A program made the position numbers and the translations under genes. From positions 2,418,001 to 2,482,000 of the forward strand of contig NZ_CP094467.1 in NCBI RefSeq assembly GCF_023347235.1: a stretch of DNA of 64,000 nt, read 5' to 3'. Positions 1 to 64,000 of this stretch are shown in pieces. The DNA is from Faecalibacterium sp. I4-1-79. GTDB lineage: Bacteria > Bacillota > Clostridia > Oscillospirales > Ruminococcaceae. Each line of letters starts with the position of its first letter. The stretch's first letter is position 1. Under the pieces are notes generated by a model. That model was not told the DNA's origin. It did not search any database and saw only the letters and a program-made list of their open reading frames with translations.

Positions 1-7
1 GGTAAAA

Positions 8-50
8 CAGACAAAACGCCCGCCCCGGCATGACCGGGACGGGCGCTTTG
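8..50 (-). terminator. Rho-independent terminator after the 84-residue protein gene
   Basis: Read on the minus strand, a G+C-rich hairpin with arms CGCCCGTCCCGG and CCGGGGCGGGCG is followed by TTTTGTCTGTTTT. It lies about 40 bases past the stop of the small minus-strand gene and would end its transcript. Confidence 0.75.
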
Positions 51-91
51 CGTTTGCTATGACACTTATGGGATTAAGAGAATATCAGTGG

Positions 92-346
92 TCAGCCGGC
101 CACGCGCTCGGTGCGGCCTGCCTCCAGCATATAGCGCAGGAAGCCGGTCACGTCGGCAGGGTCGGTCACGGTGAGGTCAAAGCCCTTCTTGGGGGCAGTG
201 TCCATCATCTGCAGCATGGAGCATGCGGTAGCGTCCTTTTTCAGGTCGCAGGTCTTGCCGTTGTCCAGATGCAGCAGCACGCTGCCGTGGCTGGCAGAAA
301 GCTGGCGCATGAAACGTTCCTTATCAAAATACTCGATCCGAAGCAT
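92..346 (-). CDS. Small conserved-looking protein of unknown function (84 aa)
   Basis: I do not recognise this gene with certainty. It is supported by a textbook ribosome site (AAGGAGG) six bases before the ATG and by a terminator just after the stop. The protein is soluble with no signal or membrane segment. Its pattern (GSVLLHLDNGKTCDLK, a helix around SMLQMM, then FDLTVTD and a final helix) loosely recalls the HPr-like fold, but the phosphorylatable histidine motif of HPr is absent, so a phosphocarrier role is not claimed. It stands alone, divergent from the AraC-type regulator. Confidence 0.6.
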   Translation of the reverse strand: MLRIEYFDKERFMRQLSASHGSVLLHLDNGKTCDLKKDATACSMLQMMDTAPKKGFDLTVTDPADVTGFLRYMLEAGRTERVAG

Positions 347-615
347 AGGAATACCTCCTTGATGAAATGGTTTATGTTACACTTGCCGTCCAGTCCTCTT
401 TGGACAGGCGGCGGGAGAATAGCGGTTTTGCCCGGCAGTGGAAACGCTTGCACAGCTTGCGTCCCGGCTGCCTTGGTGCTATACTGAGCTTGGAAACTCT
501 GATAGGATAATACCACAAAACAATCGCAAATAATAGAACAGAACCGCATAGTATATGCAACAAAACCGGCATTGGCAAAAAACATTCAAAGTATTGCGGA
601 AAGGATTTGGTGAAT

Positions 616-1548
616 ATGGCATATCAGACAAGCTGTGCCTCTTATACCAGCGGCCGGGTGGGACTTTCCAGTGCTACTGCTGTGGTAGCCGATGCCGCCG
701 GGCGGGAGCAGACCCAGCACGGCAGCCCGCTGTTCCCTATTGCCTGCTATGCCGAGGATCTTTCCTGTTTTTCGGTGGCGTGGCACTGGCACGAGGAATT
801 TGAGTTCATTCTGGCGGCGCTGGGGCCTATCCATGTGGATGTGAACAAGACCCGACTGACCTTGCAGACCGGACAGGGCGTGTTTGTCAACTCCGGTGCG
901 CTGCACGCGGTAGAGCCTGCCGAGGACAGCGCGCTGCTGCACTCCGGCGTGTTTCAGCCCCGGCTGATCGGCGGCATGGACACCGTATTCTGGCAAAAGC
1001 TCATCCGCCCGCTTTTGCAGCCGGGCACGCCGCCCTTCTTTTTGCTGGATGAGGCCGTGCCATGGCAGCGGCAGGTGCTGCTCTGCCTGCGGGAGGCGTG
1101 GAAGGGCGTGGCGGACGAGCCTTTCGACTACGAGAACCGGGTGCGCTACCACCTTACCGCCGCCCTGCGGCTGCTCATTACCCAATGCGTCAGCGGCAAG
1201 GTGAAGGTATCGGAGCAGGAACAAATTGCCTCGGAGCGGATGAAACAGATGCTGCGCTATGTAGAGGAGCACTACGCCGAGGAGCTGACCGTGGAAAAGC
1301 TGGCCGGGTGCGTTGCCCTGAGCGAAAGCGCCTGCCTGCGCAGCTTCCGGCAGTTTCTGGGCATCACGCCCATCCAGTACGTCAAGCAGTTCCGGGTGGA
1401 AAAAGCCGCCGAGCTGCTGCGCTCCACCCGGCTCAAGACCGGCGAGGTGGGGCTGGAATGCGGCTTTTCGGACGCCAGCTACTTTATCAAGACCTTCCGG
1501 GAGATCAAGCACTGCACCCCCCGGGAGTACCGTATCCGCTTCTGCTGA
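616..1548 (+). CDS. AraC family transcriptional regulator with cupin sensor domain
   Basis: The N-terminal part (about residues 35-130) contains a cupin-like sensor with WHWHEEFEFI and NSGALHAVEP, which in this family binds a small ligand. The last 100 residues form the double helix-turn-helix AraC DNA-binding domain, with the hallmark signature LECGFSDASYFIKTFREIKH near the end. The start is uncertain: TTG 607, GTG 610 and ATG 616 are in frame behind GGAAAGGA; ATG 616 is preferred and gives 310 residues. It is divergent from the 84-residue gene and convergent with the acetyltransferase gene, with a family A repeat between. The regulated target and inducer cannot be read from the context. Confidence 0.85.
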   Translation: MAYQTSCASYTSGRVGLSSATAVVADAAGREQTQHGSPLFPIACYAEDLSCFSVAWHWHEEFEFILAALGPIHVDVNKTRLTLQTGQGVFVNSGALHAVEPAEDSALLHSGVFQPRLIGGMDTVFWQKLIRPLLQPGTPPFFLLDEAVPWQRQVLLCLREAWKGVADEPFDYENRVRYHLTAALRLLITQCVSGKVKVSEQEQIASERMKQMLRYVEEHYAEELTVEKLAGCVALSESACLRSFRQFLGITPIQYVKQFRVEKAAELLRSTRLKTGEVGLECGFSDASYFIKTFREIKHCTPREYRIRFC

Positions 1549-1580
1549 TGTGAAAGGTAAAAATGCCGAGCAGAACCGCA

Positions 1581-1740
1581 GAACTCCCCCAGTCACGGCT
1601 GCGCCGTGCCAGCCCCCTCTAAGATGGGGCCTTTGGCATAGCGATAAAGTTTCCTACTAAAGCGCAAAGTTTCCAAATGCGCCAGAGGCTCCCTCTCCGA
1701 GGGAGCTGGCAAAGCCGTTAGGCTTTGGCTGAGGGAGTTC
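1581..1740. repeat. Family A MITE-like palindromic repeat, copy A1
   Basis: About 160 bases with inverted ends: GAACTCCCCCAGTC at the left and, read inward from the right, GAACTCCCTCAGCC. Each end is followed by a short hairpin and then an AGCTCCCTC..GAGGGAGCT type hairpin. The middle contains AAGCGCAAAGTTT, also present in the copy near 56.4 kb. No open reading frame fits inside. It lies between two convergent genes. Confidence 0.75.
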
Positions 1741-1757
1741 ATTTCACTACTCCCCAT

Positions 1758-1798
1758 GAAAAATCAATGCCGGGCAGTCTGCGCGTTGCCCGGCATTG
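1758..1798 (-). terminator. Terminator of the AAC(3)-family gene
   Basis: On the minus strand AATGCCGGGCA and TGCCCGGCATT form a perfect stem followed by GATTTTTC, starting a few bases after the stop codon at 1801. The plus strand lacks a good T-run, so it mainly serves the minus-strand gene. Confidence 0.7.
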
Positions 1799-1800
1799 TA

Positions 1801-2598
1801 TTATAAAATTATCCCCTGCCAGCGCTCCGGCGGGATGACCGGCTCGGTGACAAAGGCTTCGGGGTTCGGGGCAAGAACATGGCGGGTGACCCGGAAAAGC
1901 CCCTCGGCGTCGCACAAAATGCAGCTTGCATCGCCAAGTTTTGTGTTCCGGGCTGCGCCGCAGTCCAGATATGCCTGCTCCAGCTTGACGAAATCCTCCG
2001 AGATATGTGGCTGCTGCGCGTTGTAGTGACGACGCATATAGACGTTGTGCTGCACCCCGGCTTCGTCCACCACGGTCATCTGCATGGGCTTGTCGGTCAG
2101 GCGGTTCGGCACGTTCAGTACCTCCTCCACGCTATGGATAAAGGTGTTGCGGGCGTGGGTGACCCCCAGCAGCAGCACCTTGCCGTGGGCTGCCCGCAGG
2201 CGGTCGTAGCAGCCGCCGGGGGTGCAGGGGGTGTTTGCGTCCAGTTCCCCTTCCAGATACGCAGCCGCTCCCTTGCCATAGGCCGCCATGCTGTGGGTGG
2301 GGTGCAGCGAGCGCAGCACGCCGGGGCGCTGCCGGAACAGCTCCGGCAGAATGCCCACGCAGCAGGGGCTGCGGCGCACATCAAACACCCGGTTCTCCTC
2401 GTTGATGAACCGCCATGTGTGGGTGGGCAGCAGCAGCAAGCCCTCCGCAAAAAACTCCATCCATGCGTCCAGAACCGTGTCTGCGCCACCCTCCACCGGG
2501 CCGATGGACTTCATGGAGGAATGGATCAGGATAGTCTCGTTCCCTGTCAGCCCCATCGCGGCAAGGTCGTGCTTGAGGTCAGCCTTTGTATATGCCAT
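1801..2598 (-). CDS. AAC(3)-family aminoglycoside N-acetyltransferase-like protein
   Basis: This 265-residue protein has the layout of the antibiotic N-acetyltransferase family (AAC(3), YokD, FrbF), which uses acetyl-CoA to acetylate an amine. Visible family features are the N-terminal LIHSSMKSIGPVEGGADTVLDA, the LLLPTHTW strand, RSLHPTHSMAAYGKGA with a histidine and serine near the CoA site, and HSVEEVLNVPN. AAGGAG lies before the ATG and a terminator follows the stop. Chromosomal members of this family often have unknown substrates, so drug resistance should not be assumed. It is monocistronic, convergent with the AraC gene and divergent from the GntR-type regulator. Confidence 0.85.
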   Translation of the reverse strand: MAYTKADLKHDLAAMGLTGNETILIHSSMKSIGPVEGGADTVLDAWMEFFAEGLLLLPTHTWRFINEENRVFDVRRSPCCVGILPELFRQRPGVLRSLHPTHSMAAYGKGAAAYLEGELDANTPCTPGGCYDRLRAAHGKVLLLGVTHARNTFIHSVEEVLNVPNRLTDKPMQMTVVDEAGVQHNVYMRRHYNAQQPHISEDFVKLEQAYLDCGAARNTKLGDASCILCDAEGLFRVTRHVLAPNPEAFVTEPVIPPERWQGIIL

Positions 2599-2758
2599 GT
2601 CATTTCTCCTTTTCGGGCGTTTTTGTTTACCTCCAGTTTACCGCCTTTCGGGCAGCAAAGCAAGCATACACGCAAAAAGGCACATGCCCTGCCGCATCTG
2701 CCGGAGACGATCCGGTATCTGTGGGGTATTTGTCCTTTCAGCTTTTTCAGCAAAATCC

Positions 2759-2766
2759 TGTATACA
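2759..2766. promoter_or_regulatory. Secondary TGTATACA operator-like site
   Basis: TGTATACA, within CCTGTATACAATATT, repeats the core of the stronger palindrome at 2964-2979. It sits between the acetyltransferase gene (start 2598) and the GntR gene. I see nothing else in 2599-2960 apart from low-complexity A+T-rich sequence; no gene fits there. Confidence 0.35.
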
Positions 2767-2963
2767 ATATTTCAACCCGCAGTGTTGCCGCAACAGTCAG
2801 CGCCGTGCTTTTCTATTGTAATATTTGACAGTTATTCTCTGTTTTCTTTATGCATTTGATACAACAGCCGCTTGATTGCGGCATTTCATCAGCACTTTTC
2901 CCGCATTGCAAAGTGGTATATCCGTTTTTTCGATTCAGGAGCAGCTCTGTGTGTGAGCGCAAG

Positions 2964-2979
2964 CACTTGTATACAAGTG
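2964..2979. promoter_or_regulatory. Perfect 16-bp palindrome, likely GntR/FCD operator
   Basis: CACTTGTATACAAGTG is a perfect palindrome lying 25 bases upstream of the -35 box of the adjacent GntR-type gene. TTGTATACAA cores are typical of operators of FadR/FCD-type GntR regulators, so self-regulation is the simplest reading. Confidence 0.6.
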
Positions 2980-3003
2980 TTCAAACAAAGTTCCGTTCCA
3001 GCA

Positions 3004-3032
3004 TTGACATTCCGCTGTCAGAACGGTACAAT
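3004..3032 (+). promoter_or_regulatory. Sigma-A type promoter of the GntR gene
   Basis: TTGACA, a 17-base spacer, then TACAAT. It lies about 40 bases before the start codon at 3073 and just downstream of the palindromic operator candidate. Confidence 0.75.
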
Positions 3033-3072
3033 GATAATAAGATTATATTTACCGGATAAATGGAGAACGACT

Positions 3073-3771
3073 ATGGCTACATTACAGCACACGGATGAGC
3101 TCTATCATATTCTCGAGGACGAGATCTGCGCGTTGAAGATCCTGCCCGGGGAAGCACTGAGCGAGAACCAACTGTGCAAGCGGTTCGGTGTTTCGCGCAC
3201 CCCCATCCGCAGCGTTTTGCAGCGGCTGGAGCAGAACCGCTTTGTGCAGATCATCCCCTGCAAGGGCACCATCGTCACCGCCATTGATATTGGCGTGGTG
3301 GATCAGCTCATCTTCCAGCGTGTTGCGGTGGAGGGCATGGTGTTCCGGGATTTTGTGCAGAGCTGCTCGCCCATGGAGATCCTTGCGGTAGAACACCTTT
3401 ATAATGTGCTGCTGGAGGCCGCTGCGGGGCGCAGCGACCCGCAAAACTTTGATTTCAACCACTTCCTCAGCTGCGACCTTGCCATGCACGAGTACTGGTT
3501 CCGCAAGACCAGCAAGGAGTACCTTTGGGAGCAGATAACCCGCCCGCAGGCAGACTATTCCCGCTTTATCCGTCTGGACATCGTAGGCGCGCGCAACGTG
3601 CCCAGCGTTGTCAGCGAGCACGCCGAGATGCTGCGTATTCTGCGGGAGAAGGATCTGGACGCCATTGAGCCGCTGATGCGTACCCACCTGTACGGCGGCG
3701 TGAGCCGCATGGGCAGCAAGGTCTACTCGGACGAATACCGCGTCTACTTCAAGCTGCCAGAGGGCAAATAA
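3073..3771 (+). CDS. GntR family transcriptional regulator, FCD (FadR) subfamily
   Basis: The 232-residue protein has an N-terminal winged helix-turn-helix (residues 8-70, with GEALSENQLCKRFGVSRTPI and a wing at FVQIIPCKGTIVT). An all-helical C-terminal ligand-binding FCD-like domain follows, with the D..H...H-type pattern around DLAMHEYWF and SEHAEMLRILRE. An in-frame extension reaches upstream to 2872, but it runs through the promoter, so ATG 3073 behind GGAGA is the real start. FCD regulators usually respond to sugar acids or other organic acids. No metabolic operon is attached, so its targets may lie elsewhere. Confidence 0.88.
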   Translation: MATLQHTDELYHILEDEICALKILPGEALSENQLCKRFGVSRTPIRSVLQRLEQNRFVQIIPCKGTIVTAIDIGVVDQLIFQRVAVEGMVFRDFVQSCSPMEILAVEHLYNVLLEAAAGRSDPQNFDFNHFLSCDLAMHEYWFRKTSKEYLWEQITRPQADYSRFIRLDIVGARNVPSVVSEHAEMLRILREKDLDAIEPLMRTHLYGGVSRMGSKVYSDEYRVYFKLPEGK

Positions 3772-3776
3772 TAAAA

Positions 3777-3812
3777 AGGTCGCTGCACAGTCTCCTGTAC
3801 AACGACCTTTTT
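3777..3812 (+). terminator. Terminator of the GntR gene
   Basis: GGTCGCTGCACAG and CTGTACAACGACC pair around a 4-base loop and are followed by a run of T. It starts a few bases after the stop codon. Confidence 0.8.
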
Positions 3813-3813
3813 C

Positions 3814-3887
3814 TGGTTGCGCCAGCAGGAGTCGAACCTACGATGGGGGAGTCAAAGTCCCCTGCCTTACCGCTTGGCGATGGCGCA
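3814..3887 (-). tRNA. tRNA-Gln (anticodon TTG)
   Basis: Read on the minus strand the gene begins TGCGCCA, pairs with TGGCGCA at the 3' end, and carries an encoded ACCA tail. The anticodon stem GGGGA/TCCCC encloses CTTTGAC, giving anticodon TTG, which reads CAA glutamine codons. The T arm contains GGTTCGACTCC. All arms are of normal size. Confidence 0.93.
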
Positions 3888-4296
3888 TCATGCAAGATAG
3901 TATAACATATTTTCCGCTTTTCCACAAGAGGTGTGCCACGTTTTTGCCGCTTTTTTCTGTGCGCTGCCTGCTACATTTGCGGCGGTTCGAGTCGTTTTTT
4001 GGCTTTGCGGCAAAGGTTTTGCTTTTTCCATATCCTGCCATGTTTTTACGAAAGGTAAGTTTTGCGGGATGCGTTTTTCAAAAAGCGCAGTCTACACGGG
4101 CATAAATTTTATCTTGCAAAGGTGAAATTTATTTTTTTCTTGATTTTTCTTATTATTTTCTCAAAAGACTGTATTTTTTGTTGCGGTTCTGGTACACTGG
4201 ATGTGATAAAAATAAGTTGAAGAAACTTCTCCTGCGTCCGGGCTGCACCCGGGCGAGGCAGTGTCTCCATCTTTGTGAAGGAAAGCGAGGGATCTC
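3888..4296. other. Gene-free A+T-rich stretch upstream of the surface protein
   Basis: No gene is supported here. The last 150 bases are strikingly A+T-rich. A possible promoter is TTGCGG at 4181, 17 bases, then TGATAA at 4204, which would drive the surface protein and double-glycine peptide pair. The first half, next to the tRNA, shows nothing I can name. Confidence 0.4.
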
Positions 4297-4755
4297 ATGA
4301 AAAAATTCCTGAAAACGCTGGTGGTCGTGCTTTGCCTGTTCACGCTGCTGTGCTGCGCACTGCCGGCTGCATTTGCTGCCGACAAAACTTCAGGGAGCAA
4401 AAAGGAAGAGAACGTGTACGCCATTGGTATGGATGCCCAAGGCGGCATCTGCTCTACCGTGGTCACCTACACGAACCTGTCCGGCAAACTGGAGAGCACG
4501 CCTGAGCAGCCTACCATGACGGGCTACACCTTTGACGGCTGGTACACCGAGCCGGTGGGCGGCAGCAAGGTGACCACCTCCACCGTGTTCACCTCCGATG
4601 CCACCATCTACGCCCACTGGACTGCCAAGGCCAGTACCACTACCGTACTGCAGCCCACCACCCAGCCTGCCACTGGACAGTGGCAAAAGTATGTAGGGCC
4701 TGCACTTGTGGCCGGTGCCCTGCTTACTACTCTGCTGGTCGCCACCATGTTCTGA
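4297..4755 (+). CDS. Secreted or cell-surface protein with one InlB B-repeat
   Basis: This 152-residue protein has an N-terminal signal peptide (residues 1-28, ending AFA). One Listeria-Bacteroides (InlB B/Flg_new) repeat follows at about residues 58-110, recognisable from GYTFDGWYTEPVGGSKV and ATIYAHW. After a Thr/Gln/Pro-rich linker comes a C-terminal hydrophobic segment (about 131-151) that could anchor it in the membrane. There is no LPXTG motif and no basic tail. InlB-type repeats are beta-grasp modules common in adhesins. It is 46 bases upstream of the MAM-leader peptide and probably in the same transcript, so the two may act together at the cell surface. Function unknown. Confidence 0.75.
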   Translation: MKKFLKTLVVVLCLFTLLCCALPAAFAADKTSGSKKEENVYAIGMDAQGGICSTVVTYTNLSGKLESTPEQPTMTGYTFDGWYTEPVGGSKVTTSTVFTSDATIYAHWTAKASTTTVLQPTTQPATGQWQKYVGPALVAGALLTTLLVATMF

Positions 4756-4801
4756 ACACTGCTGTAAACGCAATGATACCATTGAAGAAAGGGATCTTAC
4801 C

Positions 4802-5035
4802 ATGACTACTTCTACCATGAAAATGCCCGCCAGCTATTCCGCTATCGAAGCCGAGGAGATGACCTATCTGGACGGCGGCGCCAGCAACGCTTATCAGGCC
4901 TTCCTGGACGTTGGTAAGGTGTTCAACTACATCGCCCGCATCTTCTCCGGTGCAAGCTCCATCATCAACAACGTCAACGTCATTTACCAGTCCTTTGTAT
5001 CGCTGAACAGCCTGCTGGGCAGCTTCGGCAAGTAA
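4802..5035 (+). CDS. Double-glycine peptide with MAM-type leader
   Basis: This 77-residue peptide has a leader ending in EAEEMTYLDGG (Gly25-Gly26) and a 51-residue hydrophobic, Ser/Asn-rich core with no cysteine. Double-glycine leaders are cut and exported by peptidase-containing ABC transporters. The leader segment MPASYSAIEAEEMTYLDGGA closely matches, from memory, the start of Faecalibacterium MAM (MPANYS.IAENEMTYVNGGA), but the core is much shorter than MAM and different. Start 4802 has AAAGGGA seven bases upstream; a second Met at 4817 would match MAM's own start more exactly. An in-frame extension to 4706 overlaps the upstream gene and is rejected. A strong terminator follows. No transporter or immunity gene is adjacent. 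It could be a bacteriocin-like or signalling peptide. Confidence 0.8.
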   Translation: MTTSTMKMPASYSAIEAEEMTYLDGGASNAYQAFLDVGKVFNYIARIFSGASSIINNVNVIYQSFVSLNSLLGSFGK

Positions 5036-5059
5036 AAGGATCACCCCCAAAGTTTGGAT

Positions 5060-5104
5060 ACGGGAGCCGCGCTTTTTTCGAAAAAGTGCGGCTCCCGTTT
5101 TTCG
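5060..5104 (+). terminator. Terminator after the double-glycine peptide
   Basis: ACGGGAGCCG and CGGCTCCCGT, extended by complementary GCTTTTTT/AAAAAGTG arms, form a long stem followed by TTTTTC. Confidence 0.85.
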
Positions 5105-5282
5105 TAGGCGCACTGATTCAGTGCATTACTGCGCAGAACTTCGCACCCCAGAATTATGAAGGGAAATTTTAACAATTCTGTGGTATATTGCCTTCTTTTT
5201 AGGTGTTTTACATATAAAATAAAAAAATTTGCGATATTTTTTCGGCTTTATCTCTTGATTTTGTGTCCGATTTGTTATATTG

Positions 5283-5311
5283 TTGTTACAGGGAGTGTGC
5301 TAAAATAAGAT
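5283..5311 (+). promoter_or_regulatory. Probable promoter of the pilus operon
   Basis: TTGTTA, 17 bases, TAAGAT, in an otherwise gene-free A+T-rich stretch (5105-5441). The predicted leader of about 120 bases starts with a hairpin: GTC..TCCA..CGCG and CGCG.TGGA.GAC, around 5323-5355. A T-rich tract follows, so weak attenuation is possible. The first coding gene has only a weak GGGAG ribosome site. Confidence 0.5.
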
Positions 5312-5441
5312 AGTTTATAAAAGGTCTCTCCAGCCGCGCAAATCGCGTGGAGACAAGCGATTTTTCAGGCATTTTCTTTAAGTTTTTTCGGTATTTTCGA
5401 AAGAAATTTCGTTATCTTTACATTCGGGAGTTTGTACGCAA

Positions 5442-5981
5442 ATGGCAGATCGTGAACTGCGGCGGATGCACCGCGCTGAACTAATAGAGATCATCTATGC
5501 GCTGAAACAGAGCGAGGACCAGCTCAAGGCGCAGAACGCTGCGCTCACCGCGCAGCTGCAGGACCGGCAGCTCCGGCTGGAAAGCGCTGGTTCCATCGCG
5601 CAGGCCGCGCTGGAGCTGAACAACGTGTTCGCCGCCGCACAGGCCGCCGCCGATGACTATCTGCATTCGGTACAGGCCAGCGTTGCGGACACCAACGCCA
5701 CCGCTGCCAACACCCTTTCGCAGGCACGCAGCGAGGCTAAACGCATTCTGGAACAGGCACAGGCAGACGCCGACAGTCTGAAAGCGCAGGCGCAGCAGGA
5801 ATGCGATGCTATGACCGCCGCCGCCGCACAAAAGCGCACCCAGACCGAGGCTGACTGCAAGGCCATGGTAGAGCGCGCCGAGCAGGAGGTGCAGCAGCGT
5901 TGGCAGGCATTTGACCACAAGGCCAACGAGTTGCTGGACCAGTACCGCAGCACAGACGGCCTGCCTTCGGAGGAATCATGA
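5442..5981 (+). CDS. Coiled-coil protein at head of the pilus operon
   Basis: This 179-residue, almost wholly helical protein is rich in Ala, Gln and Glu. Heptad-like coiled coil covers about residues 20-60 and 85-165 (QARSEAKRILEQAQADADS). There is no signal peptide or membrane segment. It resembles the DivIVA-like or 'DNA repair' annotated coiled-coil proteins that often precede signal peptidase genes in clostridial pilus clusters; that comparison is from memory. Its stop overlaps the start of the signal peptidase gene (ATGA), so the two are translationally coupled. A scaffolding or positioning role for pilus assembly is an inference. Confidence 0.7.
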   Translation: MADRELRRMHRAELIEIIYALKQSEDQLKAQNAALTAQLQDRQLRLESAGSIAQAALELNNVFAAAQAAADDYLHSVQASVADTNATAANTLSQARSEAKRILEQAQADADSLKAQAQQECDAMTAAAAQKRTQTEADCKAMVERAEQEVQQRWQAFDHKANELLDQYRSTDGLPSEES

Positions 5982-6568
5982 AAAAACGCGATATCCGGTT
6001 CGCTTCCATCCCTTCCACCGAGGAAGTGGCCGCAGAACGTGAGCGTCTTGCGTACCAGAGCCGCTACCAGCGGGTGCTGCGCAGTACGATCTATATTCTG
6101 GTGGTGGTAGCCGCAGTAGCCGTGCTGCTGGCTACGCTGTTTTTGCCGGTGCTTCAGGTCTCTGGCGACAGCATGAACCCTACGTTGAATGACAAGGACA
6201 TTATCCTGCTGGTAAAATCCAACCACATTGAAAACGGTGAGTTATGCGGGTTTTACTGGCAGAACAAGCTGCTGCTCAAGCGCATCATCGGGCAGCCCGG
6301 TGATGTGATCGATATGGACGTGAACGGCGTGGTCTCGGTAAACGGCGTGGCGCTGGACGAACCCTATGTGGACGCGCTGACCGTGGGCGAATGCGACATT
6401 CGGTTCCCCTATCAGGTGCCGGAAAACCGCTACTTCGTGCTGGGCGACCACCGCTCCACCTCCATCGACAGCCGCAGCAGCGTGATAGGCTGCGTTGAAA
6501 AAAGCCAGATCGTTGGCAGGGTTTTTCTAAGGATATGGCCCTTGTCCAGCTTCTCGTTGATCCATTGA
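5978..6568 (+). CDS. lepB: Signal peptidase I, pilus-operon copy
   Basis: A type I signal peptidase of 196 residues with one membrane segment (about 36-57). The catalytic serine is in GDSMNPTL (Ser65) and the lysine general base in LLLKRIIGQPGD (Lys101). The conserved GDHRSTSIDSR box lies near the end. It cleaves signal peptides of exported proteins outside the membrane. It sits between the coiled-coil gene and the three sortase-substrate genes, so it is probably the dedicated peptidase for the pilins, as in other Gram-positive pilus loci. The cytoplasmic N-terminus before the membrane segment is fairly long (35 residues). Confidence 0.92.
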   Translation: MKKRDIRFASIPSTEEVAAERERLAYQSRYQRVLRSTIYILVVVAAVAVLLATLFLPVLQVSGDSMNPTLNDKDIILLVKSNHIENGELCGFYWQNKLLLKRIIGQPGDVIDMDVNGVVSVNGVALDEPYVDALTVGECDIRFPYQVPENRYFVLGDHRSTSIDSRSSVIGCVEKSQIVGRVFLRIWPLSSFSLIH

Positions 6569-6590
6569 CCCCGGGAGGAGGTATTCCGTT

Positions 6591-9500
6591 ATGAACGACA
6601 TTCTTAAAACGTACATGGAGCGGTTCCGCGAGGACCGGCACACCCTGCGGCGCTACACCGCATTTGTGCTGGCACTTGCCATGATCACCACCCTGTTCGT
6701 GAACTGGCAGCTGCATGGCGTGGGCATCTCGATGACCGCGCAGTACCAGTGCGGCGAGGAGGAGCACACCCACACCGCGGATTGCTACACCAAGGTGCTC
6801 ACCTGCGGCTACGAGGAAGGCGAGCTTGAAAATGCAGACGAGGTGGCCGCCGCTGCTGCGACCAGCCAGCCCACCGTTGAGGCTGAGCCCATGCCGCTGT
6901 CGCTGGAGCCGCAGATCGAGTTTGTGCCCCACGAGCACACTGAGGACTGCTACACCGAGGTGCAGACCCTGACCTGCATGGAGGAAGAGCACGTCCACGA
7001 TGACGACTGCTTCGACCCCGAGGATGGCAGCCTGATCTGCGACAAATTTGAGCATACCCACGACGAAAGCTGCTACACCACCGAGTACGAGCTGACCTGC
7101 GGCTTAGAGGAGGGCGAGCTTGTGGAGCAGGTGGTGGAGCCCACCCAGAGCGCCGCACTGGCAGCGATGGCTGTGGCCGAGCCCGTGGCGCTGGCACCGA
7201 TGGTGGACACCGTGGAGCCCATCTACCACCATCACACCGATGCCTGCTACGAGGAAGTGCTCACCTGCCCCCTGCCGGAGCACCACCACACCGTTGCCTG
7301 CCTGAGCAACACCTCCGCCGACCTTGAGACCCCCGAGGAGTGGCAGGCCGCCAACGCCGAGGCCGTGATGACCGGCAACTGGGCCGAGGATCTGGTCAGC
7401 GTGGCGCAGACCCAGCTGGGCTACGAGCAGAGCGAGAAAAACTTTGAGATCGACCCCGCGGACGGCGTGACCCTGCGCTACTACTCCCGCTACGGTCAGT
7501 CCTACGGCAACCCCTACGGCGAGTGGGACGTGATGTTCCTCTCTTACTGCCTGAAGTACGCCGGTATCCCCCAGAGCGCTATCCCGCAGGAGGCCAGCGT
7601 GCTTGCCCTGCGCAGTTCCATGAGCGACATGGACTGGCTGCTGGACGGCGAGGACGGCAGCGCCGCCGATGTGGGCGACATCGTTATCTATAATAAGTAC
7701 GTCACCCGCACCGTGGCTGTGGACAGCAGCGCCGACGGTGCAGCGGACGGTCTGGACGACCTGTTCAGCACGGACACTGAGGGCGAGAACGGCGCAGAGC
7801 TTGAGGAATCCGGCGCTGCTGCGTTGGATACCGTCCCTGCCGCCGAGGGCATGACCACCCTCGATACCCCTGATCTCCCCGATATCCCCGACGCCGCTGC
7901 GCCCAGCGTGGGTTCCCCCGCTGCCGAGCCGCAGACCACTACCGTGACTGACGCTTATCCCGTGGAGACCGTGGGCATCGTGAGCAGTGTGGACAGCGAC
8001 GCCGACACGCTGACCGTCATCTCCGGCGATGTGGACGGCAAGGTGGCTGAGGTCACCCTTTCTAACGCCGAGGTTCTGGGCGTGGTGAGCGTTGCCTATG
8101 CCCAGTATGCAGACGAGATGCTCTCCTCTGCCGTTGACGGCGCACTGCGGGCATCTATGATGCTTGCAGCGGCGGGTGTTGAGACAGAACTGCGTGAAGA
8201 CTGGATCACCGGCACTACGATCACGATCAATGGTGCTACCTATAATGTCAAGGGCAATAATAGCAGTTATTCCGATCTGCCCGACGGTGTTGTTGTTACC
8301 GTTAACGACAACGTTACCTTGAACTATGACTTTATGATTCACGATACAGCCGTTCAAGGTACAAATACTGATACCCTGACCTATAAGCTCCCCAGCCATC
8401 TTATTGCCTTGGAATCTGGTACAAAGGGTCCTCTGCTTAATGGAGCCGGCGATAAAATCGGTACCATTGAAGTTGATCAGAATGGTCTTGCAACCTTGAA
8501 GTTTGATAATGCTTTGACCGGACAGACCAGCGGCAAGTTTACCATTACCTGCCGTGTAAGCAAGACAACGACTACAACCGATAACAAGATCACCTTCCCC
8601 GGGGATAGCCATACTATCGAAATTAAGAATCAGACTAATCTCAGAATCGAAAAGAAGATTGAGAAAGACGATACTAACGGCTTGGAGATCACTCGGCTTG
8701 ATAACGATTACTACAAAGTTCACTATAAGGTTACCGTAAACTCCGATTACGGCAGCGGTGAGCCGATCGAGCTGAAAGACGTGATCAACTATATCAGTGA
8801 CACTTCTATGTTCACCGATATCAAGTATCAAAATGTCCATCTGCTCGATAGTCAATATGTGGTCAACGATAAAAACGAGTACTCTGATTATAAGTGGGAG
8901 CAAACTACCGTAGACGGTCGTCCTGCGCTCATTATAACAACAAAGAACGGCGAGAAACTGCCTGCGCTTGAAGCCGGCAAGTGGTATCGTTTGGACTACG
9001 AACTTGTGTTCAAGAAAACCAAGCAGGGCTGGGGTAAGATCGGTAATACAGCTATAGCCAACGGCAAGACCGGCGGCGAAGATGTCGATTTCAATGACGA
9101 GCTACAAAAAAGCGGCAGTCATGACCCGAAAACCAATACCATCACTTGGACAATTGATATCTACCCTAACGGCAACAAATTGACCGGGTATACGCTGAAG
9201 GATACCCTGCCTAATGGTACTAAAATTATAGGCGATATCATTATCAAGAACAATAACGGCGAACCAAAAGCCACAATATCTAAGTTTAGTGGTAAGACCA
9301 GCTTTACCTATACCTTCCCTGATGCAGACCCCTTCAACAAGGCTACTCCCGTGGGCGGTTACAAATACACGGTAACCTATACAACAACCGTACCGGATAA
9401 CTTTGAAACGCTTGGAAAGGTAACCAATACTGCAACGATCACGTTGAAGGACAAATCCGAGTGGAAGGACGAGGGTGACGCTACTTATAACAAGGGGCAA

Positions 9501-12035
9501 AAGGAAGTTACCAAGAAAGCTCTTGATCCTACTACTCTGAACAGTTCCCAGATGGTTGATGGCGTCTTTACCTTGCCGTGGAGTCTGGAGGTCAAGCTGC
9601 CCCGGAATGACTGGAGCGGAAGTAATAATAATAAGATAGAGATCACGGATACCTTTATTACGCCCAAGAACGGCGACCATTATGCTATCAAGAGCGAGCT
9701 GGAAAAAGACATCCTCGACCATTTGGAAATCACTGTGGATGGAACCACCTACAAATACAGCAATCTGCCAGATGGTCTGAAGTTAGAATCGATCAAATAT
9801 TATGGATCCGAGAATTGTAATGATAAATATGACCCTCCTCAGGATACTGACATCGTTCGCTCCTTCAAGCTTACATTCAGAAAGAGCGATACCTTTACAG
9901 GCTCGCTGGATAAGGTCGTGATCTCTGAGTACTCTACCAAGGCAAAATACGATAGCTCGAAGCTGAGTGCCGGTCAGACCATTGTGTTCGAGAACAAGGG
10001 TGAAGGCGTGACCGCCTCTTACCAATTTACCGTGCCCGCCGACAACACCAAGGCACTTGTCAAAACCTCTGCCAATAAGCCCGGTAATGATAGTGATGGC
10101 AATCCCCCGTACAAGGCCAACGGCGTCACTGTAAAATACGGCAACGGTTACAAGGATTTTGATGGCAACAAGTACGACGGCACCTATGTCTATTACCAGC
10201 TGGAGCTGACCCCCGGCAAGCTGGAAAACTGGACGGCTACAACTGTCACCGACAAGCTGTCTGAGCATCTGAGTTATGTTGAAGGCTCTGCTTATGTTGT
10301 AGTGCGCTTTGGTGATCCTAATACTATGTACACCGGCAACTCATGGCGTGGGTACACCTCTCAAGCACAATGGAATAGGGACGGGGACCCCACTAAATGG
10401 GTAGGGGAATCCACGAGAAACCTTTCGACCTCCGACTTCTTTAGTGTCACCCAGAGCGGGAAAGATTTAACATTTAAGCTTACCGAGAATTTCAAGTATC
10501 TGCATTCTCCCACCGCGAAATGTGTTGACCGTATCATGATCCGCTTTGCTGCAAAAGTAGACGATAACCTCTTGGATCTTACTAAGGAATCCGATTTTAA
10601 AATCGTCTCTAACTCTGCATCTTGGGGTGGATTAGACGCTAGCACAGATACCAAGGTCAAGTATGAATCCAAGCTTGTGAAAAAGACAGGAAAATACAGC
10701 AAAGATAACTATCGCGTAGAGTATTCTGTTATCATCAACCCCGATGCACTGAAGCTTGGCGATTCGGATACCATCACGCTGGAAGATGAAATGTCTACGG
10801 GAGGCGGTGCGGAAAATACTGCCGAGCTGGTACGCCCCAGCGTCAAGTTGTATGACTATGACACGATCAACAAGACAAAGGGTGCCGAGATCTCCAGCGA
10901 TGTATACTCGGTTCACTATCAGGAGCCTGATGCCACCAGCAATTGTTATCGTCTAACTGTCAGCGTACCAAACAGTCATGCCTATGTTCTGGAGTATGCC
11001 TATCGGAACACCTCCAACACTTCTTACTATATGAGCAACACTGCTAAGCTGCATGGTAAAGAGAGTACGGTTGACTCTATCCAGATGCAAACGTCCACCG
11101 CCCATGGCGAGGCACATTCTGCCGGTTTGACCCTGCACAAAGTTGATAGCCGCAACATTACAAAGCCGCTGGAAGGCGCAGAGTTTACGCTGCAATGGTT
11201 CGATCCTTTCGATGGAACGTACAAAGACGTTCAGACTGTAACAACGAACCAGAACGGTGACATCAACCTGACCTTCTCTGCCGGTTCCGGCGATGCAAAG
11301 CCCGGTAAGAATGCAGCAGGCAACACCATCCGTCCCCACGACTATCTTTACAGGCTGACCGAGACAAAAGCCCCCACAGGCTACCGCAAGGATGATAATT
11401 GGGCGCTATACTTCATCTGGACATCCGATTCCAGCCAGAAAGAAGCTGCTTACAGTCATGCTGTCGGCTCTAAAGAGAGTTCCATTATTGTAAACAAGGA
11501 TGCGATCAACTACTACTATGGTTCTGCTGCTGTCTACCTGCAATTGACCAACGAAAGCAATCGTCTTACCCTTGTAAAGCAGTGGTACGATAAGTACAAC
11601 AACCTTCTTGCTGCGGATAAGCAGCCGGATAGCGTTCAGGTGGAGCTCCGGCGCAGTAAGACTCCGCTTGCTGCCAACACACCGGTCGATGACAACAACA
11701 CCGAACTCGTTGATAAGATCAAGCTGACAAAGGCAGACAACTGGACTTACAACTATGAAATCCCTGATGCCTATGCGGCCTACTACTACTATGTGAAGGA
11801 AGTCCAGTCCGGCGCAAGCTATAAGGTCAGCTACACCGGCAACGATGGTGTGCAATACGGTGGTACGATCGTTATTACCAACACCGAAACCGATGACACC
11901 GGCTACGAGCTCCCCTCTACCGGTGGCACCGGTACACTCCCGTATACAGCCGTGGGCGGCACAATGATGCTGTCTGCGCTGGCATATAGTTTTATCCACC
12001 GCAAGCGCAGACACGAAGGGAGGGCAGATGACTAA
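6591..12035 (+). CDS. LPXTG pilus tip/adhesin protein with degenerate CHAP-like domain
   Basis: A giant 1814-residue wall protein. A signal/membrane segment spans about residues 21-40. Next come six short motifs of the type EHTHxxxCY (about 59-65, 115-121, 133-140, 154-161, 213-219, 231-237), which look metal-binding or disulfide-forming. Residues 263-368 resemble a CHAP amidase, but the usual WCAMF catalytic site reads WDVMF, so the nucleophile is missing. A long series of Thr/Asp/Lys-rich beta domains follows (residues 520-1500). Near the end are a SpaA-like domain (LHKVDSRNITKPLEGAEFTL, with E-box LTETKAPTGY) and a Cna-B-like domain. The anchor is LPSTG (about 1774), a hydrophobic segment and HRKRRH. 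A GAGGAGG site precedes the ATG. The 3' two thirds look less G+C-rich than the 5' part. It is probably the tip adhesin. Confidence 0.85.
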   Translation: MNDILKTYMERFREDRHTLRRYTAFVLALAMITTLFVNWQLHGVGISMTAQYQCGEEEHTHTADCYTKVLTCGYEEGELENADEVAAAAATSQPTVEAEPMPLSLEPQIEFVPHEHTEDCYTEVQTLTCMEEEHVHDDDCFDPEDGSLICDKFEHTHDESCYTTEYELTCGLEEGELVEQVVEPTQSAALAAMAVAEPVALAPMVDTVEPIYHHHTDACYEEVLTCPLPEHHHTVACLSNTSADLETPEEWQAANAEAVMTGNWAEDLVSVAQTQLGYEQSEKNFEIDPADGVTLRYYSRYGQSYGNPYGEWDVMFLSYCLKYAGIPQSAIPQEASVLALRSSMSDMDWLLDGEDGSAADVGDIVIYNKYVTRTVAVDSSADGAADGLDDLFSTDTEGENGAELEESGAAALDTVPAAEGMTTLDTPDLPDIPDAAAPSVGSPAAEPQTTTVTDAYPVETVGIVSSVDSDADTLTVISGDVDGKVAEVTLSNAEVLGVVSVAYAQYADEMLSSAVDGALRASMMLAAAGVETELREDWITGTTITINGATYNVKGNNSSYSDLPDGVVVTVNDNVTLNYDFMIHDTAVQGTNTDTLTYKLPSHLIALESGTKGPLLNGAGDKIGTIEVDQNGLATLKFDNALTGQTSGKFTITCRVSKTTTTTDNKITFPGDSHTIEIKNQTNLRIEKKIEKDDTNGLEITRLDNDYYKVHYKVTVNSDYGSGEPIELKDVINYISDTSMFTDIKYQNVHLLDSQYVVNDKNEYSDYKWEQTTVDGRPALIITTKNGEKLPALEAGKWYRLDYELVFKKTKQGWGKIGNTAIANGKTGGEDVDFNDELQKSGSHDPKTNTITWTIDIYPNGNKLTGYTLKDTLPNGTKIIGDIIIKNNNGEPKATISKFSGKTSFTYTFPDADPFNKATPVGGYKYTVTYTTTVPDNFETLGKVTNTATITLKDKSEWKDEGDATYNKGQKEVTKKALDPTTLNSSQMVDGVFTLPWSLEVKLPRNDWSGSNNNKIEITDTFITPKNGDHYAIKSELEKDILDHLEITVDGTTYKYSNLPDGLKLESIKYYGSENCNDKYDPPQDTDIVRSFKLTFRKSDTFTGSLDKVVISEYSTKAKYDSSKLSAGQTIVFENKGEGVTASYQFTVPADNTKALVKTSANKPGNDSDGNPPYKANGVTVKYGNGYKDFDGNKYDGTYVYYQLELTPGKLENWTATTVTDKLSEHLSYVEGSAYVVVRFGDPNTMYTGNSWRGYTSQAQWNRDGDPTKWVGESTRNLSTSDFFSVTQSGKDLTFKLTENFKYLHSPTAKCVDRIMIRFAAKVDDNLLDLTKESDFKIVSNSASWGGLDASTDTKVKYESKLVKKTGKYSKDNYRVEYSVIINPDALKLGDSDTITLEDEMSTGGGAENTAELVRPSVKLYDYDTINKTKGAEISSDVYSVHYQEPDATSNCYRLTVSVPNSHAYVLEYAYRNTSNTSYYMSNTAKLHGKESTVDSIQMQTSTAHGEAHSAGLTLHKVDSRNITKPLEGAEFTLQWFDPFDGTYKDVQTVTTNQNGDINLTFSAGSGDAKPGKNAAGNTIRPHDYLYRLTETKAPTGYRKDDNWALYFIWTSDSSQKEAAYSHAVGSKESSIIVNKDAINYYYGSAAVYLQLTNESNRLTLVKQWYDKYNNLLAADKQPDSVQVELRRSKTPLAANTPVDDNNTELVDKIKLTKADNWTYNYEIPDAYAAYYYYVKEVQSGASYKVSYTGNDGVQYGGTIVITNTETDDTGYELPSTGGTGTLPYTAVGGTMMLSALAYSFIHRKRRHEGRADD

Positions 12036-12188
12036 ACTGCACTTCCCTGCTGGCGTGCCGGGGCTGAGCCCCCGCCCGCCCAGCGCAAAGTTTACGCATT
12101 AGTCCGAACACAAACCACACCCCTCTCCACCCCCTGTGCAAAATGCAGGGGGCGGCAAGGGGCAGAGAAAAGAAAGGAGCTTTTCTCC

Positions 12189-13730
12189 ATGAAGAAAGCA
12201 ATGAAAAAACTCATGGCTGCGCTGCTGGCAGTTGCTATGGTTTGCGCCATGGCCATCCCGGCGTTTGCGGCAAAAGGTGAACCCGTTACCAACTCTGGTG
12301 TCAGCCTTACGAACCATGACTTTGAAGCCTATCAGATTTTCAGTGCAAAGCTGGATTCTACCAAGGGTACGCTGTCCGATGTTAAATGGGGCAACGGTGT
12401 TAAGGGCAACGAGCTTTTGGTCGCTTTACAGGCCGATACCACCCTTGGCGATTTTGCCGACTGCTATAGCGCCTCTGATCTTGCAGAGAAACTAGCAACT
12501 TTCACTACTGAAAAAGCCACTAAGTTTGCAGCCTTTGTAGCTAACGGCTATCTGTCTAATACCAAAACCGCGGGTACCGGCACCATTGAACTTACCGATG
12601 CTGGCTATTATCTGATCAAAGACGTTACCGAAGTGGAAGGCGAATATGATGCTTCGAACCTGACCCTTCTGCTGGTGAGCGGCCCTGAAACTGTTACCCC
12701 TCAGGTAAAAACTGATATCCCCACCCTTCAGAAGAAGGTCAAAGACAAAAACGATTCCATTGGCGAATCTGCTACTACTGGCTGGCAGGATTCTGCCGAC
12801 TATGATATCGGCGATACTATTCCCTATCAGCTGACCGCTACTCTGGGCAATGTGAGCAACTTCGACACCTACTATGTAGAGTTTGTCGATACCATGACTC
12901 ACCTGTCTTATGATTCTATCACCTCCGTCAAGGTCGGTGATAAAACTTTGTCCGCTGGTGACTACACTAGCAATTGGGATTCTGCAAATAAAAAGCTGAC
13001 TGTTTCTATTGGTAATGTGAAGGCGTTCGGTGCAACCAACGGCTCCACAATCACGGTCGAATATACCGCCCGTCTGGATTCTGATGCTGTCATTGGTTCT
13101 ACCGGCAACCCGAACGAAGCTTATCTGATATTCTCCAACAACCCGAATGGCAGTGGTTACGGCAAAACTGCCCCGGACAAGAACATTGTTTTCACCTACA
13201 AAGTCATTGCCAATAAGGTCGATGAGCATGACAAACCTCTGCCCGGCGCAGCTTTTGCTCTGTACAAAAAACTGCCTGCTGTCCCCAACCCCGGAGATGG
13301 CACTTCCTACATTATGGAGGGCAATGACGCTTATGCACCGGTCAAGGAACTGAACGTTGGTGCAAACGGTGAGGTTGAGGACAAGGAACTGACCAACTTC
13401 GAGTGGGATGGCATTGATGACGGCGATTACATGATCAAGGAGATCATCACTCCTGCCGGCTATAACACCATTGAGCCCATTAAGTTTACTGTTACTGCCA
13501 CCCATGAAACCAACGCTGACGATCCCAAGTTCACTGAGCTGTTGGGCGGCGATGATTTTACCGGTGCGGTATCCACTGGCGCTCTGACCGCCAACATCCA
13601 GAACCGCATGGGTTCCACCTTGCCCGGCACCGGCGGCATCGGCACCACCATTTTCTACGTTGTTGGCGGCGGCCTGATGGTTGCTGCAGCTATCCTGCTC
13701 ATTACCAAAAAGCGCATGGAGAACCGCTAA
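12189..13730 (+). CDS. Major pilin, SpaH/EbpB type, LPXTG-anchored
   Basis: A 513-residue sortase substrate with a signal peptide (cut after AFA, about residue 28) and an N-terminal SpaH-type domain. A lysine-rich pilin-motif region follows (VKTDIPTLQKKVKDKND), then a central isopeptide-type domain. A C-terminal SpaA/Cna-B-like domain carries the E-box DGDYMIKEIITPAGYN. It ends LPGTGG (478-482), a membrane segment and KKRMENR. Length and order fit the shaft pilin polymerised by class C sortases. The gene lies between the tip protein and the sortase. The 150-base gap before it holds a hairpin CCCCCTG..CAGGGGG, and its GGAG site could pair with CTCC just before the ATG, so translation may be tuned. 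Confidence 0.9.
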   Translation: MKKAMKKLMAALLAVAMVCAMAIPAFAAKGEPVTNSGVSLTNHDFEAYQIFSAKLDSTKGTLSDVKWGNGVKGNELLVALQADTTLGDFADCYSASDLAEKLATFTTEKATKFAAFVANGYLSNTKTAGTGTIELTDAGYYLIKDVTEVEGEYDASNLTLLLVSGPETVTPQVKTDIPTLQKKVKDKNDSIGESATTGWQDSADYDIGDTIPYQLTATLGNVSNFDTYYVEFVDTMTHLSYDSITSVKVGDKTLSAGDYTSNWDSANKKLTVSIGNVKAFGATNGSTITVEYTARLDSDAVIGSTGNPNEAYLIFSNNPNGSGYGKTAPDKNIVFTYKVIANKVDEHDKPLPGAAFALYKKLPAVPNPGDGTSYIMEGNDAYAPVKELNVGANGEVEDKELTNFEWDGIDDGDYMIKEIITPAGYNTIEPIKFTVTATHETNADDPKFTELLGGDDFTGAVSTGALTANIQNRMGSTLPGTGGIGTTIFYVVGGGLMVAAAILLITKKRMENR

Positions 13731-13810
13731 CTTCTCCTTTTCCCCTGCACAGAGCGGGGCCGCAAGGCCCCCTGCTCTGATCCTGAAACTATAACGTTAG
13801 GGAGTAGCCC

Positions 13811-14656
13811 ATGAAAAAGAACAAAAGCACCATTATACTGATCCTCGTCTTTTTCGTGGGTCTATCCGTGATGTTATACCCCACCATCAGCGATTACGTC
13901 AACCAGCGCAACCAGTCCCGCGCGGTGGCAAGCTACGCGCAGGACGTGGACAACATGACCGATGCGGATTACAGCGCCTACTTTGACGCCGCCGATGCCT
14001 TTAATGCACAGGTGGCCGCCAACGAAAACGCCCTCTACCGCCCGGATCAGCTTACCGGCTACAACGAAACGCTGGATATTACCGGCACGGGCATTATGGG
14101 TTACATCACCATCTCCAAAATCGGCGTGGAGCTGCCCATCTACCACGGCACCGACGACAGCGTGCTGCAGATCGCCGCAGGCCACTTAGAGGGCACCAGC
14201 CTGCCGGTGGGCGGCGCGTCCACCCACGCGGTCATCTCGGCACACCGCGGCCTGCCCAGCGCAAAGCTGTTTACAAACCTTGACCAGCTGGAAGTGGGCG
14301 ATACCTTTACCATCACCGTGCTGGACCGGGTGCTCACCTACGAGGTGGACAAAATTTCCATCGTGCTGCCCACCGAGACCGACGAGCTGAAGATCGCCGA
14401 AGGCAAGGACTACGTTACCCTGATGACCTGCACCCCCTACGGCATTAACACCCACCGTCTGCTGGTGCGCGGCCGCCGCGTGGAGACCCCGGATCAGTAC
14501 AAGCACCTCCGCGTTACCGCCGAAGCGCTTAAAATTGAACCCATTATTGTTGCGCCCATTATGGCGCTGCCCATGCTGCTGATCTTGCTGATCGGTATGC
14601 TGCTTTCTACACGCAAACCCAAGAAAACGAGAGGAGAAAAACATGAAAAGCATTGA
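13811..14656 (+). CDS. srtC: Class C sortase (pilin polymerase)
   Basis: A 281-residue membrane transpeptidase with an N-terminal membrane segment (8-27) and a C-terminal one (about 245-268). The latter is typical of class C enzymes that build pili. The catalytic residues are visible as His145 in ISAHRG, Cys207 in TLMTCTPYG and Arg216 in NTHRLLVRG. It cuts the LPXTG signals of the neighbouring pilins and joins them to a pilin lysine. AGGGAG precedes the ATG. Its last 14 bases overlap the start of the next pilin gene, whose ribosome site therefore lies inside this gene. Confidence 0.93.
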   Translation: MKKNKSTIILILVFFVGLSVMLYPTISDYVNQRNQSRAVASYAQDVDNMTDADYSAYFDAADAFNAQVAANENALYRPDQLTGYNETLDITGTGIMGYITISKIGVELPIYHGTDDSVLQIAAGHLEGTSLPVGGASTHAVISAHRGLPSAKLFTNLDQLEVGDTFTITVLDRVLTYEVDKISIVLPTETDELKIAEGKDYVTLMTCTPYGINTHRLLVRGRRVETPDQYKHLRVTAEALKIEPIIVAPIMALPMLLILLIGMLLSTRKPKKTRGEKHEKH

Positions 14657-15497
14657 TCTGCGTCATCGTCTGGCGGCTGTGCTGCTGGCTATGTGCCTTG
14701 TGGTATGCTGCGCCCTGCCGGCCTTTGCCACCAGTGCCAACATTGTGCTGGGGCGTCTGGGCTCGCTCCACGTCCGTCTGTACGACACCCACAACGATGT
14801 GCCCCTGCGCGGCGGCGAACTGACCCTGTATCAGGTGGCCACCGTCAAGCGCACCAACGGCAACCTGTACTTTGACTATACCGGCGATTTTGTGGGCTGC
14901 GGTGTGGTGCTGGGCGACCTTTCCGACAGCACGCTGGCTGACCAGCTGGTAAAGTATCTGCCCGCAGTGCCCGCCATTGCCGCCCAGCAGGACGTGAACG
15001 AAGAGGGTTACGCCGACATTACCAAGCTGCCGCAGGGTCTGTACTTGGTCGTGCAGACCGAGGCATCCCACGGCTACGAGGCCATCAAGCCCTTCCTTGT
15101 GTCCATCCCCATGCCCGATGGCGACAACTGGATCTACGATGTGGACGCCACCCCCAAGGTAGGCGCTACCATCCCGGAAACGCCGGACACCCCCGACACC
15201 CCGGATGTGCCGGATACGCCGGATACGCCCGACACACCCGATCTTCCGGAGCAGCCGGACACCCCGGATACGCCGGTGAGCCCGGACAGCCCCGATAGCC
15301 CGGTAAGTCCCGGCAACCCGGACAATCCCGTAAGCCCCGGGAACCCGGATAAACCGGTCTCCCCTTCCAACCCCGATAAGCCTGTTCTGCCCCAGACTGG
15401 CCAGCTGAACTGGCCCGTGCCGGTGCTGGCTTGCAGCGGTGTGCTGCTGTTTGCCGCTGGCTGGGTGCTGAACCGTCAGGGCAAAAAGGAAAACTGA
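14643..15497 (+). CDS. Minor or basal pilin with proline-rich stalk, LPXTG-anchored
   Basis: This 284-residue protein has a signal peptide (to about residue 29, ALPAFA), one SpaA-like beta domain (residues 30-170) and a proline-rich stalk (about 178-248) made of PDTP, PDSP and PGNPDNP-type repeats. The anchor is LPQTG (249-253), a membrane segment and a short RQGKKEN tail. A proline-rich stalk next to the anchor is typical of basal pilins that tether the fibre to the wall. It overlaps the sortase gene by 14 bases, with GAGGAG just upstream, and is the last gene of the operon. Confidence 0.87.
   Translation: MKSIDLRHRLAAVLLAMCLVVCCALPAFATSANIVLGRLGSLHVRLYDTHNDVPLRGGELTLYQVATVKRTNGNLYFDYTGDFVGCGVVLGDLSDSTLADQLVKYLPAVPAIAAQQDVNEEGYADITKLPQGLYLVVQTEASHGYEAIKPFLVSIPMPDGDNWIYDVDATPKVGATIPETPDTPDTPDVPDTPDTPDTPDLPEQPDTPDTPVSPDSPDSPVSPGNPDNPVSPGNPDKPVSPSNPDKPVLPQTGQLNWPVPVLACSGVLLFAAGWVLNRQGKKEN
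15174..15385 (+). repeat. In-gene tandem proline repeats (PDTP/PDSP/PGNP)
   Basis: Short direct repeats of the CCGGACACC/CCGGATACG type encode the stalk of the minor pilin. The number of units could change by slippage or recombination in steps of 9-12 bases without breaking the frame. Confidence 0.7.
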
Positions 15498-15543
15498 CCC
15501 TGCCTCCTTTCTTTTCGGCATAGTTTGGCGTTGTGTGCCGAAT

Positions 15544-15572
15544 TTGCTCCCCCGCAAGGGGGAGCATTTTTT
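15544..15572 (+). terminator. Terminator of the pilus operon
   Basis: GCTCCCCC, GCAA loop, GGGGGAGC, then ATTTTTT, 50 bases after the minor pilin stop. It probably ends the 10-kb pilus transcript. Confidence 0.85.
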
Positions 15573-15598
15573 ATGCCCTTTCCCCTGCCGGGCACAGT

Positions 15599-15714
15599 AC
15601 GATTTTGAATGCGCTCCGCGTTGCTCTGCGCATAATCAGCGGAAAATATATTTTTAAATTTGCAATTCTGGAAAATCTGCGGATTTTCCAGAATTGCCTT
15701 TTCACGGGTGGGGT
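15599..15714 (+). repeat. Family B palindromic repeat, copy B1
   Basis: It begins ACGATTTTGAATGCGCTCCGC and continues with ATCAGCGGA and an A+T-rich tract. A long perfect inverted repeat follows (GCAATTCTGGAAAATC with its complement, 15662-15697), then TTTTCACGGGTGGGG. The same order of parts occurs near 47.0, 56.2 and 62.8 kb. Family A copy A2 follows directly. Confidence 0.7.
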
Positions 15715-15722
15715 TTTGGCAC

Positions 15723-15884
15723 GAACCCTCTCAGGCATCTCGCTTTGCTCGATACCAGCTCCCCCGAAGGGGGAGCTTTTTGGGTGGTGGCAAGGTTTTT
15801 CATTGCATCTGATACTTTAGCAACGATCCTAACGGCTTGGCTCCCCCTTCGGGGGAGCTGGCGCGGGAGCGCCTGAGAGGGTTC
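15723..15884. repeat. Family A MITE-like palindromic repeat, copy A2
   Basis: It is bounded by GAACCCTCTCAGGC and its exact inverse GCCTGAGAGGGTTC. Inside each end is an AGCTCCCCC..GGGGGAGCT hairpin. Total 162 bases, with no coding potential. Together with B1 it fills the space between the pilus operon and pnp; no gene is present in 15498-15951. Confidence 0.8.
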
Positions 15885-15892
15885 TCCACGCA

Positions 15893-15928
15893 AAAGAGCC
15901 ACTGTACTTTTTGTACAGTGGCTCTTAT
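15893..15928 (-). terminator. Terminator of pnp
   Basis: AGAGCCACTGTAC and its complement flank a short A/T loop. On the minus strand the stem lies about 25 bases after the pnp stop and ends in CTCTTTTG. The plus strand also gives a T-rich tail, so it may work both ways. Confidence 0.75.
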
Positions 15929-15951
15929 TTTATGCAATCTGTATTATGTTT

Positions 15952-18093
15952 TTACTGCTGCTGGGCGGCCTTTTTGGCTTCCAGTGCCAGAATGGCGTCG
16001 CGGCGGCTCAGGTTGATGCGGCCCTGCTGGTCGATGTCGGTCACCTTGACCACGATGGCATCGCCCACGGCAACCACGTCCTCTACCCGCTCCACGCGCT
16101 TGGTGTCCAGCTTGGAGATATGCACAAGGCCTTCCTTGCCCGGGGCGATCTCCACAAAGGCACCAAAGTTCATCAGGCGGGTCACCTTGCCCTTGTAGAT
16201 GGCACCGATCTCGGGGTCCTCCACAATGGTCTTGATGGTAAAGATGGCGCGCTTTGCGTCCTCCTGATCCACGGCGGAGACGAACACATGGCCGTCCTCC
16301 TGCACGTCGATCTTGCAGTTGCAGGTAGCGCAGATGTCCTGAATGACCTTGCCGCCCTTACCGATCACGTCCTTGATCTTGTCGGTGGGGATCATCATGC
16401 TGAACATCTTGGGTGCCCAGCGGCTCAGCTCTGCACGCGGCTCGGCGATCACGGGCTTGATGATCTCGTCCAGAATATACAGCCGGCCCTTGCGGCACTT
16501 CTCGAAGGCCTCGGCAATGATGTCGTAGGTCAGGCCGTCGATCTTGATGTCCATCTGGATGGCGGTAATGCCCTTGCGGGTGCCGCCAACCTTAAAGTCC
16601 ATATCGCCGTGGAAGTCCTCCACGCCCTGAATGTCCAGCATGGTCATCCAGCGCTCGCCCTCCGTGATCAGGCCGCAGGAGATGCCGGCAACCGGAGCCT
16701 TGATGGGCACGCCTGCGTCCATCAGTGCCAGCGTAGAGCCGCAGATGGAAGCCTGAGAGGTGGAACCGTTAGAGCTGAGCACCTCGGACACGCAGCGGAT
16801 GGTGTAAGGGAACTCCTCCAGAGAGGGCAGCACCGGCACCAGAGCACGCTCAGCCAATGCGCCGTGGCCGATCTCGCGGCGGCCGGGGCTGCGCGGTGCG
16901 CGTGCCTCGCCCACAGAGTACGGCGGGAAGTTATAGTGGTGGATATAGCGCTTGGTCTGCTCGTCGGTCAGGTCATCCATCAACTGGTTGTCCTTGGTGC
17001 CGCCCAGCGTGCAGGTGGTAAGCACCTGCGTCTGGCCGCGGGTGAACATACCGGAGCCGTGCACGCGGGGCAGAATGCCCACCTCAGCGGCCAGCGGGCG
17101 GATCTCGTTGATGCCGCGGCCGTCCACGCGCTTGCCCTCATCCAGCAGCCAGCGGCGCACCACGAACTTCTGCATCTTGTAGCTTACCAGATCCAGATCG
17201 GCAGCGGACAGGTCGGGGTATTCCTCGGCGATCTTGTCCATGATGGGCAGCAGGGCTGCGTCACGCACATTCTTGTCGTCGGTGTCCATAGCGGCCTTGA
17301 AGTCGTCCAGATACTTGTTCTGGATGGCGTGGAACACGTCCATGTCCAGACCCACCACCTGGAAGTCGATTTTCGGCTTGCCGCGCTCGGCCACGATCTT
17401 GTTGATGAACTCGATGATTTTCTTGATCTCAACGTGTGCGGTCTTGATGGCGGTCAGCATAGTGTCCTCGTCCACCTCGTTGGCGCCGGCCTCGATCATC
17501 ACGATCTTGTCCATGGTGGCGGCAACGGTCAGGGCAAGGTCGCTCACCTTGCGCTGCTCCTGGGTGGGGTTCAGCACGATCTCGCCGTCCACCAAGCCCA
17601 CCTGCACGCCGCCGATGGGGCCGTTCCACGGGATATCGGACACGGCGGTCACCAGAGAAGCGCCGATCATACCGGCGATCTCGGGGCTGCAGTCCGGGTC
17701 AAGGCTCATGACGGTCATGGTGATGCACACGTCGTTGCGCATCTCCTTGGGGAACAGCGGGCGCATGGGGCGGTCCACCACGCGGCTGGTCAGGATAGCG
17801 CGCTCGCCGGGGCGGCCCTCACGGCGCATAAAGCTGCCGGGAATGCGGCCTGCGGCGTAGAGCTTTTCCTCGTACTCCACGTTCAGCGGGAAGAAATCCA
17901 CGCCCTCGCGGGGCTTGGGGCTCATGACCACGTTGCACATCACGCAGGTCTCGCCGTAGCGGATCAGTGCGCTGGCATTGGACAGGCCACACATCTTGCC
18001 CATTTCAACCTTGAACGGGCGGCCGGCCAACATGGTTTCGTAGACCTTGAAGTTATCAAAGGTCTCTTTGCGGGAACCAAATTCGATTGCCAT
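15952..18093 (-). CDS. pnp: Polyribonucleotide nucleotidyltransferase (PNPase)
   Basis: A full-length 713-residue 3'-to-5' phosphorolytic exoribonuclease of the RNA degradation machinery. Two RNase PH-like halves are visible, with RPMRPLFPKEMRNDV near residue 95 and FTRGQTQVLTTCTLG near 355. A KH domain (IPTDKIKDVIGKGGKVIQDI) follows, then an S1 domain (GAIYKGKVTRLMNFGAFVEI). AAGGAGG precedes the ATG. It lies downstream of rpsO, the classic bacterial order. Confidence 0.97.
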   Translation of the reverse strand: MAIEFGSRKETFDNFKVYETMLAGRPFKVEMGKMCGLSNASALIRYGETCVMCNVVMSPKPREGVDFFPLNVEYEEKLYAAGRIPGSFMRREGRPGERAILTSRVVDRPMRPLFPKEMRNDVCITMTVMSLDPDCSPEIAGMIGASLVTAVSDIPWNGPIGGVQVGLVDGEIVLNPTQEQRKVSDLALTVAATMDKIVMIEAGANEVDEDTMLTAIKTAHVEIKKIIEFINKIVAERGKPKIDFQVVGLDMDVFHAIQNKYLDDFKAAMDTDDKNVRDAALLPIMDKIAEEYPDLSAADLDLVSYKMQKFVVRRWLLDEGKRVDGRGINEIRPLAAEVGILPRVHGSGMFTRGQTQVLTTCTLGGTKDNQLMDDLTDEQTKRYIHHYNFPPYSVGEARAPRSPGRREIGHGALAERALVPVLPSLEEFPYTIRCVSEVLSSNGSTSQASICGSTLALMDAGVPIKAPVAGISCGLITEGERWMTMLDIQGVEDFHGDMDFKVGGTRKGITAIQMDIKIDGLTYDIIAEAFEKCRKGRLYILDEIIKPVIAEPRAELSRWAPKMFSMMIPTDKIKDVIGKGGKVIQDICATCNCKIDVQEDGHVFVSAVDQEDAKRAIFTIKTIVEDPEIGAIYKGKVTRLMNFGAFVEIAPGKEGLVHISKLDTKRVERVEDVVAVGDAIVVKVTDIDQQGRINLSRRDAILALEAKKAAQQQ

Positions 18094-18264
18094 TGTTTCT
18101 GCCTCCTTGTTTTTCGGATCGTTCTATCCAAAAAGCTGTGGCGCGCGCATTATAGCAATAAATCCAGCGTCCCTGCCCGCAGGCACAGGCGTTCGATTTA
18201 CTGCTGCAATACGCTGCCACCGCTATTTTGTGCGCATGGGATACATGGAGCTATCCATAAAGCA

Positions 18265-18293
18265 AAGGGCAGGTACCTTTGCGGTACCTGCCC
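18265..18293 (-). terminator. Hairpin between rpsO and pnp
   Basis: AGGGCAGGTACC and GGTACCTGCCCT form a perfect stem 11 bases after the rpsO stop. On the minus strand it is followed by TTGCTTTAT, a weak T-tract. It may be a partial terminator or an RNA-processing site controlling pnp. Confidence 0.55.
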
Positions 18294-18303
18294 TCCGTTA
18301 AAA

Positions 18304-18558
18304 TTACTTACGCAGACCCAGAGTTGCGATCAGAGCACGGTAACGCTCGATGTCCTTCTTCTGGAGATAAGCCAGCAGATTGCGGCGACGGCCAACCATC
18401 TTCAGCAGACCGCGGCGGCTGTGGTGATCGTTAGGGTTCTTCTTCAGGTGCTCGTTCAGCTCGTTGATATGAGCGGTCAGCAGAGCGACCTGAACCTCGG
18501 GGGAGCCAGTGTCCTTCTCGGTCAGAGCGACTTTGGCCATAACTTCCTGCTTATTCAT
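18304..18558 (-). CDS. rpsO: 30S ribosomal protein S15
   Basis: An 84-residue protein matching S15 over its full length: [23 protein letters not shown], then [21 protein letters not shown]. It binds 16S rRNA early in assembly of the small subunit. In many bacteria S15 represses its own mRNA; the 110-base leader here would be the place for that. Confidence 0.98.
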
Positions 18559-18664
18559 AATACAGTACCTCTTTCAAGTAATTTATCTGCCTATGGCACA
18601 GCGGCGGGAAACGGTTCTCCCAAAAGCGGGCATACTCCCAGCCCCGTACCACGGTAACAGATAC

Positions 18665-18693
18665 AGTATACCAGATTGCCCGGCAGATTGCAA
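18665..18693 (-). promoter_or_regulatory. Promoter of rpsO
   Basis: On the minus strand TTGCAA, 17 bases, TATACT. This is a near-consensus promoter about 100 bases upstream of rpsO, leaving a leader long enough for S15 feedback control. Confidence 0.75.
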
Positions 18694-18714
18694 GAAGATT
18701 TTTGTCCGTAAGCC

Positions 18715-19551
18715 TTAATTTTTTACAATGCCGCCCCAGTACAGCTGCACCTCCGGCAGCTTCTTTTTGCGCAGCAGAAACAGGGTGGGGATCAGGTACA
18801 CCGCCACCGACAGCAGCCGCGAGGCATCGTAGCCGCTTACGCTTTCGGCCACGCTGGTGGTGCCGTACAGCCCGCCGATGAGCATAGAGGCAATGTCCAT
18901 GGTGCTGTGCAGGAACACCGTCACCCACAGATTGCCGGTGCGGAAGTAGATGGCAGCCAGCATCACGCCCAGCGAAGCCGCAAATACGCACTGCATCAGC
19001 ACGCCAAAGGGTTCCGAGCCGAGCAGGTTGCTCAGGTGTGCCGCACCAAACAGCACGCCGGACACAAGACAGGCTTTCCACACCCCGGCGCGGGCGGTGC
19101 CGTAGCGCTCCAGCAGAGTCTGGGCAATGATGCCCCGGAACACCAGCTCCTCGGCCACGCCCACAAGGATCATGTTCAGTATAAAGGTCAGAATGCGGGG
19201 CAGCGGCAGCAACGGCGTGTCCGGACGGCCAAAAGCCAACGTTCCAAAGGCTGTGTACCCGATGAAAAACAGCGGGTACATGCCCACCAGCAGCCCGTTC
19301 AGAAAGCCGCAGCCGCGCCGCCGCAGCAGGTCCAGCCTGCCGGTACGGGCCAGCAACAAAAGCGCCACCGCCAGCCCGACAGCCTCCTGCACAGAGCCAA
19401 ACAGGTAGCCGTCCATGGTGTCAAAGTCCGCCCCTGCCGCTGCCAGCCCGATGGTAGCCAGCAGGCTGAACACGACCATGCTGCCAAGGAACAGCACCTC
19501 GGACAGGATACAATAAAGAATGGGGTGCGCGGTGCGCAGCCGTTTGAGCAT
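18715..19551 (-). CDS. CPBP family intramembrane glutamic endopeptidase (CAAX-like)
   Basis: A 278-residue membrane protein with about eight hydrophobic segments and the family motifs EELVFRGI (about residues 160-167), a histidine in FGAAHLSN, and HSTMD. These form the glutamate/histidine active site of the CPBP (Abi) proteases, which in bacteria process or protect against peptides. The start is ATG 19551 behind GGGAGG; an upstream in-frame extension to 19668 is rejected for lack of a ribosome site. It stands alone, divergent from secA. The substrate is unknown. Confidence 0.88.
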   Translation of the reverse strand: MLKRLRTAHPILYCILSEVLFLGSMVVFSLLATIGLAAAGADFDTMDGYLFGSVQEAVGLAVALLLLARTGRLDLLRRRGCGFLNGLLVGMYPLFFIGYTAFGTLAFGRPDTPLLPLPRILTFILNMILVGVAEELVFRGIIAQTLLERYGTARAGVWKACLVSGVLFGAAHLSNLLGSEPFGVLMQCVFAASLGVMLAAIYFRTGNLWVTVFLHSTMDIASMLIGGLYGTTSVAESVSGYDASRLLSVAVYLIPTLFLLRKKKLPEVQLYWGGIVKN

Positions 19552-19717
19552 AAGTACAGCCCTCCCTATCAATGATAGCCCTATTCTACCACGATTCCCC
19601 CAAAAGCGATAGGGCGAAAATAAAGTGTGCTGCCGGGAGATCAGGGGTCTGTGAACGGCTTGCAGCATCTTTTTACAGAAAGTTCATGTAAAAACGGGCT
19701 AAAATAGCCTTGCAGAT

Positions 19718-19746
19718 TTGACGTGTCTGCTGCTTTGGTGTATCAT
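19718..19746 (+). promoter_or_regulatory. Promoter of secA
   Basis: TTGACG, 17 bases, TATCAT, about 70 bases before the secA start codon. Confidence 0.75.
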
Positions 19747-19816
19747 ATACTTGTATTGTTATGCGCGATTCCGGGCGCATCACAGCCCGATTTTTAAGAT
19801 TTATGAGGTGTGACCT

Positions 19817-22657
<2,841 letters not shown>

Positions 22658-22729
22658 CCGTAAGGCAAAGCCCTCCCTGCCGTGGCCGAGAGGGCTTTCC
22701 TCATAAATTCAGAGGGAGTTGATTTTACA

Positions 22730-23947
22730 ATGATCGCACCGGAAAAACTGTTGGAAGCCGCCAAGGCGCTGGAGCCCCAGCTGCAGGAATGGCGGCGTAC
22801 ACTGCACCGTCACCCGGAGGTGGGCTTCGACCTGCCCCAGACCAAGGCACTGGTCAAAAAGGCGCTGACTGAGATGGGCTACACCCCGCAGGACTGCGGC
22901 AAGTGCGGCGTGGTGGCGCTTGCAGGCGGCAGGCGCCCCGGCAAGGTGATCCTGCTGCGGGGCGACATGGACGCTCTGCCCCTGCAGGAGGAATCCGGCG
23001 AGGAGTTTTCCTCTGAGCTACCCGGCAAGATGCACGGCTGCGGCCACGATATGCACACCGCCATGGTTCTGGGCGCAGCCAAGCTGCTCAAGGAGCACGA
23101 GGACGAGATCGAAGGCACGGTCAAGCTGGAGTTCCAGCCCGCAGAGGAGATCTTTCAGGGCTCGCTGGATATGATCAACAGTGGTCTGCTGGAGAACCCC
23201 AAGGTGGACGCAGCGGTCATGTTCCATGTGCTGGCCGGGATGCCCCTGCCCGCCGGTATGGTGCTGGTGCCGGGCGGCGGCATTACCATGGCCAGCTGCG
23301 AGCAGTACCACATCGTTGTGCACGGCAAGGGCGGCCACGGCTCCATGCCCAACGCCTGCATCGACCCCATCACCGCAGCGGCGCACATCCACATTGCCCT
23401 GCAGGAGATCAACAGCCGCGAGCTGGACCCCGCAGGCTTCGGCGTGTTCACCACCGGCCGGTTCGAGGCCGGCAAGGCCTCCAATGTCATCCCGGATACT
23501 GCTGATATGTGGGGCACCATCCGCACCGTGGACCCGGAGCAGAAGGTCAGTGCCCTTATCCACCAGCGCATGACCGAAATTGCGCAGGGCGTGGCTACCG
23601 CCTACCGCTGCACCGCCGAGGTGGAGTTCAGCGATTACTGCCCTTGCATGGTGGTAGATACCCCGCTGGCAAGCAATGCCCTGACCTATATGACCGAACT
23701 GCTGGGCAAGGGCGCTATGGATATGACCCCGCTCACCGGCGGCAAGCCCGGTGGCGGCAGCGAGGACTTCGCCTTTGTCAGCCACGAGGTACCCACCGTG
23801 AGCATGTTCTTAGCTGCTGGCAACGCCAAGGAGGGCTACACCTACGGTCAGCACCACCCCAAGGTGCGCTTTGACGACAGCATCCTGTACTGCGGCACGG
23901 CAGCCTACACCTATATGGCGCTGCGCTGGCTGGCAGAGCACCAGTAA
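22730..23947 (+). CDS. M20 family amidohydrolase (hippurate hydrolase-like)
   Basis: A 405-residue M20D peptidase/amidohydrolase. Metal ligands appear in GDMDALPLQEE, MHGCGHDMHTAM and EFQPAEE. The dimerisation domain holds GKGGHGSMPN, and SEDFAF lies near the end. Relatives cleave N-acyl amino acids such as hippurate, N-acetyl amino acids or indole-acetyl conjugates. The start is ATG 22730 after GAGGGAG rather than the upstream in-frame ATG at 22682. It lies 70 bases after secA and 37 before glpP; an operon with either is possible but not needed. Confidence 0.9.
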   Translation: MIAPEKLLEAAKALEPQLQEWRRTLHRHPEVGFDLPQTKALVKKALTEMGYTPQDCGKCGVVALAGGRRPGKVILLRGDMDALPLQEESGEEFSSELPGKMHGCGHDMHTAMVLGAAKLLKEHEDEIEGTVKLEFQPAEEIFQGSLDMINSGLLENPKVDAAVMFHVLAGMPLPAGMVLVPGGGITMASCEQYHIVVHGKGGHGSMPNACIDPITAAAHIHIALQEINSRELDPAGFGVFTTGRFEAGKASNVIPDTADMWGTIRTVDPEQKVSALIHQRMTEIAQGVATAYRCTAEVEFSDYCPCMVVDTPLASNALTYMTELLGKGAMDMTPLTGGKPGGGSEDFAFVSHEVPTVSMFLAAGNAKEGYTYGQHHPKVRFDDSILYCGTAAYTYMALRWLAEHQ

Positions 23948-23984
23948 AAAGTTGCCCCACAGAACGCCGGGCAGGAGGAAAAGC

Positions 23985-24551
23985 ATGAAGCAGGAGCTGA
24001 TGGATGCCATTCTGGAAACGCCGGTCATTGCGGCAGTCAAGGACGATGCAGGGCTTTGCAACGCACTGACCAACGAGAATATCCGGGTGGTATTTGTATT
24101 ATATGGAGATATCTGTAATATCTCCTCCATTGTGCGCCGCATCCACGAAGCCGGACGCTTTGCCGTGGTGCATGTAGACCTTATTGCCGGGCTGGCGGGC
24201 AAAGAGGTGGCGGTGGACTTTATCCGCAATACCACCGAGGCCGACGGCATCATCTCCACCCGACAGTCCTTCATCCGCCGCGCCAAGGAGCTGGGTTTGG
24301 CCGCTATCCTGCGGGTATTTCTGCTGGATTCCATCGCGCTGGAAAGTCTGGATAAGATCCCCGCGAACCTGCCGGACTGTCTGGATCTTCTGCCCGGCAC
24401 CATGCCCAAGATCCTGCGCCGCGTCTGCGCCAAGGCCAAGGTGCCGGTGCTGACCGGCGGGCTGATCGCGGACAAGGAGGATGTGTTGGCTGCGCTGGAA
24501 GCCGGAGCTACCGCCATTTCCACCACCAATCAGGCCGTGTGGGATATGTAA
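23985..24551 (+). CDS. glpP: Glycerol-3-phosphate responsive antiterminator GlpP
   Basis: This 188-residue TIM-barrel-like protein matches GlpP. The conserved region VVFVLYGDICNISSIVRRIHEAG binds the ligand, followed by VHVDLIAGL, ADGIISTRQSFIRRAKELG, DLLPGTMPKIL and VLTGGLIADKEDV. In Bacillus, GlpP with glycerol-3-phosphate binds the glpD leader RNA and prevents termination. Here the gene lies immediately before a leader with promoter and terminator and the glycerol-3-phosphate dehydrogenase operon, exactly the expected target. AGGAGG precedes the ATG. Upstream extension to 23871 is rejected. Confidence 0.93.
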   Translation: MKQELMDAILETPVIAAVKDDAGLCNALTNENIRVVFVLYGDICNISSIVRRIHEAGRFAVVHVDLIAGLAGKEVAVDFIRNTTEADGIISTRQSFIRRAKELGLAAILRVFLLDSIALESLDKIPANLPDCLDLLPGTMPKILRRVCAKAKVPVLTGGLIADKEDVLAALEAGATAISTTNQAVWDM

Positions 24552-24615
24552 CCTGCATTCTGCGCAAAAGCGGCAGGTACTTTTTGTAATGGTTTCACAA
24601 AAAGTGCAAAACATC

Positions 24616-24644
24616 TTGCTTTTTTCGCAGGGACAGGGTATCAT
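24616..24644 (+). promoter_or_regulatory. Promoter of the glp dehydrogenase operon
   Basis: TTGCTT, 17 bases, TATCAT, located between glpP and the attenuator. Transcripts would start near 24651 and meet the terminator after about 30 bases. Confidence 0.7.
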
Positions 24645-24679
24645 AAGAGTTAACAAGTGCTGTTTGTTTCAAGAGATAT

Positions 24680-24729
24680 GAGCGAAACGGACAAGGGCAA
24701 TTGCCTTTGTTTCGGTTCGCTCTTTTTTT
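24680..24729 (+). terminator. GlpP-controlled leader terminator (attenuator)
   Basis: A long stem begins GAGCGAA and ends TTCGCTC, with inner AAGGGCAA/TTGCCTTT, followed by TTTTTTT. It lies inside the leader of the glycerol-3-phosphate dehydrogenase operon and about 60 bases before its first start codon. Read-through would depend on GlpP, by analogy with the Bacillus glpD leader. Confidence 0.8.
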
Positions 24730-24792
24730 GTACAAACAACAGATGCCCGGCTCCCGACGGACCAAGGCAGAACGGACAGGAGGAAAAGAACA

Positions 24793-26238
24793 ATGTATGA
24801 TATAGCAATTATCGGCTGTGGTGTCATCGGTGCCGCCGCAGCCTACGCACTGTCGCGCTACGACAACAAGGTGGTCATCCTTGAGGCCGAGAACGATGTG
24901 GCAGACTGCACCACCAAGGCCAACAGCGCTATTCTCCACGCAGGCTACGACCCCGCCCCCGGCACCCGCATGGCACGGCTGAACGTGCGCGGCGTAGCAC
25001 TGGCCAAGGAGATCTGCGCAAAGCTGGATGTCTCCTATAAGCAGTGCGGCTCTCTGGTGCTGGCACTGGACGAAAAGGAGCTGCCCCATCTGCAGCATCT
25101 GTTTGAGAACGGCACTGCAAACGGCGTGCCCGACATGAAGATCCTTTCCAGGGAAGAGACCCTCGCCATGGAGCCAAACCTTTCTGAAAAGGTCTGCGGC
25201 GCACTGTGGGCACCAAGCGCCGCCATCGTAAACCCGTGGGAGTACGCACTGGCCATGACCGAGGTGGCGGTACGCAACGGCGTGGAACTGCGCCGCAACT
25301 GCAAGGTGACCGATGCCAACGCCATTGAGGGCGGCTATCGCCTGACCGTGCCCGGCGGCACGGTGGAGACCCGCTGCGTCATCAACGCTGCCGGTATCTG
25401 GGCAGACAAGGTACACTGCATGGTGGAGCCAGCCAACTTCCACATCATTCCCACCCGTGGCGAGTACTATCTGCTGGACAAGAGCGAGGGCACCCGCGTG
25501 AGCCACGTCATCTTCCAGTGCCCCAACGAGCTGGGCAAGGGCGTGCTGGTAGCACCCACTGTGCACGGCAACCTGATCGTTGGCCCCAACGCAGAGCCGG
25601 TGGAGGGCAACGACACCTCCTGCACCAGCAGCGGTCTGGAATTTGTCAAGGCCACTGCCCAGCGCAGCGTGCCCAGCATCAACTTTGGCGAGTCCATCCG
25701 CAGCTTTGCGGGCGTGCGCGCCAATCTGGACGTGGACGACTTTATCATTGGTGAAGAGCCGGAAGCACCCGGCTGGATCGACTTGGCCGGCATGAAGAGC
25801 CCCGGCCTGTCCGCCGCCCCGGCAGTGGCTGAGGAGGCAGTTGCTATCCTGAAAGAGCGCGGTGTGCTGGGCACTGAAAAGGCTGACTACAAGGATGGCC
25901 GCCGTCACATCCGCTTCAAGGAGCTTTCCGCAGAGGAAAAAGCAGCGCTGGTCAAGGAGCAGCCCGCCTACGGCCGCGTGATCTGCCGCTGCGAGACCAT
26001 TACCGAGGGCGAGATTTTGGCAGCCCTCCACAGCGAGGTGCCCGCCAATACCATCGACGGCGTGAAGCGCCGCGCCGGTGCAGGCATGGGCCGCTGTCAG
26101 GGCGGCTTCTGCGGCCCCCGCGTGCTGGAGCTTATCAGCCGCGAGCTGGGCATAGACCCCTTGGACATCCTGCAGGACAAGAACGGCTCGAACGTTCTGG
26201 TCAGCGAAACGAAGGTAGGAGGAAAGAGCAATGGTTGA
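24793..26238 (+). CDS. glpA: FAD-dependent glycerol-3-phosphate dehydrogenase (GlpA-type)
   Basis: A 481-residue flavoprotein. The N-terminal FAD site is IIGCGVIGAAAAYALSRY, followed by the DAO-fold catalytic domain. The C-terminus is a BFD-like [2Fe-2S] domain with Cys pairs in VICRCETITEGE and GRCQGGFCGP. This domain order is that of anaerobic-type GlpA proteins, which oxidise glycerol-3-phosphate to dihydroxyacetone phosphate. It starts a three-gene unit with an NAD(P)/FAD oxidoreductase and a DUF1667 protein, the usual clostridial set. AGGAGG precedes the ATG. Confidence 0.92.
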   Translation: MYDIAIIGCGVIGAAAAYALSRYDNKVVILEAENDVADCTTKANSAILHAGYDPAPGTRMARLNVRGVALAKEICAKLDVSYKQCGSLVLALDEKELPHLQHLFENGTANGVPDMKILSREETLAMEPNLSEKVCGALWAPSAAIVNPWEYALAMTEVAVRNGVELRRNCKVTDANAIEGGYRLTVPGGTVETRCVINAAGIWADKVHCMVEPANFHIIPTRGEYYLLDKSEGTRVSHVIFQCPNELGKGVLVAPTVHGNLIVGPNAEPVEGNDTSCTSSGLEFVKATAQRSVPSINFGESIRSFAGVRANLDVDDFIIGEEPEAPGWIDLAGMKSPGLSAAPAVAEEAVAILKERGVLGTEKADYKDGRRHIRFKELSAEEKAALVKEQPAYGRVICRCETITEGEILAALHSEVPANTIDGVKRRAGAGMGRCQGGFCGPRVLELISRELGIDPLDILQDKNGSNVLVSETKVGGKSNG

Positions 26239-27484
26239 TCTGGTCATTATCGGCGGCGGCCCTGCGGGCCTTGCTGCTGCCTGCAAGGCATGGGAAAGCG
26301 GTCTGCGCGACATCCTCATTCTGGAGCGCGATAAGGAGCTGGGCGGCATTCTGAACCAGTGCATCCACAATGGCTTTGGTCTGCACCGTTTTGGCGAGCA
26401 GCTCACCGGCCCGGAGTACGCCGGACGCTTTATTGCGATGCTCAAGAACACCGGCGTGAAGGTTCAGCTGGACACCATGGTGCTGGAAGTGACCCCGGAT
26501 AAAAAGGTGCACTGCGTTTCCAAGGAGTACGGCTACCAGATCATCGAGGCCAAGAGCATCGTTCTGGGCATGGGCTGCCGCGAGCGCACCCGCGGTGCCA
26601 TCGGCACCCCGGGCACCCGCCCTGCCGGCGTGTACACCGCCGGTGCAGCACAGCGCTATGTGAACATGGAAGGCTATCTGGTGGGCAAGCGGGTGCTGAT
26701 CCTCGGCAGCGGCGACATCGGCCTGATCATGGCACGCCGCATGACCCTTGAGGGTGCAAAGGTGCTGGCCTGCGTAGAGGTGATGCCCTACTCCGGCGGC
26801 CTGACCCGCAACATCGTGCAGTGCCTGAACGACTTTGACATCCCCCTGTACCTCTCCCACACCATCGTGGATATTCAGGGCAAGAACCGCGTAGAAAAGG
26901 CCATCGTGGCCGAGATCGGCCCCGACCGCAAGCCCATCCCCGGCACCGAGATGGAGTTTGATGTGGACACCATCCTGCTGAGCGTGGGTCTGATCCCCGA
27001 AAACGAGCTGACCAAACAGGCCGGTATCGAGATGGACCTCCGTACCAAGGGTGCCATCGTGTACGAAAACATGGAGACCAGCATTCCCGGCGTGTTTGCC
27101 TGCGGCAACGTGGTGCAGGTGCACGATCTGGTGGACTTTGTTTCCGGCGAGAGCGAGCTGGCCGGTGCGGCCGCTGCCAACTACGTCCAGAACGGCCCCG
27201 TGGCCGAGGGGCGTGTGCTGACCGTGAAGCCCGGCGCAGACCTTGGCTACACCCTGCCGCAGCGCATCCGTCTGGAAGGCGTGGAAAAGAGCACCAATGT
27301 TTCCTTCCGCGTCCGCCGCATCTGCGGCAAGAGCACCATCCTTGTTAAGAGCGGTGACACGGTGATCGCACGCTTCAAGCGCGACCGCCTTGCTCCCGGC
27401 GAGATGGAGCACATTGCCCTGCCCAGAGTGCTGCTGGACAGAGCTCCCGTGGACGAAGTGACCATTGAGATCGAGGAGGCATGA
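26231..27484 (+). CDS. FAD/NAD(P)-dependent oxidoreductase of the glp complex (GlpB-like)
   Basis: A 417-residue pyridine nucleotide-disulfide oxidoreductase-like protein with two dinucleotide folds: IIGGGPAGLAAACKAW at the N-terminus and LILGSGDIGLIMARR near residue 155. VFACGNVVQVHDLVD forms the closing FAD motif. It overlaps the preceding gene by 8 bases and the next by 4, so the three are translationally coupled. It probably passes electrons from the GlpA flavin to NAD(P) or to a ferredoxin-like acceptor; that direction is inferred. Confidence 0.88.
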   Translation: MVDLVIIGGGPAGLAAACKAWESGLRDILILERDKELGGILNQCIHNGFGLHRFGEQLTGPEYAGRFIAMLKNTGVKVQLDTMVLEVTPDKKVHCVSKEYGYQIIEAKSIVLGMGCRERTRGAIGTPGTRPAGVYTAGAAQRYVNMEGYLVGKRVLILGSGDIGLIMARRMTLEGAKVLACVEVMPYSGGLTRNIVQCLNDFDIPLYLSHTIVDIQGKNRVEKAIVAEIGPDRKPIPGTEMEFDVDTILLSVGLIPENELTKQAGIEMDLRTKGAIVYENMETSIPGVFACGNVVQVHDLVDFVSGESELAGAAAANYVQNGPVAEGRVLTVKPGADLGYTLPQRIRLEGVEKSTNVSFRVRRICGKSTILVKSGDTVIARFKRDRLAPGEMEHIALPRVLLDRAPVDEVTIEIEEA

Positions 27485-27837
27485 GCGATATGAAAGAAGT
27501 AATTTGCACCTGCTGCCCTCAGGGCTGCCATCTGCAGGTAGATGAAGCCAACGACTACAAGGTGACCGGCAATGGCTGCCCCAACGGCATCGCCTACGGC
27601 AAGGAAGAGCTGACCCACCCCACCCGCATCATCACCAGCACCGTGCGCGCCGAGGGCTGCCTGCACTCCCGCTGCCCGGTCAAGACCTCCAAGCCCGTGC
27701 CCAAGGGACAGATGGCCGAGGTAGTCGCCGCGCTGGACAGCGTGGTGCTGCATGCTCCCATCCATGTGGGTGATGTGGTGCTGACCGACGTCTGCGGCAC
27801 CGGGGCTGACATTGTGACCTGCCGCGATATGGCATAA
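27481..27837 (+). CDS. DUF1667 cysteine-rich protein of the glp complex
   Basis: A 118-residue protein of the DUF1667 family with seven cysteines in CTCCPQGCHL, GNGCPNG and CLHSRCPVK, probably binding an iron-sulfur cluster or other metal. It ends the glp operon and overlaps the previous gene (ATGA). Members of this family regularly accompany the two flavoproteins upstream, which suggests a third, small electron-transfer subunit. No experimental role is known to me. Confidence 0.88.
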   Translation: MSDMKEVICTCCPQGCHLQVDEANDYKVTGNGCPNGIAYGKEELTHPTRIITSTVRAEGCLHSRCPVKTSKPVPKGQMAEVVAALDSVVLHAPIHVGDVVLTDVCGTGADIVTCRDMA

Positions 27838-27897
27838 ACTCCCCCCTTTACTCCGAAAGCATTTTTCAACCTTCCTTCCTATACACAACACCATAAA

Positions 27898-27936
27898 CAA
27901 AGCAGCCGCTGCACCTTGCCGTGCAGCGGCTGCTTT
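27898..27936. terminator. Bidirectional terminator between the glp operon and the PTS gene
   Basis: AAAGCAGCCGCTGCA and TGCAGCGGCTGCTTT form a strong stem between two convergent genes, with short T-runs on both sides. Confidence 0.8.
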
Positions 27937-27964
27937 GCGTGTAGGGAAATCCCCCTGTGTAAAC

Positions 27965-27990
27965 ACGATTTGGAATAGCCTCCGCTGAAG
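27965..27990 (+). repeat. Family B repeat end, copy B2 (partial)
   Basis: ACGATTTGGAATAGCCTCCGC matches the first part of the family B repeat; the rest is missing. It lies 37 bases past the stop of the convergent PTS gene and is inverted relative to B3 on the gene's other side. Confidence 0.6.
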
Positions 27991-28026
27991 CCTTCACCCG
28001 GCTGTTGAACACTCTGCCGAAACTGC

Positions 28027-29412
28027 TCAGCCGGGCGTTTTGTCCTGCGCGGGCGCATCCTGCCAGAACAACCATGTGGCGGCAAAGGCCACCCCGCCGG
28101 AAAGCGCCAGCAGCTCGGCGTAGGGCAGAATGTAGCCGCCCACGATCAGAAAACCCGGCAGACCGGTAACGCCGTAGGCCGTTGCGCCGATGCCCGTTAC
28201 CGTACCGAACCACGCCCCCACCGCGCCGCCCACCATAGCGCAGACGAACGGCCGGACATAGCGCAGGTTCACGCCGAAGATGGCGGGTTCGGTAATGCCA
28301 AGGGCTGCGGACAGCGCCGAAGGGATGGCAACGGTCTTGTTTTTTGGGTCGCGGGTCTTAAAGGCGACCGCAAGACAGGCACCGCACTGGGCAAAGTTGG
28401 CGGCAGAGGCAATGGGCATCCAGATATTCAGCCCGCCCGCAGAGAGCAGCCCCGCTTCGATAACGTTATACATGTGGTGCAGGCCGCAGACCACCGTAAC
28501 GGGGTACAGCGCCCCCATAACCAGCGCACCGATGCCATGCCCTACCGTGCTGAGCTGCCTTGCAAGGCCGATCATGTAGTTTTCCGCAAAGGAGAAGCAG
28601 GGACCGAGGATGGTAAAGGTGACAAAGGTGGTAATAAGCACCGTGCACAGCGGCGTAACAAAAAGATCCAACGCCGCAGGGACGCGGCTACGGAACCACC
28701 GCTCCAGCCGGGACATGAGCCAGACTGCAATGATCACCGGGATAACGTGTCCCTGATAGCCCACCTGCTTTACATTGAAACAGAGCAGATGCCAGACCGG
28801 GACGTTCTCCGCTGTGCCAACAGACCACGCGTTGAGCAGCGTGGGGTGCACCATGCACAGCCCCACCACCCCGCCGAGGAAAAGATTGCCCCCAAACACC
28901 CGGGCGGAGGAGAGCGCCACCAGCACCGGCAGAGACACAAAAGCTGTGCCGGACACCATCTTTAAAAAGCTGAACCAGTCGGCGGCGGCAACGGCGGGCA
29001 ATGCCCTGCCCAGTGCGTCCAGAATGCCGGTCAACAGACCGGCAGCCACAATGGCGGGCAGGATGGGCACAAACACATCCCCCAGCGTTTTTACCAGCCG
29101 CTGCGGCAGCGGCAGTACCGGGGCCGTACATTTCTGCGCCGCCGGGACACCGGGCAGACCGGACAGCTTTATAAATTCCTCGTACACCCGGTTCACCGTG
29201 CCGGTGCCAAGGATGATCTGAAGCTGTCCCCCGGCGCAGAACACTCCCATCACGCCCGGGATGCTTTCCAGCCGTTTTTGATCGACCTTGTGCGCATCTG
29301 CCACTACCAGACGCAGCCGGGTGGCGCAGTGCGTGGCGGAAACCAGATTTTCCCCACCGCCAATGCTTTCAAAAATCGCTCTGGCGCAGGCGGCGTGATC
29401 CAATGTCCTCAT
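28027..29412 (-). CDS. PTS transporter EIIBC, sucrose/beta-glucoside family
   Basis: A 461-residue sugar permease of the glucose superfamily. The N-terminal EIIB domain has its phosphocysteine in SATHCATRLRL (Cys29). A linker leads to an EIIC domain with about ten membrane segments and GITEPAIFGVNLR, the motif typical of sucrose and trehalose EIIC proteins. No EIIA domain is attached, so phosphate must come from an EIIA elsewhere. No hydrolase or regulator is adjacent, so the sugar cannot be named. AGGAG precedes the ATG. The gene is flanked by inverted family B ends. Confidence 0.9.
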   Translation of the reverse strand: MRTLDHAACARAIFESIGGGENLVSATHCATRLRLVVADAHKVDQKRLESIPGVMGVFCAGGQLQIILGTGTVNRVYEEFIKLSGLPGVPAAQKCTAPVLPLPQRLVKTLGDVFVPILPAIVAAGLLTGILDALGRALPAVAAADWFSFLKMVSGTAFVSLPVLVALSSARVFGGNLFLGGVVGLCMVHPTLLNAWSVGTAENVPVWHLLCFNVKQVGYQGHVIPVIIAVWLMSRLERWFRSRVPAALDLFVTPLCTVLITTFVTFTILGPCFSFAENYMIGLARQLSTVGHGIGALVMGALYPVTVVCGLHHMYNVIEAGLLSAGGLNIWMPIASAANFAQCGACLAVAFKTRDPKNKTVAIPSALSAALGITEPAIFGVNLRYVRPFVCAMVGGAVGAWFGTVTGIGATAYGVTGLPGFLIVGGYILPYAELLALSGGVAFAATWLFWQDAPAQDKTPG

Positions 29413-29426
29413 GCTTTTCTCCTTCG

Positions 29427-29468
29427 TTGTAAAAGTGAGCCGGAAACATCCGCAGGCGTTTCCGGCTC
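29427..29468 (-). terminator. Terminator of the molybdate transport genes
   Basis: On the minus strand GAGCCGGAAACGCC and its near-complement GTTTCCGGCTC are followed by ACTTTTAC. It lies about 50 bases after the modC stop and just upstream of the PTS gene's ribosome site. The stem closely resembles the terminator at 47194-47234. Confidence 0.7.
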
Positions 29469-29469
29469 A

Positions 29470-29513
29470 TAGCAGAATATGGCTAGAGCACAGCGGAAGC
29501 CATTTCAAATCGT
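29470..29513 (-). repeat. Family B repeat, copy B3 (left module, minus strand)
   Basis: On the minus strand ACGATTTGAAATGGCTTCCGC continues with TGCTCTAGCCATATTCTGC, matching the left module of the family. It starts within 4 bases of the modC stop and is inverted relative to B2. Confidence 0.65.
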
Positions 29514-29516
29514 TTT

Positions 29517-30566
29517 TCAGCCTTGCAGCGGCATGATGCTCTCCGGTGCGGCACACAGGTACTGCGGCGCGGCGGGCGCTGCCGAGCAAAGGCTTTTTTT
29601 GCTTACCTTCCACCACAGCTGCGCCGTGCCCTCCGGCGGAGTGCAGATGAGGTTCCAGTCAAAGGGGTTCTCACTGGTGGAAACGGCTTTTACCGGGATG
29701 GCGTTGGGTGCATCGGCGGCGCAGGGCGTAAAGTCGTGGGCACGGATGCCCACAGCGGTACAGCCTACCGGGACGGGCAGCGCCAGCCGCAGGGTTGTGT
29801 CCCAGCCGTCCAGCCGGACGGTGTGGCTGTCCAGCGGGGTACAGGTCAGAATGTTCTTGCAGCCGGTCAGCCGTGCGGCGGCGATGCTCTGCGGGTCGGC
29901 AAACACCTCTTTTGTGCTGCCGGTGCGCAGCACCTGCCCTTCGTTCAGCACGATCATCTCTTTGCACAGTCGGTAGGCCTCGTCCCGGTTGTGGGTCACC
30001 AGCAGGGCGGTGCCCGCAAAGCTTGCCAGCAGGCTGCCTACCTCGCCTTCTACCTCTTCCCGCAGATAGCTGTCCAGCGCGCTGAAGGGCTCGTCCAGCA
30101 TCAGAATGCTGGGCTTGCCCACCAGAATGCGTGCCAGCGCGGCGCGCTGCTGCTGCCCGCCGGAAAGCTGGGCAGGGTAGCGTTTTGCCAGCTCTTCCAG
30201 CCGCATGGCGCGCAGCATTTCGGCGCAGGCGGCGCGGCGGGCGGCGGAGTCTTTTTCCGCCTTCAGTCCACAAAGGACATTCTGCTCCACAGTCATGTTG
30301 GGGAACAGGGCGTAGTTCTGGAACAGCAGCCCCACGCCCCGCTGCTGCGGCGGCAGGTCGATGTGCTGCGCACTGTCGAACAGCACCCGCCCGTCCAGCA
30401 CGATGCGTCCGCGGTCCGGCTTTACAATGCCTGCAATGCACCGCAATGTCATGCTTTTGCCGCAGCCGGAAGCACCCAGCAAAGCAGTGGAGGTGTTGCC
30501 GGCGGTAAAGGCGGCGCGCAGGGTGAAGCCGTCCAGCTTTTTTTCAATGTTGATTTCAAGGCTCAT
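29517..30566 (-). CDS. modC: Molybdate ABC transporter ATP-binding protein
   Basis: A 349-residue ABC ATPase with Walker A LLGASGCGKSMT, the LSGGQQQRAALAR signature and Walker B SILMLDEPFSALD. A C-terminal TOBE-like region (about 255-340) is found in ModC and related proteins. It energises molybdate import together with ModB. The start overlaps the modB stop (ATGA), so an in-frame extension to 30653 inside modB is rejected. It is the last gene of the modABC set. Confidence 0.9.
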   Translation of the reverse strand: MSLEINIEKKLDGFTLRAAFTAGNTSTALLGASGCGKSMTLRCIAGIVKPDRGRIVLDGRVLFDSAQHIDLPPQQRGVGLLFQNYALFPNMTVEQNVLCGLKAEKDSAARRAACAEMLRAMRLEELAKRYPAQLSGGQQQRAALARILVGKPSILMLDEPFSALDSYLREEVEGEVGSLLASFAGTALLVTHNRDEAYRLCKEMIVLNEGQVLRTGSTKEVFADPQSIAAARLTGCKNILTCTPLDSHTVRLDGWDTTLRLALPVPVGCTAVGIRAHDFTPCAADAPNAIPVKAVSTSENPFDWNLICTPPEGTAQLWWKVSKKSLCSAAPAAPQYLCAAPESIMPLQG

Positions 30567-31234
30567 TTCCGGCCACCCGCTTTCTGTTTTTTCTCCAGCA
30601 GGTTCACCGCCAGCAGCACCACCGCCGAAATGGCAATATCCACCAGCACCCACCGCATGGCACCAAGCTCATCGTTGGTGCGCCAGAGCTGGTAGACCGT
30701 GGTGGCAATGGTGGCGGTCTTGCCGGGGGTATAGCCCGCGATCATGCTGGTAGCGCCGTATTCGCCCAGTGCCCGGGCAAAAGCCAGCACTGTGCCCGCC
30801 AGAATGCCCTGACGGCAGGCGGGCATCCGCACCCGCCAGAAGATCCATGTATCGGACTGTCCCAGCGTCTGCGCCGACCACGCCAACGTTTCGTCAAAGC
30901 TTTCAAACGCGCCGCGCGCGGTGCGGTACATCAGCGGAAAAGCCACCACGATGGAGGCAAAGATGGCGCTGTACCAGTTCATGACCAGCTTTACCCCGAA
31001 CTGCTGCATGAAAAAGATGCCCAGCGGCCGCTTTGCGCCGAAGAGCAGCAGCAGAAAGTAGCCCACCACCGTGGGCGGCAGCACCATAGGCAGGGTGAGC
31101 AGCACATCCAGCACACCCTTGACCACCCGGGGCAGACGAGCAATATAATAGGCCGCAAAAATGCCAAGAAAGAACACCGCCGCGCAGCTGATCAAAGCAA
31201 TGCGCAGGCTGTTCCACAACGGATACCAGTCCAT
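30563..31234 (-). CDS. modB: Molybdate ABC transporter permease
   Basis: A 223-residue inner-membrane permease with five to six membrane segments and the binding-protein-dependent transport loop EYGATSMIAGYTPGKT, which contacts the ATPase. It follows modA by 10 bases and overlaps modC by 4, the standard modABC order. Confidence 0.93.
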   Translation of the reverse strand: MDWYPLWNSLRIALISCAAVFFLGIFAAYYIARLPRVVKGVLDVLLTLPMVLPPTVVGYFLLLLFGAKRPLGIFFMQQFGVKLVMNWYSAIFASIVVAFPLMYRTARGAFESFDETLAWSAQTLGQSDTWIFWRVRMPACRQGILAGTVLAFARALGEYGATSMIAGYTPGKTATIATTVYQLWRTNDELGAMRWVLVDIAISAVVLLAVNLLEKKQKAGGRK

Positions 31235-31244
31235 GCCTGCTCCT

Positions 31245-32129
31245 TTATACGGCGCTGAAGCCCACGCCCTCGAACACGGTCATGGCCTTGTCGGTCTGTA
31301 AGTAAGCCAAAAACTCCTTGGCAGTCTCAGCGTTGGAGGCGGCTTTCAGCACAGCGGCAGGATAGATGACCTGACCGCACATCTCCTTGGTGGCCTCGTC
31401 CACGGGGGTCAGACCGGCGCTATAAGCATCCGTGCAGTAAACGACACCGGCATCCACGCTGCCTTCGGTGATCTGCGTGGTCACTTCCTTGACGTTGGAA
31501 CCGTAGGTGATCACGCCCGCAGCAGCCAGTGCAGCTTCGTCCAGCTGGTAGTAGGCAAGGATCTTCTGGGTGTACTGCCCCACGGGCACATCGCTGTTGC
31601 CCATGCAGAACAGGATATCCTGCGCCTTCAGGTGCTCGGCCAGTGCGTCAAAGCTGTCAATGCCCTTGTCGCTGCCTTCCGGCACGCAGAGCACCACCTT
31701 GTTTTCCAGCAGGTTCACGCGGCTGTCGGCATCCACAAAGTCAAGGCCTTCCTTGTTCACCTCGGCAGAAGCGGTGATGTCCAGCTGGTTCATCTGCTTC
31801 TGACCGGCAGAGATGAACAGATCGCAATCCGCGCCCTCCTGGATCTGGGTCTTGAGGGTGCCGGAAGAGTCGAAGTTGAAACGGAAGGTCACCTCCGGGT
31901 GCTCTGCCGTGTAGCTCTCACCGATCGCATTCAGTGTCTCGGTGAGGGAGGCGGCGGCAAACACGATCAACTCCACGCTCTGTGCTGCTTGCGAGGAAGC
32001 GGCGGCAGAGGAAGCCACGGACGATGCTGCGCTGGAAGCAGCACCACCGCAGGCGGTGAGGGCAGCGGTTGCACCGGCCATACCGGCAGCGGCCAGAAAA
32101 CTCCGGCGGGAAATGCGATGGTCGTTCAT
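31245..32129 (-). CDS. modA: Molybdate ABC transporter substrate-binding lipoprotein
   Basis: A 294-residue binding protein. The N-terminus has a twin-arginine-like RRSFLAAAGMAG followed by a lipobox LTACGG (Cys at about 27) and an Ala/Ser-rich linker. The mature part carries ModA features: VFAAASLTETLNAIGESY, FDSSGTLKTQIQEGADCDLFISA, and VDAGVVYCTDA. It captures molybdate (or tungstate) outside the membrane. An A+T-rich 75-base gap with a short hairpin separates it from the MOSC-MogA gene, so it may have its own promoter. Confidence 0.93.
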   Translation of the reverse strand: MNDHRISRRSFLAAAGMAGATAALTACGGAASSAASSVASSAAASSQAAQSVELIVFAAASLTETLNAIGESYTAEHPEVTFRFNFDSSGTLKTQIQEGADCDLFISAGQKQMNQLDITASAEVNKEGLDFVDADSRVNLLENKVVLCVPEGSDKGIDSFDALAEHLKAQDILFCMGNSDVPVGQYTQKILAYYQLDEAALAAAGVITYGSNVKEVTTQITEGSVDAGVVYCTDAYSAGLTPVDEATKEMCGQVIYPAAVLKAASNAETAKEFLAYLQTDKAMTVFEGVGFSAV

Positions 32130-32204
32130 CTCTGTTTTCTCCTTACTTTAAGTAAAAAAATAGTATATTTCTACGCCCCGCAAAGAAAAACAGGGCAGGA
32201 AACC

Positions 32205-33137
32205 TTACTTACGGGCGCACTCGCCGTCCAGACCTGCGGCGATGCGTACCCCGTGCTCCAAGCTGGGCAGGATGTACTCCAGATTCTCCTGCACTGCCTT
32301 GGGGCTGCCCGGCAGGTTGACGATCAGGGTCTTGCCGCGCAGCACGCTGACACCGCGGCTCAGCATTCCGCGCGGGGTGATGCTCAGGCTGTGGTAGCGC
32401 ATAGCTTCGGCAATGCCGGGGGCGTTGCGGTCGGCCACAGCGCAGGTGGCTTCCGGGGTGATGTCCCGGGGGGAGAAGCCGGTGCCGCCGGTGGTGAGCA
32501 CAAGGTTCACCTGACGACCGTCTGCCATGCGGATGAGCTGCGCTTTCAGTGCCTTGGCTTCGTCCGGCAGGATCATGGTCTCCTCCACCACATAGCCTGC
32601 GGCGGTGAGCATCTCTACGATCAGCGGGCCGCTTTTATCCTCCCGCTCACCACGGCTGCCTTTATCGGAAAGGGTGATGACGGCAGCGCGCAGGGGCGGG
32701 TTTTCCAGTGCGGGCAACAGGGTCACCTCGTCCCCTACATGGATCTCGCCGCCGGTGAGCACCCGGGCAAACACGCCCTCGTGGGGCATGATGCACTCGC
32801 CGGTCTGCTGCTTGATGACGCAGTCGTTGTGGCATTCTTTGCCGATCTGGGTCATTTCCAGCACCACGTCCCCGATGGCAAACCGGCTGGTCACCGGCAG
32901 ATTGCGGAAATCGAAGCCCTCGATGACCAGATTTTCGCCGAAGGCACCGTAGTCCACCCAGATCTTCTTGCGGAACGCCTCGATCTTTTCGGCGCTGAGC
33001 ATACTGACCTGACGGTGCCAGTTGCCGCCGTGGGCGTCCTCCACGATGCCCCACTCCGGGGTCAGGACGGCGCTGAGCACCTCGGTTTTTACGGTGCCCC
33101 GCTTGGGGCTGGTGCAGATTGCCAGAAGCTTACCCAT
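32205..33137 (-). CDS. MOSC domain fused to MogA/MoaB molybdopterin adenylyltransferase
   Basis: A 310-residue fusion. Residues 1-145 are a MOSC domain (GAFGENLVIEGFDFRNLPV, IGKECHNDCVIKQQTGEC), a module that handles sulfur or molybdopterin transfer. Residues 150-310 are a MogA/MoaB domain with AVITLSDKGSRGEREDKSGP, LTTGGTGFSPRDITPEAT and the NLPGSPKAV loop, which adenylates molybdopterin before MoeA inserts the metal. Six bases separate it from moaA. The fusion presumably couples two late cofactor steps. I am confident in both domains, less so in the function of the MOSC half. Confidence 0.88.
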   Translation of the reverse strand: MGKLLAICTSPKRGTVKTEVLSAVLTPEWGIVEDAHGGNWHRQVSMLSAEKIEAFRKKIWVDYGAFGENLVIEGFDFRNLPVTSRFAIGDVVLEMTQIGKECHNDCVIKQQTGECIMPHEGVFARVLTGGEIHVGDEVTLLPALENPPLRAAVITLSDKGSRGEREDKSGPLIVEMLTAAGYVVEETMILPDEAKALKAQLIRMADGRQVNLVLTTGGTGFSPRDITPEATCAVADRNAPGIAEAMRYHSLSITPRGMLSRGVSVLRGKTLIVNLPGSPKAVQENLEYILPSLEHGVRIAAGLDGECARK

Positions 33138-33143
33138 AGTTAT

Positions 33144-34121
33144 TTATCCTCCAATGCGATACATCCCGCGGGTTGCGGGCATGGAACTGTCGTTAAAATG
33201 GTGTTCCCGGGGCTTTGCCCAGATGGTTTCCCGAATGGCGGCCAGCAGCTGTGCGTCGTCTGCGCCGCTGCGCAGCAGGGCGCGCAGGTCGCACCCGGTC
33301 TCGCTGGCAAGGCAGGGGCGCAAAAAGCCCTGACTGGTCAGCCGTACCCGGTTGCAGGAAGCGCAGAACTTGCCGTGCACCGCTGCAATAAAGCCGATGC
33401 TGCCCTGCCAACCCGGCACGGTGTAGTACACCGCCGGGCCGTCGCCTAAAGCGTGCTCCTGCGCAGCAGAAAGGGGCACAAGCTCCGGCCAGCGCCGGGC
33501 AAACCGCGCCCGCAGCTCCGGGCCGGAGATGCAGGGCATGGCAGCGCCGTAGCCGATGGGCATCATCTCGATAAACCGTACCTGCATGGCGTTGTCCTTT
33601 GCCAGTGCGGCGAGCTGTTCCAGCTCACCCTCGTTGACGCCCGCCTGCGGCACACAGTTCAGCTTGACCGGCAGGCCGCTTTCCAGCGCCGCCTGCAAGC
33701 CCGTCTGCACGGCGGCAAAATCGTCCCGGGCGGTGATCTGCCGGAACACCTCCGGGCGCAGGGTGTCCAGACTGATGTTCACACTGTCCAGCCCGGCGTC
33801 CAGCAGGGCGGGCAGCTGCTCTGCCAGCAGCACCGCATTGGTAGTCAGGGTGACCCGGCGGATGCCCGGGGTCTCTTTAAGCCCTGCCACCAGCTGCGCC
33901 ACGTTCTTGCGCACCAGCGGCTCGCCGCCGGTCACCCGCACGGTGTCGATGCCGCACTGGGCAAACAGCGCGGCCAGACGCAGAAATTCCTCGTAGGTCA
34001 GCACGACCTCCCGCTCCAGCTTTTCCACGCCGTCCGGCATACAGTAGCGGCAGCGCAGGTTGCACAGGTCGGTCACCGACAGGCGCAGATAATGGATCTC
34101 GCGCTGGTAACGATCAAACAT
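33144..34121 (-). CDS. moaA: GTP 3',8-cyclase MoaA
   Basis: A 325-residue radical-SAM enzyme that starts molybdenum cofactor synthesis by rearranging GTP. It has the SAM-cluster motif CNLRCRYC (Cys20, 24, 27), a second cluster site [10 protein letters not shown]...RPC (Cys253, 256, 270) and the functionally important C-terminal Gly-Gly. It overlaps moaC by 8 bases; the two act in sequence. Confidence 0.97.
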
Positions 34122-34611
34122 AGCCGCCCTCCGCCCGGATATAGTGGCCGCTCTTGCCGCCGGTCTTTTCCACCAGATGGATCTCGCCCAGCTCCATGCC
34201 CTTATCCACGGCCTTGCACATATCGTAGATGGTCAGCAGCGCGGTGGAAACGCCGGTCAGCGCTTCCATCTCCACGCCGGTCACGCCACTGGTCTTGACG
34301 GTGCACAGGGCTTCTACCGCCTGCCGCTCGGGCAGCAGACGGAACTCGATGCCCGCCTTGGTCAGGGGCAGCGGATGGCACAGGGGGATCAGCTCGCTGG
34401 TGCGCTTGGTGGCCATGATGCCTGCAATGCGCGCCACGCCCAGCACATCGCCTTTTTTCACGGTGCCGCTCTGCACGGCGGCAAAGGCTTCGGCGTTCAT
34501 GGTAATAATGCCGTGTGCAGTAGCTTCCCGGGTGGTGACGGGCTTTGCGCTCACGTCCACCATCACGGCGTTGCCGGCGGCATCAAAATGTGTCAGATTA
34601 TTATCACTCAT
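34114..34611 (-). CDS. moaC: Cyclic pyranopterin monophosphate synthase MoaC
   Basis: A 165-residue protein matching MoaC throughout: [79 protein letters not shown] and [11 protein letters not shown]. It converts the MoaA product to cyclic pyranopterin monophosphate. It overlaps moaA, with which it is presumably co-transcribed. A half copy of a family A repeat separates it from the upstream gene. Confidence 0.97.
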
Positions 34612-34629
34612 ATTTTTTCACCTTAGTAA

Positions 34630-34684
34630 AGCTTCCCCTTCGGGGGAGCTGGCAAAGCCGAAAGGCTTTGACTGAGAGGGTTTC
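34630..34684 (-). repeat. Family A half-element, copy A3
   Basis: On the minus strand AAACCCTCTCAGTC begins directly at the stop codon of the molybdopterin-binding gene. The short AAAGCC..GGCTTT hairpin and AGCTCCCCC..GGGGA hairpin follow. The second half of the element is missing. It lies inside the cofactor operon, before moaC. Confidence 0.7.
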
Positions 34685-35702
34685 AGCAGTGCCCAAAGCC
34701 GCAGTTCGGCCAGTGGCACATTTCGCAGTTCAGGCACAGGCCGCCCTCGCCTAAGCGGGCGATATCCTCGGCGGTGATGGGGTCATCGGCCAGCAGACGG
34801 GGCAGCAGCAGGTCAAAAATAGTGCGCTTGGCGTACATCACGCAGCCGGGCAGGCCGCACACCGGCACACCGTCCAGATAGCTGACAAGGAACATCGCGC
34901 CCGGCAGCACTGGTGCACCGTAGGTGATGATATCCGCCCCGGTGTTTTTGATGGCAAGCGGGGTGCGGTCATCGGGGTCTACGCTCATGCCGCCGGTGGT
35001 AAAGATCAGTTCGCACCCTGCGGCCTTGGCCTCCAGAATGGCAGCGGTGATCCCGGCGGGGTCGTCATCACAGACCTTGTGGAAGACCATCTCACAGCCG
35101 TAGACGGCCAGCTTGCTTTGCAGGATGGGGGTGAATTTATCTTCGATGCGTCCCTTGAACACCTCGCTTCCGGTGGTGATGATGCCCACCTTCTTGGCCT
35201 GCATGGGCAGCACGTTCAAAATCGGCTCTGCCCCGGCAGCGGCCTGCATGGCGTCCATCTTCTCCTGCTCGATGACCAGCGGGATGATGCGGGTACCGGC
35301 CAGCTTCTGCCCCTTTTTCACCGGCAGGTCGCCGTGGATGGTGGCGATCATCATCTGCGGGGTGCTGTTTACAGCCATCAACGCCTTGCGGTTGATCTTC
35401 AGCAGGCCGTCGCAGTCCGCGATCAGCTCAATTTTTCCCTCTTTCGGCGCAGTGCCGTGGATATTTTTGCCCGCAGCAGCCTTGTACAGCAGGGCGGCTG
35501 CCTCGTCCTCGTGGAGGATGCCGGGGTGCTTTTCCCAGACGTAGAGGTTTTCCTTACCGATGGAAAGCAGCACGGGGATATCCTCGGGCTGGATGACATG
35601 TCCCTTGCGGAAGCGGGCATCCTTGTACTCGCCCGGGATGATCTGGGTGATATCATGGCAGAGCACCTGCCCTGCAGCGTCAACAGTACGGATCAGTTTC
35701 AT
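34683..35702 (-). CDS. Molybdopterin-binding protein with cysteine-rich C-terminus
   Basis: A 339-residue protein with a MoCF/MPT-binding domain in its second half (VGIITTGSEVFKGRIEDKF, IFTTGGMSVDPDDRTP, LPGCVMYAKRTIFDL), as in MoeA, MogA and CinA. The first half contains a MoeA-like beta region. It ends with an unusual tail of five cysteines and two histidines (CLNCEMCHWPNCGFGHC) that could bind a metal. It lies between mobB and moaC, so a role in cofactor handling is likely; the exact step is unknown. It is not a plain MoeA, as the true moeA is two genes upstream. Confidence 0.83.
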   Translation of the reverse strand: MKLIRTVDAAGQVLCHDITQIIPGEYKDARFRKGHVIQPEDIPVLLSIGKENLYVWEKHPGILHEDEAAALLYKAAAGKNIHGTAPKEGKIELIADCDGLLKINRKALMAVNSTPQMMIATIHGDLPVKKGQKLAGTRIIPLVIEQEKMDAMQAAAGAEPILNVLPMQAKKVGIITTGSEVFKGRIEDKFTPILQSKLAVYGCEMVFHKVCDDDPAGITAAILEAKAAGCELIFTTGGMSVDPDDRTPLAIKNTGADIITYGAPVLPGAMFLVSYLDGVPVCGLPGCVMYAKRTIFDLLLPRLLADDPITAEDIARLGEGGLCLNCEMCHWPNCGFGHC

Positions 35703-35715
35703 GATGGCATTCTCC

Positions 35716-36234
35716 TTACAGCGCGGGCATCTGGGCTTCGATCCAGTCTGCCAGTGCCGGAATATCGTTCAGGTCAAAATCTGCGCCGGGGATATCCCCC
35801 ACCACCGCCAGCGGCTGGAAGGAGACGGGCGCATCCGAAATGGCGCTGCGCACCACCTCGATCTTCGGCCAGCCGCTGGACTTGAACCCCTCCAGCAGCA
35901 CAAGGTCGTAGCCGTGACGCTCGAACAGGGCAAGCAGATCCTGCTCGGTCAGGCGGAATTCCTCGGTCAGAAGATAGCGCGTGCCGGAGTAGACCGCCAC
36001 GCCCTCGGCACCGGCTTCCCGCAGGCGGTAGCTGTCAGTGCCGGGCACGTCCGGGGTAAAATCGTGGCCGTCGTGCTTGATGACGCCTACCTTCAATCCG
36101 CGGCTGCGCAGCACGGGCAGCAGCTTTTCCAGCAGGGTGGTCTTACCGCTGTTGTGCACCCCGCTGACCGCCAGCACCGCCGGGCGTTTGAGCGCCTGTG
36201 TCTCGGCCAGCGCCTGTTTTTGTTTACTGTACAA
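35716..36234 (-). CDS. mobB: Molybdopterin-guanine dinucleotide adaptor protein MobB
   Basis: A 172-residue GTP-binding protein with P-loop GVHNSGKTT (residues 25-33), VGVIKHDGHDF, DSYRLREAGAEGVAVYS and DLVLLEGFKSSGWPKIEVVR, all hallmarks of MobB. MobB assists MobA, which attaches GMP to make MGD, but no mobA is in this window. It overlaps moeA by 11 bases and lies 13 bases before the molybdopterin-binding gene. Confidence 0.92.
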   Translation of the reverse strand: MYSKQKQALAETQALKRPAVLAVSGVHNSGKTTLLEKLLPVLRSRGLKVGVIKHDGHDFTPDVPGTDSYRLREAGAEGVAVYSGTRYLLTEEFRLTEQDLLALFERHGYDLVLLEGFKSSGWPKIEVVRSAISDAPVSFQPLAVVGDIPGADFDLNDIPALADWIEAQMPAL

Positions 36235-37462
36235 AGCAAAGCACCTCCACTTCCATGCCGGGTTCCACCGGCCCGCTGCCGGCAGGGATCTCCACCAGAC
36301 AGTTGCAGCCCATCATGGCAGACAGTGCACCGGAAGAGTGCGCCTCGGCGTTGCCCGCACCGGGCAGGGTCACCTTGCCGCCGCAGGCAGTCGCCCGCAG
36401 GTAGCGGTTGCCCTTGCTGGGTTTGGAAAAGCCATTGGTCAGGGTGCAGACGGTGCGGGCGGGGATGCAGCTCTCCTCCCGGCGTCCGGCGGCGCGCAGC
36501 AGCGCAGGGATAGCGTACTGCTCCAGCGTGGCAGCGGCGGCAAAGGGGTTGCCGGACAGGCAGAACACCAGCTTACCGTTAAGTGTAGCCGCCAGCATGG
36601 GGCTGCCGGGTTTCTGGGCTACGCCCTCCACCAGCAGCTGTGCGCCCAGCTTTTCCAGCACAAGGGGCAGATAATCCTTCTGCCCTACGGAGACGCCGCC
36701 GCTGGTGATGACAGCATCGCAGCGGGTCAGCAGCTCCTGCATTTTGCCGGTGATGACCTCCGGGTCATCGGAGCACTGCTGCCGTTCCACGGCAAAGCCC
36801 AGCTGACGCAGCCGGGCGGCGTTCTGGATACCGTTGGCATCGTAAATTTTACCGGGTGCCCACGGTGCGCCGGGTTCCAGCAGCTCGCTGCCGGTGGAAA
36901 GGATACCCACAGTCAGCGGGCGGCAGACGGCTACTTCAGCGTATCCCTGCCCTGCCAGCACACCCAGATGGGCGGGGGTGAGCACCGTCCCGGCGGGCGC
37001 GATGACCGCACCGGCGGCTACATCCTCGCCCCGGAACACCACGTTTTGCAGCGGTTTTACGGCAGCATAGAGCTGCACGGTCTCCTCGCCGCTGTCGGTC
37101 AGCTCCTGCATCAGGACGCAGTCCGCGCCCTCCGGCAGGGGTGCACCGGTCATGATGCGGGCAGCGCAGCCTGCGGGCAGCGCCGCAGCCGGAGCATCGC
37201 CCGCGTAAAGCTTCATCACCACCGGCAGGGTGACCGGGGTCTCCCGGCTTGCTCCGGCGGTATCCGCGCTGTGCAGGGCGTAGCCGTCCAGCGGGCTGCG
37301 GTCAAAGGGGGGCTGGTCCATCCGGGCACAGAGGTCGGCGGCAGCAATGCGCCCGCAGGCGGCTTCCAGCGGGATGGTCTCCGGGGACGGAGAAGGCAGA
37401 AGCGCTGCCGCGTCCAGCACGCTGCGCAGCGCCTGAACGGGGGAGCAGAAAGGCTGATTCAT
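36224..37462 (-). CDS. moeA: Molybdopterin molybdotransferase MoeA
   Basis: A 412-residue enzyme that inserts molybdate (or tungstate) into adenylated molybdopterin. Visible motifs are DQPPFDRSPLDGYAL, ARIMTGAPLPEGADCVLMQE, VGILSTGSELLEPG, TSGGVSVGQKDYLP and FCLSGNPFAA, covering all MoeA domains. Two in-frame ATGs occur. The upstream one (37477) is embedded in the ribosome site itself (ATGGAGG), so ATG 37462, eight bases after GGAGG, is the start. The 440-base leader upstream carries regulatory RNA candidates. Confidence 0.95.
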   Translation of the reverse strand: MNQPFCSPVQALRSVLDAAALLPSPSPETIPLEAACGRIAAADLCARMDQPPFDRSPLDGYALHSADTAGASRETPVTLPVVMKLYAGDAPAAALPAGCAARIMTGAPLPEGADCVLMQELTDSGEETVQLYAAVKPLQNVVFRGEDVAAGAVIAPAGTVLTPAHLGVLAGQGYAEVAVCRPLTVGILSTGSELLEPGAPWAPGKIYDANGIQNAARLRQLGFAVERQQCSDDPEVITGKMQELLTRCDAVITSGGVSVGQKDYLPLVLEKLGAQLLVEGVAQKPGSPMLAATLNGKLVFCLSGNPFAAAATLEQYAIPALLRAAGRREESCIPARTVCTLTNGFSKPSKGNRYLRATACGGKVTLPGAGNAEAHSSGALSAMMGCNCLVEIPAGSGPVEPGMEVEVLCFVQ

Positions 37463-37473
37463 TATAACTTCCT

Positions 37474-37528
37474 CCATAGACCCGCCGCTCTCCCCTTCTG
37501 CTATGGCTCAGACGGGGACACCGGCGGG
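37474..37528 (-). promoter_or_regulatory. Hairpin-loop pseudoknot candidate covering the moeA ribosome site
   Basis: On the minus strand CCCGCCG pairs with CGGCGGG, and inner TCCCCgTCTG pairs with CAGAaGGGGA (one mismatch), leaving the loop AGCCATAG. The loop bases CCATAG are exactly complementary to CTATGG, which lies right after the stem and overlaps the ribosome site CTATGGAGG. If the loop pairs, the ribosome site is hidden. This suggests translational control of moeA, possibly ligand-dependent. Confidence 0.6.
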
Positions 37529-37551
37529 GGTATTCTTTTTTCAAAAAGGCA

Positions 37552-37601
37552 GGTGAAAAAGAAGCGGAGACGTCTTGACCGGAAAATCAAAACGCCTCCG
37601 C
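37552..37601 (-). terminator. Terminator/attenuator in the moeA leader
   Basis: On the minus strand GCGGAGGCGTTTTGA and TCAAGACGTCTCCGC form a nearly perfect 15-pair stem followed by TTCTTTTTC. It lies 90 bases before the moeA start and about 300 bases after the YdhW stop, so it can end the upstream operon or act as an attenuator. Confidence 0.75.
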
Positions 37602-37730
37602 AGAATATCCCCACAAAACCGGCTGCGGCAGTTTGCAGTCTGCTACGCCGGTGGCAGCCTTTGGCTATGCGCCGCCCTTGCAGCGGCAGCACACAGCCAA
37701 AAAGCACCTGTGAAGATGGGAGGAGTTCTT
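37602..37730 (-). promoter_or_regulatory. Structured leader upstream of the attenuator, riboswitch candidate
   Basis: Between the YdhW stop (37905) and the terminator no gene fits. On the minus strand the sequence contains three consecutive stems: CACAG..CTGTG or alternatively GGCTGTGTGC..GCATAGCC around GCCGC..GGCGGC, then GGCTGC..GCAGCC. Stems before a terminator and before a cofactor gene resemble a riboswitch expression platform. A molybdenum-cofactor riboswitch is the obvious idea, but I cannot match its consensus by eye. Bases 37731-37904 hold one further weak stem (GGTGGCAGGGG/CCCCACCGCC). Confidence 0.4.
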
Positions 37731-37904
37731 TTTTTCAAATTGCAGCGTTTCTTCTGCGGGAAGGCGGTGGGGTTTCCCCTGCCACCCTTGAATGCCGGCT
37801 TATGCAGCCCTTAGCATTGCGGCGCGGTGTCCTGCTCTTTGTGAGAGTTTAGACGCCTTTGCTCAAAGAAGCTCTTATACCCTGATTCAATTGTAGTTTA
37901 TGGT

Positions 37905-38822
37905 TTAATCGCAGAAATCGTCCACGTCGCTGATAGCCTTGGCGTAGCGGCGGGTGAGGTGCTTGGTGGAAAAGAGGAACCGCTCGTTCTGGTTGTTGGT
38001 CAGCTCCTCGATATCGGCATACTCCGGGTTCTCCTGCATGGCCTTCCAAGTCTGCTCGATGACCTCCGGCGCAAGGCCGTAGGGGGAGCGCTGGAAGTAC
38101 TTGAGCGGAGTGGCGCTGGGGTAGATGCGGGCGTTGAACCGCACCATCTCGGCGAACATCACACACAGATCCTTGTCCTCGATGAGCTGCGCGATCATGG
38201 CGTAGTTATCGCTCATGTTGGCGTTGGAATAGTAGTAGGTGTCCTTTGCACCCGCGCGGGTGACGATATCGGTGCACTGGGGGTCTGCGGGCATCTGCGC
38301 TAGCAGCTCATCGGCGTTTTCCACTTCCTCCAGCAGCAAAGCGTGGGGGGTAATCAGCGCAGCCGCAGAGCGGGCACGGATGTAACCGGCCAGCTCCTGT
38401 GCAGGGGTCAGCTCCGGCAGCTCCGGGGCGGTCTTGGTAGGCTGATCCGCAAAGGGATCGTTTTCTGCCTCCGGTTCACTGGCCAGAAAATCCAGCAGCT
38501 CCGGCTTCGCAGCATCGGGCTGCGCAGCTTCGGCGGCTTCGGGTGCGGCCTCGGCGGCCTGCTTTGCGGCAAGCTCGGCGGTCTCCCGCTCCACTGCGGC
38601 GATCACATCTTCACCGGTCTTGGCGGCGCTGCCGTCAAAGGTGCTGCCGGTCTCCTTCAGGCGGCGGGCAGTCTCGCTTGCGGCGTCGATGTCAAACACC
38701 TCTGCCTTGGGCTTTTTCTTGGCGGCCAGCTCTGCCTTTTGCAGTTCCAGAACGGCCTGCTCCGGGTCTACGCTGCCATCCACCGTGGTGGTGTAGCCGG
38801 GTTTACGTCTGCCAAACAACAT
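37905..38822 (-). CDS. ydhW: YdhW-like protein of the oxidoreductase system
   Basis: A 305-residue soluble protein. The first 150 residues are low-complexity, Ala/Glu/Pro-rich and probably disordered. The conserved part (about 155-305) includes DTYYYSNANMSDNYAMIAQLIEDKDLC and SPYGLAPEVIEQTWKAM. I recognise it as the YdhW-type protein that accompanies the YdhV-type oxidoreductase in the E. coli ydhYVWXUT operon; its role there is unknown. It lies 26 bases after the oxidoreductase gene here, which supports the call. The N-terminal extension makes it longer than the E. coli protein. Confidence 0.75.
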   Translation of the reverse strand: MLFGRRKPGYTTTVDGSVDPEQAVLELQKAELAAKKKPKAEVFDIDAASETARRLKETGSTFDGSAAKTGEDVIAAVERETAELAAKQAAEAAPEAAEAAQPDAAKPELLDFLASEPEAENDPFADQPTKTAPELPELTPAQELAGYIRARSAAALITPHALLLEEVENADELLAQMPADPQCTDIVTRAGAKDTYYYSNANMSDNYAMIAQLIEDKDLCVMFAEMVRFNARIYPSATPLKYFQRSPYGLAPEVIEQTWKAMQENPEYADIEELTNNQNERFLFSTKHLTRRYAKAISDVDDFCD

Positions 38823-38848
38823 GACGGTCTTTCCTCTTTCTATGGGAT

Positions 38849-41005
38849 TTATTCAGCTGCTGCGGTGTTCTGGGCGTAGATGCCGCGCTTTTCCAGATCA
38901 TCGGCCATGTCAGCCAGATCATACTTCTCCAGCGTCTCGCGGGTGGGCACACCGGTGGTGCGGTCCCAGCCGAAGATGTCGTAGAACAGATCCTTTGCCT
39001 TCTCCATGTCGGCGCGGTCCAGCTTGGTGGTGCCTTCCTCAAATGCCTTGAAGTCGGGGTCCTTATCAAACACCCAATCGCAGATGGCATCGTGCTCCTG
39101 ACGCAGGTTTGCGCTGCCGCAATTCTGCTGGAAGCTGATGGCGGTCATCGCGCGCAGCATCTGGGTAATGCGGGCGCCGTCCTCCTGCAGACCGGCCTGA
39201 GTATAGGTCTCGCCGGTAACAGCAGTCATAAAGTCTGCCTGCAGATCCAGATCGCCGTGGTAGTCGCGCTCCTTGGAGGGAGACTGGGTCATGGGCCACA
39301 TCCAGTTGCACAGGGTAGCGGAGTCGTGGAAGTTCTTGTCGTTGACGCAGTATGCAGCCAGCTTTGCCTTGTTCTCGTTGATGGGAGTGTAGGCCTTGGC
39401 CTTATCGTAGCAGCCCTCGCCGAAGAAGTCCTCCATGACCTTCTTGGTCACCTCATAGGGAGCGCCGGAACCGGTCTCGCAGACGATCTCGTGGATCATG
39501 CAGTCACGGTTGTAGACGAGGTTGTACAGCATACCAACCTGCCATGCCTCAGCAGGGCCGTGGTGGTTGGGGAAGCCGTTGTAGATCAGGTTGGAGTTGG
39601 TAGCGCCGTCGTCGCGGTCCAGCCAGCTCTTGGGCAGGCCAAACTTTTCCATCATGGCCAGGGTGCCCTTGGCGATGACGGACAGGTCGCCCTCGCCGTA
39701 AGCCATGCGGCGGATCAGCTCGACCTCCCAGCGGGGATCGCCGGCCTTCTCCCACTCCCAAGGCAGAGAGTCGTACTCGGCCTCGCTGATGTACTTGGTG
39801 GCTTCCTCGCGGGGCATCCGCAGAATCCACAGCAGGTCGCGGTTCAGGTTGCCGTAGTTGTCCCACAGACCCATGTCGTCCACAGCATGAGACCATGCCA
39901 GATTGATGACCATGGTGCCGTCGCCCTCGTACTTAAAGTCGTGCACACCGTCCGGGTAGACGCGGGTGCCGTACAGCACGGGCATACAGGTGTTGGAGTT
40001 GTGGGTGGGCAGATCGTAATCTGCCAGCGGATCTACATCATACTCGGTGTAGCAGCGGATGGGGCAGGAGGAGCAGCCGCCGTTCTTCACGGTGTACTCG
40101 GCAGCGGGAGCGCCGAAGTCGAAGTAGCCCTTGAAGCAGCGCAGAGCCACCTTGTTGATATCGTTGTAGGGCTGCTCGCCGGTATCCACGGGGCCGCCGG
40201 GAGCCTTCTTCCACATACGACCGGGGGCGCCGGACCAGCGGTTCTTGCCGGAGGTGGCGCTGTACTCTGCCCAGCTCTGGGGCTGTGCGGGCACGTTGTG
40301 GTTGTTGTTGCCGCCGATCAGGTTGCCCATCATGTAGTTGGAGAGCTCCAGCACCTTCTTGGGGTCAGCCACCTTGACGCTGCCGGTGCCGCGGATGGCC
40401 AGACCCTTCAGCTTCTTGTTGCCCATAGCAGCGCCCAGACCGGCACCGCCGGAGTTGCCGAAGCTGGTGTTCAGGGTGGAGTAGTCCACCAGATTTTCAC
40501 CGGCAGGGCCGATGGAAGCGGTCTCGAACTCGCGGCCGTTCTGCTCTACCATCCACTTGTTGGCAGCAAAGGTGCCCTTGCCCCAGATCTCGGTTGCATC
40601 CTCCAGAGAGACCGCGCCGTCCTCGATGCGCAGATAGACGGGCTTCTCAGAGATGCCGCTGATCACGATGCCATCGTAACCGGCATACTTCAGCATGGAG
40701 CCGATGTGGCCGCCCATGTGTGCGTCAATAATGGAGTGACCCTTGGACCAGGTGGAGCGGAAGGTCACGTTCATACGGCCGGAGCAGGGCACGCCTGCGC
40801 CGGTCAGGGGGCCGACACCAAAGATGACCAGAGCCTTCTCATCATAGGGGTCCAGCTCCATGGGAGCTTCCTCATACATAATGCGGTAGGCCATGCCCAT
40901 ACCGCCGATATACTTATGGTACTTTTCGTCATCCTGCGTGGTGATCTCGCCGGTGGTCAGGTTGACGCGCAGGATCTTGCCTGCCCAGCCATAACTTTCA
41001 GCCAT
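38849..41005 (-). CDS. Aldehyde:ferredoxin oxidoreductase-family protein (YdhV-like)
   Basis: A 718-residue member of the tungsten/molybdenum aldehyde:ferredoxin oxidoreductase family. The N-terminus GWAGKILRVNLTTGEI and the pterin-binding region SFGNSGGAGLGAAMGNKKLKGLAIRG are typical. Three cluster cysteines appear in GGCSSCPIRCYTEYD (Cys311, 314, 318). E. coli YdhV, to which this looks closest by context, binds a bis-molybdopterin cofactor without nucleotide; its substrate is not established to my knowledge. AGGAGG precedes the ATG. Upstream genes encode a ferredoxin-like lipoprotein and a flavinylated membrane protein, likely its redox partners. There is no export signal, so it is probably cytoplasmic. 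Confidence 0.88.
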   Translation of the reverse strand: MAESYGWAGKILRVNLTTGEITTQDDEKYHKYIGGMGMAYRIMYEEAPMELDPYDEKALVIFGVGPLTGAGVPCSGRMNVTFRSTWSKGHSIIDAHMGGHIGSMLKYAGYDGIVISGISEKPVYLRIEDGAVSLEDATEIWGKGTFAANKWMVEQNGREFETASIGPAGENLVDYSTLNTSFGNSGGAGLGAAMGNKKLKGLAIRGTGSVKVADPKKVLELSNYMMGNLIGGNNNHNVPAQPQSWAEYSATSGKNRWSGAPGRMWKKAPGGPVDTGEQPYNDINKVALRCFKGYFDFGAPAAEYTVKNGGCSSCPIRCYTEYDVDPLADYDLPTHNSNTCMPVLYGTRVYPDGVHDFKYEGDGTMVINLAWSHAVDDMGLWDNYGNLNRDLLWILRMPREEATKYISEAEYDSLPWEWEKAGDPRWEVELIRRMAYGEGDLSVIAKGTLAMMEKFGLPKSWLDRDDGATNSNLIYNGFPNHHGPAEAWQVGMLYNLVYNRDCMIHEIVCETGSGAPYEVTKKVMEDFFGEGCYDKAKAYTPINENKAKLAAYCVNDKNFHDSATLCNWMWPMTQSPSKERDYHGDLDLQADFMTAVTGETYTQAGLQEDGARITQMLRAMTAISFQQNCGSANLRQEHDAICDWVFDKDPDFKAFEEGTTKLDRADMEKAKDLFYDIFGWDRTTGVPTRETLEKYDLADMADDLEKRGIYAQNTAAAE

Positions 41006-41017
41006 TGTAGTTCCTCC

Positions 41018-41662
41018 TTACAGATCCAAGTATGCAGCCTGTGCTGCGCTGGTAACGGCATCCCAATCCACGATGGACAGAGCGCCGGACGGGCAGCCTG
41101 CCACACAGGCACCGCAGGCGATGCACTTGGAGGACTTGCCGGTCTCGGGGTTGACGGTGGGCATGTGCCACGGGCAGGCATCATGGCAGGCGCCACAGCC
41201 GATGCACTTGTCGGTATCCACTACGCGGATGCCGCGGTCGTCGGTGGTGATGGCCTTCTGCGGGCAGGCGTTGCCGCAGGCGGGGTCCTCACACTGGCGG
41301 CAGGTGTCCGGGAAGTAGACAAAGCAGTTATCGGTGCCGGACAGCAGACCGTTGCCTGCGCCGTCCAGATTCAGACGGCGCTGGATCTTGACGCGGCTGA
41401 TGTAAGAGGAGCACACGCCATCGTTGGTCAGGGTGCAGTTGATCTCGCAGCGCTGGCAGCCGGTGCACAGGTCTGCGTTGACCACCAGCAGGCCCTGCGG
41501 CAGTGCCCAAGTGGCCACTGCGCCGGAATCCACCTGCTGCTGAGAGCAGCCGAACAGGGACAGCATGGAAGCGGACAGGGTGAGCCCTGCAAGGCTCTTG
41601 CCCGAGATCTTCATGAATTGACGGCGGGTCATGTCAGCCGTCAGGAAATCAGTTTTTGCCAT
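41018..41662 (-). CDS. Tat-type 4Fe-4S ferredoxin lipoprotein (YdhY/HycB-like)
   Basis: A 214-residue iron-sulfur protein with sixteen cluster cysteines in four groups (CTGCQRCEINC, CRQCEDPACGNAC, CIGCGACHDAC, CIACGACVAGC), enough for four [4Fe-4S] clusters. The N-terminus reads TRRQFMKISGKSLAGLTLS, a twin-arginine signal, and continues to LFGCS, which resembles a lipobox. It is probably folded inside, exported by Tat and membrane-tethered. ATG 41662 is chosen over 41671, because GGAGG directly abuts the latter. It lies between the flavinylated protein and the oxidoreductase and should be an electron carrier. Confidence 0.88.
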   Translation of the reverse strand: MAKTDFLTADMTRRQFMKISGKSLAGLTLSASMLSLFGCSQQQVDSGAVATWALPQGLLVVNADLCTGCQRCEINCTLTNDGVCSSYISRVKIQRRLNLDGAGNGLLSGTDNCFVYFPDTCRQCEDPACGNACPQKAITTDDRGIRVVDTDKCIGCGACHDACPWHMPTVNPETGKSSKCIACGACVAGCPSGALSIVDWDAVTSAAQAAYLDL

Positions 41663-41684
41663 AGGTTCCATTCCTCCGTTGAGG

Positions 41685-42602
41685 TCACTCTGCGCTGAGC
41701 ACCTCGGTCACATAGAAATACGAGTTGTTGACGATGGTCGTCACAGCCGAAGAGGTGATGGTTGCGCCGGAAAGGGCGTCCACCTCGGTCAGGTCTGCGC
41801 TGACGGCACCGGACGCATTGCCGGTGGTGGTCAGGCTGGCCTGCTCCAGACGCGCCTTGGACTGCTCTTCTGCCGAGAGATCCGCAAAGGGGATCGCCAT
41901 CGGCTCGCCGTCCAGTGCGCTCTTGCTGAGCATGGCTGCGTACAGCTTGCGCCGTGCCACGGCCTCTGCGCTGGAATCCAGCGGCGGAGCCAGCTCATCG
42001 TCCAAAGGCTGCCCGTTCAGAGCCGAGAGGGTAAGCCCCGCAGCATACATCTTGCGGGTAGCCTCGGCCTCGGGAGAGGTATCGAAGGTGCGCCACTGTG
42101 CGGGGTCAAAATCCCCGGCGGCAGCGGGCTGCTCCTCCGCCGCACCGGCAGCGGCATAGGCGGCACCGGTAACGGGGTCCGTTACGGTGTAGCTTTTGCC
42201 TGCCAGCGTGAAGGGAGCTGCGCCCTGATACTGGGACGTAAACTCCGGGTTGACGCACTGACCGCCAAGGTTTTCGGTTTCGTCCTGAGAGAGGATCTCT
42301 ACTGCGGAAACATTGCCCTCGGCGTCAATGGTCACGGCAGCCTGTACATCGCTCTGGAAGCCCTTCTGAGAGCCCTCCACGCGGTAGCTGCCATCGTCGA
42401 GCTGGTACACTGCGCTGATGCCGTAGGTGGCTGCATCCGCCTCCGACACCGGCAGCAGGGTACCGGCAACCGTGGTGCGTGCGCTTTGCAAGGTGGTCAG
42501 ACCGACCGCCAAGGCGATGGTCGCAACGCCCATGGCTGCATAGCCCGGCAGCCGCTTGCGCCACAGCGGTACGGGCGCAAACGGGTTGGTTGCCTGCTTC
42601 AT
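41685..42602 (-). CDS. Membrane-anchored FMN-binding (flavinylated) protein
   Basis: A 305-residue protein with an N-terminal membrane anchor (about 15-40, GYAAMGVATIALAVGLTTL) and an extracytoplasmic FMN-binding region. The C-terminal motif DALSGATITSSAVT matches the site at which ApbE links FMN to threonine (probably Thr283). An earlier domain (about 60-140) looks like a related fold without the attachment motif. Such proteins shuttle electrons outside the membrane. The start is ATG 42602 after AGGTG; the in-frame extension to 42674 lacks a ribosome site. It is first in the oxidoreductase operon. No ApbE gene is in the window. Confidence 0.85.
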   Translation of the reverse strand: MKQATNPFAPVPLWRKRLPGYAAMGVATIALAVGLTTLQSARTTVAGTLLPVSEADAATYGISAVYQLDDGSYRVEGSQKGFQSDVQAAVTIDAEGNVSAVEILSQDETENLGGQCVNPEFTSQYQGAAPFTLAGKSYTVTDPVTGAAYAAAGAAEEQPAAAGDFDPAQWRTFDTSPEAEATRKMYAAGLTLSALNGQPLDDELAPPLDSSAEAVARRKLYAAMLSKSALDGEPMAIPFADLSAEEQSKARLEQASLTTTGNASGAVSADLTEVDALSGATITSSAVTTIVNNSYFYVTEVLSAE

Positions 42603-42780
42603 GTTATCACCTGCCTGTTTTTTATTTTGCCGGGTAACCCCGGACAACAATTGAGGCCGCTCTGGCTGCTGCAACAGCGGAGCGGTCTCTTCGATAATAT
42701 ATTAACATGCGTGCGCGGAGTATGTCAACAGAAACAGACAGGCTTTTCCGTTTTGTAACGATTGTTTTTGTAATATTTGC

Positions 42781-43551
42781 TTAAAGTTTAGGGAATTTGC
42801 GTCCGCACACCAGCTGCAGGCCGTATTCTGCTGCAAGCTCTGCGGATTGCACCGTGGGCATGCTTTTGCTTACCAGCACCGGCACCCCGGCGCGGATGGC
42901 CTTGCGCACCATATCCAGCGGCACCCGGCCGCTGGTGTACAGCACGCATTCTGCCAGCGGAAGCCCTGCCAGCACCGCGCAGCCCACCGCCTTATCCAGC
43001 GCATTGTGCCGCCCCAGATCCTCACAGGCAAAAACAATTTCCCCTTTGTGCAGCACAAAGCAGCTGTGCACCGCCCGGGTGGCGCGGTACAGCGGCAGAC
43101 CGGCGTGCATGGCGGCGGTCAGGGTCTGCACCCATTCCGGCTGCAAGGCCAGCCCCGGCACAGGGCGCAGAGGCTGCAGTTCCACCGGACTGCCCAGCGC
43201 GATATTATCGGTACAGCAGCTGGCAACCTCCTGCGCGGCGGCGCGGCGGGTGGGCAGCGGGTGGCGCAGATATACCTGCACCTTTGCGCCCTCGGCGCAG
43301 ACGGCGATCTGCTCCACCTCGTCCGCAGATGCGATCCACCCTTCGGTGAGCAGCCGTCCCAAGGCCAGCTGCGGCAGCAGCGCCGGGGTGCATACCACCC
43401 GGAAGGCGGGTTGCTCGTTTACATAGATAGCGGCGGCGTGCTCTGCCGGTATGGTGGCTTCGGTGCCGTCCGGCAGACGCAGGCTGGCAAAAGCCGCCTG
43501 TGCGCCAAAGCGGTCGGTGATCTGCAAAGAGGGTGTACTGCGTTTTTCCAT
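42781..43551 (-). CDS. fdhD: FdhD-like sulfurtransferase, CxxC motif altered
   Basis: A 256-residue FdhD-family protein, recognised by YVNEQPAFRVVCTPALLPQLALGRLLTEGWI, HSCFVLHKGEIVFACEDLGRHNALDKAVG and YTSGRVPLDMVRKAI. FdhD transfers sulfur to the bis-MGD cofactor of formate dehydrogenase through a CxxC loop, but here the loop reads EVASCCTDN with adjacent cysteines. No formate dehydrogenase gene is in the window; the nearest cofactor enzyme is the YdhV-like protein. The gene has its own promoter, behind the adenine deaminase terminator. The family call is firm; the exact client is not. Confidence 0.88.
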   Translation of the reverse strand: MEKRSTPSLQITDRFGAQAAFASLRLPDGTEATIPAEHAAAIYVNEQPAFRVVCTPALLPQLALGRLLTEGWIASADEVEQIAVCAEGAKVQVYLRHPLPTRRAAAQEVASCCTDNIALGSPVELQPLRPVPGLALQPEWVQTLTAAMHAGLPLYRATRAVHSCFVLHKGEIVFACEDLGRHNALDKAVGCAVLAGLPLAECVLYTSGRVPLDMVRKAIRAGVPVLVSKSMPTVQSAELAAEYGLQLVCGRKFPKL

Positions 43552-43602
43552 AAAGTTTCCTTATATTATAAATGCAATGCTGTGTGTCAGACGGACAGTA
43601 TC

Positions 43603-43631
43603 AACATACCGGTTCTGTGGCAAAAAGTCAA
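43603..43631 (-). promoter_or_regulatory. Promoter of fdhD
   Basis: On the minus strand TTGACT, 17 bases, TATGTT, about 50 bases before the fdhD ATG. Confidence 0.65.
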
Positions 43632-43647
43632 GAGCCCTCTTGCCGTA

Positions 43648-43690
43648 AATCGCAATGCCGGACAGCCCGCAGACTGTCCGGCATTGCGAT
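43648..43690 (-). terminator. Perfect hairpin after adenine deaminase
   Basis: CGCAATGCCGGACAG and CTGTCCGGCATTGCG pair perfectly around CCCGCAGA. The tail is weak (ATTTACGG on the minus strand), but it lies 40 bases after the deaminase stop and upstream of the fdhD promoter, so a terminator role is likely. Confidence 0.6.
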
Positions 43691-43731
43691 AAAAACGTCA
43701 GATTTACAGTTTGCCCTCTCAGGCAGCGTTC

Positions 43732-45471
43732 TCAGAACACCGCCGGGACGATTTGCTGGGCATCCACATCCACGATACCGTAGGTGTTCAGCCGCAGCTT
43801 CGGGATGACCGGCAGGCTTACAAAAGCAAGGGTCATAAAAGCGTCGATGTCCTCCGAGATGCCGTGGGCTTTCAGCGCCGCCTTGAGCGCCTGCAGCTTT
43901 TCCTCCACGGATTCGGCGCTCTCGGTGCTCATAAGCCCTGCCACCGGCAGCGGCAGCTCCCCTACCACCTGTCCGTTCAGTGCAAAGGCAAGGCCGCCCT
44001 TATTTTTGCGCACCGTGTTGCCCGCCAGCACCATGTCGGCATCGTTGGTGCCCGCCACGATGAGGTTGTGGGAGTCGTGGGCGATGCTGGAAGCCACCGC
44101 GCCGCATTGCAGCCCGTAGTTACCCAAAAAGCCCAAGCCCACATGGCCGGAGCGGTGATGCCGCTCGAACACCGCCAGTTTGACGATTTTCTGCGCCACG
44201 TCCACGCCGGGCGCTGTGCCCGGGTGCTGGCAGAACGGAACGATCTTTTCGGTGGTCAGCAGGGCGTGCGGAGTCAGGCAGATCACCCGCTGACGGGTTC
44301 CGGTCTGCTTCAGCTGCAATTGCTCCGGGGTGATCTCATCCATGTTAAATGAATCGAACACCCGTGCAAAGCGTGCCTTGTCCACAGTAAGGGCGGCGGG
44401 TTGCAGCATTCTGCCCTGCTGCGCCACCAGTTTGCCCTTTTTGTACACCTGCTCCACCGTGAACTGTTCCAGATTTGACAGCACGATCAGGTCTGCGGTG
44501 TAACCGGGAGCTACCGCGCCGCTGTGCGCAAGACCGAAGTACTGACACGGGACAAGGGTGCCCATCCGCACCGCCACCACCGGGTCTACCCCGGCGGCAA
44601 TGGCCTTGCGGATGATGTAGTCAATGTGCCCGCCCTGCAACAGGTCTCCGGGGTGCTTGTCGTCGGTCACCAGCATACAGCGGCTGCAATAAGGCTCCCG
44701 GAACAGGGGCAGCAGGCTTTCCATATTCTGCGCTGCCGTGCCCTCCCGCACCATGATGTACTGTCCGCGCCGCAGCTTTTCCATGGCTTCATGGATGTCC
44801 GAGCACTCATGGTCGGACTGTACCCCGGCAACGACATAGGCGTTCAGCTCCTCCCCGCTGAGGAAGGGCGCGTGCCCGTCGATCTTTTTGCCCGCGGCGG
44901 TGCAGTCGCAGATCTTCTGCAAGATCTTTTCGTCCGCGCGCACTGTGCCGTAGGAGTTCATCAACTCTGCCAGCCCCAGTACCCGGGGCTGCTGATAGTA
45001 GGGGCGCAGCTGCTCCGCTTCCAGCACCGCGCCGGATTCGTCCAGCCCGGTAGCAGGCACGCAGGAGGGCAGCATAAAGTAGACCGAGAGCGCCAGATCT
45101 TTGGTGGTCTCCAGCATAAAGTCCAGCCCCGCCGTACCGGCCACATTGGAGATCTCGTGCGGGTCGGTGACCACCGCCGTGGTGCCGTGGGGCAGCACTG
45201 CCTGTTCAAAGGCCGGGCCGCAGAGCATGGAGCTTTCAATGTGGATGTGCCCATCCACAAGCCCCGGGCAGACATACTTGCCCTGCAAGTCCAGCTCGGT
45301 CTCGCCGGTATAGTGTCCCACGCCAAGGATGACCCCTTGACGGATGGCTACATCGGCCTGCTCGATCTCGTTTGTGAACACGTTGATGACCCGGGCATTT
45401 TTCAGCACAAGCTCTGCCCGCACGTCACCCTTTGCTGTCAGGATCTGCTGCTTCAAGGTTTCCATTTTCAT
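43732..45471 (-). CDS. ade: Adenine deaminase
   Basis: A 579-residue amidohydrolase-fold enzyme converting adenine to hypoxanthine in purine salvage. The metal site is YVCPGLVDGHIHIESSML. GTTAVVTDPHEISNVAG, DGHAPFLSGEELNAYVVAGVQSDHE and VTDDKHPGDLLQGGHIDYIIRKAI are diagnostic of bacterial adenine deaminases. AAGGGGG precedes the ATG. It is followed on the same strand by fdhD behind a terminator, so it is probably monocistronic. Confidence 0.95.
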   Translation of the reverse strand: MKMETLKQQILTAKGDVRAELVLKNARVINVFTNEIEQADVAIRQGVILGVGHYTGETELDLQGKYVCPGLVDGHIHIESSMLCGPAFEQAVLPHGTTAVVTDPHEISNVAGTAGLDFMLETTKDLALSVYFMLPSCVPATGLDESGAVLEAEQLRPYYQQPRVLGLAELMNSYGTVRADEKILQKICDCTAAGKKIDGHAPFLSGEELNAYVVAGVQSDHECSDIHEAMEKLRRGQYIMVREGTAAQNMESLLPLFREPYCSRCMLVTDDKHPGDLLQGGHIDYIIRKAIAAGVDPVVAVRMGTLVPCQYFGLAHSGAVAPGYTADLIVLSNLEQFTVEQVYKKGKLVAQQGRMLQPAALTVDKARFARVFDSFNMDEITPEQLQLKQTGTRQRVICLTPHALLTTEKIVPFCQHPGTAPGVDVAQKIVKLAVFERHHRSGHVGLGFLGNYGLQCGAVASSIAHDSHNLIVAGTNDADMVLAGNTVRKNKGGLAFALNGQVVGELPLPVAGLMSTESAESVEEKLQALKAALKAHGISEDIDAFMTLAFVSLPVIPKLRLNTYGIVDVDAQQIVPAVF

Positions 45472-45539
45472 AAGGGCCCCCTTGTCCTGCTTTTACTGTT
45501 AAAAACTTGCGTTCTGCTGCCGGAAATACTGTTTTTGGT

Positions 45540-46910
45540 TTACATGGCGATCCAGCCAAAGGCGTTTGCCACCGAGCTTGCCAGAATGATGGCTGCAAAA
45601 ATGGGGCACAGCCAGCGGATCATAAAATTGAACACCGGTTTGCGGCGGAAGCGCTGACCGTCCTGCTCCACCTCCTGCGCGATCTGCTCCACGCCGATGA
45701 CGCGGGACACCAGCAGGCAGGTGGCAATGGCGGCAATAGGCATCATGACCGAGTTGGTCAAAAAGTCGAAGAAGTCCAAAAACTGCATCCCGAACACGGT
45801 CACCTCAGCCAGCGGGCCGTAGCCCAGTGCCGACAGGCTACCCAGTGCCACCATGATAGCACCGATGAGCACAGTGGAGCGGGTACGGTCCCAGCCCAGC
45901 TCGTCCTCAAAGGTGGAGACGGCGCTCTCGGTCAGGGCAATGGAGCTGGTAATGGCTGCAAACAGCACCAGCACAAAGAACAGCACGCCCACCACAGTGC
46001 CCAGACCCATGCTGGCAAACACCTTGGGGATGGTAATGAACATCAGCGCCGGGCCGGCCTGCAGGGTGTCCGGGTCGCCGCCGGAGAAGGCAAACACCGC
46101 CGGGATGATCATCAGGCCTGCCATGATGGCAATGGCGGTATCAAACACCTCCACGTTCTCGGTGGACTCTTCGATGGAGACGTCCTTCTTCATATAGGAG
46201 CCGAAGGTGACCAGAATGCCCATGGCAATAGACAGAGAATAGAACATCTGCCCCATGGCGGTGACCACGGTCATCCAGGAGAAGTTTTTGGGGTTGGGCA
46301 CCAGAAAATACTTTACACCCGCCAGTGCGCCGGGACGGGTGACCGAGTAGCCCGCAATGACCAGCGACAGCACCACCAGCACCGGCATCATCACCTTGGA
46401 AACCCGCTCCACGCCGTTGCGCACACCGGCAAAGATAATGCCCAGCGTGAACAGGGTGAACAGCAAAAAGGCCAGCTCAGCCTGCAAGCCGTTGGTGATA
46501 AAGCCGGAGAAGTAGCCGTCTGCCGCCAGATTGCCGCCGCGGCCGCACAGATACTCGGCCAGATAGTGGATGACCCAGCCGCCGATGACCGAATAGTACG
46601 GCACGATTAGAATGGGGATGATGGCGTTGATCCAGCCGCCGAACCGGATGCCCTTGCCCTTACCGAAGTGGGCATAGGCGCTGACCGGGCTTTTGTGGGT
46701 CATACGGCCCAGCGCGGTCTCGGCCACGATCATCGTATAACCAAAGGTAACTGCCAGCAGAATGTATACCAGCAGGAAAATGCCGCCGCCGTATTTGGCT
46801 GCCAGATACGGGAAGCGCCAGATGTTGCCCAGACCCACCGAAGCGCCTGCGGCAGACAGCACGAACCCGATCTTACCGGAGAACGCGCTGCGCTTGTGTT
46901 GTTGTTCCAT
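45540..46910 (-). CDS. Sodium-dependent NSS/SNF family transporter
   Basis: A 456-residue membrane protein with about eleven to twelve segments. The first carries the neurotransmitter:sodium symporter signature GASVGLGNIWRFPYLAAKYGGG, which forms the substrate and sodium site. Bacterial members usually import amino acids with sodium; the specificity cannot be read here. It lies 68 bases upstream of adenine deaminase on the same strand, so co-transcription is possible but no functional link is evident. Confidence 0.92.
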   Translation of the reverse strand: MEQQHKRSAFSGKIGFVLSAAGASVGLGNIWRFPYLAAKYGGGIFLLVYILLAVTFGYTMIVAETALGRMTHKSPVSAYAHFGKGKGIRFGGWINAIIPILIVPYYSVIGGWVIHYLAEYLCGRGGNLAADGYFSGFITNGLQAELAFLLFTLFTLGIIFAGVRNGVERVSKVMMPVLVVLSLVIAGYSVTRPGALAGVKYFLVPNPKNFSWMTVVTAMGQMFYSLSIAMGILVTFGSYMKKDVSIEESTENVEVFDTAIAIMAGLMIIPAVFAFSGGDPDTLQAGPALMFITIPKVFASMGLGTVVGVLFFVLVLFAAITSSIALTESAVSTFEDELGWDRTRSTVLIGAIMVALGSLSALGYGPLAEVTVFGMQFLDFFDFLTNSVMMPIAAIATCLLVSRVIGVEQIAQEVEQDGQRFRRKPVFNFMIRWLCPIFAAIILASSVANAFGWIAM

Positions 46911-47035
46911 GTTGTTATTCCTCTTTTCCTATCCTCTTTATATTGAATTAAGCAGAACAAGTGTACCACATCTGCGGACAAGTAGCAAGCAACAGTACGA
47001 AATGCCGCTTGCACAGCGGCCTTTGGGAACGTAGG

Positions 47036-47142
47036 ACGATTGGAAATATCCTCCGCTTACGCTCTGGATATTTTCAGCGGAATGATTATTTTTATTTCGC
47101 GTTTGTCGCGCTCTGCGGAGCGCTCCAAATGCATTTTCACAA
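47036..47142 (+). repeat. Family B palindromic repeat, copy B4
   Basis: It begins ACGATTGGAAATATCCTCCGC, then TTCAGCGGAATGATTATTTTTATTTCGC, a short G+C hairpin and ATTTTCAC. The first 20 bases are complementary in type to copy B5 on the other side of the 264-base block. The stretch 46911-47311 holds only this repeat pair and one terminator; no gene is seen. Confidence 0.7.
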
Positions 47143-47193
47143 AAAAAGATTATAAAGGCAAAATGCAGTTTCCAATCACGACCCCCAGCTGTG

Positions 47194-47234
47194 AAAAAGT
47201 GGCTCAGAAACGCCCGCAGGCGTTTCTGAGCCAC
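47194..47234 (-). terminator. Terminator of the DUF1846 gene
   Basis: On the minus strand GTGGCTCAGAAACGCC and its complement form a long stem followed by TTTTT, about 80 bases after the stop codon. Confidence 0.85.
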
Positions 47235-47255
47235 AAATCAAACAAAGCTTATTTC

Positions 47256-47299
47256 CTTAAACAATGGCCAAAGCGCACGCGGCGGCCATTCTAAATCGT
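47256..47299 (-). repeat. Family B repeat end, copy B5
   Basis: On the minus strand ACGATTTAGAATGGCCGCC continues with GTGCGCTTTGGCCATTGTTTAAGG. It starts 13 bases after the DUF1846 stop and is inverted relative to B4. Confidence 0.65.
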
Positions 47300-47311
47300 C
47301 CGGCTGTATCC

Positions 47312-48805
47312 TTACAGCTTATGGTACTTGCGGTCCTCTTCCTCGTAGACGGGGTCGCAGGTCAGATACATGCCCAGACGGTTCAGGGTGCTGCTGTCCA
47401 CGCTGGAAAGCAGCACGGTGGAGTGCACATCGCAGCCCTTGAGGTTGGGCAGCTGGTGCATAGCTGCTGCGGCAAGCTCGCTGGAAGCGGCAGAGCTGGA
47501 CAGGGCGATTAGGATCTCGTCGGTGTGCAGACGGGGGTTCTTGCCGCCCAGATAGTTGGTCTTGAGGGTCTGGATAGGCTCGATGGCGGCGGCGCTGACC
47601 AGATCCGTCTCCTGCGGGATGCCCGCCAGGTACTTGAGCGCATTGATCAGGGCGCTTGCGGTAGCGCCCAGCAGCGGGCCGGTCTTGCCGGTGATGACGG
47701 TGCCGTCGCTCAGCTCAATGGCAGCAGCCGGTGCGCCGCCGGTAGCTTCGCTGCGGGCGTGTGCCTGCTTTTCCACTTCCCGGGCCCCCATGGTCAGCCC
47801 GGCCTGATTCATCAGCAGCTCCAGCTTGTAGCGCTCGCTCTCCTTGGCGGTGCCGGTGATCTTCTGCTCGCACAGGCACTTGTAGTACCGGCGCACGATC
47901 TCCTTGCGGGAGGCTTCGCAGCAGACTGCATCGTCTACGATGCAGTTGCCAGCCATGTTCACGCCCATGTCCGTGGGGGACTTATAGGGGCTCTGCCCTG
48001 CGATCAGCTCGAACATCGCGTTCACCACCGGGAAGATCTCGATGTCGCGGTTGTAGTTCACGGTAGTCACGCCGTAGGCTTCCAGATGGAAGGGGTCGAT
48101 CATGTTCACATCGTTCAGGTCTGCGGTGGCGGCCTCGTAGGCCAGATTGACCGGATGCTTCAGGGGAATGTTCCAGATGGGGAAGGTCTCGAACTTGGCG
48201 TAACCGGCCTTGACGCCCCGCTTATATTCATGATACAGCTGGGACAGGCAGACGGCCATTTTTCCGCTGCCGGGGCCGGGCGCAGTGATGACCACCAGCG
48301 GGCGCTCGGTCTCAATGTACTCGTTGCGGCCGTAGCCCTCGTCGCTGACAATGCGGGCCACATCGTTGGGGTAGCCGGGGATCTTGTAGTGGCGGAAGGT
48401 GCGGATGCCCAGACTGTTCAGCCGCTTTTCAAAAGCTTCCACCTCGGCGGCGGCGGTGTACTTGGTCACGCACACACTGCCCACATACAGCCCCACCTCC
48501 TGAAACGCGTCGATGAGGCGCAGCACGTCCAGATCGTAGGTGATACCGTAGTCGCCGCGCACCTTGCTGCTGATGATGTCCTCGGCGCTGATGACGATGA
48601 CGATCTCGGCCTGCTCCTTGAGCTGCAGCAGCATCTGCAGCTTGGAGTCCGGCTGAAAGCCGGGCAGCACGCGGGAAGCGTGGTAATCGTCGAACAGCTT
48701 GCCGCCGAATTCCAGATACAGCTTATTGTCAAACTTCTTGATGCGCTCGCGGATATGCTCGGACTGCATCGAAAGATATTTGTCGTTGTCAAATCCTATT
48801 TTCAT
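47312..48805 (-). CDS. DUF1846 domain protein
   Basis: A 497-residue soluble protein of the DUF1846/UPF0371 family, found in Firmicutes and other bacteria. Recognisable stretches are MKIGFDNDKYLSMQSEHI, RVLPGFQPDSKLQMLLQLK, ERPLVVITAPGPGSGKMAVCLSQLYHE and NMIDPFHLEAYG. The TAPGPGSGK loop looks like a nucleotide-binding turn, but no enzymatic role is known to me. GAGAGGA precedes ATG 48805; an in-frame extension to 49150 runs into the neighbouring transporter gene and is rejected. Confidence 0.9.
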   Translation of the reverse strand: MKIGFDNDKYLSMQSEHIRERIKKFDNKLYLEFGGKLFDDYHASRVLPGFQPDSKLQMLLQLKEQAEIVIVISAEDIISSKVRGDYGITYDLDVLRLIDAFQEVGLYVGSVCVTKYTAAAEVEAFEKRLNSLGIRTFRHYKIPGYPNDVARIVSDEGYGRNEYIETERPLVVITAPGPGSGKMAVCLSQLYHEYKRGVKAGYAKFETFPIWNIPLKHPVNLAYEAATADLNDVNMIDPFHLEAYGVTTVNYNRDIEIFPVVNAMFELIAGQSPYKSPTDMGVNMAGNCIVDDAVCCEASRKEIVRRYYKCLCEQKITGTAKESERYKLELLMNQAGLTMGAREVEKQAHARSEATGGAPAAAIELSDGTVITGKTGPLLGATASALINALKYLAGIPQETDLVSAAAIEPIQTLKTNYLGGKNPRLHTDEILIALSSSAASSELAAAAMHQLPNLKGCDVHSTVLLSSVDSSTLNRLGMYLTCDPVYEEEDRKYHKL

Positions 48806-48984
48806 CGTTCGTTTCCTCTCTGGTGGCCGGGCACACCATACCCGGACTAAAAAATCACAAATATAAGTATACCACAGCCCGGGGTGGGGCGCAATGCAAA
48901 ACAAGGCACGAAATACAATTCCGGCAGGATAGGCCGTTTTGGGCGGTATAAAGTTCTGTTTTTTGTTGCAGATGCCGTTTTGGG

Positions 48985-50481
48985 TCAGTTTTTTTGCCGG
49001 GCGGCAAGGTCTTTTTCCACCTTCCAGAAGGCCAGCAGCAAAAGCCCCGCCGCCACATAGCTGAGCGTTTCCACCCAGATATAGCCGCCTGCGATCACAT
49101 GGCGCACAGCGGCATTCTGGGCGGCAGTGCCCAGCGCCGTGCTGGTGCACTGGTCATAGCCGGCGCGCGCCAGCACCCCGTTGAACAGTGCACTCATCAC
49201 CGAGCCGCCCGCCACGGACTGGGAGCTGTACACCGACATGGTAAGTCCGTCCGTGCGGATGCCGCTGCGCATCTCCACATGGTCTACCACATCGGTCACC
49301 ATGGCAAGGAGCAGACAGCAGGTAGGCGCAGAGCCGAAGCACTTGAGCGCAACACCGATGGCAACAGGGACCAGTCTGCCCTGCCCCAGCCCCGCGAGGA
49401 CGCCGCCCGCAGCGCCCAGCAGCAGAAACCAGCCGCATACCTTGCGCTTGCCGAACCGGTCGGTCAGCGGCACCAGCAGCACCGAGGCCAGCGCCATGGG
49501 CAGCGCGCCCATCATGGTCAGCAGGGATTGGGATGCACCCCATGCACCGGCGCTGCCCAAAAAGGTGTTGTCCACCACCCACTTGCAATAGTAGGTCATG
49601 GTGCTGTTTTTTAAAGACCCGCTCCACTGGAACAGCACGCATACGCCCAGTATGAGCCACCACATGGGGTCGGCAGCCACCGCCCGCAGCTGGCGGCGCA
49701 GCGAGATTCGCTGCACCGGTGCAGGCTCCGGCGGGGGAGCTTCTGCCTGCCGAGCGGCTTCAAATTCATCTTCCGGCCCGTACAGGCCTTCCAGAATGCG
49801 GCGCTCCTCGGTAACGCGCTCCCGGGTAAAGGCGAACTGCAAGTAGATGGTAAGCCCGGTGAACACCGCCACCCCCAGCATGGTGAAAAACCAGCGGTGG
49901 ATATTTTCCCGGAGGAAAAAGGACACCAGCATGGGGAACACCATGCTGCAAGTGCCCATCACGCCCAGACCCACCATGCTGTTGATAGAGGCCAGCAACC
50001 CGCGCTGACGGCTGTCCCGGGTGGACACCGAGATCATGATGCTGCTGGCTGTGCTGTAAATGGGGGACGCAAACGAGTAGTACAGGTTGTACGCCACAGC
50101 GATCCACACCATGCGCGCGACGCCCTGAAATGGCACGATGAACATGAGCACGCTGGCAGAGGAAAAGGTAAACACCGAAAGCAGCAGCCACGGCCTTGCC
50201 TTGCCCGCCGTGGCGCGGGTGCGCTCGATCAGCTGCCCTACCAGAAGGTTTGCCGCCACGATGAGCACAGTGGACACCAGCTGTAACCGGCTGAGGAACC
50301 GCAGATCCAGCCGGAGCACATCGGTAAAGTAGCTTTGCAGGATGCTGCCGAAAATACTGCCTGAGATGGAAGCACCCATAGGGCCCAGAATATAGCCGAA
50401 GAGCATTTCCGGCAACTGAACCTTCTCGCTTTTGATCCGGGTGCGGGTGAACCGGTGGTTCCAGAAGCTTTGTCTGCGCAT
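48985..50481 (-). CDS. MFS transporter, GPH (sugar:cation symporter) type
   Basis: A 498-residue membrane protein with about twelve segments and a charged central loop (about 225-265, with PPPEPAPVQ). The order EMLFGYILGPMGASISGSIFG, KARPWLLLSVF and AVAYNLYYSFASPIYSTASSIM fits the GPH family related to melibiose carriers, which import glycosides with Na+ or H+. The start at 50481 is supported by GGAAACGATCC-type spacing only weakly. No glycosidase is nearby, so the substrate is open. Confidence 0.83.
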   Translation of the reverse strand: MRRQSFWNHRFTRTRIKSEKVQLPEMLFGYILGPMGASISGSIFGSILQSYFTDVLRLDLRFLSRLQLVSTVLIVAANLLVGQLIERTRATAGKARPWLLLSVFTFSSASVLMFIVPFQGVARMVWIAVAYNLYYSFASPIYSTASSIMISVSTRDSRQRGLLASINSMVGLGVMGTCSMVFPMLVSFFLRENIHRWFFTMLGVAVFTGLTIYLQFAFTRERVTEERRILEGLYGPEDEFEAARQAEAPPPEPAPVQRISLRRQLRAVAADPMWWLILGVCVLFQWSGSLKNSTMTYYCKWVVDNTFLGSAGAWGASQSLLTMMGALPMALASVLLVPLTDRFGKRKVCGWFLLLGAAGGVLAGLGQGRLVPVAIGVALKCFGSAPTCCLLLAMVTDVVDHVEMRSGIRTDGLTMSVYSSQSVAGGSVMSALFNGVLARAGYDQCTSTALGTAAQNAAVRHVIAGGYIWVETLSYVAAGLLLLAFWKVEKDLAARQKN

Positions 50482-50614
50482 GGAACGGATCGTTTCCTTT
50501 CTCCCCGCAAGTGCGGGGTCTTACACATTCCTATCGTTTCTATGATAGCACATTTTCCACCGCCGGGGAACTGTCCGGTGCAAAAAACATCTTTTTACCG
50601 CAGACGGTCGGAAA

Positions 50615-50652
50615 ATGCAAAAGGGACCGCCGCAGTGTGCGGCAGTCCCCTT
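50615..50652 (-). terminator. Terminator of the fruR-fruK-fruA operon
   Basis: On the minus strand GGGACTGCCGC and GCGGCGGTCCC are followed by TTTTGC, about 45 bases after the fruA stop. Confidence 0.8.
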
Positions 50653-50696
50653 TGCTCTTATGAAGAACTATCCGTATGGAGAAAGAAAATGGCTTG

Positions 50697-52625
50697 TTAC
50701 TTTGCCTCAGCAGGCTGGTTCTTTTTGATAAGACTCAGGATCACTGCACCCAGCACACTGCCCACAGCCAGCGCCACGCAGTACAGCGCAGCGTGATCCA
50801 CCACCGGGAATACGAAGATGCCGCCGTGGGGTGCGCGCAGTGCGCAGCCGAAGGTCATGGACAGCGCACCGGCGACCGCAGAGCCGACAACGCAGCTGGG
50901 CAGAACGCGCAGCGGATCGGCTGCTGCATAGGGAATAGCGCCCTCGGACACGAAGCACAGGCCCATGACGTAGTTTACGATGCCGTTGCGGCGCTCGTCC
51001 GGCGTCCACTTGCGGGGGCAGAAGGTGGTGGACAGGGCAATGGCGATAGGAGGAACCATGCCGCCCACCATGACGGCGGCCATCACCTCGTAGTTGCCGG
51101 AGGCAAGGGCTGCGGTGCCAAAGACGTAGGCTGCCTTGTTGACCGGGCCGCCCATATCCACGCTCATCATACCGGCCACGATAGCACCCAGCAGCACCTT
51201 GGAGCTGCCACCCAGTGCGTTCAGCCAGTCGGTCATAGCGGTGTTGATCATGCCCATGACCGGGTTCACGGCGCACATCATCGCACCTACGATGAGAATG
51301 CCGCCCAGCGGGTAAATGAGCATGGGGCGGATACCATTCAGGCTGGCGGGCAGCTTTTCGGTGATCTTTTTAAGGAACTGCACGATGTAGCCCGCTGCAA
51401 AACCGGCCAGCAGCGCTGCAAGGAAGCCGCCGGAGATGCCGGTGGTGCTGCCTGCGGCAAGGTCGGTGAAGTTGGTGCCGTTCATGGCCAGCACGCCGCC
51501 AGCAAAGCCTACGGCCAGGCCCGGACGGTCGGCGATGGACATAGCGATGAAGCCGGCCAGAATGGGCAGCATATAGCCAAAGGCTGCGCTGCCCACCGTC
51601 TTGAAGAAAGCGGCAACGGGGGTGTTCATGCCGAAGTTTGCGGGGTTGATGCTGTAATCATCCAGCAGGAAGGCCAGCGCGATCATGATGCCGCCGCCCA
51701 CCACAAAGGGCAGCATGTGGGAAACGCCGTTCATCAGATTCTTGTACAGGCTGCGGCCGAAGCTGTCCTTGGTGGAGCTGTCGTCCTCGGCTGCGGCGCC
51801 GCCCTCGGCGTGGTACACAGGCACCTCGCCGTGGGCGATTTTCTTAATGAGCTCCTCCGGCTTATGGATGCCGTCGTCCACGCGGGTGAACAGCACCGGC
51901 TTGCCGTCGAAGCGGGCGGTTTCCACCTTTTTCTCCGCTGCCACGATGATGCCGTCACAGGCGGCGATCTCGGCGCGGGTCAGGATGTTCTTTGCGCCGT
52001 CCGAGCCGTTGGTCTCCACCTTGGTGGGCAGACCCAGCTTGTCACCGGCCTTGGTCAGCGCTTCTGCGGCCATGTAGGTGTGGGCGATGCCGTTGACGCA
52101 GGCAGTCACAGCCAGAATGCGGTAGCCGTCCTGCGGGATGGCCTGCTGGGTAAAGCTTTCTGCGCCGAACTGTGCTTCCTCCTGCGCGTCGATGCACTCC
52201 AAAAACACCTTGGGGGTCTTGGCGGCTTTGAGCTTTTCCACAAAGTCCTCGTTCATCAGCATCTGCATCATACGCGCCAGCATATCAACGTGCAAGCTGC
52301 CGTTTTCCGGAGCGGCAATGGCAAACAGCAGGTCGGTGGTGCCGTCATCCTCGGCGTTGTACTGCACCGGGGTGCTCAGCCGCAGAGCGGCCAGACTGGG
52401 GCGGGTGACCACATTGGTCTTGGCATGGGGCACAGTGATGCCGTTGTCCACATAGGTAGAGCCCTCGGCCTCGCGGGCGTAGAGCGCCTTTTTGTAGGCC
52501 TCCTTGTCGGTAATGTTGCCGTGGGTAGCCTGCAGCTCCACCAGTCGGCTCAGGATCTGCTCCTGCGTCTGCAGCGCCTCGTCCAGCGCAATGGACTGTG
52601 CGGTAAATAACTCGGTGATGCGCAT
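50697..52625 (-). CDS. fruA: Fructose PTS permease EIIABC
   Basis: A 642-residue three-domain phosphotransferase permease. EIIA (1-150) carries the phosphohistidine in GITVPHAKT (His67). EIIB (about 168-265) carries the phosphocysteine in VTACVNGIAHT (Cys176). EIIC (about 295-640) has eight to ten membrane segments. It imports fructose as fructose-1-phosphate, which the adjacent FruK phosphorylates. It lies 30 bases after fruK and ends the operon. Confidence 0.95.
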   Translation of the reverse strand: MRITELFTAQSIALDEALQTQEQILSRLVELQATHGNITDKEAYKKALYAREAEGSTYVDNGITVPHAKTNVVTRPSLAALRLSTPVQYNAEDDGTTDLLFAIAAPENGSLHVDMLARMMQMLMNEDFVEKLKAAKTPKVFLECIDAQEEAQFGAESFTQQAIPQDGYRILAVTACVNGIAHTYMAAEALTKAGDKLGLPTKVETNGSDGAKNILTRAEIAACDGIIVAAEKKVETARFDGKPVLFTRVDDGIHKPEELIKKIAHGEVPVYHAEGGAAAEDDSSTKDSFGRSLYKNLMNGVSHMLPFVVGGGIMIALAFLLDDYSINPANFGMNTPVAAFFKTVGSAAFGYMLPILAGFIAMSIADRPGLAVGFAGGVLAMNGTNFTDLAAGSTTGISGGFLAALLAGFAAGYIVQFLKKITEKLPASLNGIRPMLIYPLGGILIVGAMMCAVNPVMGMINTAMTDWLNALGGSSKVLLGAIVAGMMSVDMGGPVNKAAYVFGTAALASGNYEVMAAVMVGGMVPPIAIALSTTFCPRKWTPDERRNGIVNYVMGLCFVSEGAIPYAAADPLRVLPSCVVGSAVAGALSMTFGCALRAPHGGIFVFPVVDHAALYCVALAVGSVLGAVILSLIKKNQPAEAK

Positions 52626-52655
52626 AAACGTTCCTCCTTTGTTCCCTTTATCCTA

Positions 52656-53561
52656 TTAAAGCTGCGCCAGCAGCTCATCGATCTTCTCCTTTGTGGCAAG
52701 CCCAAGGCTGAAAGCCGTAGCGCTGCCGCAGGCCGTGCCCAGCCGCAGTGCCTGCGCGTAGCTGCCGCTTTGCAGATACCCGGCCACAAAGCCGGCAACC
52801 ATGCTGTCGCCTGCGCCCACGCTGTTGACCACCTTGCCCTTGGGGCAGCCGATGCGGTGCACCTGTCCCTGCTCGTCCAGCAGCAGCGCACCGTCCCCGG
52901 CCATGCTTACCAGCACGTTGCGCGCGCCCTTTTCCTGCAAAGTACGGGCAGCAGCCACGATCTCTGCATCACCGGTCAGCACCCTGCCCACGATCTCGCC
53001 CAGCTCATGGTTGTTGGGCTTGATGAGGAAGGGGTGGTAGGGCAGCACGTTCACCAGCAGGTCGCGGGTGGCATCCACCACGGCGCGCACGCCCCTGCCC
53101 TGCAGCCGCGCCAGCAACCGTTCGTAGACGCTCTGCGGCAGGCTTGCCGGGATACTGCCCGCCAGAATGAGGATATCCCCCTCGGTCAGCTTATCCAGCT
53201 GGGCTTCCAGCTGCTGCAAGGCACTTTCCGGAATGGCCGGGCCTGCGCCGTTCAGCTCGGTCTCCTGCCCTGCCTTGATCTTGACGTTGATGCGGGTCAT
53301 GCCGCTTTCCAGATGCACAAAGTCAGTCTTGAGCCCCTGTGCCGCCAGACCGCGCTCCAGCCATGCGCCGGTCTCACCCGCCACAAAGCCCAGCGCCACG
53401 CTCTTGCAGCCCAGCTGCGCCAGCACGCCGGACACGTTGATGCCCTTGCCGCCCAGCACACAGTCCTCACCTTGGGCGCGGTTCACTTCGCCCACCTCCA
53501 GTGGTGCGTCCAGACGCACAACATAGTCGATGGCCGGGTTAAAGGTAACGGTATAGATCAT
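52656..53561 (-). CDS. fruK: 1-Phosphofructokinase
   Basis: A 301-residue PfkB-type sugar kinase converting fructose-1-phosphate to fructose-1,6-bisphosphate. The N-terminal TVTFNPAIDYVV and GGKGINVSGVLAQLG, and the C-terminal NSVGAGDSMVAGFVAGYL with the catalytic aspartate, are typical. Its start overlaps the fruR stop by 4 bases, and it precedes the fructose permease gene, which fixes the substrate. Confidence 0.95.
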   Translation of the reverse strand: MIYTVTFNPAIDYVVRLDAPLEVGEVNRAQGEDCVLGGKGINVSGVLAQLGCKSVALGFVAGETGAWLERGLAAQGLKTDFVHLESGMTRINVKIKAGQETELNGAGPAIPESALQQLEAQLDKLTEGDILILAGSIPASLPQSVYERLLARLQGRGVRAVVDATRDLLVNVLPYHPFLIKPNNHELGEIVGRVLTGDAEIVAAARTLQEKGARNVLVSMAGDGALLLDEQGQVHRIGCPKGKVVNSVGAGDSMVAGFVAGYLQSGSYAQALRLGTACGSATAFSLGLATKEKIDELLAQL

Positions 53562-54313
53562 ACTTCTGTCTCCTTTACAAATGTTTGCTGCTTATACTTG
53601 GAGTTCGGGCAGCGGTTGGTCAGGATCGCACCGCCGTGCAGATCCGTGATGACCGCCGGGTAGATCTTTGCAAACTTGGCGTCGTCCACAAGGAACCAGC
53701 TTTCCCGGGCGCGGTGGACGGCTGCTGCCTTTACGGCGGCTTCCTCGGGGTCCGGGGTGGTAAAGCCCGCTTCCAGCGCAACGCCGTTGGCGCCCATGAA
53801 CGCTTTGGTGAAGTTATACTGCTGGATGCTGCTGACTGCCGGGGCACCCACGATGGCCTCGGTCTGGGGACGCAGCAGCCCACCGGGCAGATACACCCGG
53901 CAGCCCTTTTGCGCCAGCAGCCGGGCGTGCGCCACGCCGTTGGTCACATAGGTAGCCTTGAGCGCCGCACCCGTCAGCGCCCGCACTAGCTCCAGCGTGG
54001 TGGTGCCTGCGTCAATGAACACAAAATCCTCGGCGGTGATGAGTGCTGCGGCGGCTGCGGCAATGCTGCGCTTTTCTGCCACAGCCAGTGTTTCCTTGGC
54101 TTCCATGGTGGGCTCGTCTGCCAGAAAACGGCTGTCCGGCAGGGTAGCTCCCCCGTGCACCTTGGTCAGCCTGCCCTGCCGGTCCAGCTCGGTCAAATCG
54201 CGCCGGATGGTGGATTCGCTGGTGTGCAGCGCCTCGCACAGCTGCTGCACCGTCACGGTGCGTTTCTCGTTCAGCTGCTCTAAGATCAGTGCAAAACGTT
54301 CCTCTGCCAGCAT
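53558..54313 (-). CDS. fruR: DeoR family transcriptional regulator of fructose genes
   Basis: A 251-residue repressor with an N-terminal DeoR helix-turn-helix (ERFALILEQLNEKRTVTVQQL, LHTSESTIRRDLTELDRQG). The C-terminal sugar-phosphate sensor domain has VFIDAGTTTLELVRAL and VTNGVAHARLL. It is the first gene of the fru operon and probably controls it, with fructose-1-phosphate or a bisphosphate as inducer. A promoter and an upstream palindrome lie just before it. Confidence 0.92.
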   Translation of the reverse strand: MLAEERFALILEQLNEKRTVTVQQLCEALHTSESTIRRDLTELDRQGRLTKVHGGATLPDSRFLADEPTMEAKETLAVAEKRSIAAAAAALITAEDFVFIDAGTTTLELVRALTGAALKATYVTNGVAHARLLAQKGCRVYLPGGLLRPQTEAIVGAPAVSSIQQYNFTKAFMGANGVALEAGFTTPDPEEAAVKAAAVHRARESWFLVDDAKFAKIYPAVITDLHGGAILTNRCPNSKYKQQTFVKETEV

Positions 54314-54391
54314 GGTGTCTTTCCCCTTCTTTCCTTCCCACGTCTGACCGGTTTTGCACGGTCTTGGCGTGTTTTGGTTGTCTGCATCTTT

Positions 54392-54419
54392 ATTATAGCA
54401 AAAATATCGTCAAAATCAA
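54392..54419 (-). promoter_or_regulatory. Promoter of the fru operon
   Basis: On the minus strand TTGATT, 16 bases, TATAAT. A second -35-like TTGACG overlaps the spacer. It is about 80 bases before the fruR ATG. Confidence 0.65.
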
Positions 54420-54437
54420 TCAGCTTCAGTCATTTTC

Positions 54438-54469
54438 GTGCACAAAAAATATCTTCGATTTTTGTGCAC
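54438..54469. promoter_or_regulatory. Palindrome upstream of the fru promoter, operator candidate
   Basis: GTGCACAAAAA and TTTTTGTGCAC form an 11-base perfect inverted repeat separated by 10 bases, about 20 bases upstream of the -35 box. It could be a FruR site; it lacks a T-tract suitable for a terminator. Confidence 0.4.
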
Positions 54470-54507
54470 CGTTGCCAGCATCTGGGATACAAGAGCGCTT
54501 TTGCGCC

Positions 54508-54547
54508 AAAAAAAGACCACCGCACTTGTGTATGCGGTGGTCTTTTC
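54508..54547 (-). terminator. Terminator of the C69 peptidase gene
   Basis: AGACCACCGCA and TGCGGTGGTCT form a strong stem. On the minus strand it is followed by TTTTTTT, 50 bases after the peptidase stop. The plus strand also has TTTTC. Confidence 0.85.
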
Positions 54548-54598
54548 TGCGTTTATATGACCGGTCGTGACCGGTTTTGGTGCTCCGGCTGGTTTAAC

Positions 54599-56083
54599 TC
54601 AGGCATCCGAGCGGGAGTAGGCGTTCTTCATCTGGCTGCTCAGTTCAAACAGAACTTTATCCAGCGTGTCAGCGGCCTTCTCCTGCAGCATGGCAGCGAT
54701 GGCGGTGTTGGCTTCCTCCCGCAGGGCGGCGCGGCGGGCAGCGTCCGGCTCGGCGGCAAGCTTTGCGTCGTACTGGTTCATCAGGGCGCGGCCGGCAGAG
54801 AGCACGGCTTCCTCGTAGCGCTCGAGGTGGAACAGAGACTTATTATAGGAGGCGTCTGCCATGGCGGCAATCAGACGGCTGGTCCAGTAGAAGTTATCGG
54901 TGGACACGGTGCCGGTGGTGTTTGCCAGATACTCCGGGGTGCGCTCGACATTGGCGTAGAAGGGCACCATGGTGTTGAAGGCGTTGGAGGCATAGGCCAC
55001 CCACTCCACAGCGCGGGATTCCTCCGGCTGGTCGGGACGCATCTGCAGCAGCGCCATAAAGTCGTTGCGGTTGATGCCGATGGAACGGTACGCGCCCTTT
55101 GCGGACTTGTCGCCGTAGCTCAGGTAGGGGTCGTAGGGGGTACCCTGATAGTGGCTGGACAGCATATACTTGATGTCCTCCGGGGTCACCTTGCGCTCCG
55201 GCACCATGCACCACGGCAGGTCATCGGACATGGGGGTGTAGTCGGCGTCGGCACCCTCCCACACCCATGTGCGGGGGTTGAGGTAGCGCAGCATATACCA
55301 TGCGCGGGGGGTGTTGTAAACGTGGTCGGCGTCATCGTGGCTGCCAAAGGCGTCCCGGGGGTTCAGTGCGCCGTCCAAAGAGAGGTCGAGGTGATTCTTG
55401 GCAATGAACTCCCGCAGGTCGGCAGAGCAGAGGTAGTTTTCCTGTGCGCCGAAGGCATCTTCCAGATCAAAGGTGTCGATGCCCAGCTGGTTGGGCATGA
55501 CCACATACACATCGTCCGGCACACGGCGGGCGATCCAGTGGTGACCGCCGATGGTCTCCAGCCACCAGATCTCGTTTACGTCCTGAAAAGCGATGCCGTT
55601 CATCTCGTAAGTACCGTACTGCTCCAGCAGGCTGCCCAGACGCAGCACGCCCTCGCGGGCAGAGTGGATATAGGGCAGCACCAGATAGACGATATCCTCC
55701 TCGCCGATGCCGCCGGGCACCTCGGGCTTTTCACCCTTGGCGGGCTGGTACTCCACCAGCGGGTCTGCGCCCAGCACGCGGGGGTTGGAGGTGATGGTCT
55801 CGGTGGCGGTCATGCCCACATTGGCGGCATTGACGCCGGAAGCTGCCCAGATGCCCTTGCCCTCCACGGCGTTGGGCATGGCGGTAAACCGCAGTGCGCC
55901 CTCCGGCAGAGGGATCTCCACATGGGAGAGGACGCTGCGGTAGGTCTTGGGCAGATCCTCCGGGTGGATCACGGTGAATTTTTTAGCAGTGAAATGGCCG
56001 GAGCCGGAGTCATCGTTGCGGGCGATCATGGTAGAGCCATCGTACGATGCTGCCTTGCCGACCAGAATGGTAGTGCAAGCCAT
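54599..56083 (-). CDS. C69 family dipeptidase
   Basis: A 494-residue N-terminal-nucleophile peptidase. It begins MACTTILVGKAASYDGSTMIARNDDSG, where the cysteine becomes N-terminal after removal of Met-Ala and acts as nucleophile. This matches the PepD/C69 dipeptidases, as does the conserved SGVNAANVGMTATE and ETIGGHHWIARRVPDD. ATG 56083 is chosen because the upstream ATG lies within the ribosome site GGAGGG. No signal peptide, so it probably recycles peptides in the cytoplasm. Monocistronic. Confidence 0.92.
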   Translation of the reverse strand: MACTTILVGKAASYDGSTMIARNDDSGSGHFTAKKFTVIHPEDLPKTYRSVLSHVEIPLPEGALRFTAMPNAVEGKGIWAASGVNAANVGMTATETITSNPRVLGADPLVEYQPAKGEKPEVPGGIGEEDIVYLVLPYIHSAREGVLRLGSLLEQYGTYEMNGIAFQDVNEIWWLETIGGHHWIARRVPDDVYVVMPNQLGIDTFDLEDAFGAQENYLCSADLREFIAKNHLDLSLDGALNPRDAFGSHDDADHVYNTPRAWYMLRYLNPRTWVWEGADADYTPMSDDLPWCMVPERKVTPEDIKYMLSSHYQGTPYDPYLSYGDKSAKGAYRSIGINRNDFMALLQMRPDQPEESRAVEWVAYASNAFNTMVPFYANVERTPEYLANTTGTVSTDNFYWTSRLIAAMADASYNKSLFHLERYEEAVLSAGRALMNQYDAKLAAEPDAARRAALREEANTAIAAMLQEKAADTLDKVLFELSSQMKNAYSRSDA

Positions 56084-56150
56084 AGGTTTTCCCTCCATAT
56101 TCTATAATGTGCCTCTATTGTAGAACTTTTGCAGCGGAATTGCAACCGGG

Positions 56151-56356
56151 ACGATTTAAAATGGCCTCCGCTGGCGCTCTGGCCATGTTCAGCGGAAGGA
56201 TTATTTTTATTTCGCAATTCTGGAAAATCTGCGGAGCTTGTCGGGGCAAAGCCCCTCCATCTGCTAACGCAGACCGCTCTGCCGCTTAAAAGCCCCACTG
56301 GGGCTTTCATTGCTACGCAAACGCGGATTTTCCAGATTTGCCTTTTCACGGGAGGG
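56151..56356 (+). repeat. Family B palindromic repeat, copy B6 (long form)
   Basis: It begins ACGATTTAAAATGGCCTCCGC, then TTCAGCGGAAGGATTATTTTTATTTCGC. An inverted pair follows (AATTCTGGAAAATCTGCGGA with CGCGGATTTTCCAGATTTGCC) with about 90 bases of extra sequence between the arms, then TTTTCACGGGAGGG. In copy B1 the same arms are only 4 bases apart. A family A copy follows at once. Confidence 0.75.
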
Positions 56357-56364
56357 TTTGGAAC

Positions 56365-56513
56365 GAACTCCCTCAGTCAAAACCTGACGGTTTTGCCAGC
56401 TCCCTCGGAGAGGGAGCCCTTGGCATGGCGGGAAGGTTTCGGGCTAAAGCGCAAAGTTTGCGGGTGTGCCCGCTCCCCCTTGGGGGAGCTGTCGCGTAGC
56501 GACTGAGGGGTTA
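56365..56513. repeat. Family A MITE-like palindromic repeat, copy A4
   Basis: It runs from GAACTCCCTCAGTC to GACTGAGGGGTT, with inner AGCTCCCTC and GGGGGAGCT hairpins and a central AAGCGCAAAGTTT shared with A1. It lies directly after B6, the same B-then-A order as at 15.6-15.9 kb. Confidence 0.75.
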
Positions 56514-56760
56514 TAAATGGAGAAGCGAAAAAAGCGTTAAAGCGATAGCGCCGACTGGCGCAGCGCTAGCTTTTTTGTGCTTCGACTTCTTCTTTAGGTT
56601 TGTCAAGGGCGTGTAGCCCTTGACCCGTTGCGGGGTGGGTGGAGTCCAGAGGTAGGGAGGGGGGAGTCGGAACACCCCTCCCTGCCTCTGGCCCAGCGGA
56701 GCGTCTTTGCACGCTTGCGGCAAGCAGAAACTCTCCCAGCGGAAGCCATTCAAAATCGTT
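56514..56760. repeat. Palindrome-rich gene-free block closed by family B end B7
   Basis: No gene is seen. Three inverted repeats occur: one near 56528-56575 flanked by A- and T-runs, GTCAAGGGC/GCCCTTGAC near 56606, and a long one from CCAGAGG at 56646 to CCTCTGG at 56691. The block ends with CCAGCGGAAGCCATT and AAAATCGT, which on the minus strand is the family B start ACGATTTTGAATGGCTTCCGC (B7, about 56730-56760). B6 and B7 thus face each other about 610 bases apart, with the whole A4 copy inside. Confidence 0.6.
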
Positions 56761-56828
56761 TTCCAACAAAAACCGCCGCGCTGCGTACCACGGCAGAGCG
56801 GCGGGAGATGGAATGCTATTTCAGGCTG

Positions 56829-57881
56829 TTACTGGGCTGTCCAGTAGAAGTCCTCGCCGGGCAGCGTACCGCCCACAGCGGCGGGGTCGGCATCGTAGAG
56901 CACCTGCAGGTAACCGGAGACGTCTGCCTTCAGTTCCTCGCCGGTCAGGCAGACGATGTTGCAGTTGGGCAGCGCCTTTTTGGCAATGGCGGCTTTTGCC
57001 ACCACGCCCTGCTCCTCACACAGAGCGGCGGTGCCATCCAGATCGGTGTTGGCGGCGTTCACGCTCTGGGCATAGTCTGCCAGAAAAGCTGCTACCACAT
57101 CCGGGTGCTCCTCGGCGTAGGCCTTGCGCACCACAGTCACACCGGTGATCAGCTGGGTGTCTGCTACCTTGTCCCACTCGGCGGTCAGGTCAAGGGCTAC
57201 CCGCAGGGTATCGTCCTTCAGACCGGCAGCAGTCACATAGGGCTGGGGCAGCACGGCAATGGCGTCCTGCGTGCTGGCCATCTGGGCAGTCACTTCGGTG
57301 GCTTCGCTGTAATACTGGATGTCCACATCCTTGTCCGGGTCAAGACCGTTGGCGGTAAGCAGATAGCGCAGCACATATTCCGGGGTAGTGCCCTTGCCGG
57401 TGGACAGGATGGTGCGCCCCTTGAGGTCGGCCATGCTGTGGACGGTATCGCCCTGCTCCACCACATACAAAACGCCCAAGGTGTTCACTGCCATGGCCTG
57501 AATGCCGCCGCTGGTTTTCTGGTACAGGGTCGCCGCCAGATTGGCCGGGATGGCGGCCATGTCCAGCTCGCCCTTGATGAGCAGCGGCACGATCTCATCC
57601 GCAGCGCCGTAGAGCTGCAAATCGTAGTCCATGGCGGCGGTACCGGCCTGCTCCATCGAGAGCAGATTGACCAGCCCCATGGTAGTGGGGCCCTTCAGGC
57701 CCGCGATGCGCAGCGGCTCGGTAGCAGACAGCGGCACGGCTGCTTCTTCCTCGGAAGCAGCCGCAGAGGAAGCAGCCTCGGACACCGCCGTGCTGGAAGC
57801 GGCAGAGCTTGCGCTGCCGCCGCAGGCTGCAAGGCTCAGTGCAAGGCTGAACGCCAGCAGTAAGGACAGGAATTTTTTCAT
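56829..57881 (-). CDS. ABC transporter substrate-binding lipoprotein (NitT/TauT-like)
   Basis: A 350-residue lipoprotein with signal peptide and lipobox SLAACGG (Cys20), an Ala/Ser linker (to about 50) and a periplasmic-binding fold. The features EPLRIAGLKGPTTMGLVNLL, GELDMAAIPANLAATLY, STGKGTTPEYVLRYLL and IAVLPQPYVTAA fit the SsuA/THI5/NitT-type proteins that bind nitrate, sulfonates or pyrimidines. No permease or ATPase gene is adjacent, so it is an orphan here and its ligand is unknown. It is divergent from the Crp/Fnr regulator gene. Confidence 0.85.
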   Translation of the reverse strand: MKKFLSLLLAFSLALSLAACGGSASSAASSTAVSEAASSAAASEEEAAVPLSATEPLRIAGLKGPTTMGLVNLLSMEQAGTAAMDYDLQLYGAADEIVPLLIKGELDMAAIPANLAATLYQKTSGGIQAMAVNTLGVLYVVEQGDTVHSMADLKGRTILSTGKGTTPEYVLRYLLTANGLDPDKDVDIQYYSEATEVTAQMASTQDAIAVLPQPYVTAAGLKDDTLRVALDLTAEWDKVADTQLITGVTVVRKAYAEEHPDVVAAFLADYAQSVNAANTDLDGTAALCEEQGVVAKAAIAKKALPNCNIVCLTGEELKADVSGYLQVLYDADPAAVGGTLPGEDFYWTAQ

Positions 57882-57960
57882 GAAATACTCCTTTTCACAC
57901 CCGGCACGCCCCGCTGCGGGGACGGAAACCGGCCTTTTTTGAAAAATTTTGCAAAATCAT

Positions 57961-57989
57961 TTGCTTTGCGCGTTCCAGTTTACTATAAT
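57961..57989 (+). promoter_or_regulatory. Promoter of the Crp/Fnr-type regulator
   Basis: TTGCTT, 17 bases, TATAAT. Just downstream of the likely start site lies the palindrome GTTGCGTGTGCAAC (58005-58018), which could be a self-repression operator. Confidence 0.7.
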
Positions 57990-58066
57990 AGGGGTAAAAA
58001 TACCGTTGCGTGTGCAACGCAATTGCAGGAGGCTGCGGAGAACGCTATTTTCTCTGCGGAGTTGCG

Positions 58067-58747
58067 ATGAATAATTATCTGCCGCTGTTACAAACCACCA
58101 CGCTGTTTGCGGGTCTCTCCGCTGCGGAGCTCAGCACGCTGCTGTCCCGGCTGGGGGCCGGTGTGCGCAGCTACGGCAAAGGCGAAGCCCTTGTGCTGGC
58201 GGGGGAACCCAGCCGCCGGGTAGGCATCGTGCTATCCGGTGAGCTGGAGGCCTACCGCCCGGCACCGGGCGGGGTGCGCATTCCCATTGCCCGGGTAGAG
58301 CCGGGTGGGGTGTTCGGGGACGTGCTGGGCGGTTCCAGCCTGTCCAGCCCGGTCACCGTGCTGGCTGCTGCCCCCTGTGAGGTGCTGCTGCTGCCCTACG
58401 AGCGGCTGCTGCTCTCGGACGGCAGCCCCGCCCACCAGCGGGTGGTGCAGAACCTTGTGCGTACCATCAGCGATAAATATTTTTCCCTCTCCCACCGCAT
58501 CGACCTGCTGGTGATGAAGAGCCTGCGCGCCAAGGTGGCGGCCTATCTGCTCAGCGAAGCCGCCCGCGCCCACAGCCTGACCTTCAGCATCCCCTTCTCC
58601 CGCATCCAGCTGGCGGACTACCTCAACTGCGACCGCAGCGCCCTTTCCCGGGAGCTGAGCACCATGCAGAGGGAAGGGCTCATCGACACCTACCGCAGCA
58701 GCTTCAAGCTGCTGGAGCCGGATGCTTTGCAGCAGATGGTGCAATAA
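58067..58747 (+). CDS. Crp/Fnr family transcriptional regulator
   Basis: A 226-residue protein. The N-terminal cyclic-nucleotide-binding-like barrel (residues 15-120, GLSAAELSTLLSRLG to VLAAAPCEVLLLP) is joined by a long helix to a C-terminal winged helix with IQLADYLNCDRSALSRELSTMQREGLI. It lacks the N-terminal cysteine cluster of oxygen-sensing Fnr. ATG 58067 after GGAG is chosen over the GTG at 58010, which lies within the palindrome. Divergent from the orphan binding protein, which may be a target. A family A repeat begins at its stop codon. Confidence 0.88.
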   Translation: MNNYLPLLQTTTLFAGLSAAELSTLLSRLGAGVRSYGKGEALVLAGEPSRRVGIVLSGELEAYRPAPGGVRIPIARVEPGGVFGDVLGGSSLSSPVTVLAAAPCEVLLLPYERLLLSDGSPAHQRVVQNLVRTISDKYFSLSHRIDLLVMKSLRAKVAAYLLSEAARAHSLTFSIPFSRIQLADYLNCDRSALSRELSTMQREGLIDTYRSSFKLLEPDALQQMVQ

Positions 58748-58910
58748 AACCCTCTCAGGCGCTTCACGCCAGCTCCCCCGAGGGGGGAGCTTTATGCAAG
58801 TTTTCAGAACAGTCTGCCTTCTCCGGCAGAAGAGCAAGTGTTCCCCTCTGCCGAGAAAAGCTCCCCCTTTCGGGGGAGCTGGCATCGCACAGCGATGACT
58901 GAGAGGGTTA
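58747..58910. repeat. Family A MITE-like palindromic repeat, copy A5
   Basis: It runs from AAACCCTCTCAGGC, overlapping the stop codon of the Crp/Fnr gene, to GACTGAGAGGGTTATT. Both halves have an AGCTCCCCC..GGGGGAGCT hairpin, and 164 bases separate the outer ends. It stops about 10 bases before the ribosome site of the glycosyltransferase gene. Confidence 0.8.
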
Positions 58911-58936
58911 TTTTATCAATAAGGAGCGATAAAACA

Positions 58937-59917
58937 ATGTCCAAGCCTGTTCTCTGGATCGTGATCCCCTGCTACAACGAGGAGCAGGTGCTGCCCATTA
59001 CAGCACCTATGTTTCTGGAAAAGATCCACAGTCTGACCGCACAGGGGCTGGTCAGCGATAAAAGCCGGGTGCTCTTTGTCAACGATGGCTCCCGCGACAA
59101 AACGTGGGAGCTGATCCAAGGCTTTGCCTCACAGGACGAGCACTATATCGGCATCTCCCAAAGCCGCAACCGCGGCCACCAGAACGCCGTGCTGGCGGGG
59201 CTGATGGAGGCACTGCACAGCGACAGCTGCGATATCACCATCTCCATCGACTGCGACGGTCAGGACGACATCAATGCCATGGACGAGATGGTGAAAAAGT
59301 ATCTGGACGGTGCCGAGGTAGTGTACGGCGTGCGCAGCCGCCGGGACACCGACACCTTCTTTAAACGGTTCACCGCCGAGGGTTTTTATCATGTGATGAA
59401 CGCTCTGGGCGCGGATATCGTGTTCAATCACGCAGACTACCGCCTGATTAGCACCCGCGTGCTGGAAAGCTTTGCGGATTACAAGGAGGTCAACATCTTT
59501 TTGCGGGGCATGGTGCCGCTGGTGGGCTTTGCCCACGATGTGGTCACCTACGAGCGCCACGAACGTCTGGCCGGTGAGAGCCACTACCCCCTGAGCAAGA
59601 TGCTGGCGCTGGCCTTTGACGGCATTACCAGCCTTTCCAACAAACCCATCCGCATCATCACCGGAGCGGGCATCGTGGTGAGCCTTGTCAGCTTTATCGG
59701 GGTCATCTGGGCCATCGTGTGCGCTGCCATGGGCAGCAGCGTGGCAGGCTGGGCCTCTACCGTCTGCATCGTCTGCTTTATGGGCGGCGTGCAGCTGGTG
59801 TGTCTGGGCGTGATCGGCGAGTATATCGGCAAGATCTATATGGAGACCAAAGCCCGCCCGCGCTATATCATCTCGGAGCGCACATGGGCTCCCTACGAAA
59901 GGAAATATCACGGATGA
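58937..59917 (+). CDS. GtrB-like polyprenyl-phosphate glycosyltransferase (GT2)
   Basis: A 326-residue family 2 glycosyltransferase. The N-terminal GT-A domain has VIPCYNEEQVLP, LFVNDGSRDKTW, the metal-binding stretch ISIDCDGQDD and the ALGADIVFNHADYRLIS motif. Two C-terminal membrane segments follow (about 234-260 and 272-300). This matches GtrB/YkoT-type enzymes that load a sugar onto polyprenyl phosphate for cell-surface glycosylation. AAGGAG precedes the ATG. It overlaps the flavin reductase gene by 4 bases; no flippase-like gene is next to it. Confidence 0.9.
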   Translation: MSKPVLWIVIPCYNEEQVLPITAPMFLEKIHSLTAQGLVSDKSRVLFVNDGSRDKTWELIQGFASQDEHYIGISQSRNRGHQNAVLAGLMEALHSDSCDITISIDCDGQDDINAMDEMVKKYLDGAEVVYGVRSRRDTDTFFKRFTAEGFYHVMNALGADIVFNHADYRLISTRVLESFADYKEVNIFLRGMVPLVGFAHDVVTYERHERLAGESHYPLSKMLALAFDGITSLSNKPIRIITGAGIVVSLVSFIGVIWAIVCAAMGSSVAGWASTVCIVCFMGGVQLVCLGVIGEYIGKIYMETKARPRYIISERTWAPYERKYHG

Positions 59918-60498
59918 GCAAACAAAGCTGGAAGGGCAGCACCCTTCTGAACCCGGAACCGCCGGTACTGGTATCCTGCGGCGGGCTGGATAAGCCCAAC
60001 CTTATCACCATCGGCTGGACAGGCACCATCTGTACCCAGCCCAGCATGGTATCCATCAGCGTGCGCCCGGAGCGGTACAGCCATCAGCTGCTGTGCGAGC
60101 GCGGGCAGTTCGCCATCAATCTGCCCACCGAAAAGCTGGTGCGCGCCATCGACTGGTGCGGTGTGAAGAGCGGCCGCGATGTAGATAAATTTGCCGCCTG
60201 CGGCCTGCACGCAGCACCCGGCAGCGTGCTGACCGACTGCCCGGTGCTGGAGGAAAGCCCGGTCAATCTGGAATGCCGCATCACCCAGCGCATCCCGCTG
60301 GGCAGCCACGACCTGTTTTTGGCCGAGGTGGTGGCCTGCGATGTGGACGAGAGCCTGCTGGACGAAAAAGGCAAGCTGTGTCTGGACAAGGCAAACCTCA
60401 TTGTGTACAGCCACGGCGAGTATCTGGCGCTTGGCAAAAAGCTGGGCACCTTTGGTTACAGCGTGCGCAAGAAAAAGCCTGCAAAGCACAAAAAATAA
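59914..60498 (+). CDS. Flavin reductase-like FMN-binding protein
   Basis: A 194-residue protein of the flavin reductase-like split-barrel family (DIM6/NTAB), with PVLVSCGGLDKPNLITIGWTG at the FMN site, SISVRPERYSHQLL and FAINLPTEKLVRAIDWCG. Members reduce flavins or bind FMN in electron transfer. The ATG overlaps the glycosyltransferase stop (ATGA), so the two are co-translated although no obvious shared pathway exists. It ends in a lysine-rich tail. Confidence 0.87.
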   Translation: MSKQSWKGSTLLNPEPPVLVSCGGLDKPNLITIGWTGTICTQPSMVSISVRPERYSHQLLCERGQFAINLPTEKLVRAIDWCGVKSGRDVDKFAACGLHAAPGSVLTDCPVLEESPVNLECRITQRIPLGSHDLFLAEVVACDVDESLLDEKGKLCLDKANLIVYSHGEYLALGKKLGTFGYSVRKKKPAKHKK

Positions 60499-60508
60499 TC
60501 CATCATGC

Positions 60509-60556
60509 AAAAAGGAACCCTCTGCAAAGTTTTTGCTTTGAGAGGGTTCCTTTTTT
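60509..60556. terminator. Bidirectional terminator
   Basis: AAAAAGGAACCCTCT and AGAGGGTTCCTTTTTT form a perfect stem between convergent genes, with T-runs on both strands. The stem core AACCCTCT/AGAGGGTT matches the family A repeat ends, so it may be derived from one. Confidence 0.85.
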
Positions 60557-60588
60557 ACGGGATCAAGTCCGGGCAGGCCGGGGCTTTA

Positions 60589-61737
60589 TCAATGCAGCTT
60601 CAGCATGGCAGCCTCATATTTTTGATACCAGCTGCCCATCCATTTCAGTATTTTTTCACTTACCCTTGCTGTTATCTTTTGAATACTCTTTTCGTAAAGC
60701 AGGCTGAGTACAAGTGCTGCAAGCAGCCAGCCAGCTGAGTACAAAAAGACCCACAAAAACAGATGGGCATACCCGTACCGGTTAAAAATGCAGTGCCAGA
60801 GATAGGGTCTTGTATAGGTTCGCAGCAAAATGTTTTCATGGATGATATAGATCAGCATGGAACACTTTGCAATGTGATTTACCCTTTTATTTTTAAAGTG
60901 GTTCTTTCTAGCCAGCCCAAACGCCGCAATGGCGATCAGGATCAAAAAAAGATTAAAATTGCTTACCCACCGCAAAAGCTGATCCGACAGCGCAGCGATC
61001 TTCAATCCAAGCAGATCGGTCAGAATCACGATGCCCACTGCCCCCGCCGCACCGCACAGCAGCAGGATGCTATTCACTTTTGTACTGGAATACAGTTTCA
61101 TACAATAGCGCTTGATGTAGGCAACGATCAGATATACGCTGATCCAGAGAAGCAGCATATTCGGAAAGAAAAACCTGCTTTCTATAAAGTTAAAGCCGAT
61201 ATACAGTACCGCCAGTACAGAAACCGCCTTCAGATGTTCTTTTTGCGTCATCGCGGCAATCAGACGGTTCAAATACGGATGGATGGGATAGAATAGCAGA
61301 TAGCAGGTCAAATACCAGTTATTTGCAAAGAGCGTTGGGAAAAACGAAAAAATGAAAAGTTTACCGCTTACCTCACCCCGGATCAAAAGCGTTATTCCAA
61401 GAAACAGGACGGAGATCACCCAGATATCCAGCAGCATTCCCATCATTTTCTTGCCGGACGCTTTTGTACTGTCCAGCAAAAACCATGCAGAAGCAACGAA
61501 GAAGATCCAGTTTCCCAGCGCGCCAAAATGCCGCATGACCGCTAAAAGCAGAACTGTTATGCTGGTCGTTGCATGGGTACAATCCAGAAGGTAGTCGCTA
61601 TACGGAATATATTCATTTTCCGTTATCAGTGTCAGCACCACATGGCTGATTACGATCAGAATGACCGCAATGATCTTTAAAAGCTCAACGCCGGAATCCC
61701 GCATTCTGCTTTTGTCCGCAAAAACTTTTTGTTCCAT
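60589..61737 (-). CDS. Acyltransferase family 3 membrane protein
   Basis: A 382-residue membrane protein with about ten segments. SGVELLKIIAVILIVISHV at the N-terminus carries the histidine of the acyltransferase-3 family, which acetylates surface polysaccharides or antibiotics. Its base composition is clearly more A+T-rich than the neighbours and its codon use differs (many AAA, ATA, TTT codons), which suggests recent transfer. A terminator and its own promoter make it an isolated unit. The acceptor molecule is unknown. Confidence 0.82.
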   Translation of the reverse strand: MEQKVFADKSRMRDSGVELLKIIAVILIVISHVVLTLITENEYIPYSDYLLDCTHATTSITVLLLAVMRHFGALGNWIFFVASAWFLLDSTKASGKKMMGMLLDIWVISVLFLGITLLIRGEVSGKLFIFSFFPTLFANNWYLTCYLLFYPIHPYLNRLIAAMTQKEHLKAVSVLAVLYIGFNFIESRFFFPNMLLLWISVYLIVAYIKRYCMKLYSSTKVNSILLLCGAAGAVGIVILTDLLGLKIAALSDQLLRWVSNFNLFLILIAIAAFGLARKNHFKNKRVNHIAKCSMLIYIIHENILLRTYTRPYLWHCIFNRYGYAHLFLWVFLYSAGWLLAALVLSLLYEKSIQKITARVSEKILKWMGSWYQKYEAAMLKLH

Positions 61738-61785
61738 GACTTCGCCCTTTCTGTTTTCGCCTTTTTCAAGCGATCTATGTATTTT

Positions 61786-61814
61786 ATTGTACCACCTGTA
61801 CTTTTTTCACACAA
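61786..61814 (-). promoter_or_regulatory. Promoter of the acyltransferase gene
   Basis: On the minus strand TTGTGT, 17 bases, TACAAT, about 50 bases before the ATG. Confidence 0.6.
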
Positions 61815-61829
61815 TACCTACCTGTACAG

Positions 61830-61866
61830 AAAAGCCGCCGGGCAGTTTTTCTGCACGGCGGCTTCT
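61830..61866 (-). terminator. Terminator of metA
   Basis: On the minus strand AAGCCGCCGTGCAG and CTGCCCGGCGGCTT are followed by TTCTG; it starts about 10 bases after the metA stop. Confidence 0.75.
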
Positions 61867-61874
61867 GATGTTTC

Positions 61875-62813
61875 TTATGCTTCTTCGTGCTTGACCCGCT
61901 GGATCTCCCCCAGGTCGTAGGGGGTGTTCTGGTAGACGTAATAGTTCAGCCAGTTTTCGTACAGCAGGTGGGCGTGGGCGCGCCAGCGGAACAGCGGCGG
62001 CTTTGCGGGGTCGTTGTCCGGGTAGTAGTTGACGGGCACATGGATGGGCAAGCCCTTGGCTACGTCCCGCTTATACTCAGCATCCAGCGTGTACTTATCG
62101 TACTCCGGGTGACCGGTAACAAAGATCTGCCGCCCGTTCTCGGTGCTCATGAGGAAGGGTCCGGCGGCATCGCTCTCGGCCAGAATGCGCAGGGCGGCGC
62201 AGTTGTCCACATCCTCCCGGCAGATGCCAGTGTGGCGGCTGTGGGGAGCGTAGAACACCTCATCAAAGCCGCGCACAAGCGGGTTTGCCGGGCGGATGAC
62301 CCGGTGCTCGAACACGCCGAACATCTTTTCCGGCAGCAGCTGCTTGCGCACGCCGTAGTGGTAGTACAGCCCGGCCTGTGCGCCCCAGCAGACATGGAGG
62401 GTGGAGTAGACGTTCGTTTCGCTGAAGTCCATGATCTCGCACAGCTCGTTCCAGTAGTCCACCTGCTCAAAATCCATGGTCTCCACCGGCGCACCGGTAA
62501 TGATCATGCCGTCGTAGCGGTTGTTCTTCACCTCGTCAAAAGTCTTGTAAAAAGCCTCAAGGTGGGCAGCCGACACATGGGTGGCAGAGTGGCTGGCAGT
62601 TTGCAGCAGAGTCATGTGCACCTGCAGCGGGGTGTTGGCCAGCAGCCGGGCGATCTGGGTCTCGGTGGCGATCTTGGTGGGCATCAGGTTCAGGATCAAA
62701 ATTTCCAGCGGACGGATATGCTGCGCCAGCGCCCGCTCCCGGTGCATGACAAAGACGTTTTCTTCATACAGAGCATCAAAGGCAGGTAAGGTCTTGGGGA
62801 TGATCAGCGGCAT
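61875..62813 (-). CDS. metA: Homoserine O-acetyltransferase (MetA family)
   Basis: A 312-residue MetA-fold enzyme that activates homoserine for methionine synthesis. The catalytic residues fall at the classical positions: Cys142 in HVCWGAQAG, and His235 and Glu237 in VTGHPEYD. Residue 111 in [15 protein letters not shown] is glutamate, which in this family selects acetyl-CoA, whereas glycine selects succinyl-CoA. The next gene on the same strand is an O-acetylhomoserine sulfhydrylase, in keeping with an acetyl product. Confidence 0.94.
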
Positions 62814-62835
62814 AGGGAAGTCGCTCCTTTGCTAG

Positions 62836-62948
62836 ACGATTCAAAAATGGCTCCGCGTTCGCTTTGCCATCTTCAGGGGTATCATGATTTTTGATTTCAC
62901 ATTTGTCGCGGCCTATTGGCCGCGACAAATGTATTTTCACGGGAGGGG
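62836..62948 (+). repeat. Family B palindromic repeat, copy B8
   Basis: It begins ACGATTCAAAAATGGCTCCGC and continues TTCAGGGGTATCATGATTTTTGATTTC. A perfect palindrome follows (ACATTTGTCGCGGCC and its complement, around 62899-62932), then ATTTTCACGGGAGGGG. It fills the gap between metY and metA. Confidence 0.72.
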
Positions 62949-62949
62949 A

Positions 62950-64000
62950 TCATACCTTATCCAGTGCCTGCGCGATATCGGCGATGAGGTCCTCGGCAGA
63001 TTCCAGACCGCAGCTCATGCGCACCAGCTCAGCGGGCACACCGGCGGCAGCCAGCTGCTCGTCGTTCATCTGGCGGTGGGTGCTGGAGGCGGGGTTCAGG
63101 CAGCAGGTACGGGCATCCGCCACATGGGTCTCGATGGCGGCAAGCTTCAGCTCCTTCATAAAGGTGCTGGCGGCCTGACGTCCACCCGCCAGACCAAAGC
63201 TCACGACGCCGCAGCTGCCATTGGGCAGGTACTTCTGCGCCAGTGCATGGTAGGGGCTGCTTTCCAGCCCACAGTAGTTCACATAGGCCACCTTGGGGTG
63301 GTTCTCCAAGAACTGTGCCACTGCCATACCGTTGGCGCAGTGGCGCTGCATCCGAACGTGCAGGCTTTCCAGACCAAGGTTCAGCATATAGGCGTTCATG
63401 GGGGACTGCATGGAGCCGAAGTCCCGCATCAGCTGTGCGGTGGCCTTGGTGATGAAGGCTCCCTCCTTGCCGAAGCGCTCGGCGTAGGTAATGCCGTGGT
63501 AGCTGTCATCCGGGGTGCACAGACCCGGGAACTTGTCGGCGTGCGCCATCCAGTCGAACTTGCCGCCGTCCACGATGGCACCGCCCAACACCGCGCCGTG
63601 ACCGTCCATGTACTTGGTGGTGGAGTGGGTCACGATGTCCGCGCCCCACTCAAAGGGGCGGCAGTTGACCGGCGTGGGGAAGGTGTTGTCCACCATCAGC
63701 GGCACGCCGTGGGCGTGGGCGGCCTTGGCAAACTTTTCAATGTCCAGCACGGTCAGGGCGGGGTTTGCGATGGTCTCGCCGAACACCACCTTGGTATTGG
63801 GCCGGAAGGCGGCGTTCAGCTCCTCCTCGGTGCACAGAGGGTCCACGAAGGTGGCGGTGATGCCCATTTTAGCCATGGTGACCGAGATGAGGTTGAAGGT
63901 GCCGCCGTAGATGGTGCTGGAAGCCACGATGTGGTCCCCTGCCTCGCAGATATTGAACAGCGCAAAGAAGTTTGCGGCCTGTCCGCTGGAGGTGAGCATG
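62950..64000 (-). CDS. metY: O-acetylhomoserine sulfhydrylase, partial (5' end outside window)
   Basis: The last 350 residues or so of a PLP-dependent Cys/Met metabolism enzyme. SSGQAANFFALFNICEAGDHIV begins near the cofactor phosphate site. PLMVDNTFPTPVNCRPFEWGADIVTHSTTKYMDGHG holds the PLP lysine, and STHRQMNDEQL and the C-terminal ESAEDLIADIAQAL are typical. These fit MetY, which makes homocysteine from O-acetylhomoserine and sulfide. The gene runs off the window edge, so the start is not visible. It lies just upstream of metA, separated by repeat B8. Confidence 0.9.
   Translation of the reverse strand, partial: MLTSSGQAANFFALFNICEAGDHIVASSTIYGGTFNLISVTMAKMGITATFVDPLCTEEELNAAFRPNTKVVFGETIANPALTVLDIEKFAKAAHAHGVPLMVDNTFPTPVNCRPFEWGADIVTHSTTKYMDGHGAVLGGAIVDGGKFDWMAHADKFPGLCTPDDSYHGITYAERFGKEGAFITKATAQLMRDFGSMQSPMNAYMLNLGLESLHVRMQRHCANGMAVAQFLENHPKVAYVNYCGLESSPYHALAQKYLPNGSCGVVSFGLAGGRQAASTFMKELKLAAIETHVADARTCCLNPASSTHRQMNDEQLAAAGVPAELVRMSCGLESAEDLIADIAQALDKV

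Follow-up and report, generated by a model that had tools for sequence, protein, structure and literature searches.

Among the described systems, the anti-inflammatory protein MAM of Faecalibacterium stands closest to the peptide reported here: it has a leader of the same family and is a proposed substrate of a peptidase-containing ABC transporter (PCAT), which would cut it after Gly-Gly (PMC8836110, PMC12184118). The genes for the PCAT, an adaptor and an Ig-domain protein are already described and the PCAT is proposed as the exporter of MAM (PMC8836110), a route for which in silico support was later added in a paper that also reports MAM at the cell envelope (PMC12184118). PMC12184118 also gives a MAM family signature, MMMPANx(8,11)VxGG, a rule for PCAT substrates (Gly-Gly at -2/-1, Ile/Leu/Val at -12, Glu at -8, Leu/Met at -7 and a hydrophobic residue at -4, given there as Val), and a count of 257 leader-motif proteins in 50 genomes, called MAM-like. 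PCAT export of MAM is already published as a proposal; the new part of this study is the leader on cargoes other than MAM, on which no paper was found in a literature search that covered few subscription papers.

PCAT1 with CtA, and ComA, both named in PMC12184118, combine the same leader pattern with a C39-ABC transporter, as does the system described below, which has a HlyD-type adaptor. Unlike in those systems, a single transporter would here export, in trans, several cargo families that are unrelated and dispersed, and a 151-aa protein of no known family lies beside it. A substrate gene usually stands next to its transporter; this is not so for our peptide, but it is so in four genomes of other genera. 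Class II bacteriocins also resemble the peptide in having a double-glycine leader and a short cationic amphipathic core, but the peptide has no family match, no recognisable immunity gene and no transporter in its cluster. The precursors of the prochlorosins and SyncA carry a conserved leader. There, likewise, many precursors are served by one promiscuous enzyme, but the products are lanthipeptides modified by ProcM or SyncM (PMC10783134, PMC9872173), whereas the PCAT cassette showed no modifying enzyme on inspection by eye, and our cores are longer.

A short precursor gene in Faecalibacterium

The window, a stretch of 64,000 nucleotides, corresponds to C1:2418001-2482000 of the single contig (3,227,950 bases) of Faecalibacterium sp. 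I4-1-79. The peptide gene occupies 4802..5035 on the plus strand (ATG at 4802, stop at 5033-5035, 77 aa), is preceded by a ribosome-binding site, AGAAAGGG, at 4786..4793 (+), and encodes MTTSTMKMPASYSAIEAEEMTYLDGG, a leader of 26 residues (4802..4879, +), followed by ASNAYQAFLDVGKVFNYIARIFSGASSIINNVNVIYQSFVSLNSLLGSFGK, the predicted mature core of 51 residues (4880..5032, +). Position, strand and core length are those given by an earlier, sequence-only reading of this DNA. Purine-rich sites were seen by eye at the same position before the gene in 13 compared loci. The gene starts 46 bases behind that of an InlB-repeat protein and is followed by a strong intrinsic terminator with an 18-bp stem and a T tail (5060..5098, +); a hairpin with a T-rich tail was seen by eye downstream of the peptide gene in 11 of 14 loci. 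The InlB-repeat and peptide genes are probably co-transcribed, in a unit that this terminator probably ends.

Of the 31 genomes in the genus sample, 12 besides that of the window carry full-length orthologues (46-99% identity), and dN/dS was 0.03-0.34 in the nine computed pairs of the family, which together indicate that the gene is real. The other matches in this genus search were either to the leader or to proteins with cores that belong to other clusters. In addition, there is a 37% paralogue in G018, the record of F. prausnitzii ATCC 27768 carries a 97% identical peptide, and the genes around the peptide in G014:C5 are mostly 92-98% identical to those of the window. No relative of the peptide was present in IMG/VR or PLSDB, which gives no sign of a viral or plasmid home. 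At E <= 1, the 77 aa matched nothing in NCBIfam and none of the bacteriocin models in Pfam. Two other matches are uninformative: one to a coronavirus protein, below the Pfam threshold (E 0.13), and the best one of the family profile to solved structures (E 0.25). Neither a Sec signal nor an LPXTG motif was seen in the 77 aa and no Pfam pilin or anchor model was matched, so the peptide does not look like a sortase-anchored pilin.

Kinship of the leader with that of MAM

When the 42-residue MAM N-terminus was searched against the same genome, the window peptide was found at E 0.001, one of six places at E <= 10. These six MAM-leader places include true MAM (C1:1224302), a tandem pair at C1:211.4-211.9 kb and a second pair at C1:1446.1-1446.6 kb, in which the leader of the rear member is weak (E 0.5). 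With a profile of five MAM leaders, the window leader scored 26.8 bits (E 1.6e-7 among 981 window ORFs), and the best of 19,620 shuffled ORFs reached 7.3 bits. A profile of 16 leaders from which the window family was excluded gave it 44.3 bits, compared with 6.2 for the next window ORF and 7.8 for the best of 19,620 shuffled ORFs. A chance likeness is excluded by the MAM N-terminus match together with these margins over the shuffles. The genus profiles A2 and A3 both contain the window leader, and their E-values are therefore circular for the window gene. The leader shares 14 of 22 residues (64%) with the A2-165 MAM leader as quoted in PMC12184118, and fills every position of the substrate rule (I -12, E -8, M -7, L -4, G -2, G -1); the MAM signature itself is absent, MKMPAS...LDGG standing in its place. 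The near match to the MAM leader noted in the earlier reading was borne out, and a leader search of the kind it proposed found MAM-type leaders both in the genus and in other genera. Among the matches listed, 28 of 31 genus genomes match profile A2 at E <= 1 and 27 of 31 have 3-8 MAM-type leaders each; G027 has one match (E 0.887), and G019, G020 and G021 have none.

A common leader on unrelated cores

Precursors were collected from 117 loci, which do not hold every leader match of the genus, and nine rows were dropped: eight ORFs that by eye looked like chance matches (loci L041, L048, L049 and L051-L053, and one ORF each in L028 and L090; best score 17.3 bits) and a MAM ORF lacking Gly-Gly (L039). 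This left 106 distinct Gly-Gly precursors, so that their number is at least 106. Clustering of the cores by blastp at E 1e-5 placed 97 of them in five families of 28 (MAM), 26, 15, 14 (window) and 14 members, all from Faecalibacterium; the remaining nine, eight of which come from other genera, are singletons or pairs. Core length ranges from 49 to 132 aa across the five families and from 49 to 54 aa in the window family.

Comparison of core profiles by hhalign gave probabilities of 0.1-2.5% in nine of the ten family pairs. The exception is MAM against the 15-member family (14%, E 0.0019), and these two may be distant relatives. When leaders were added, the probability rose to 88-98% for all ten pairs, in nine of the ten over 21-31 columns at the leader end only. 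Moreover, the median identity within families is higher for the leader than for the core in all five (leader/core 76/36, 62/21, 57/25, 67/47 and 43/37%). The least certain member of this set, judging from its sequences, is the 14-member family other than that of the window: its leaders are weak, lack the EMTY residues and score 6-16 bits, not above the dropped chance matches, and it was retained because it stands in tandem after the 15-member family.

These comparisons support the view that the MAM-type leader is an export tag common to unrelated cargoes, and a wider one than first proposed. The sequence-only reading had suggested a tag on small secreted peptides with swapped cores; the swapping stood, with cores that fail to align between families, apart from the 14% pair, but the restriction to small peptides did not, as cores reach 132 aa. 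Its judgement that the 51-aa core is unrelated to the MAM core of about 100-130 aa also agrees with the profiles: the window and MAM cores align with a probability of 0.2%, by which the window peptide is not a MAM homologue and that identity was rejected. The peptide further differs from MAM in lacking its signature and in lying in a pilus-linked locus.

Some MAM genes themselves have odd leaders. In G022, a MAM gene (L039 1495-1839) has a leader without the Gly-Gly stretch, and two MAM genes of G013 (L117 7781-8206 and 11090-11485) have a shortened leader without the EMT residues; these reflect either natural variation around the cleavage site or errors of assembly.

One PCAT in nearly every genus genome with the leader

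A search with PF03412 found one PCAT in the genome of the window, at C1:1972865, as two stretches of one 778-aa ORF that contains C39 (with DCAAAC and AHF motifs), ABC_membrane and ABC_tran domains. It lies about 450 kb from the peptide gene; no transporter was found by Pfam among the eight neighbour genes scanned. Both results fit the earlier reading, which had seen no transporter beside the peptide and had advised looking for one elsewhere in the genome. Downstream of the PCAT are a 151-aa protein, a HlyD-type adaptor (PF13437) and an Ig-like surface protein (by eye). The 151-aa protein (L013 11356-11811) is present in six aligned PCAT cassettes at 37-45% identity and has no match in Pfam, NCBIfam or PDB sequences; a GyrI-like identity, suspected by eye, was dropped as unsupported by these searches.

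Exactly one such PCAT locus occurs in each of 26 of the 31 genus genomes; in 25 of them its ORF spans 776-846 aa, and in G029 the frame is open for only 203 aa. A C39 match is present in 27 of 31, G021 having only a different 293-aa C39 frame. With G021 and G027 entered as having neither, leader and PCAT are both present in 26 genomes, the leader alone in one, the PCAT alone in none and neither in four (Fisher p 1.6e-4, for species that are not independent). The leader-only genome is G026, an assembly that is 77% complete. We also observed a charged insertion of about 30 residues within the C39 domain of the Faecalibacterium PCAT (L013 8860-11196), as a result of which the Pfam match falls into two parts in each of the 26 genomes with this PCAT; the leader-linked PCATs of G086, G209, G273 and G321, from other genera, have the C39 match in one stretch.

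Leader and PCAT outside the genus

In the family sample of 297 genomes, 14 matched the leader profile at E <= 0.05. Strong leaders (E <= 6.2e-7) were limited to four Faecalibacterium genomes and G086, G209, G273 and G321; the six weak matches (E 0.004-0.04) look like chance and were not counted as leaders. C39 is present in 8/8 of the strong-leader genomes and in 76/297 overall (p 1.4e-5). In the four from other genera, a PCAT stands no more than about 7 kb from the leader genes, and an adaptor, an Ig-like gene and the gene for the small protein accompany it. The order sample has the leader (E <= 0.001) in 5 of 394 genomes, namely four Faecalibacterium and G504, where an ABC ORF, truncated where the stretch ends, immediately precedes the leader gene. 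At E <= 1e-4, the leader occurs in 4 of 391 genomes of the class sample (the genome of the window, G769, G899 and G1001) and in only one of 398 in the phylum sample, again the genome of the window. Each of the four outside loci of the class sample is directly behind an ABC transporter ORF; the C39 motif was recognised in the ORF of G1001, but neither in G769, at a contig start, nor at the two loci of G899, whose frames span 589 aa. A Lachnospiraceae MAG also has both leader and PCAT.

In a tree of 23 transporters, from which 3 of 26 loci were left out for want of a usable ORF, five leader-linked PCATs of other genera, from G086, G209, G273, G321 and the Lachnospiraceae MAG, and three from Faecalibacterium form one group with support of 100/100. 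The 15 other C39 transporters of the family, three of them long-branched, fall outside it, and the second PCAT of G209 is among these. The leader tracks one PCAT clade. Two proteins with MAM-type leaders were also observed in Halolactibacillus miurensis (L145 1172-1543 and 3532-3891), a Bacillus relative; there is no PCAT in the 4.2 kb of sequence covered there.

Genomic neighbourhood of the leader peptides

Upstream of the peptide is a small surface protein with one InlB-type repeat (4297..4755, +; PF09479, E 2.6e-14), which by eye has a signal-like N-terminus and a hydrophobic C-terminal tail; the repeat was already recognised in the sequence-only reading. Downstream, a pilus cluster begins with a coiled-coil-like protein (5442..5981, +) that has only sub-threshold matches in Pfam and NCBIfam and is conserved beside the peptide. 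It continues, on the same strand, with a signal peptidase I (S26; 5978..6568, PF10502, E 1.4e-30), a large pilin-like LPXTG surface protein of 1814 aa (6591..12035; SpaA, Gram_pos_anchor), a pilin backbone subunit (12189..13730; PF16569, E 8.1e-19, SpaA) and a sortase (13811..14656; PF04203, E 1e-24). By blastp at 1e-4, the InlB-repeat gene is upstream of the peptide in 12 of 14 loci and the sortase-pilus cluster adjoins in 10 of 14, which makes the InlB-repeat protein its closest association. L111-L114, which hold other core families, were left out of this count. The G015 locus and the G018 paralogue locus have the InlB-repeat gene alone, without the sortase cluster, and G003 (with A2-165 type MAM) and G013 have neither by blastp. 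The peptide of G003, whose MAM begins with the 42 residues used as query, is 54% identical to that of the window. A GntR regulator upstream, its type assigned by eye, is next to the peptide in only 2 of 13 compared loci.

In nine compared loci, the two large pilus proteins (6591-13730) are 29-54% identical, apart from one 279-aa piece at 95%, and the signal peptidase and sortase of the cluster are 72-99% identical. On these comparisons, the pilus structural genes appear to be swapped or fast-changing.

Other leader families also have fixed neighbours; the names used for these are assigned by eye. The 26-member family adjoins a pair of genes of 390 aa and 472 aa in 8/8 loci compared with the one in the genome of the window. 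In G000, at C1:211.4-212.0 kb (L010 6201-7025), tandem leader peptides stand beside this pair, whose 472-aa member is MBOAT-like, and dnaK-dnaJ-like genes are on the far side of the tandem pair in 6 of 8 loci. The 390-aa/472-aa pair and dnaK-dnaJ are 69-99% identical across loci, the tandem leader peptides 30-97%. The 15-member family and the 14-member family other than that of the window lie in tandem beside a maltose-type operon in 7/7 loci.

Proposed export and role of the core

The core has a net charge of +2 and a mean hydropathy of 0.51. AlphaFold predicts one helix with low confidence (mean pLDDT 64.9, pTM 0.37), and a periodicity is seen in hydropathy (p 0.002) and, marginally, in conservation (p 0.039). 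The invariant residues include G38, N42, A45, S49, S52, S53 and N56 (77-aa numbering), which would fall on the same side of that helix. It seems probable from these predictions that the core is an amphipathic helix.

In our interpretation, the single PCAT of the genome would read the leader as an address tag through its residues at -12, -8, -7 and -4, cut after Gly-Gly and export the 51-aa core, though no transporter gene is nearby, and would handle MAM in the same way, along with three or more further cargo families dispersed over the chromosome. Recognition, cleavage and export of the window peptide by this PCAT are very probable on the evidence of leader and clade, despite points that speak against one-PCAT export: the PCAT is unlinked to the peptide, G026 has leaders without a PCAT, the PCAT frame of G029 spans only 203 aa, and the ABC ORF ahead of the two G899 leader loci has no recognised C39 motif. 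Once exported, the helix with its invariant small/polar stripe might pack against itself or an envelope partner, for which the InlB-repeat protein or the pilus machinery is the likeliest candidate. We put this step forward tentatively from the neighbours, both of which are missing by blastp in G003 and G013, and from the reported envelope location of MAM. For the whole account, a double-glycine precursor exported in trans by the PCAT with a core that acts at the envelope, we estimate a probability of roughly 0.78.

Other readings give the peptide a different task. An unmodified class II bacteriocin, exported by the PCAT and inserting into the membranes of competitors, would explain the double-glycine leader, the mature length of 51 aa, the charge of +2, the hydropathy of 0.51 and the amphipathic periodicity, as well as the invariant small residues four apart (A45, S49, S53). 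We nevertheless consider it unlikely, given that neither a Pfam bacteriocin nor an NCBIfam model was matched at E <= 1, that the gene has a terminator downstream and an InlB-repeat surface protein upstream with no recognisable immunity gene, and that its position is kept under purifying selection. A signal sensed by the producer population is improbable: pheromones are usually shorter than a helical core of 51 aa, the Pfam scan of eight genes showed neither a sensor kinase nor a response regulator, and the upstream GntR regulator adjoins the peptide in so few loci (2/13). The argument in its favour is that some PCATs secrete peptide pheromones, as stated in PMC8836110. Modulation of host immunity in the manner of MAM, which is assayed with an NF-kB reporter, is more doubtful still; the two proteins have the leader in common, and only the leader, which is predicted to be removed before export and so gives no ground for a common activity, and the cores are unrelated (hhalign 0.2%).

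The last reading concerns the transporter, in that the likeness of the leaders might be convergence among double-glycine leaders and so uninformative on a common PCAT. The -12/-8/-7/-4/GG pattern is indeed general among PCAT substrates, and similar leaders occur in H. miurensis with no PCAT in the 4.2 kb covered. We give this very little credence, for the likeness exceeds the general pattern (P, A, Y and EMTY residues; 44.3 bits with the own family left out), the leader is rare (5/394, 4/391 and 1/398 genomes of the order, class and phylum samples), and it follows one PCAT clade.

Implications

As the leader is a tag on unrelated cargoes, also outside Faecalibacterium, leader-based searches can gather proteins that are not MAM, and some of the 257 MAM-like proteins of PMC12184118 may be other cargoes. 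It also follows that mutation of the PCAT should cost the cell several exported proteins, not MAM alone. Beyond this, we suggest with considerable reserve that Faecalibacterium may have a leader-addressed surface proteome that bypasses Sec, in which one PCAT exports about five fast-changing helical families from scattered but fixed loci, each with its own local set of envelope genes as partners (for the window peptide, the InlB-repeat protein and pili), MAM being merely its best-known and most abundant member. The families found here provide a concrete list of cargoes to seek in envelope and supernatant proteomes, and make it possible to examine whether the peptide beside the pilus genes works together with the proteins encoded around it.
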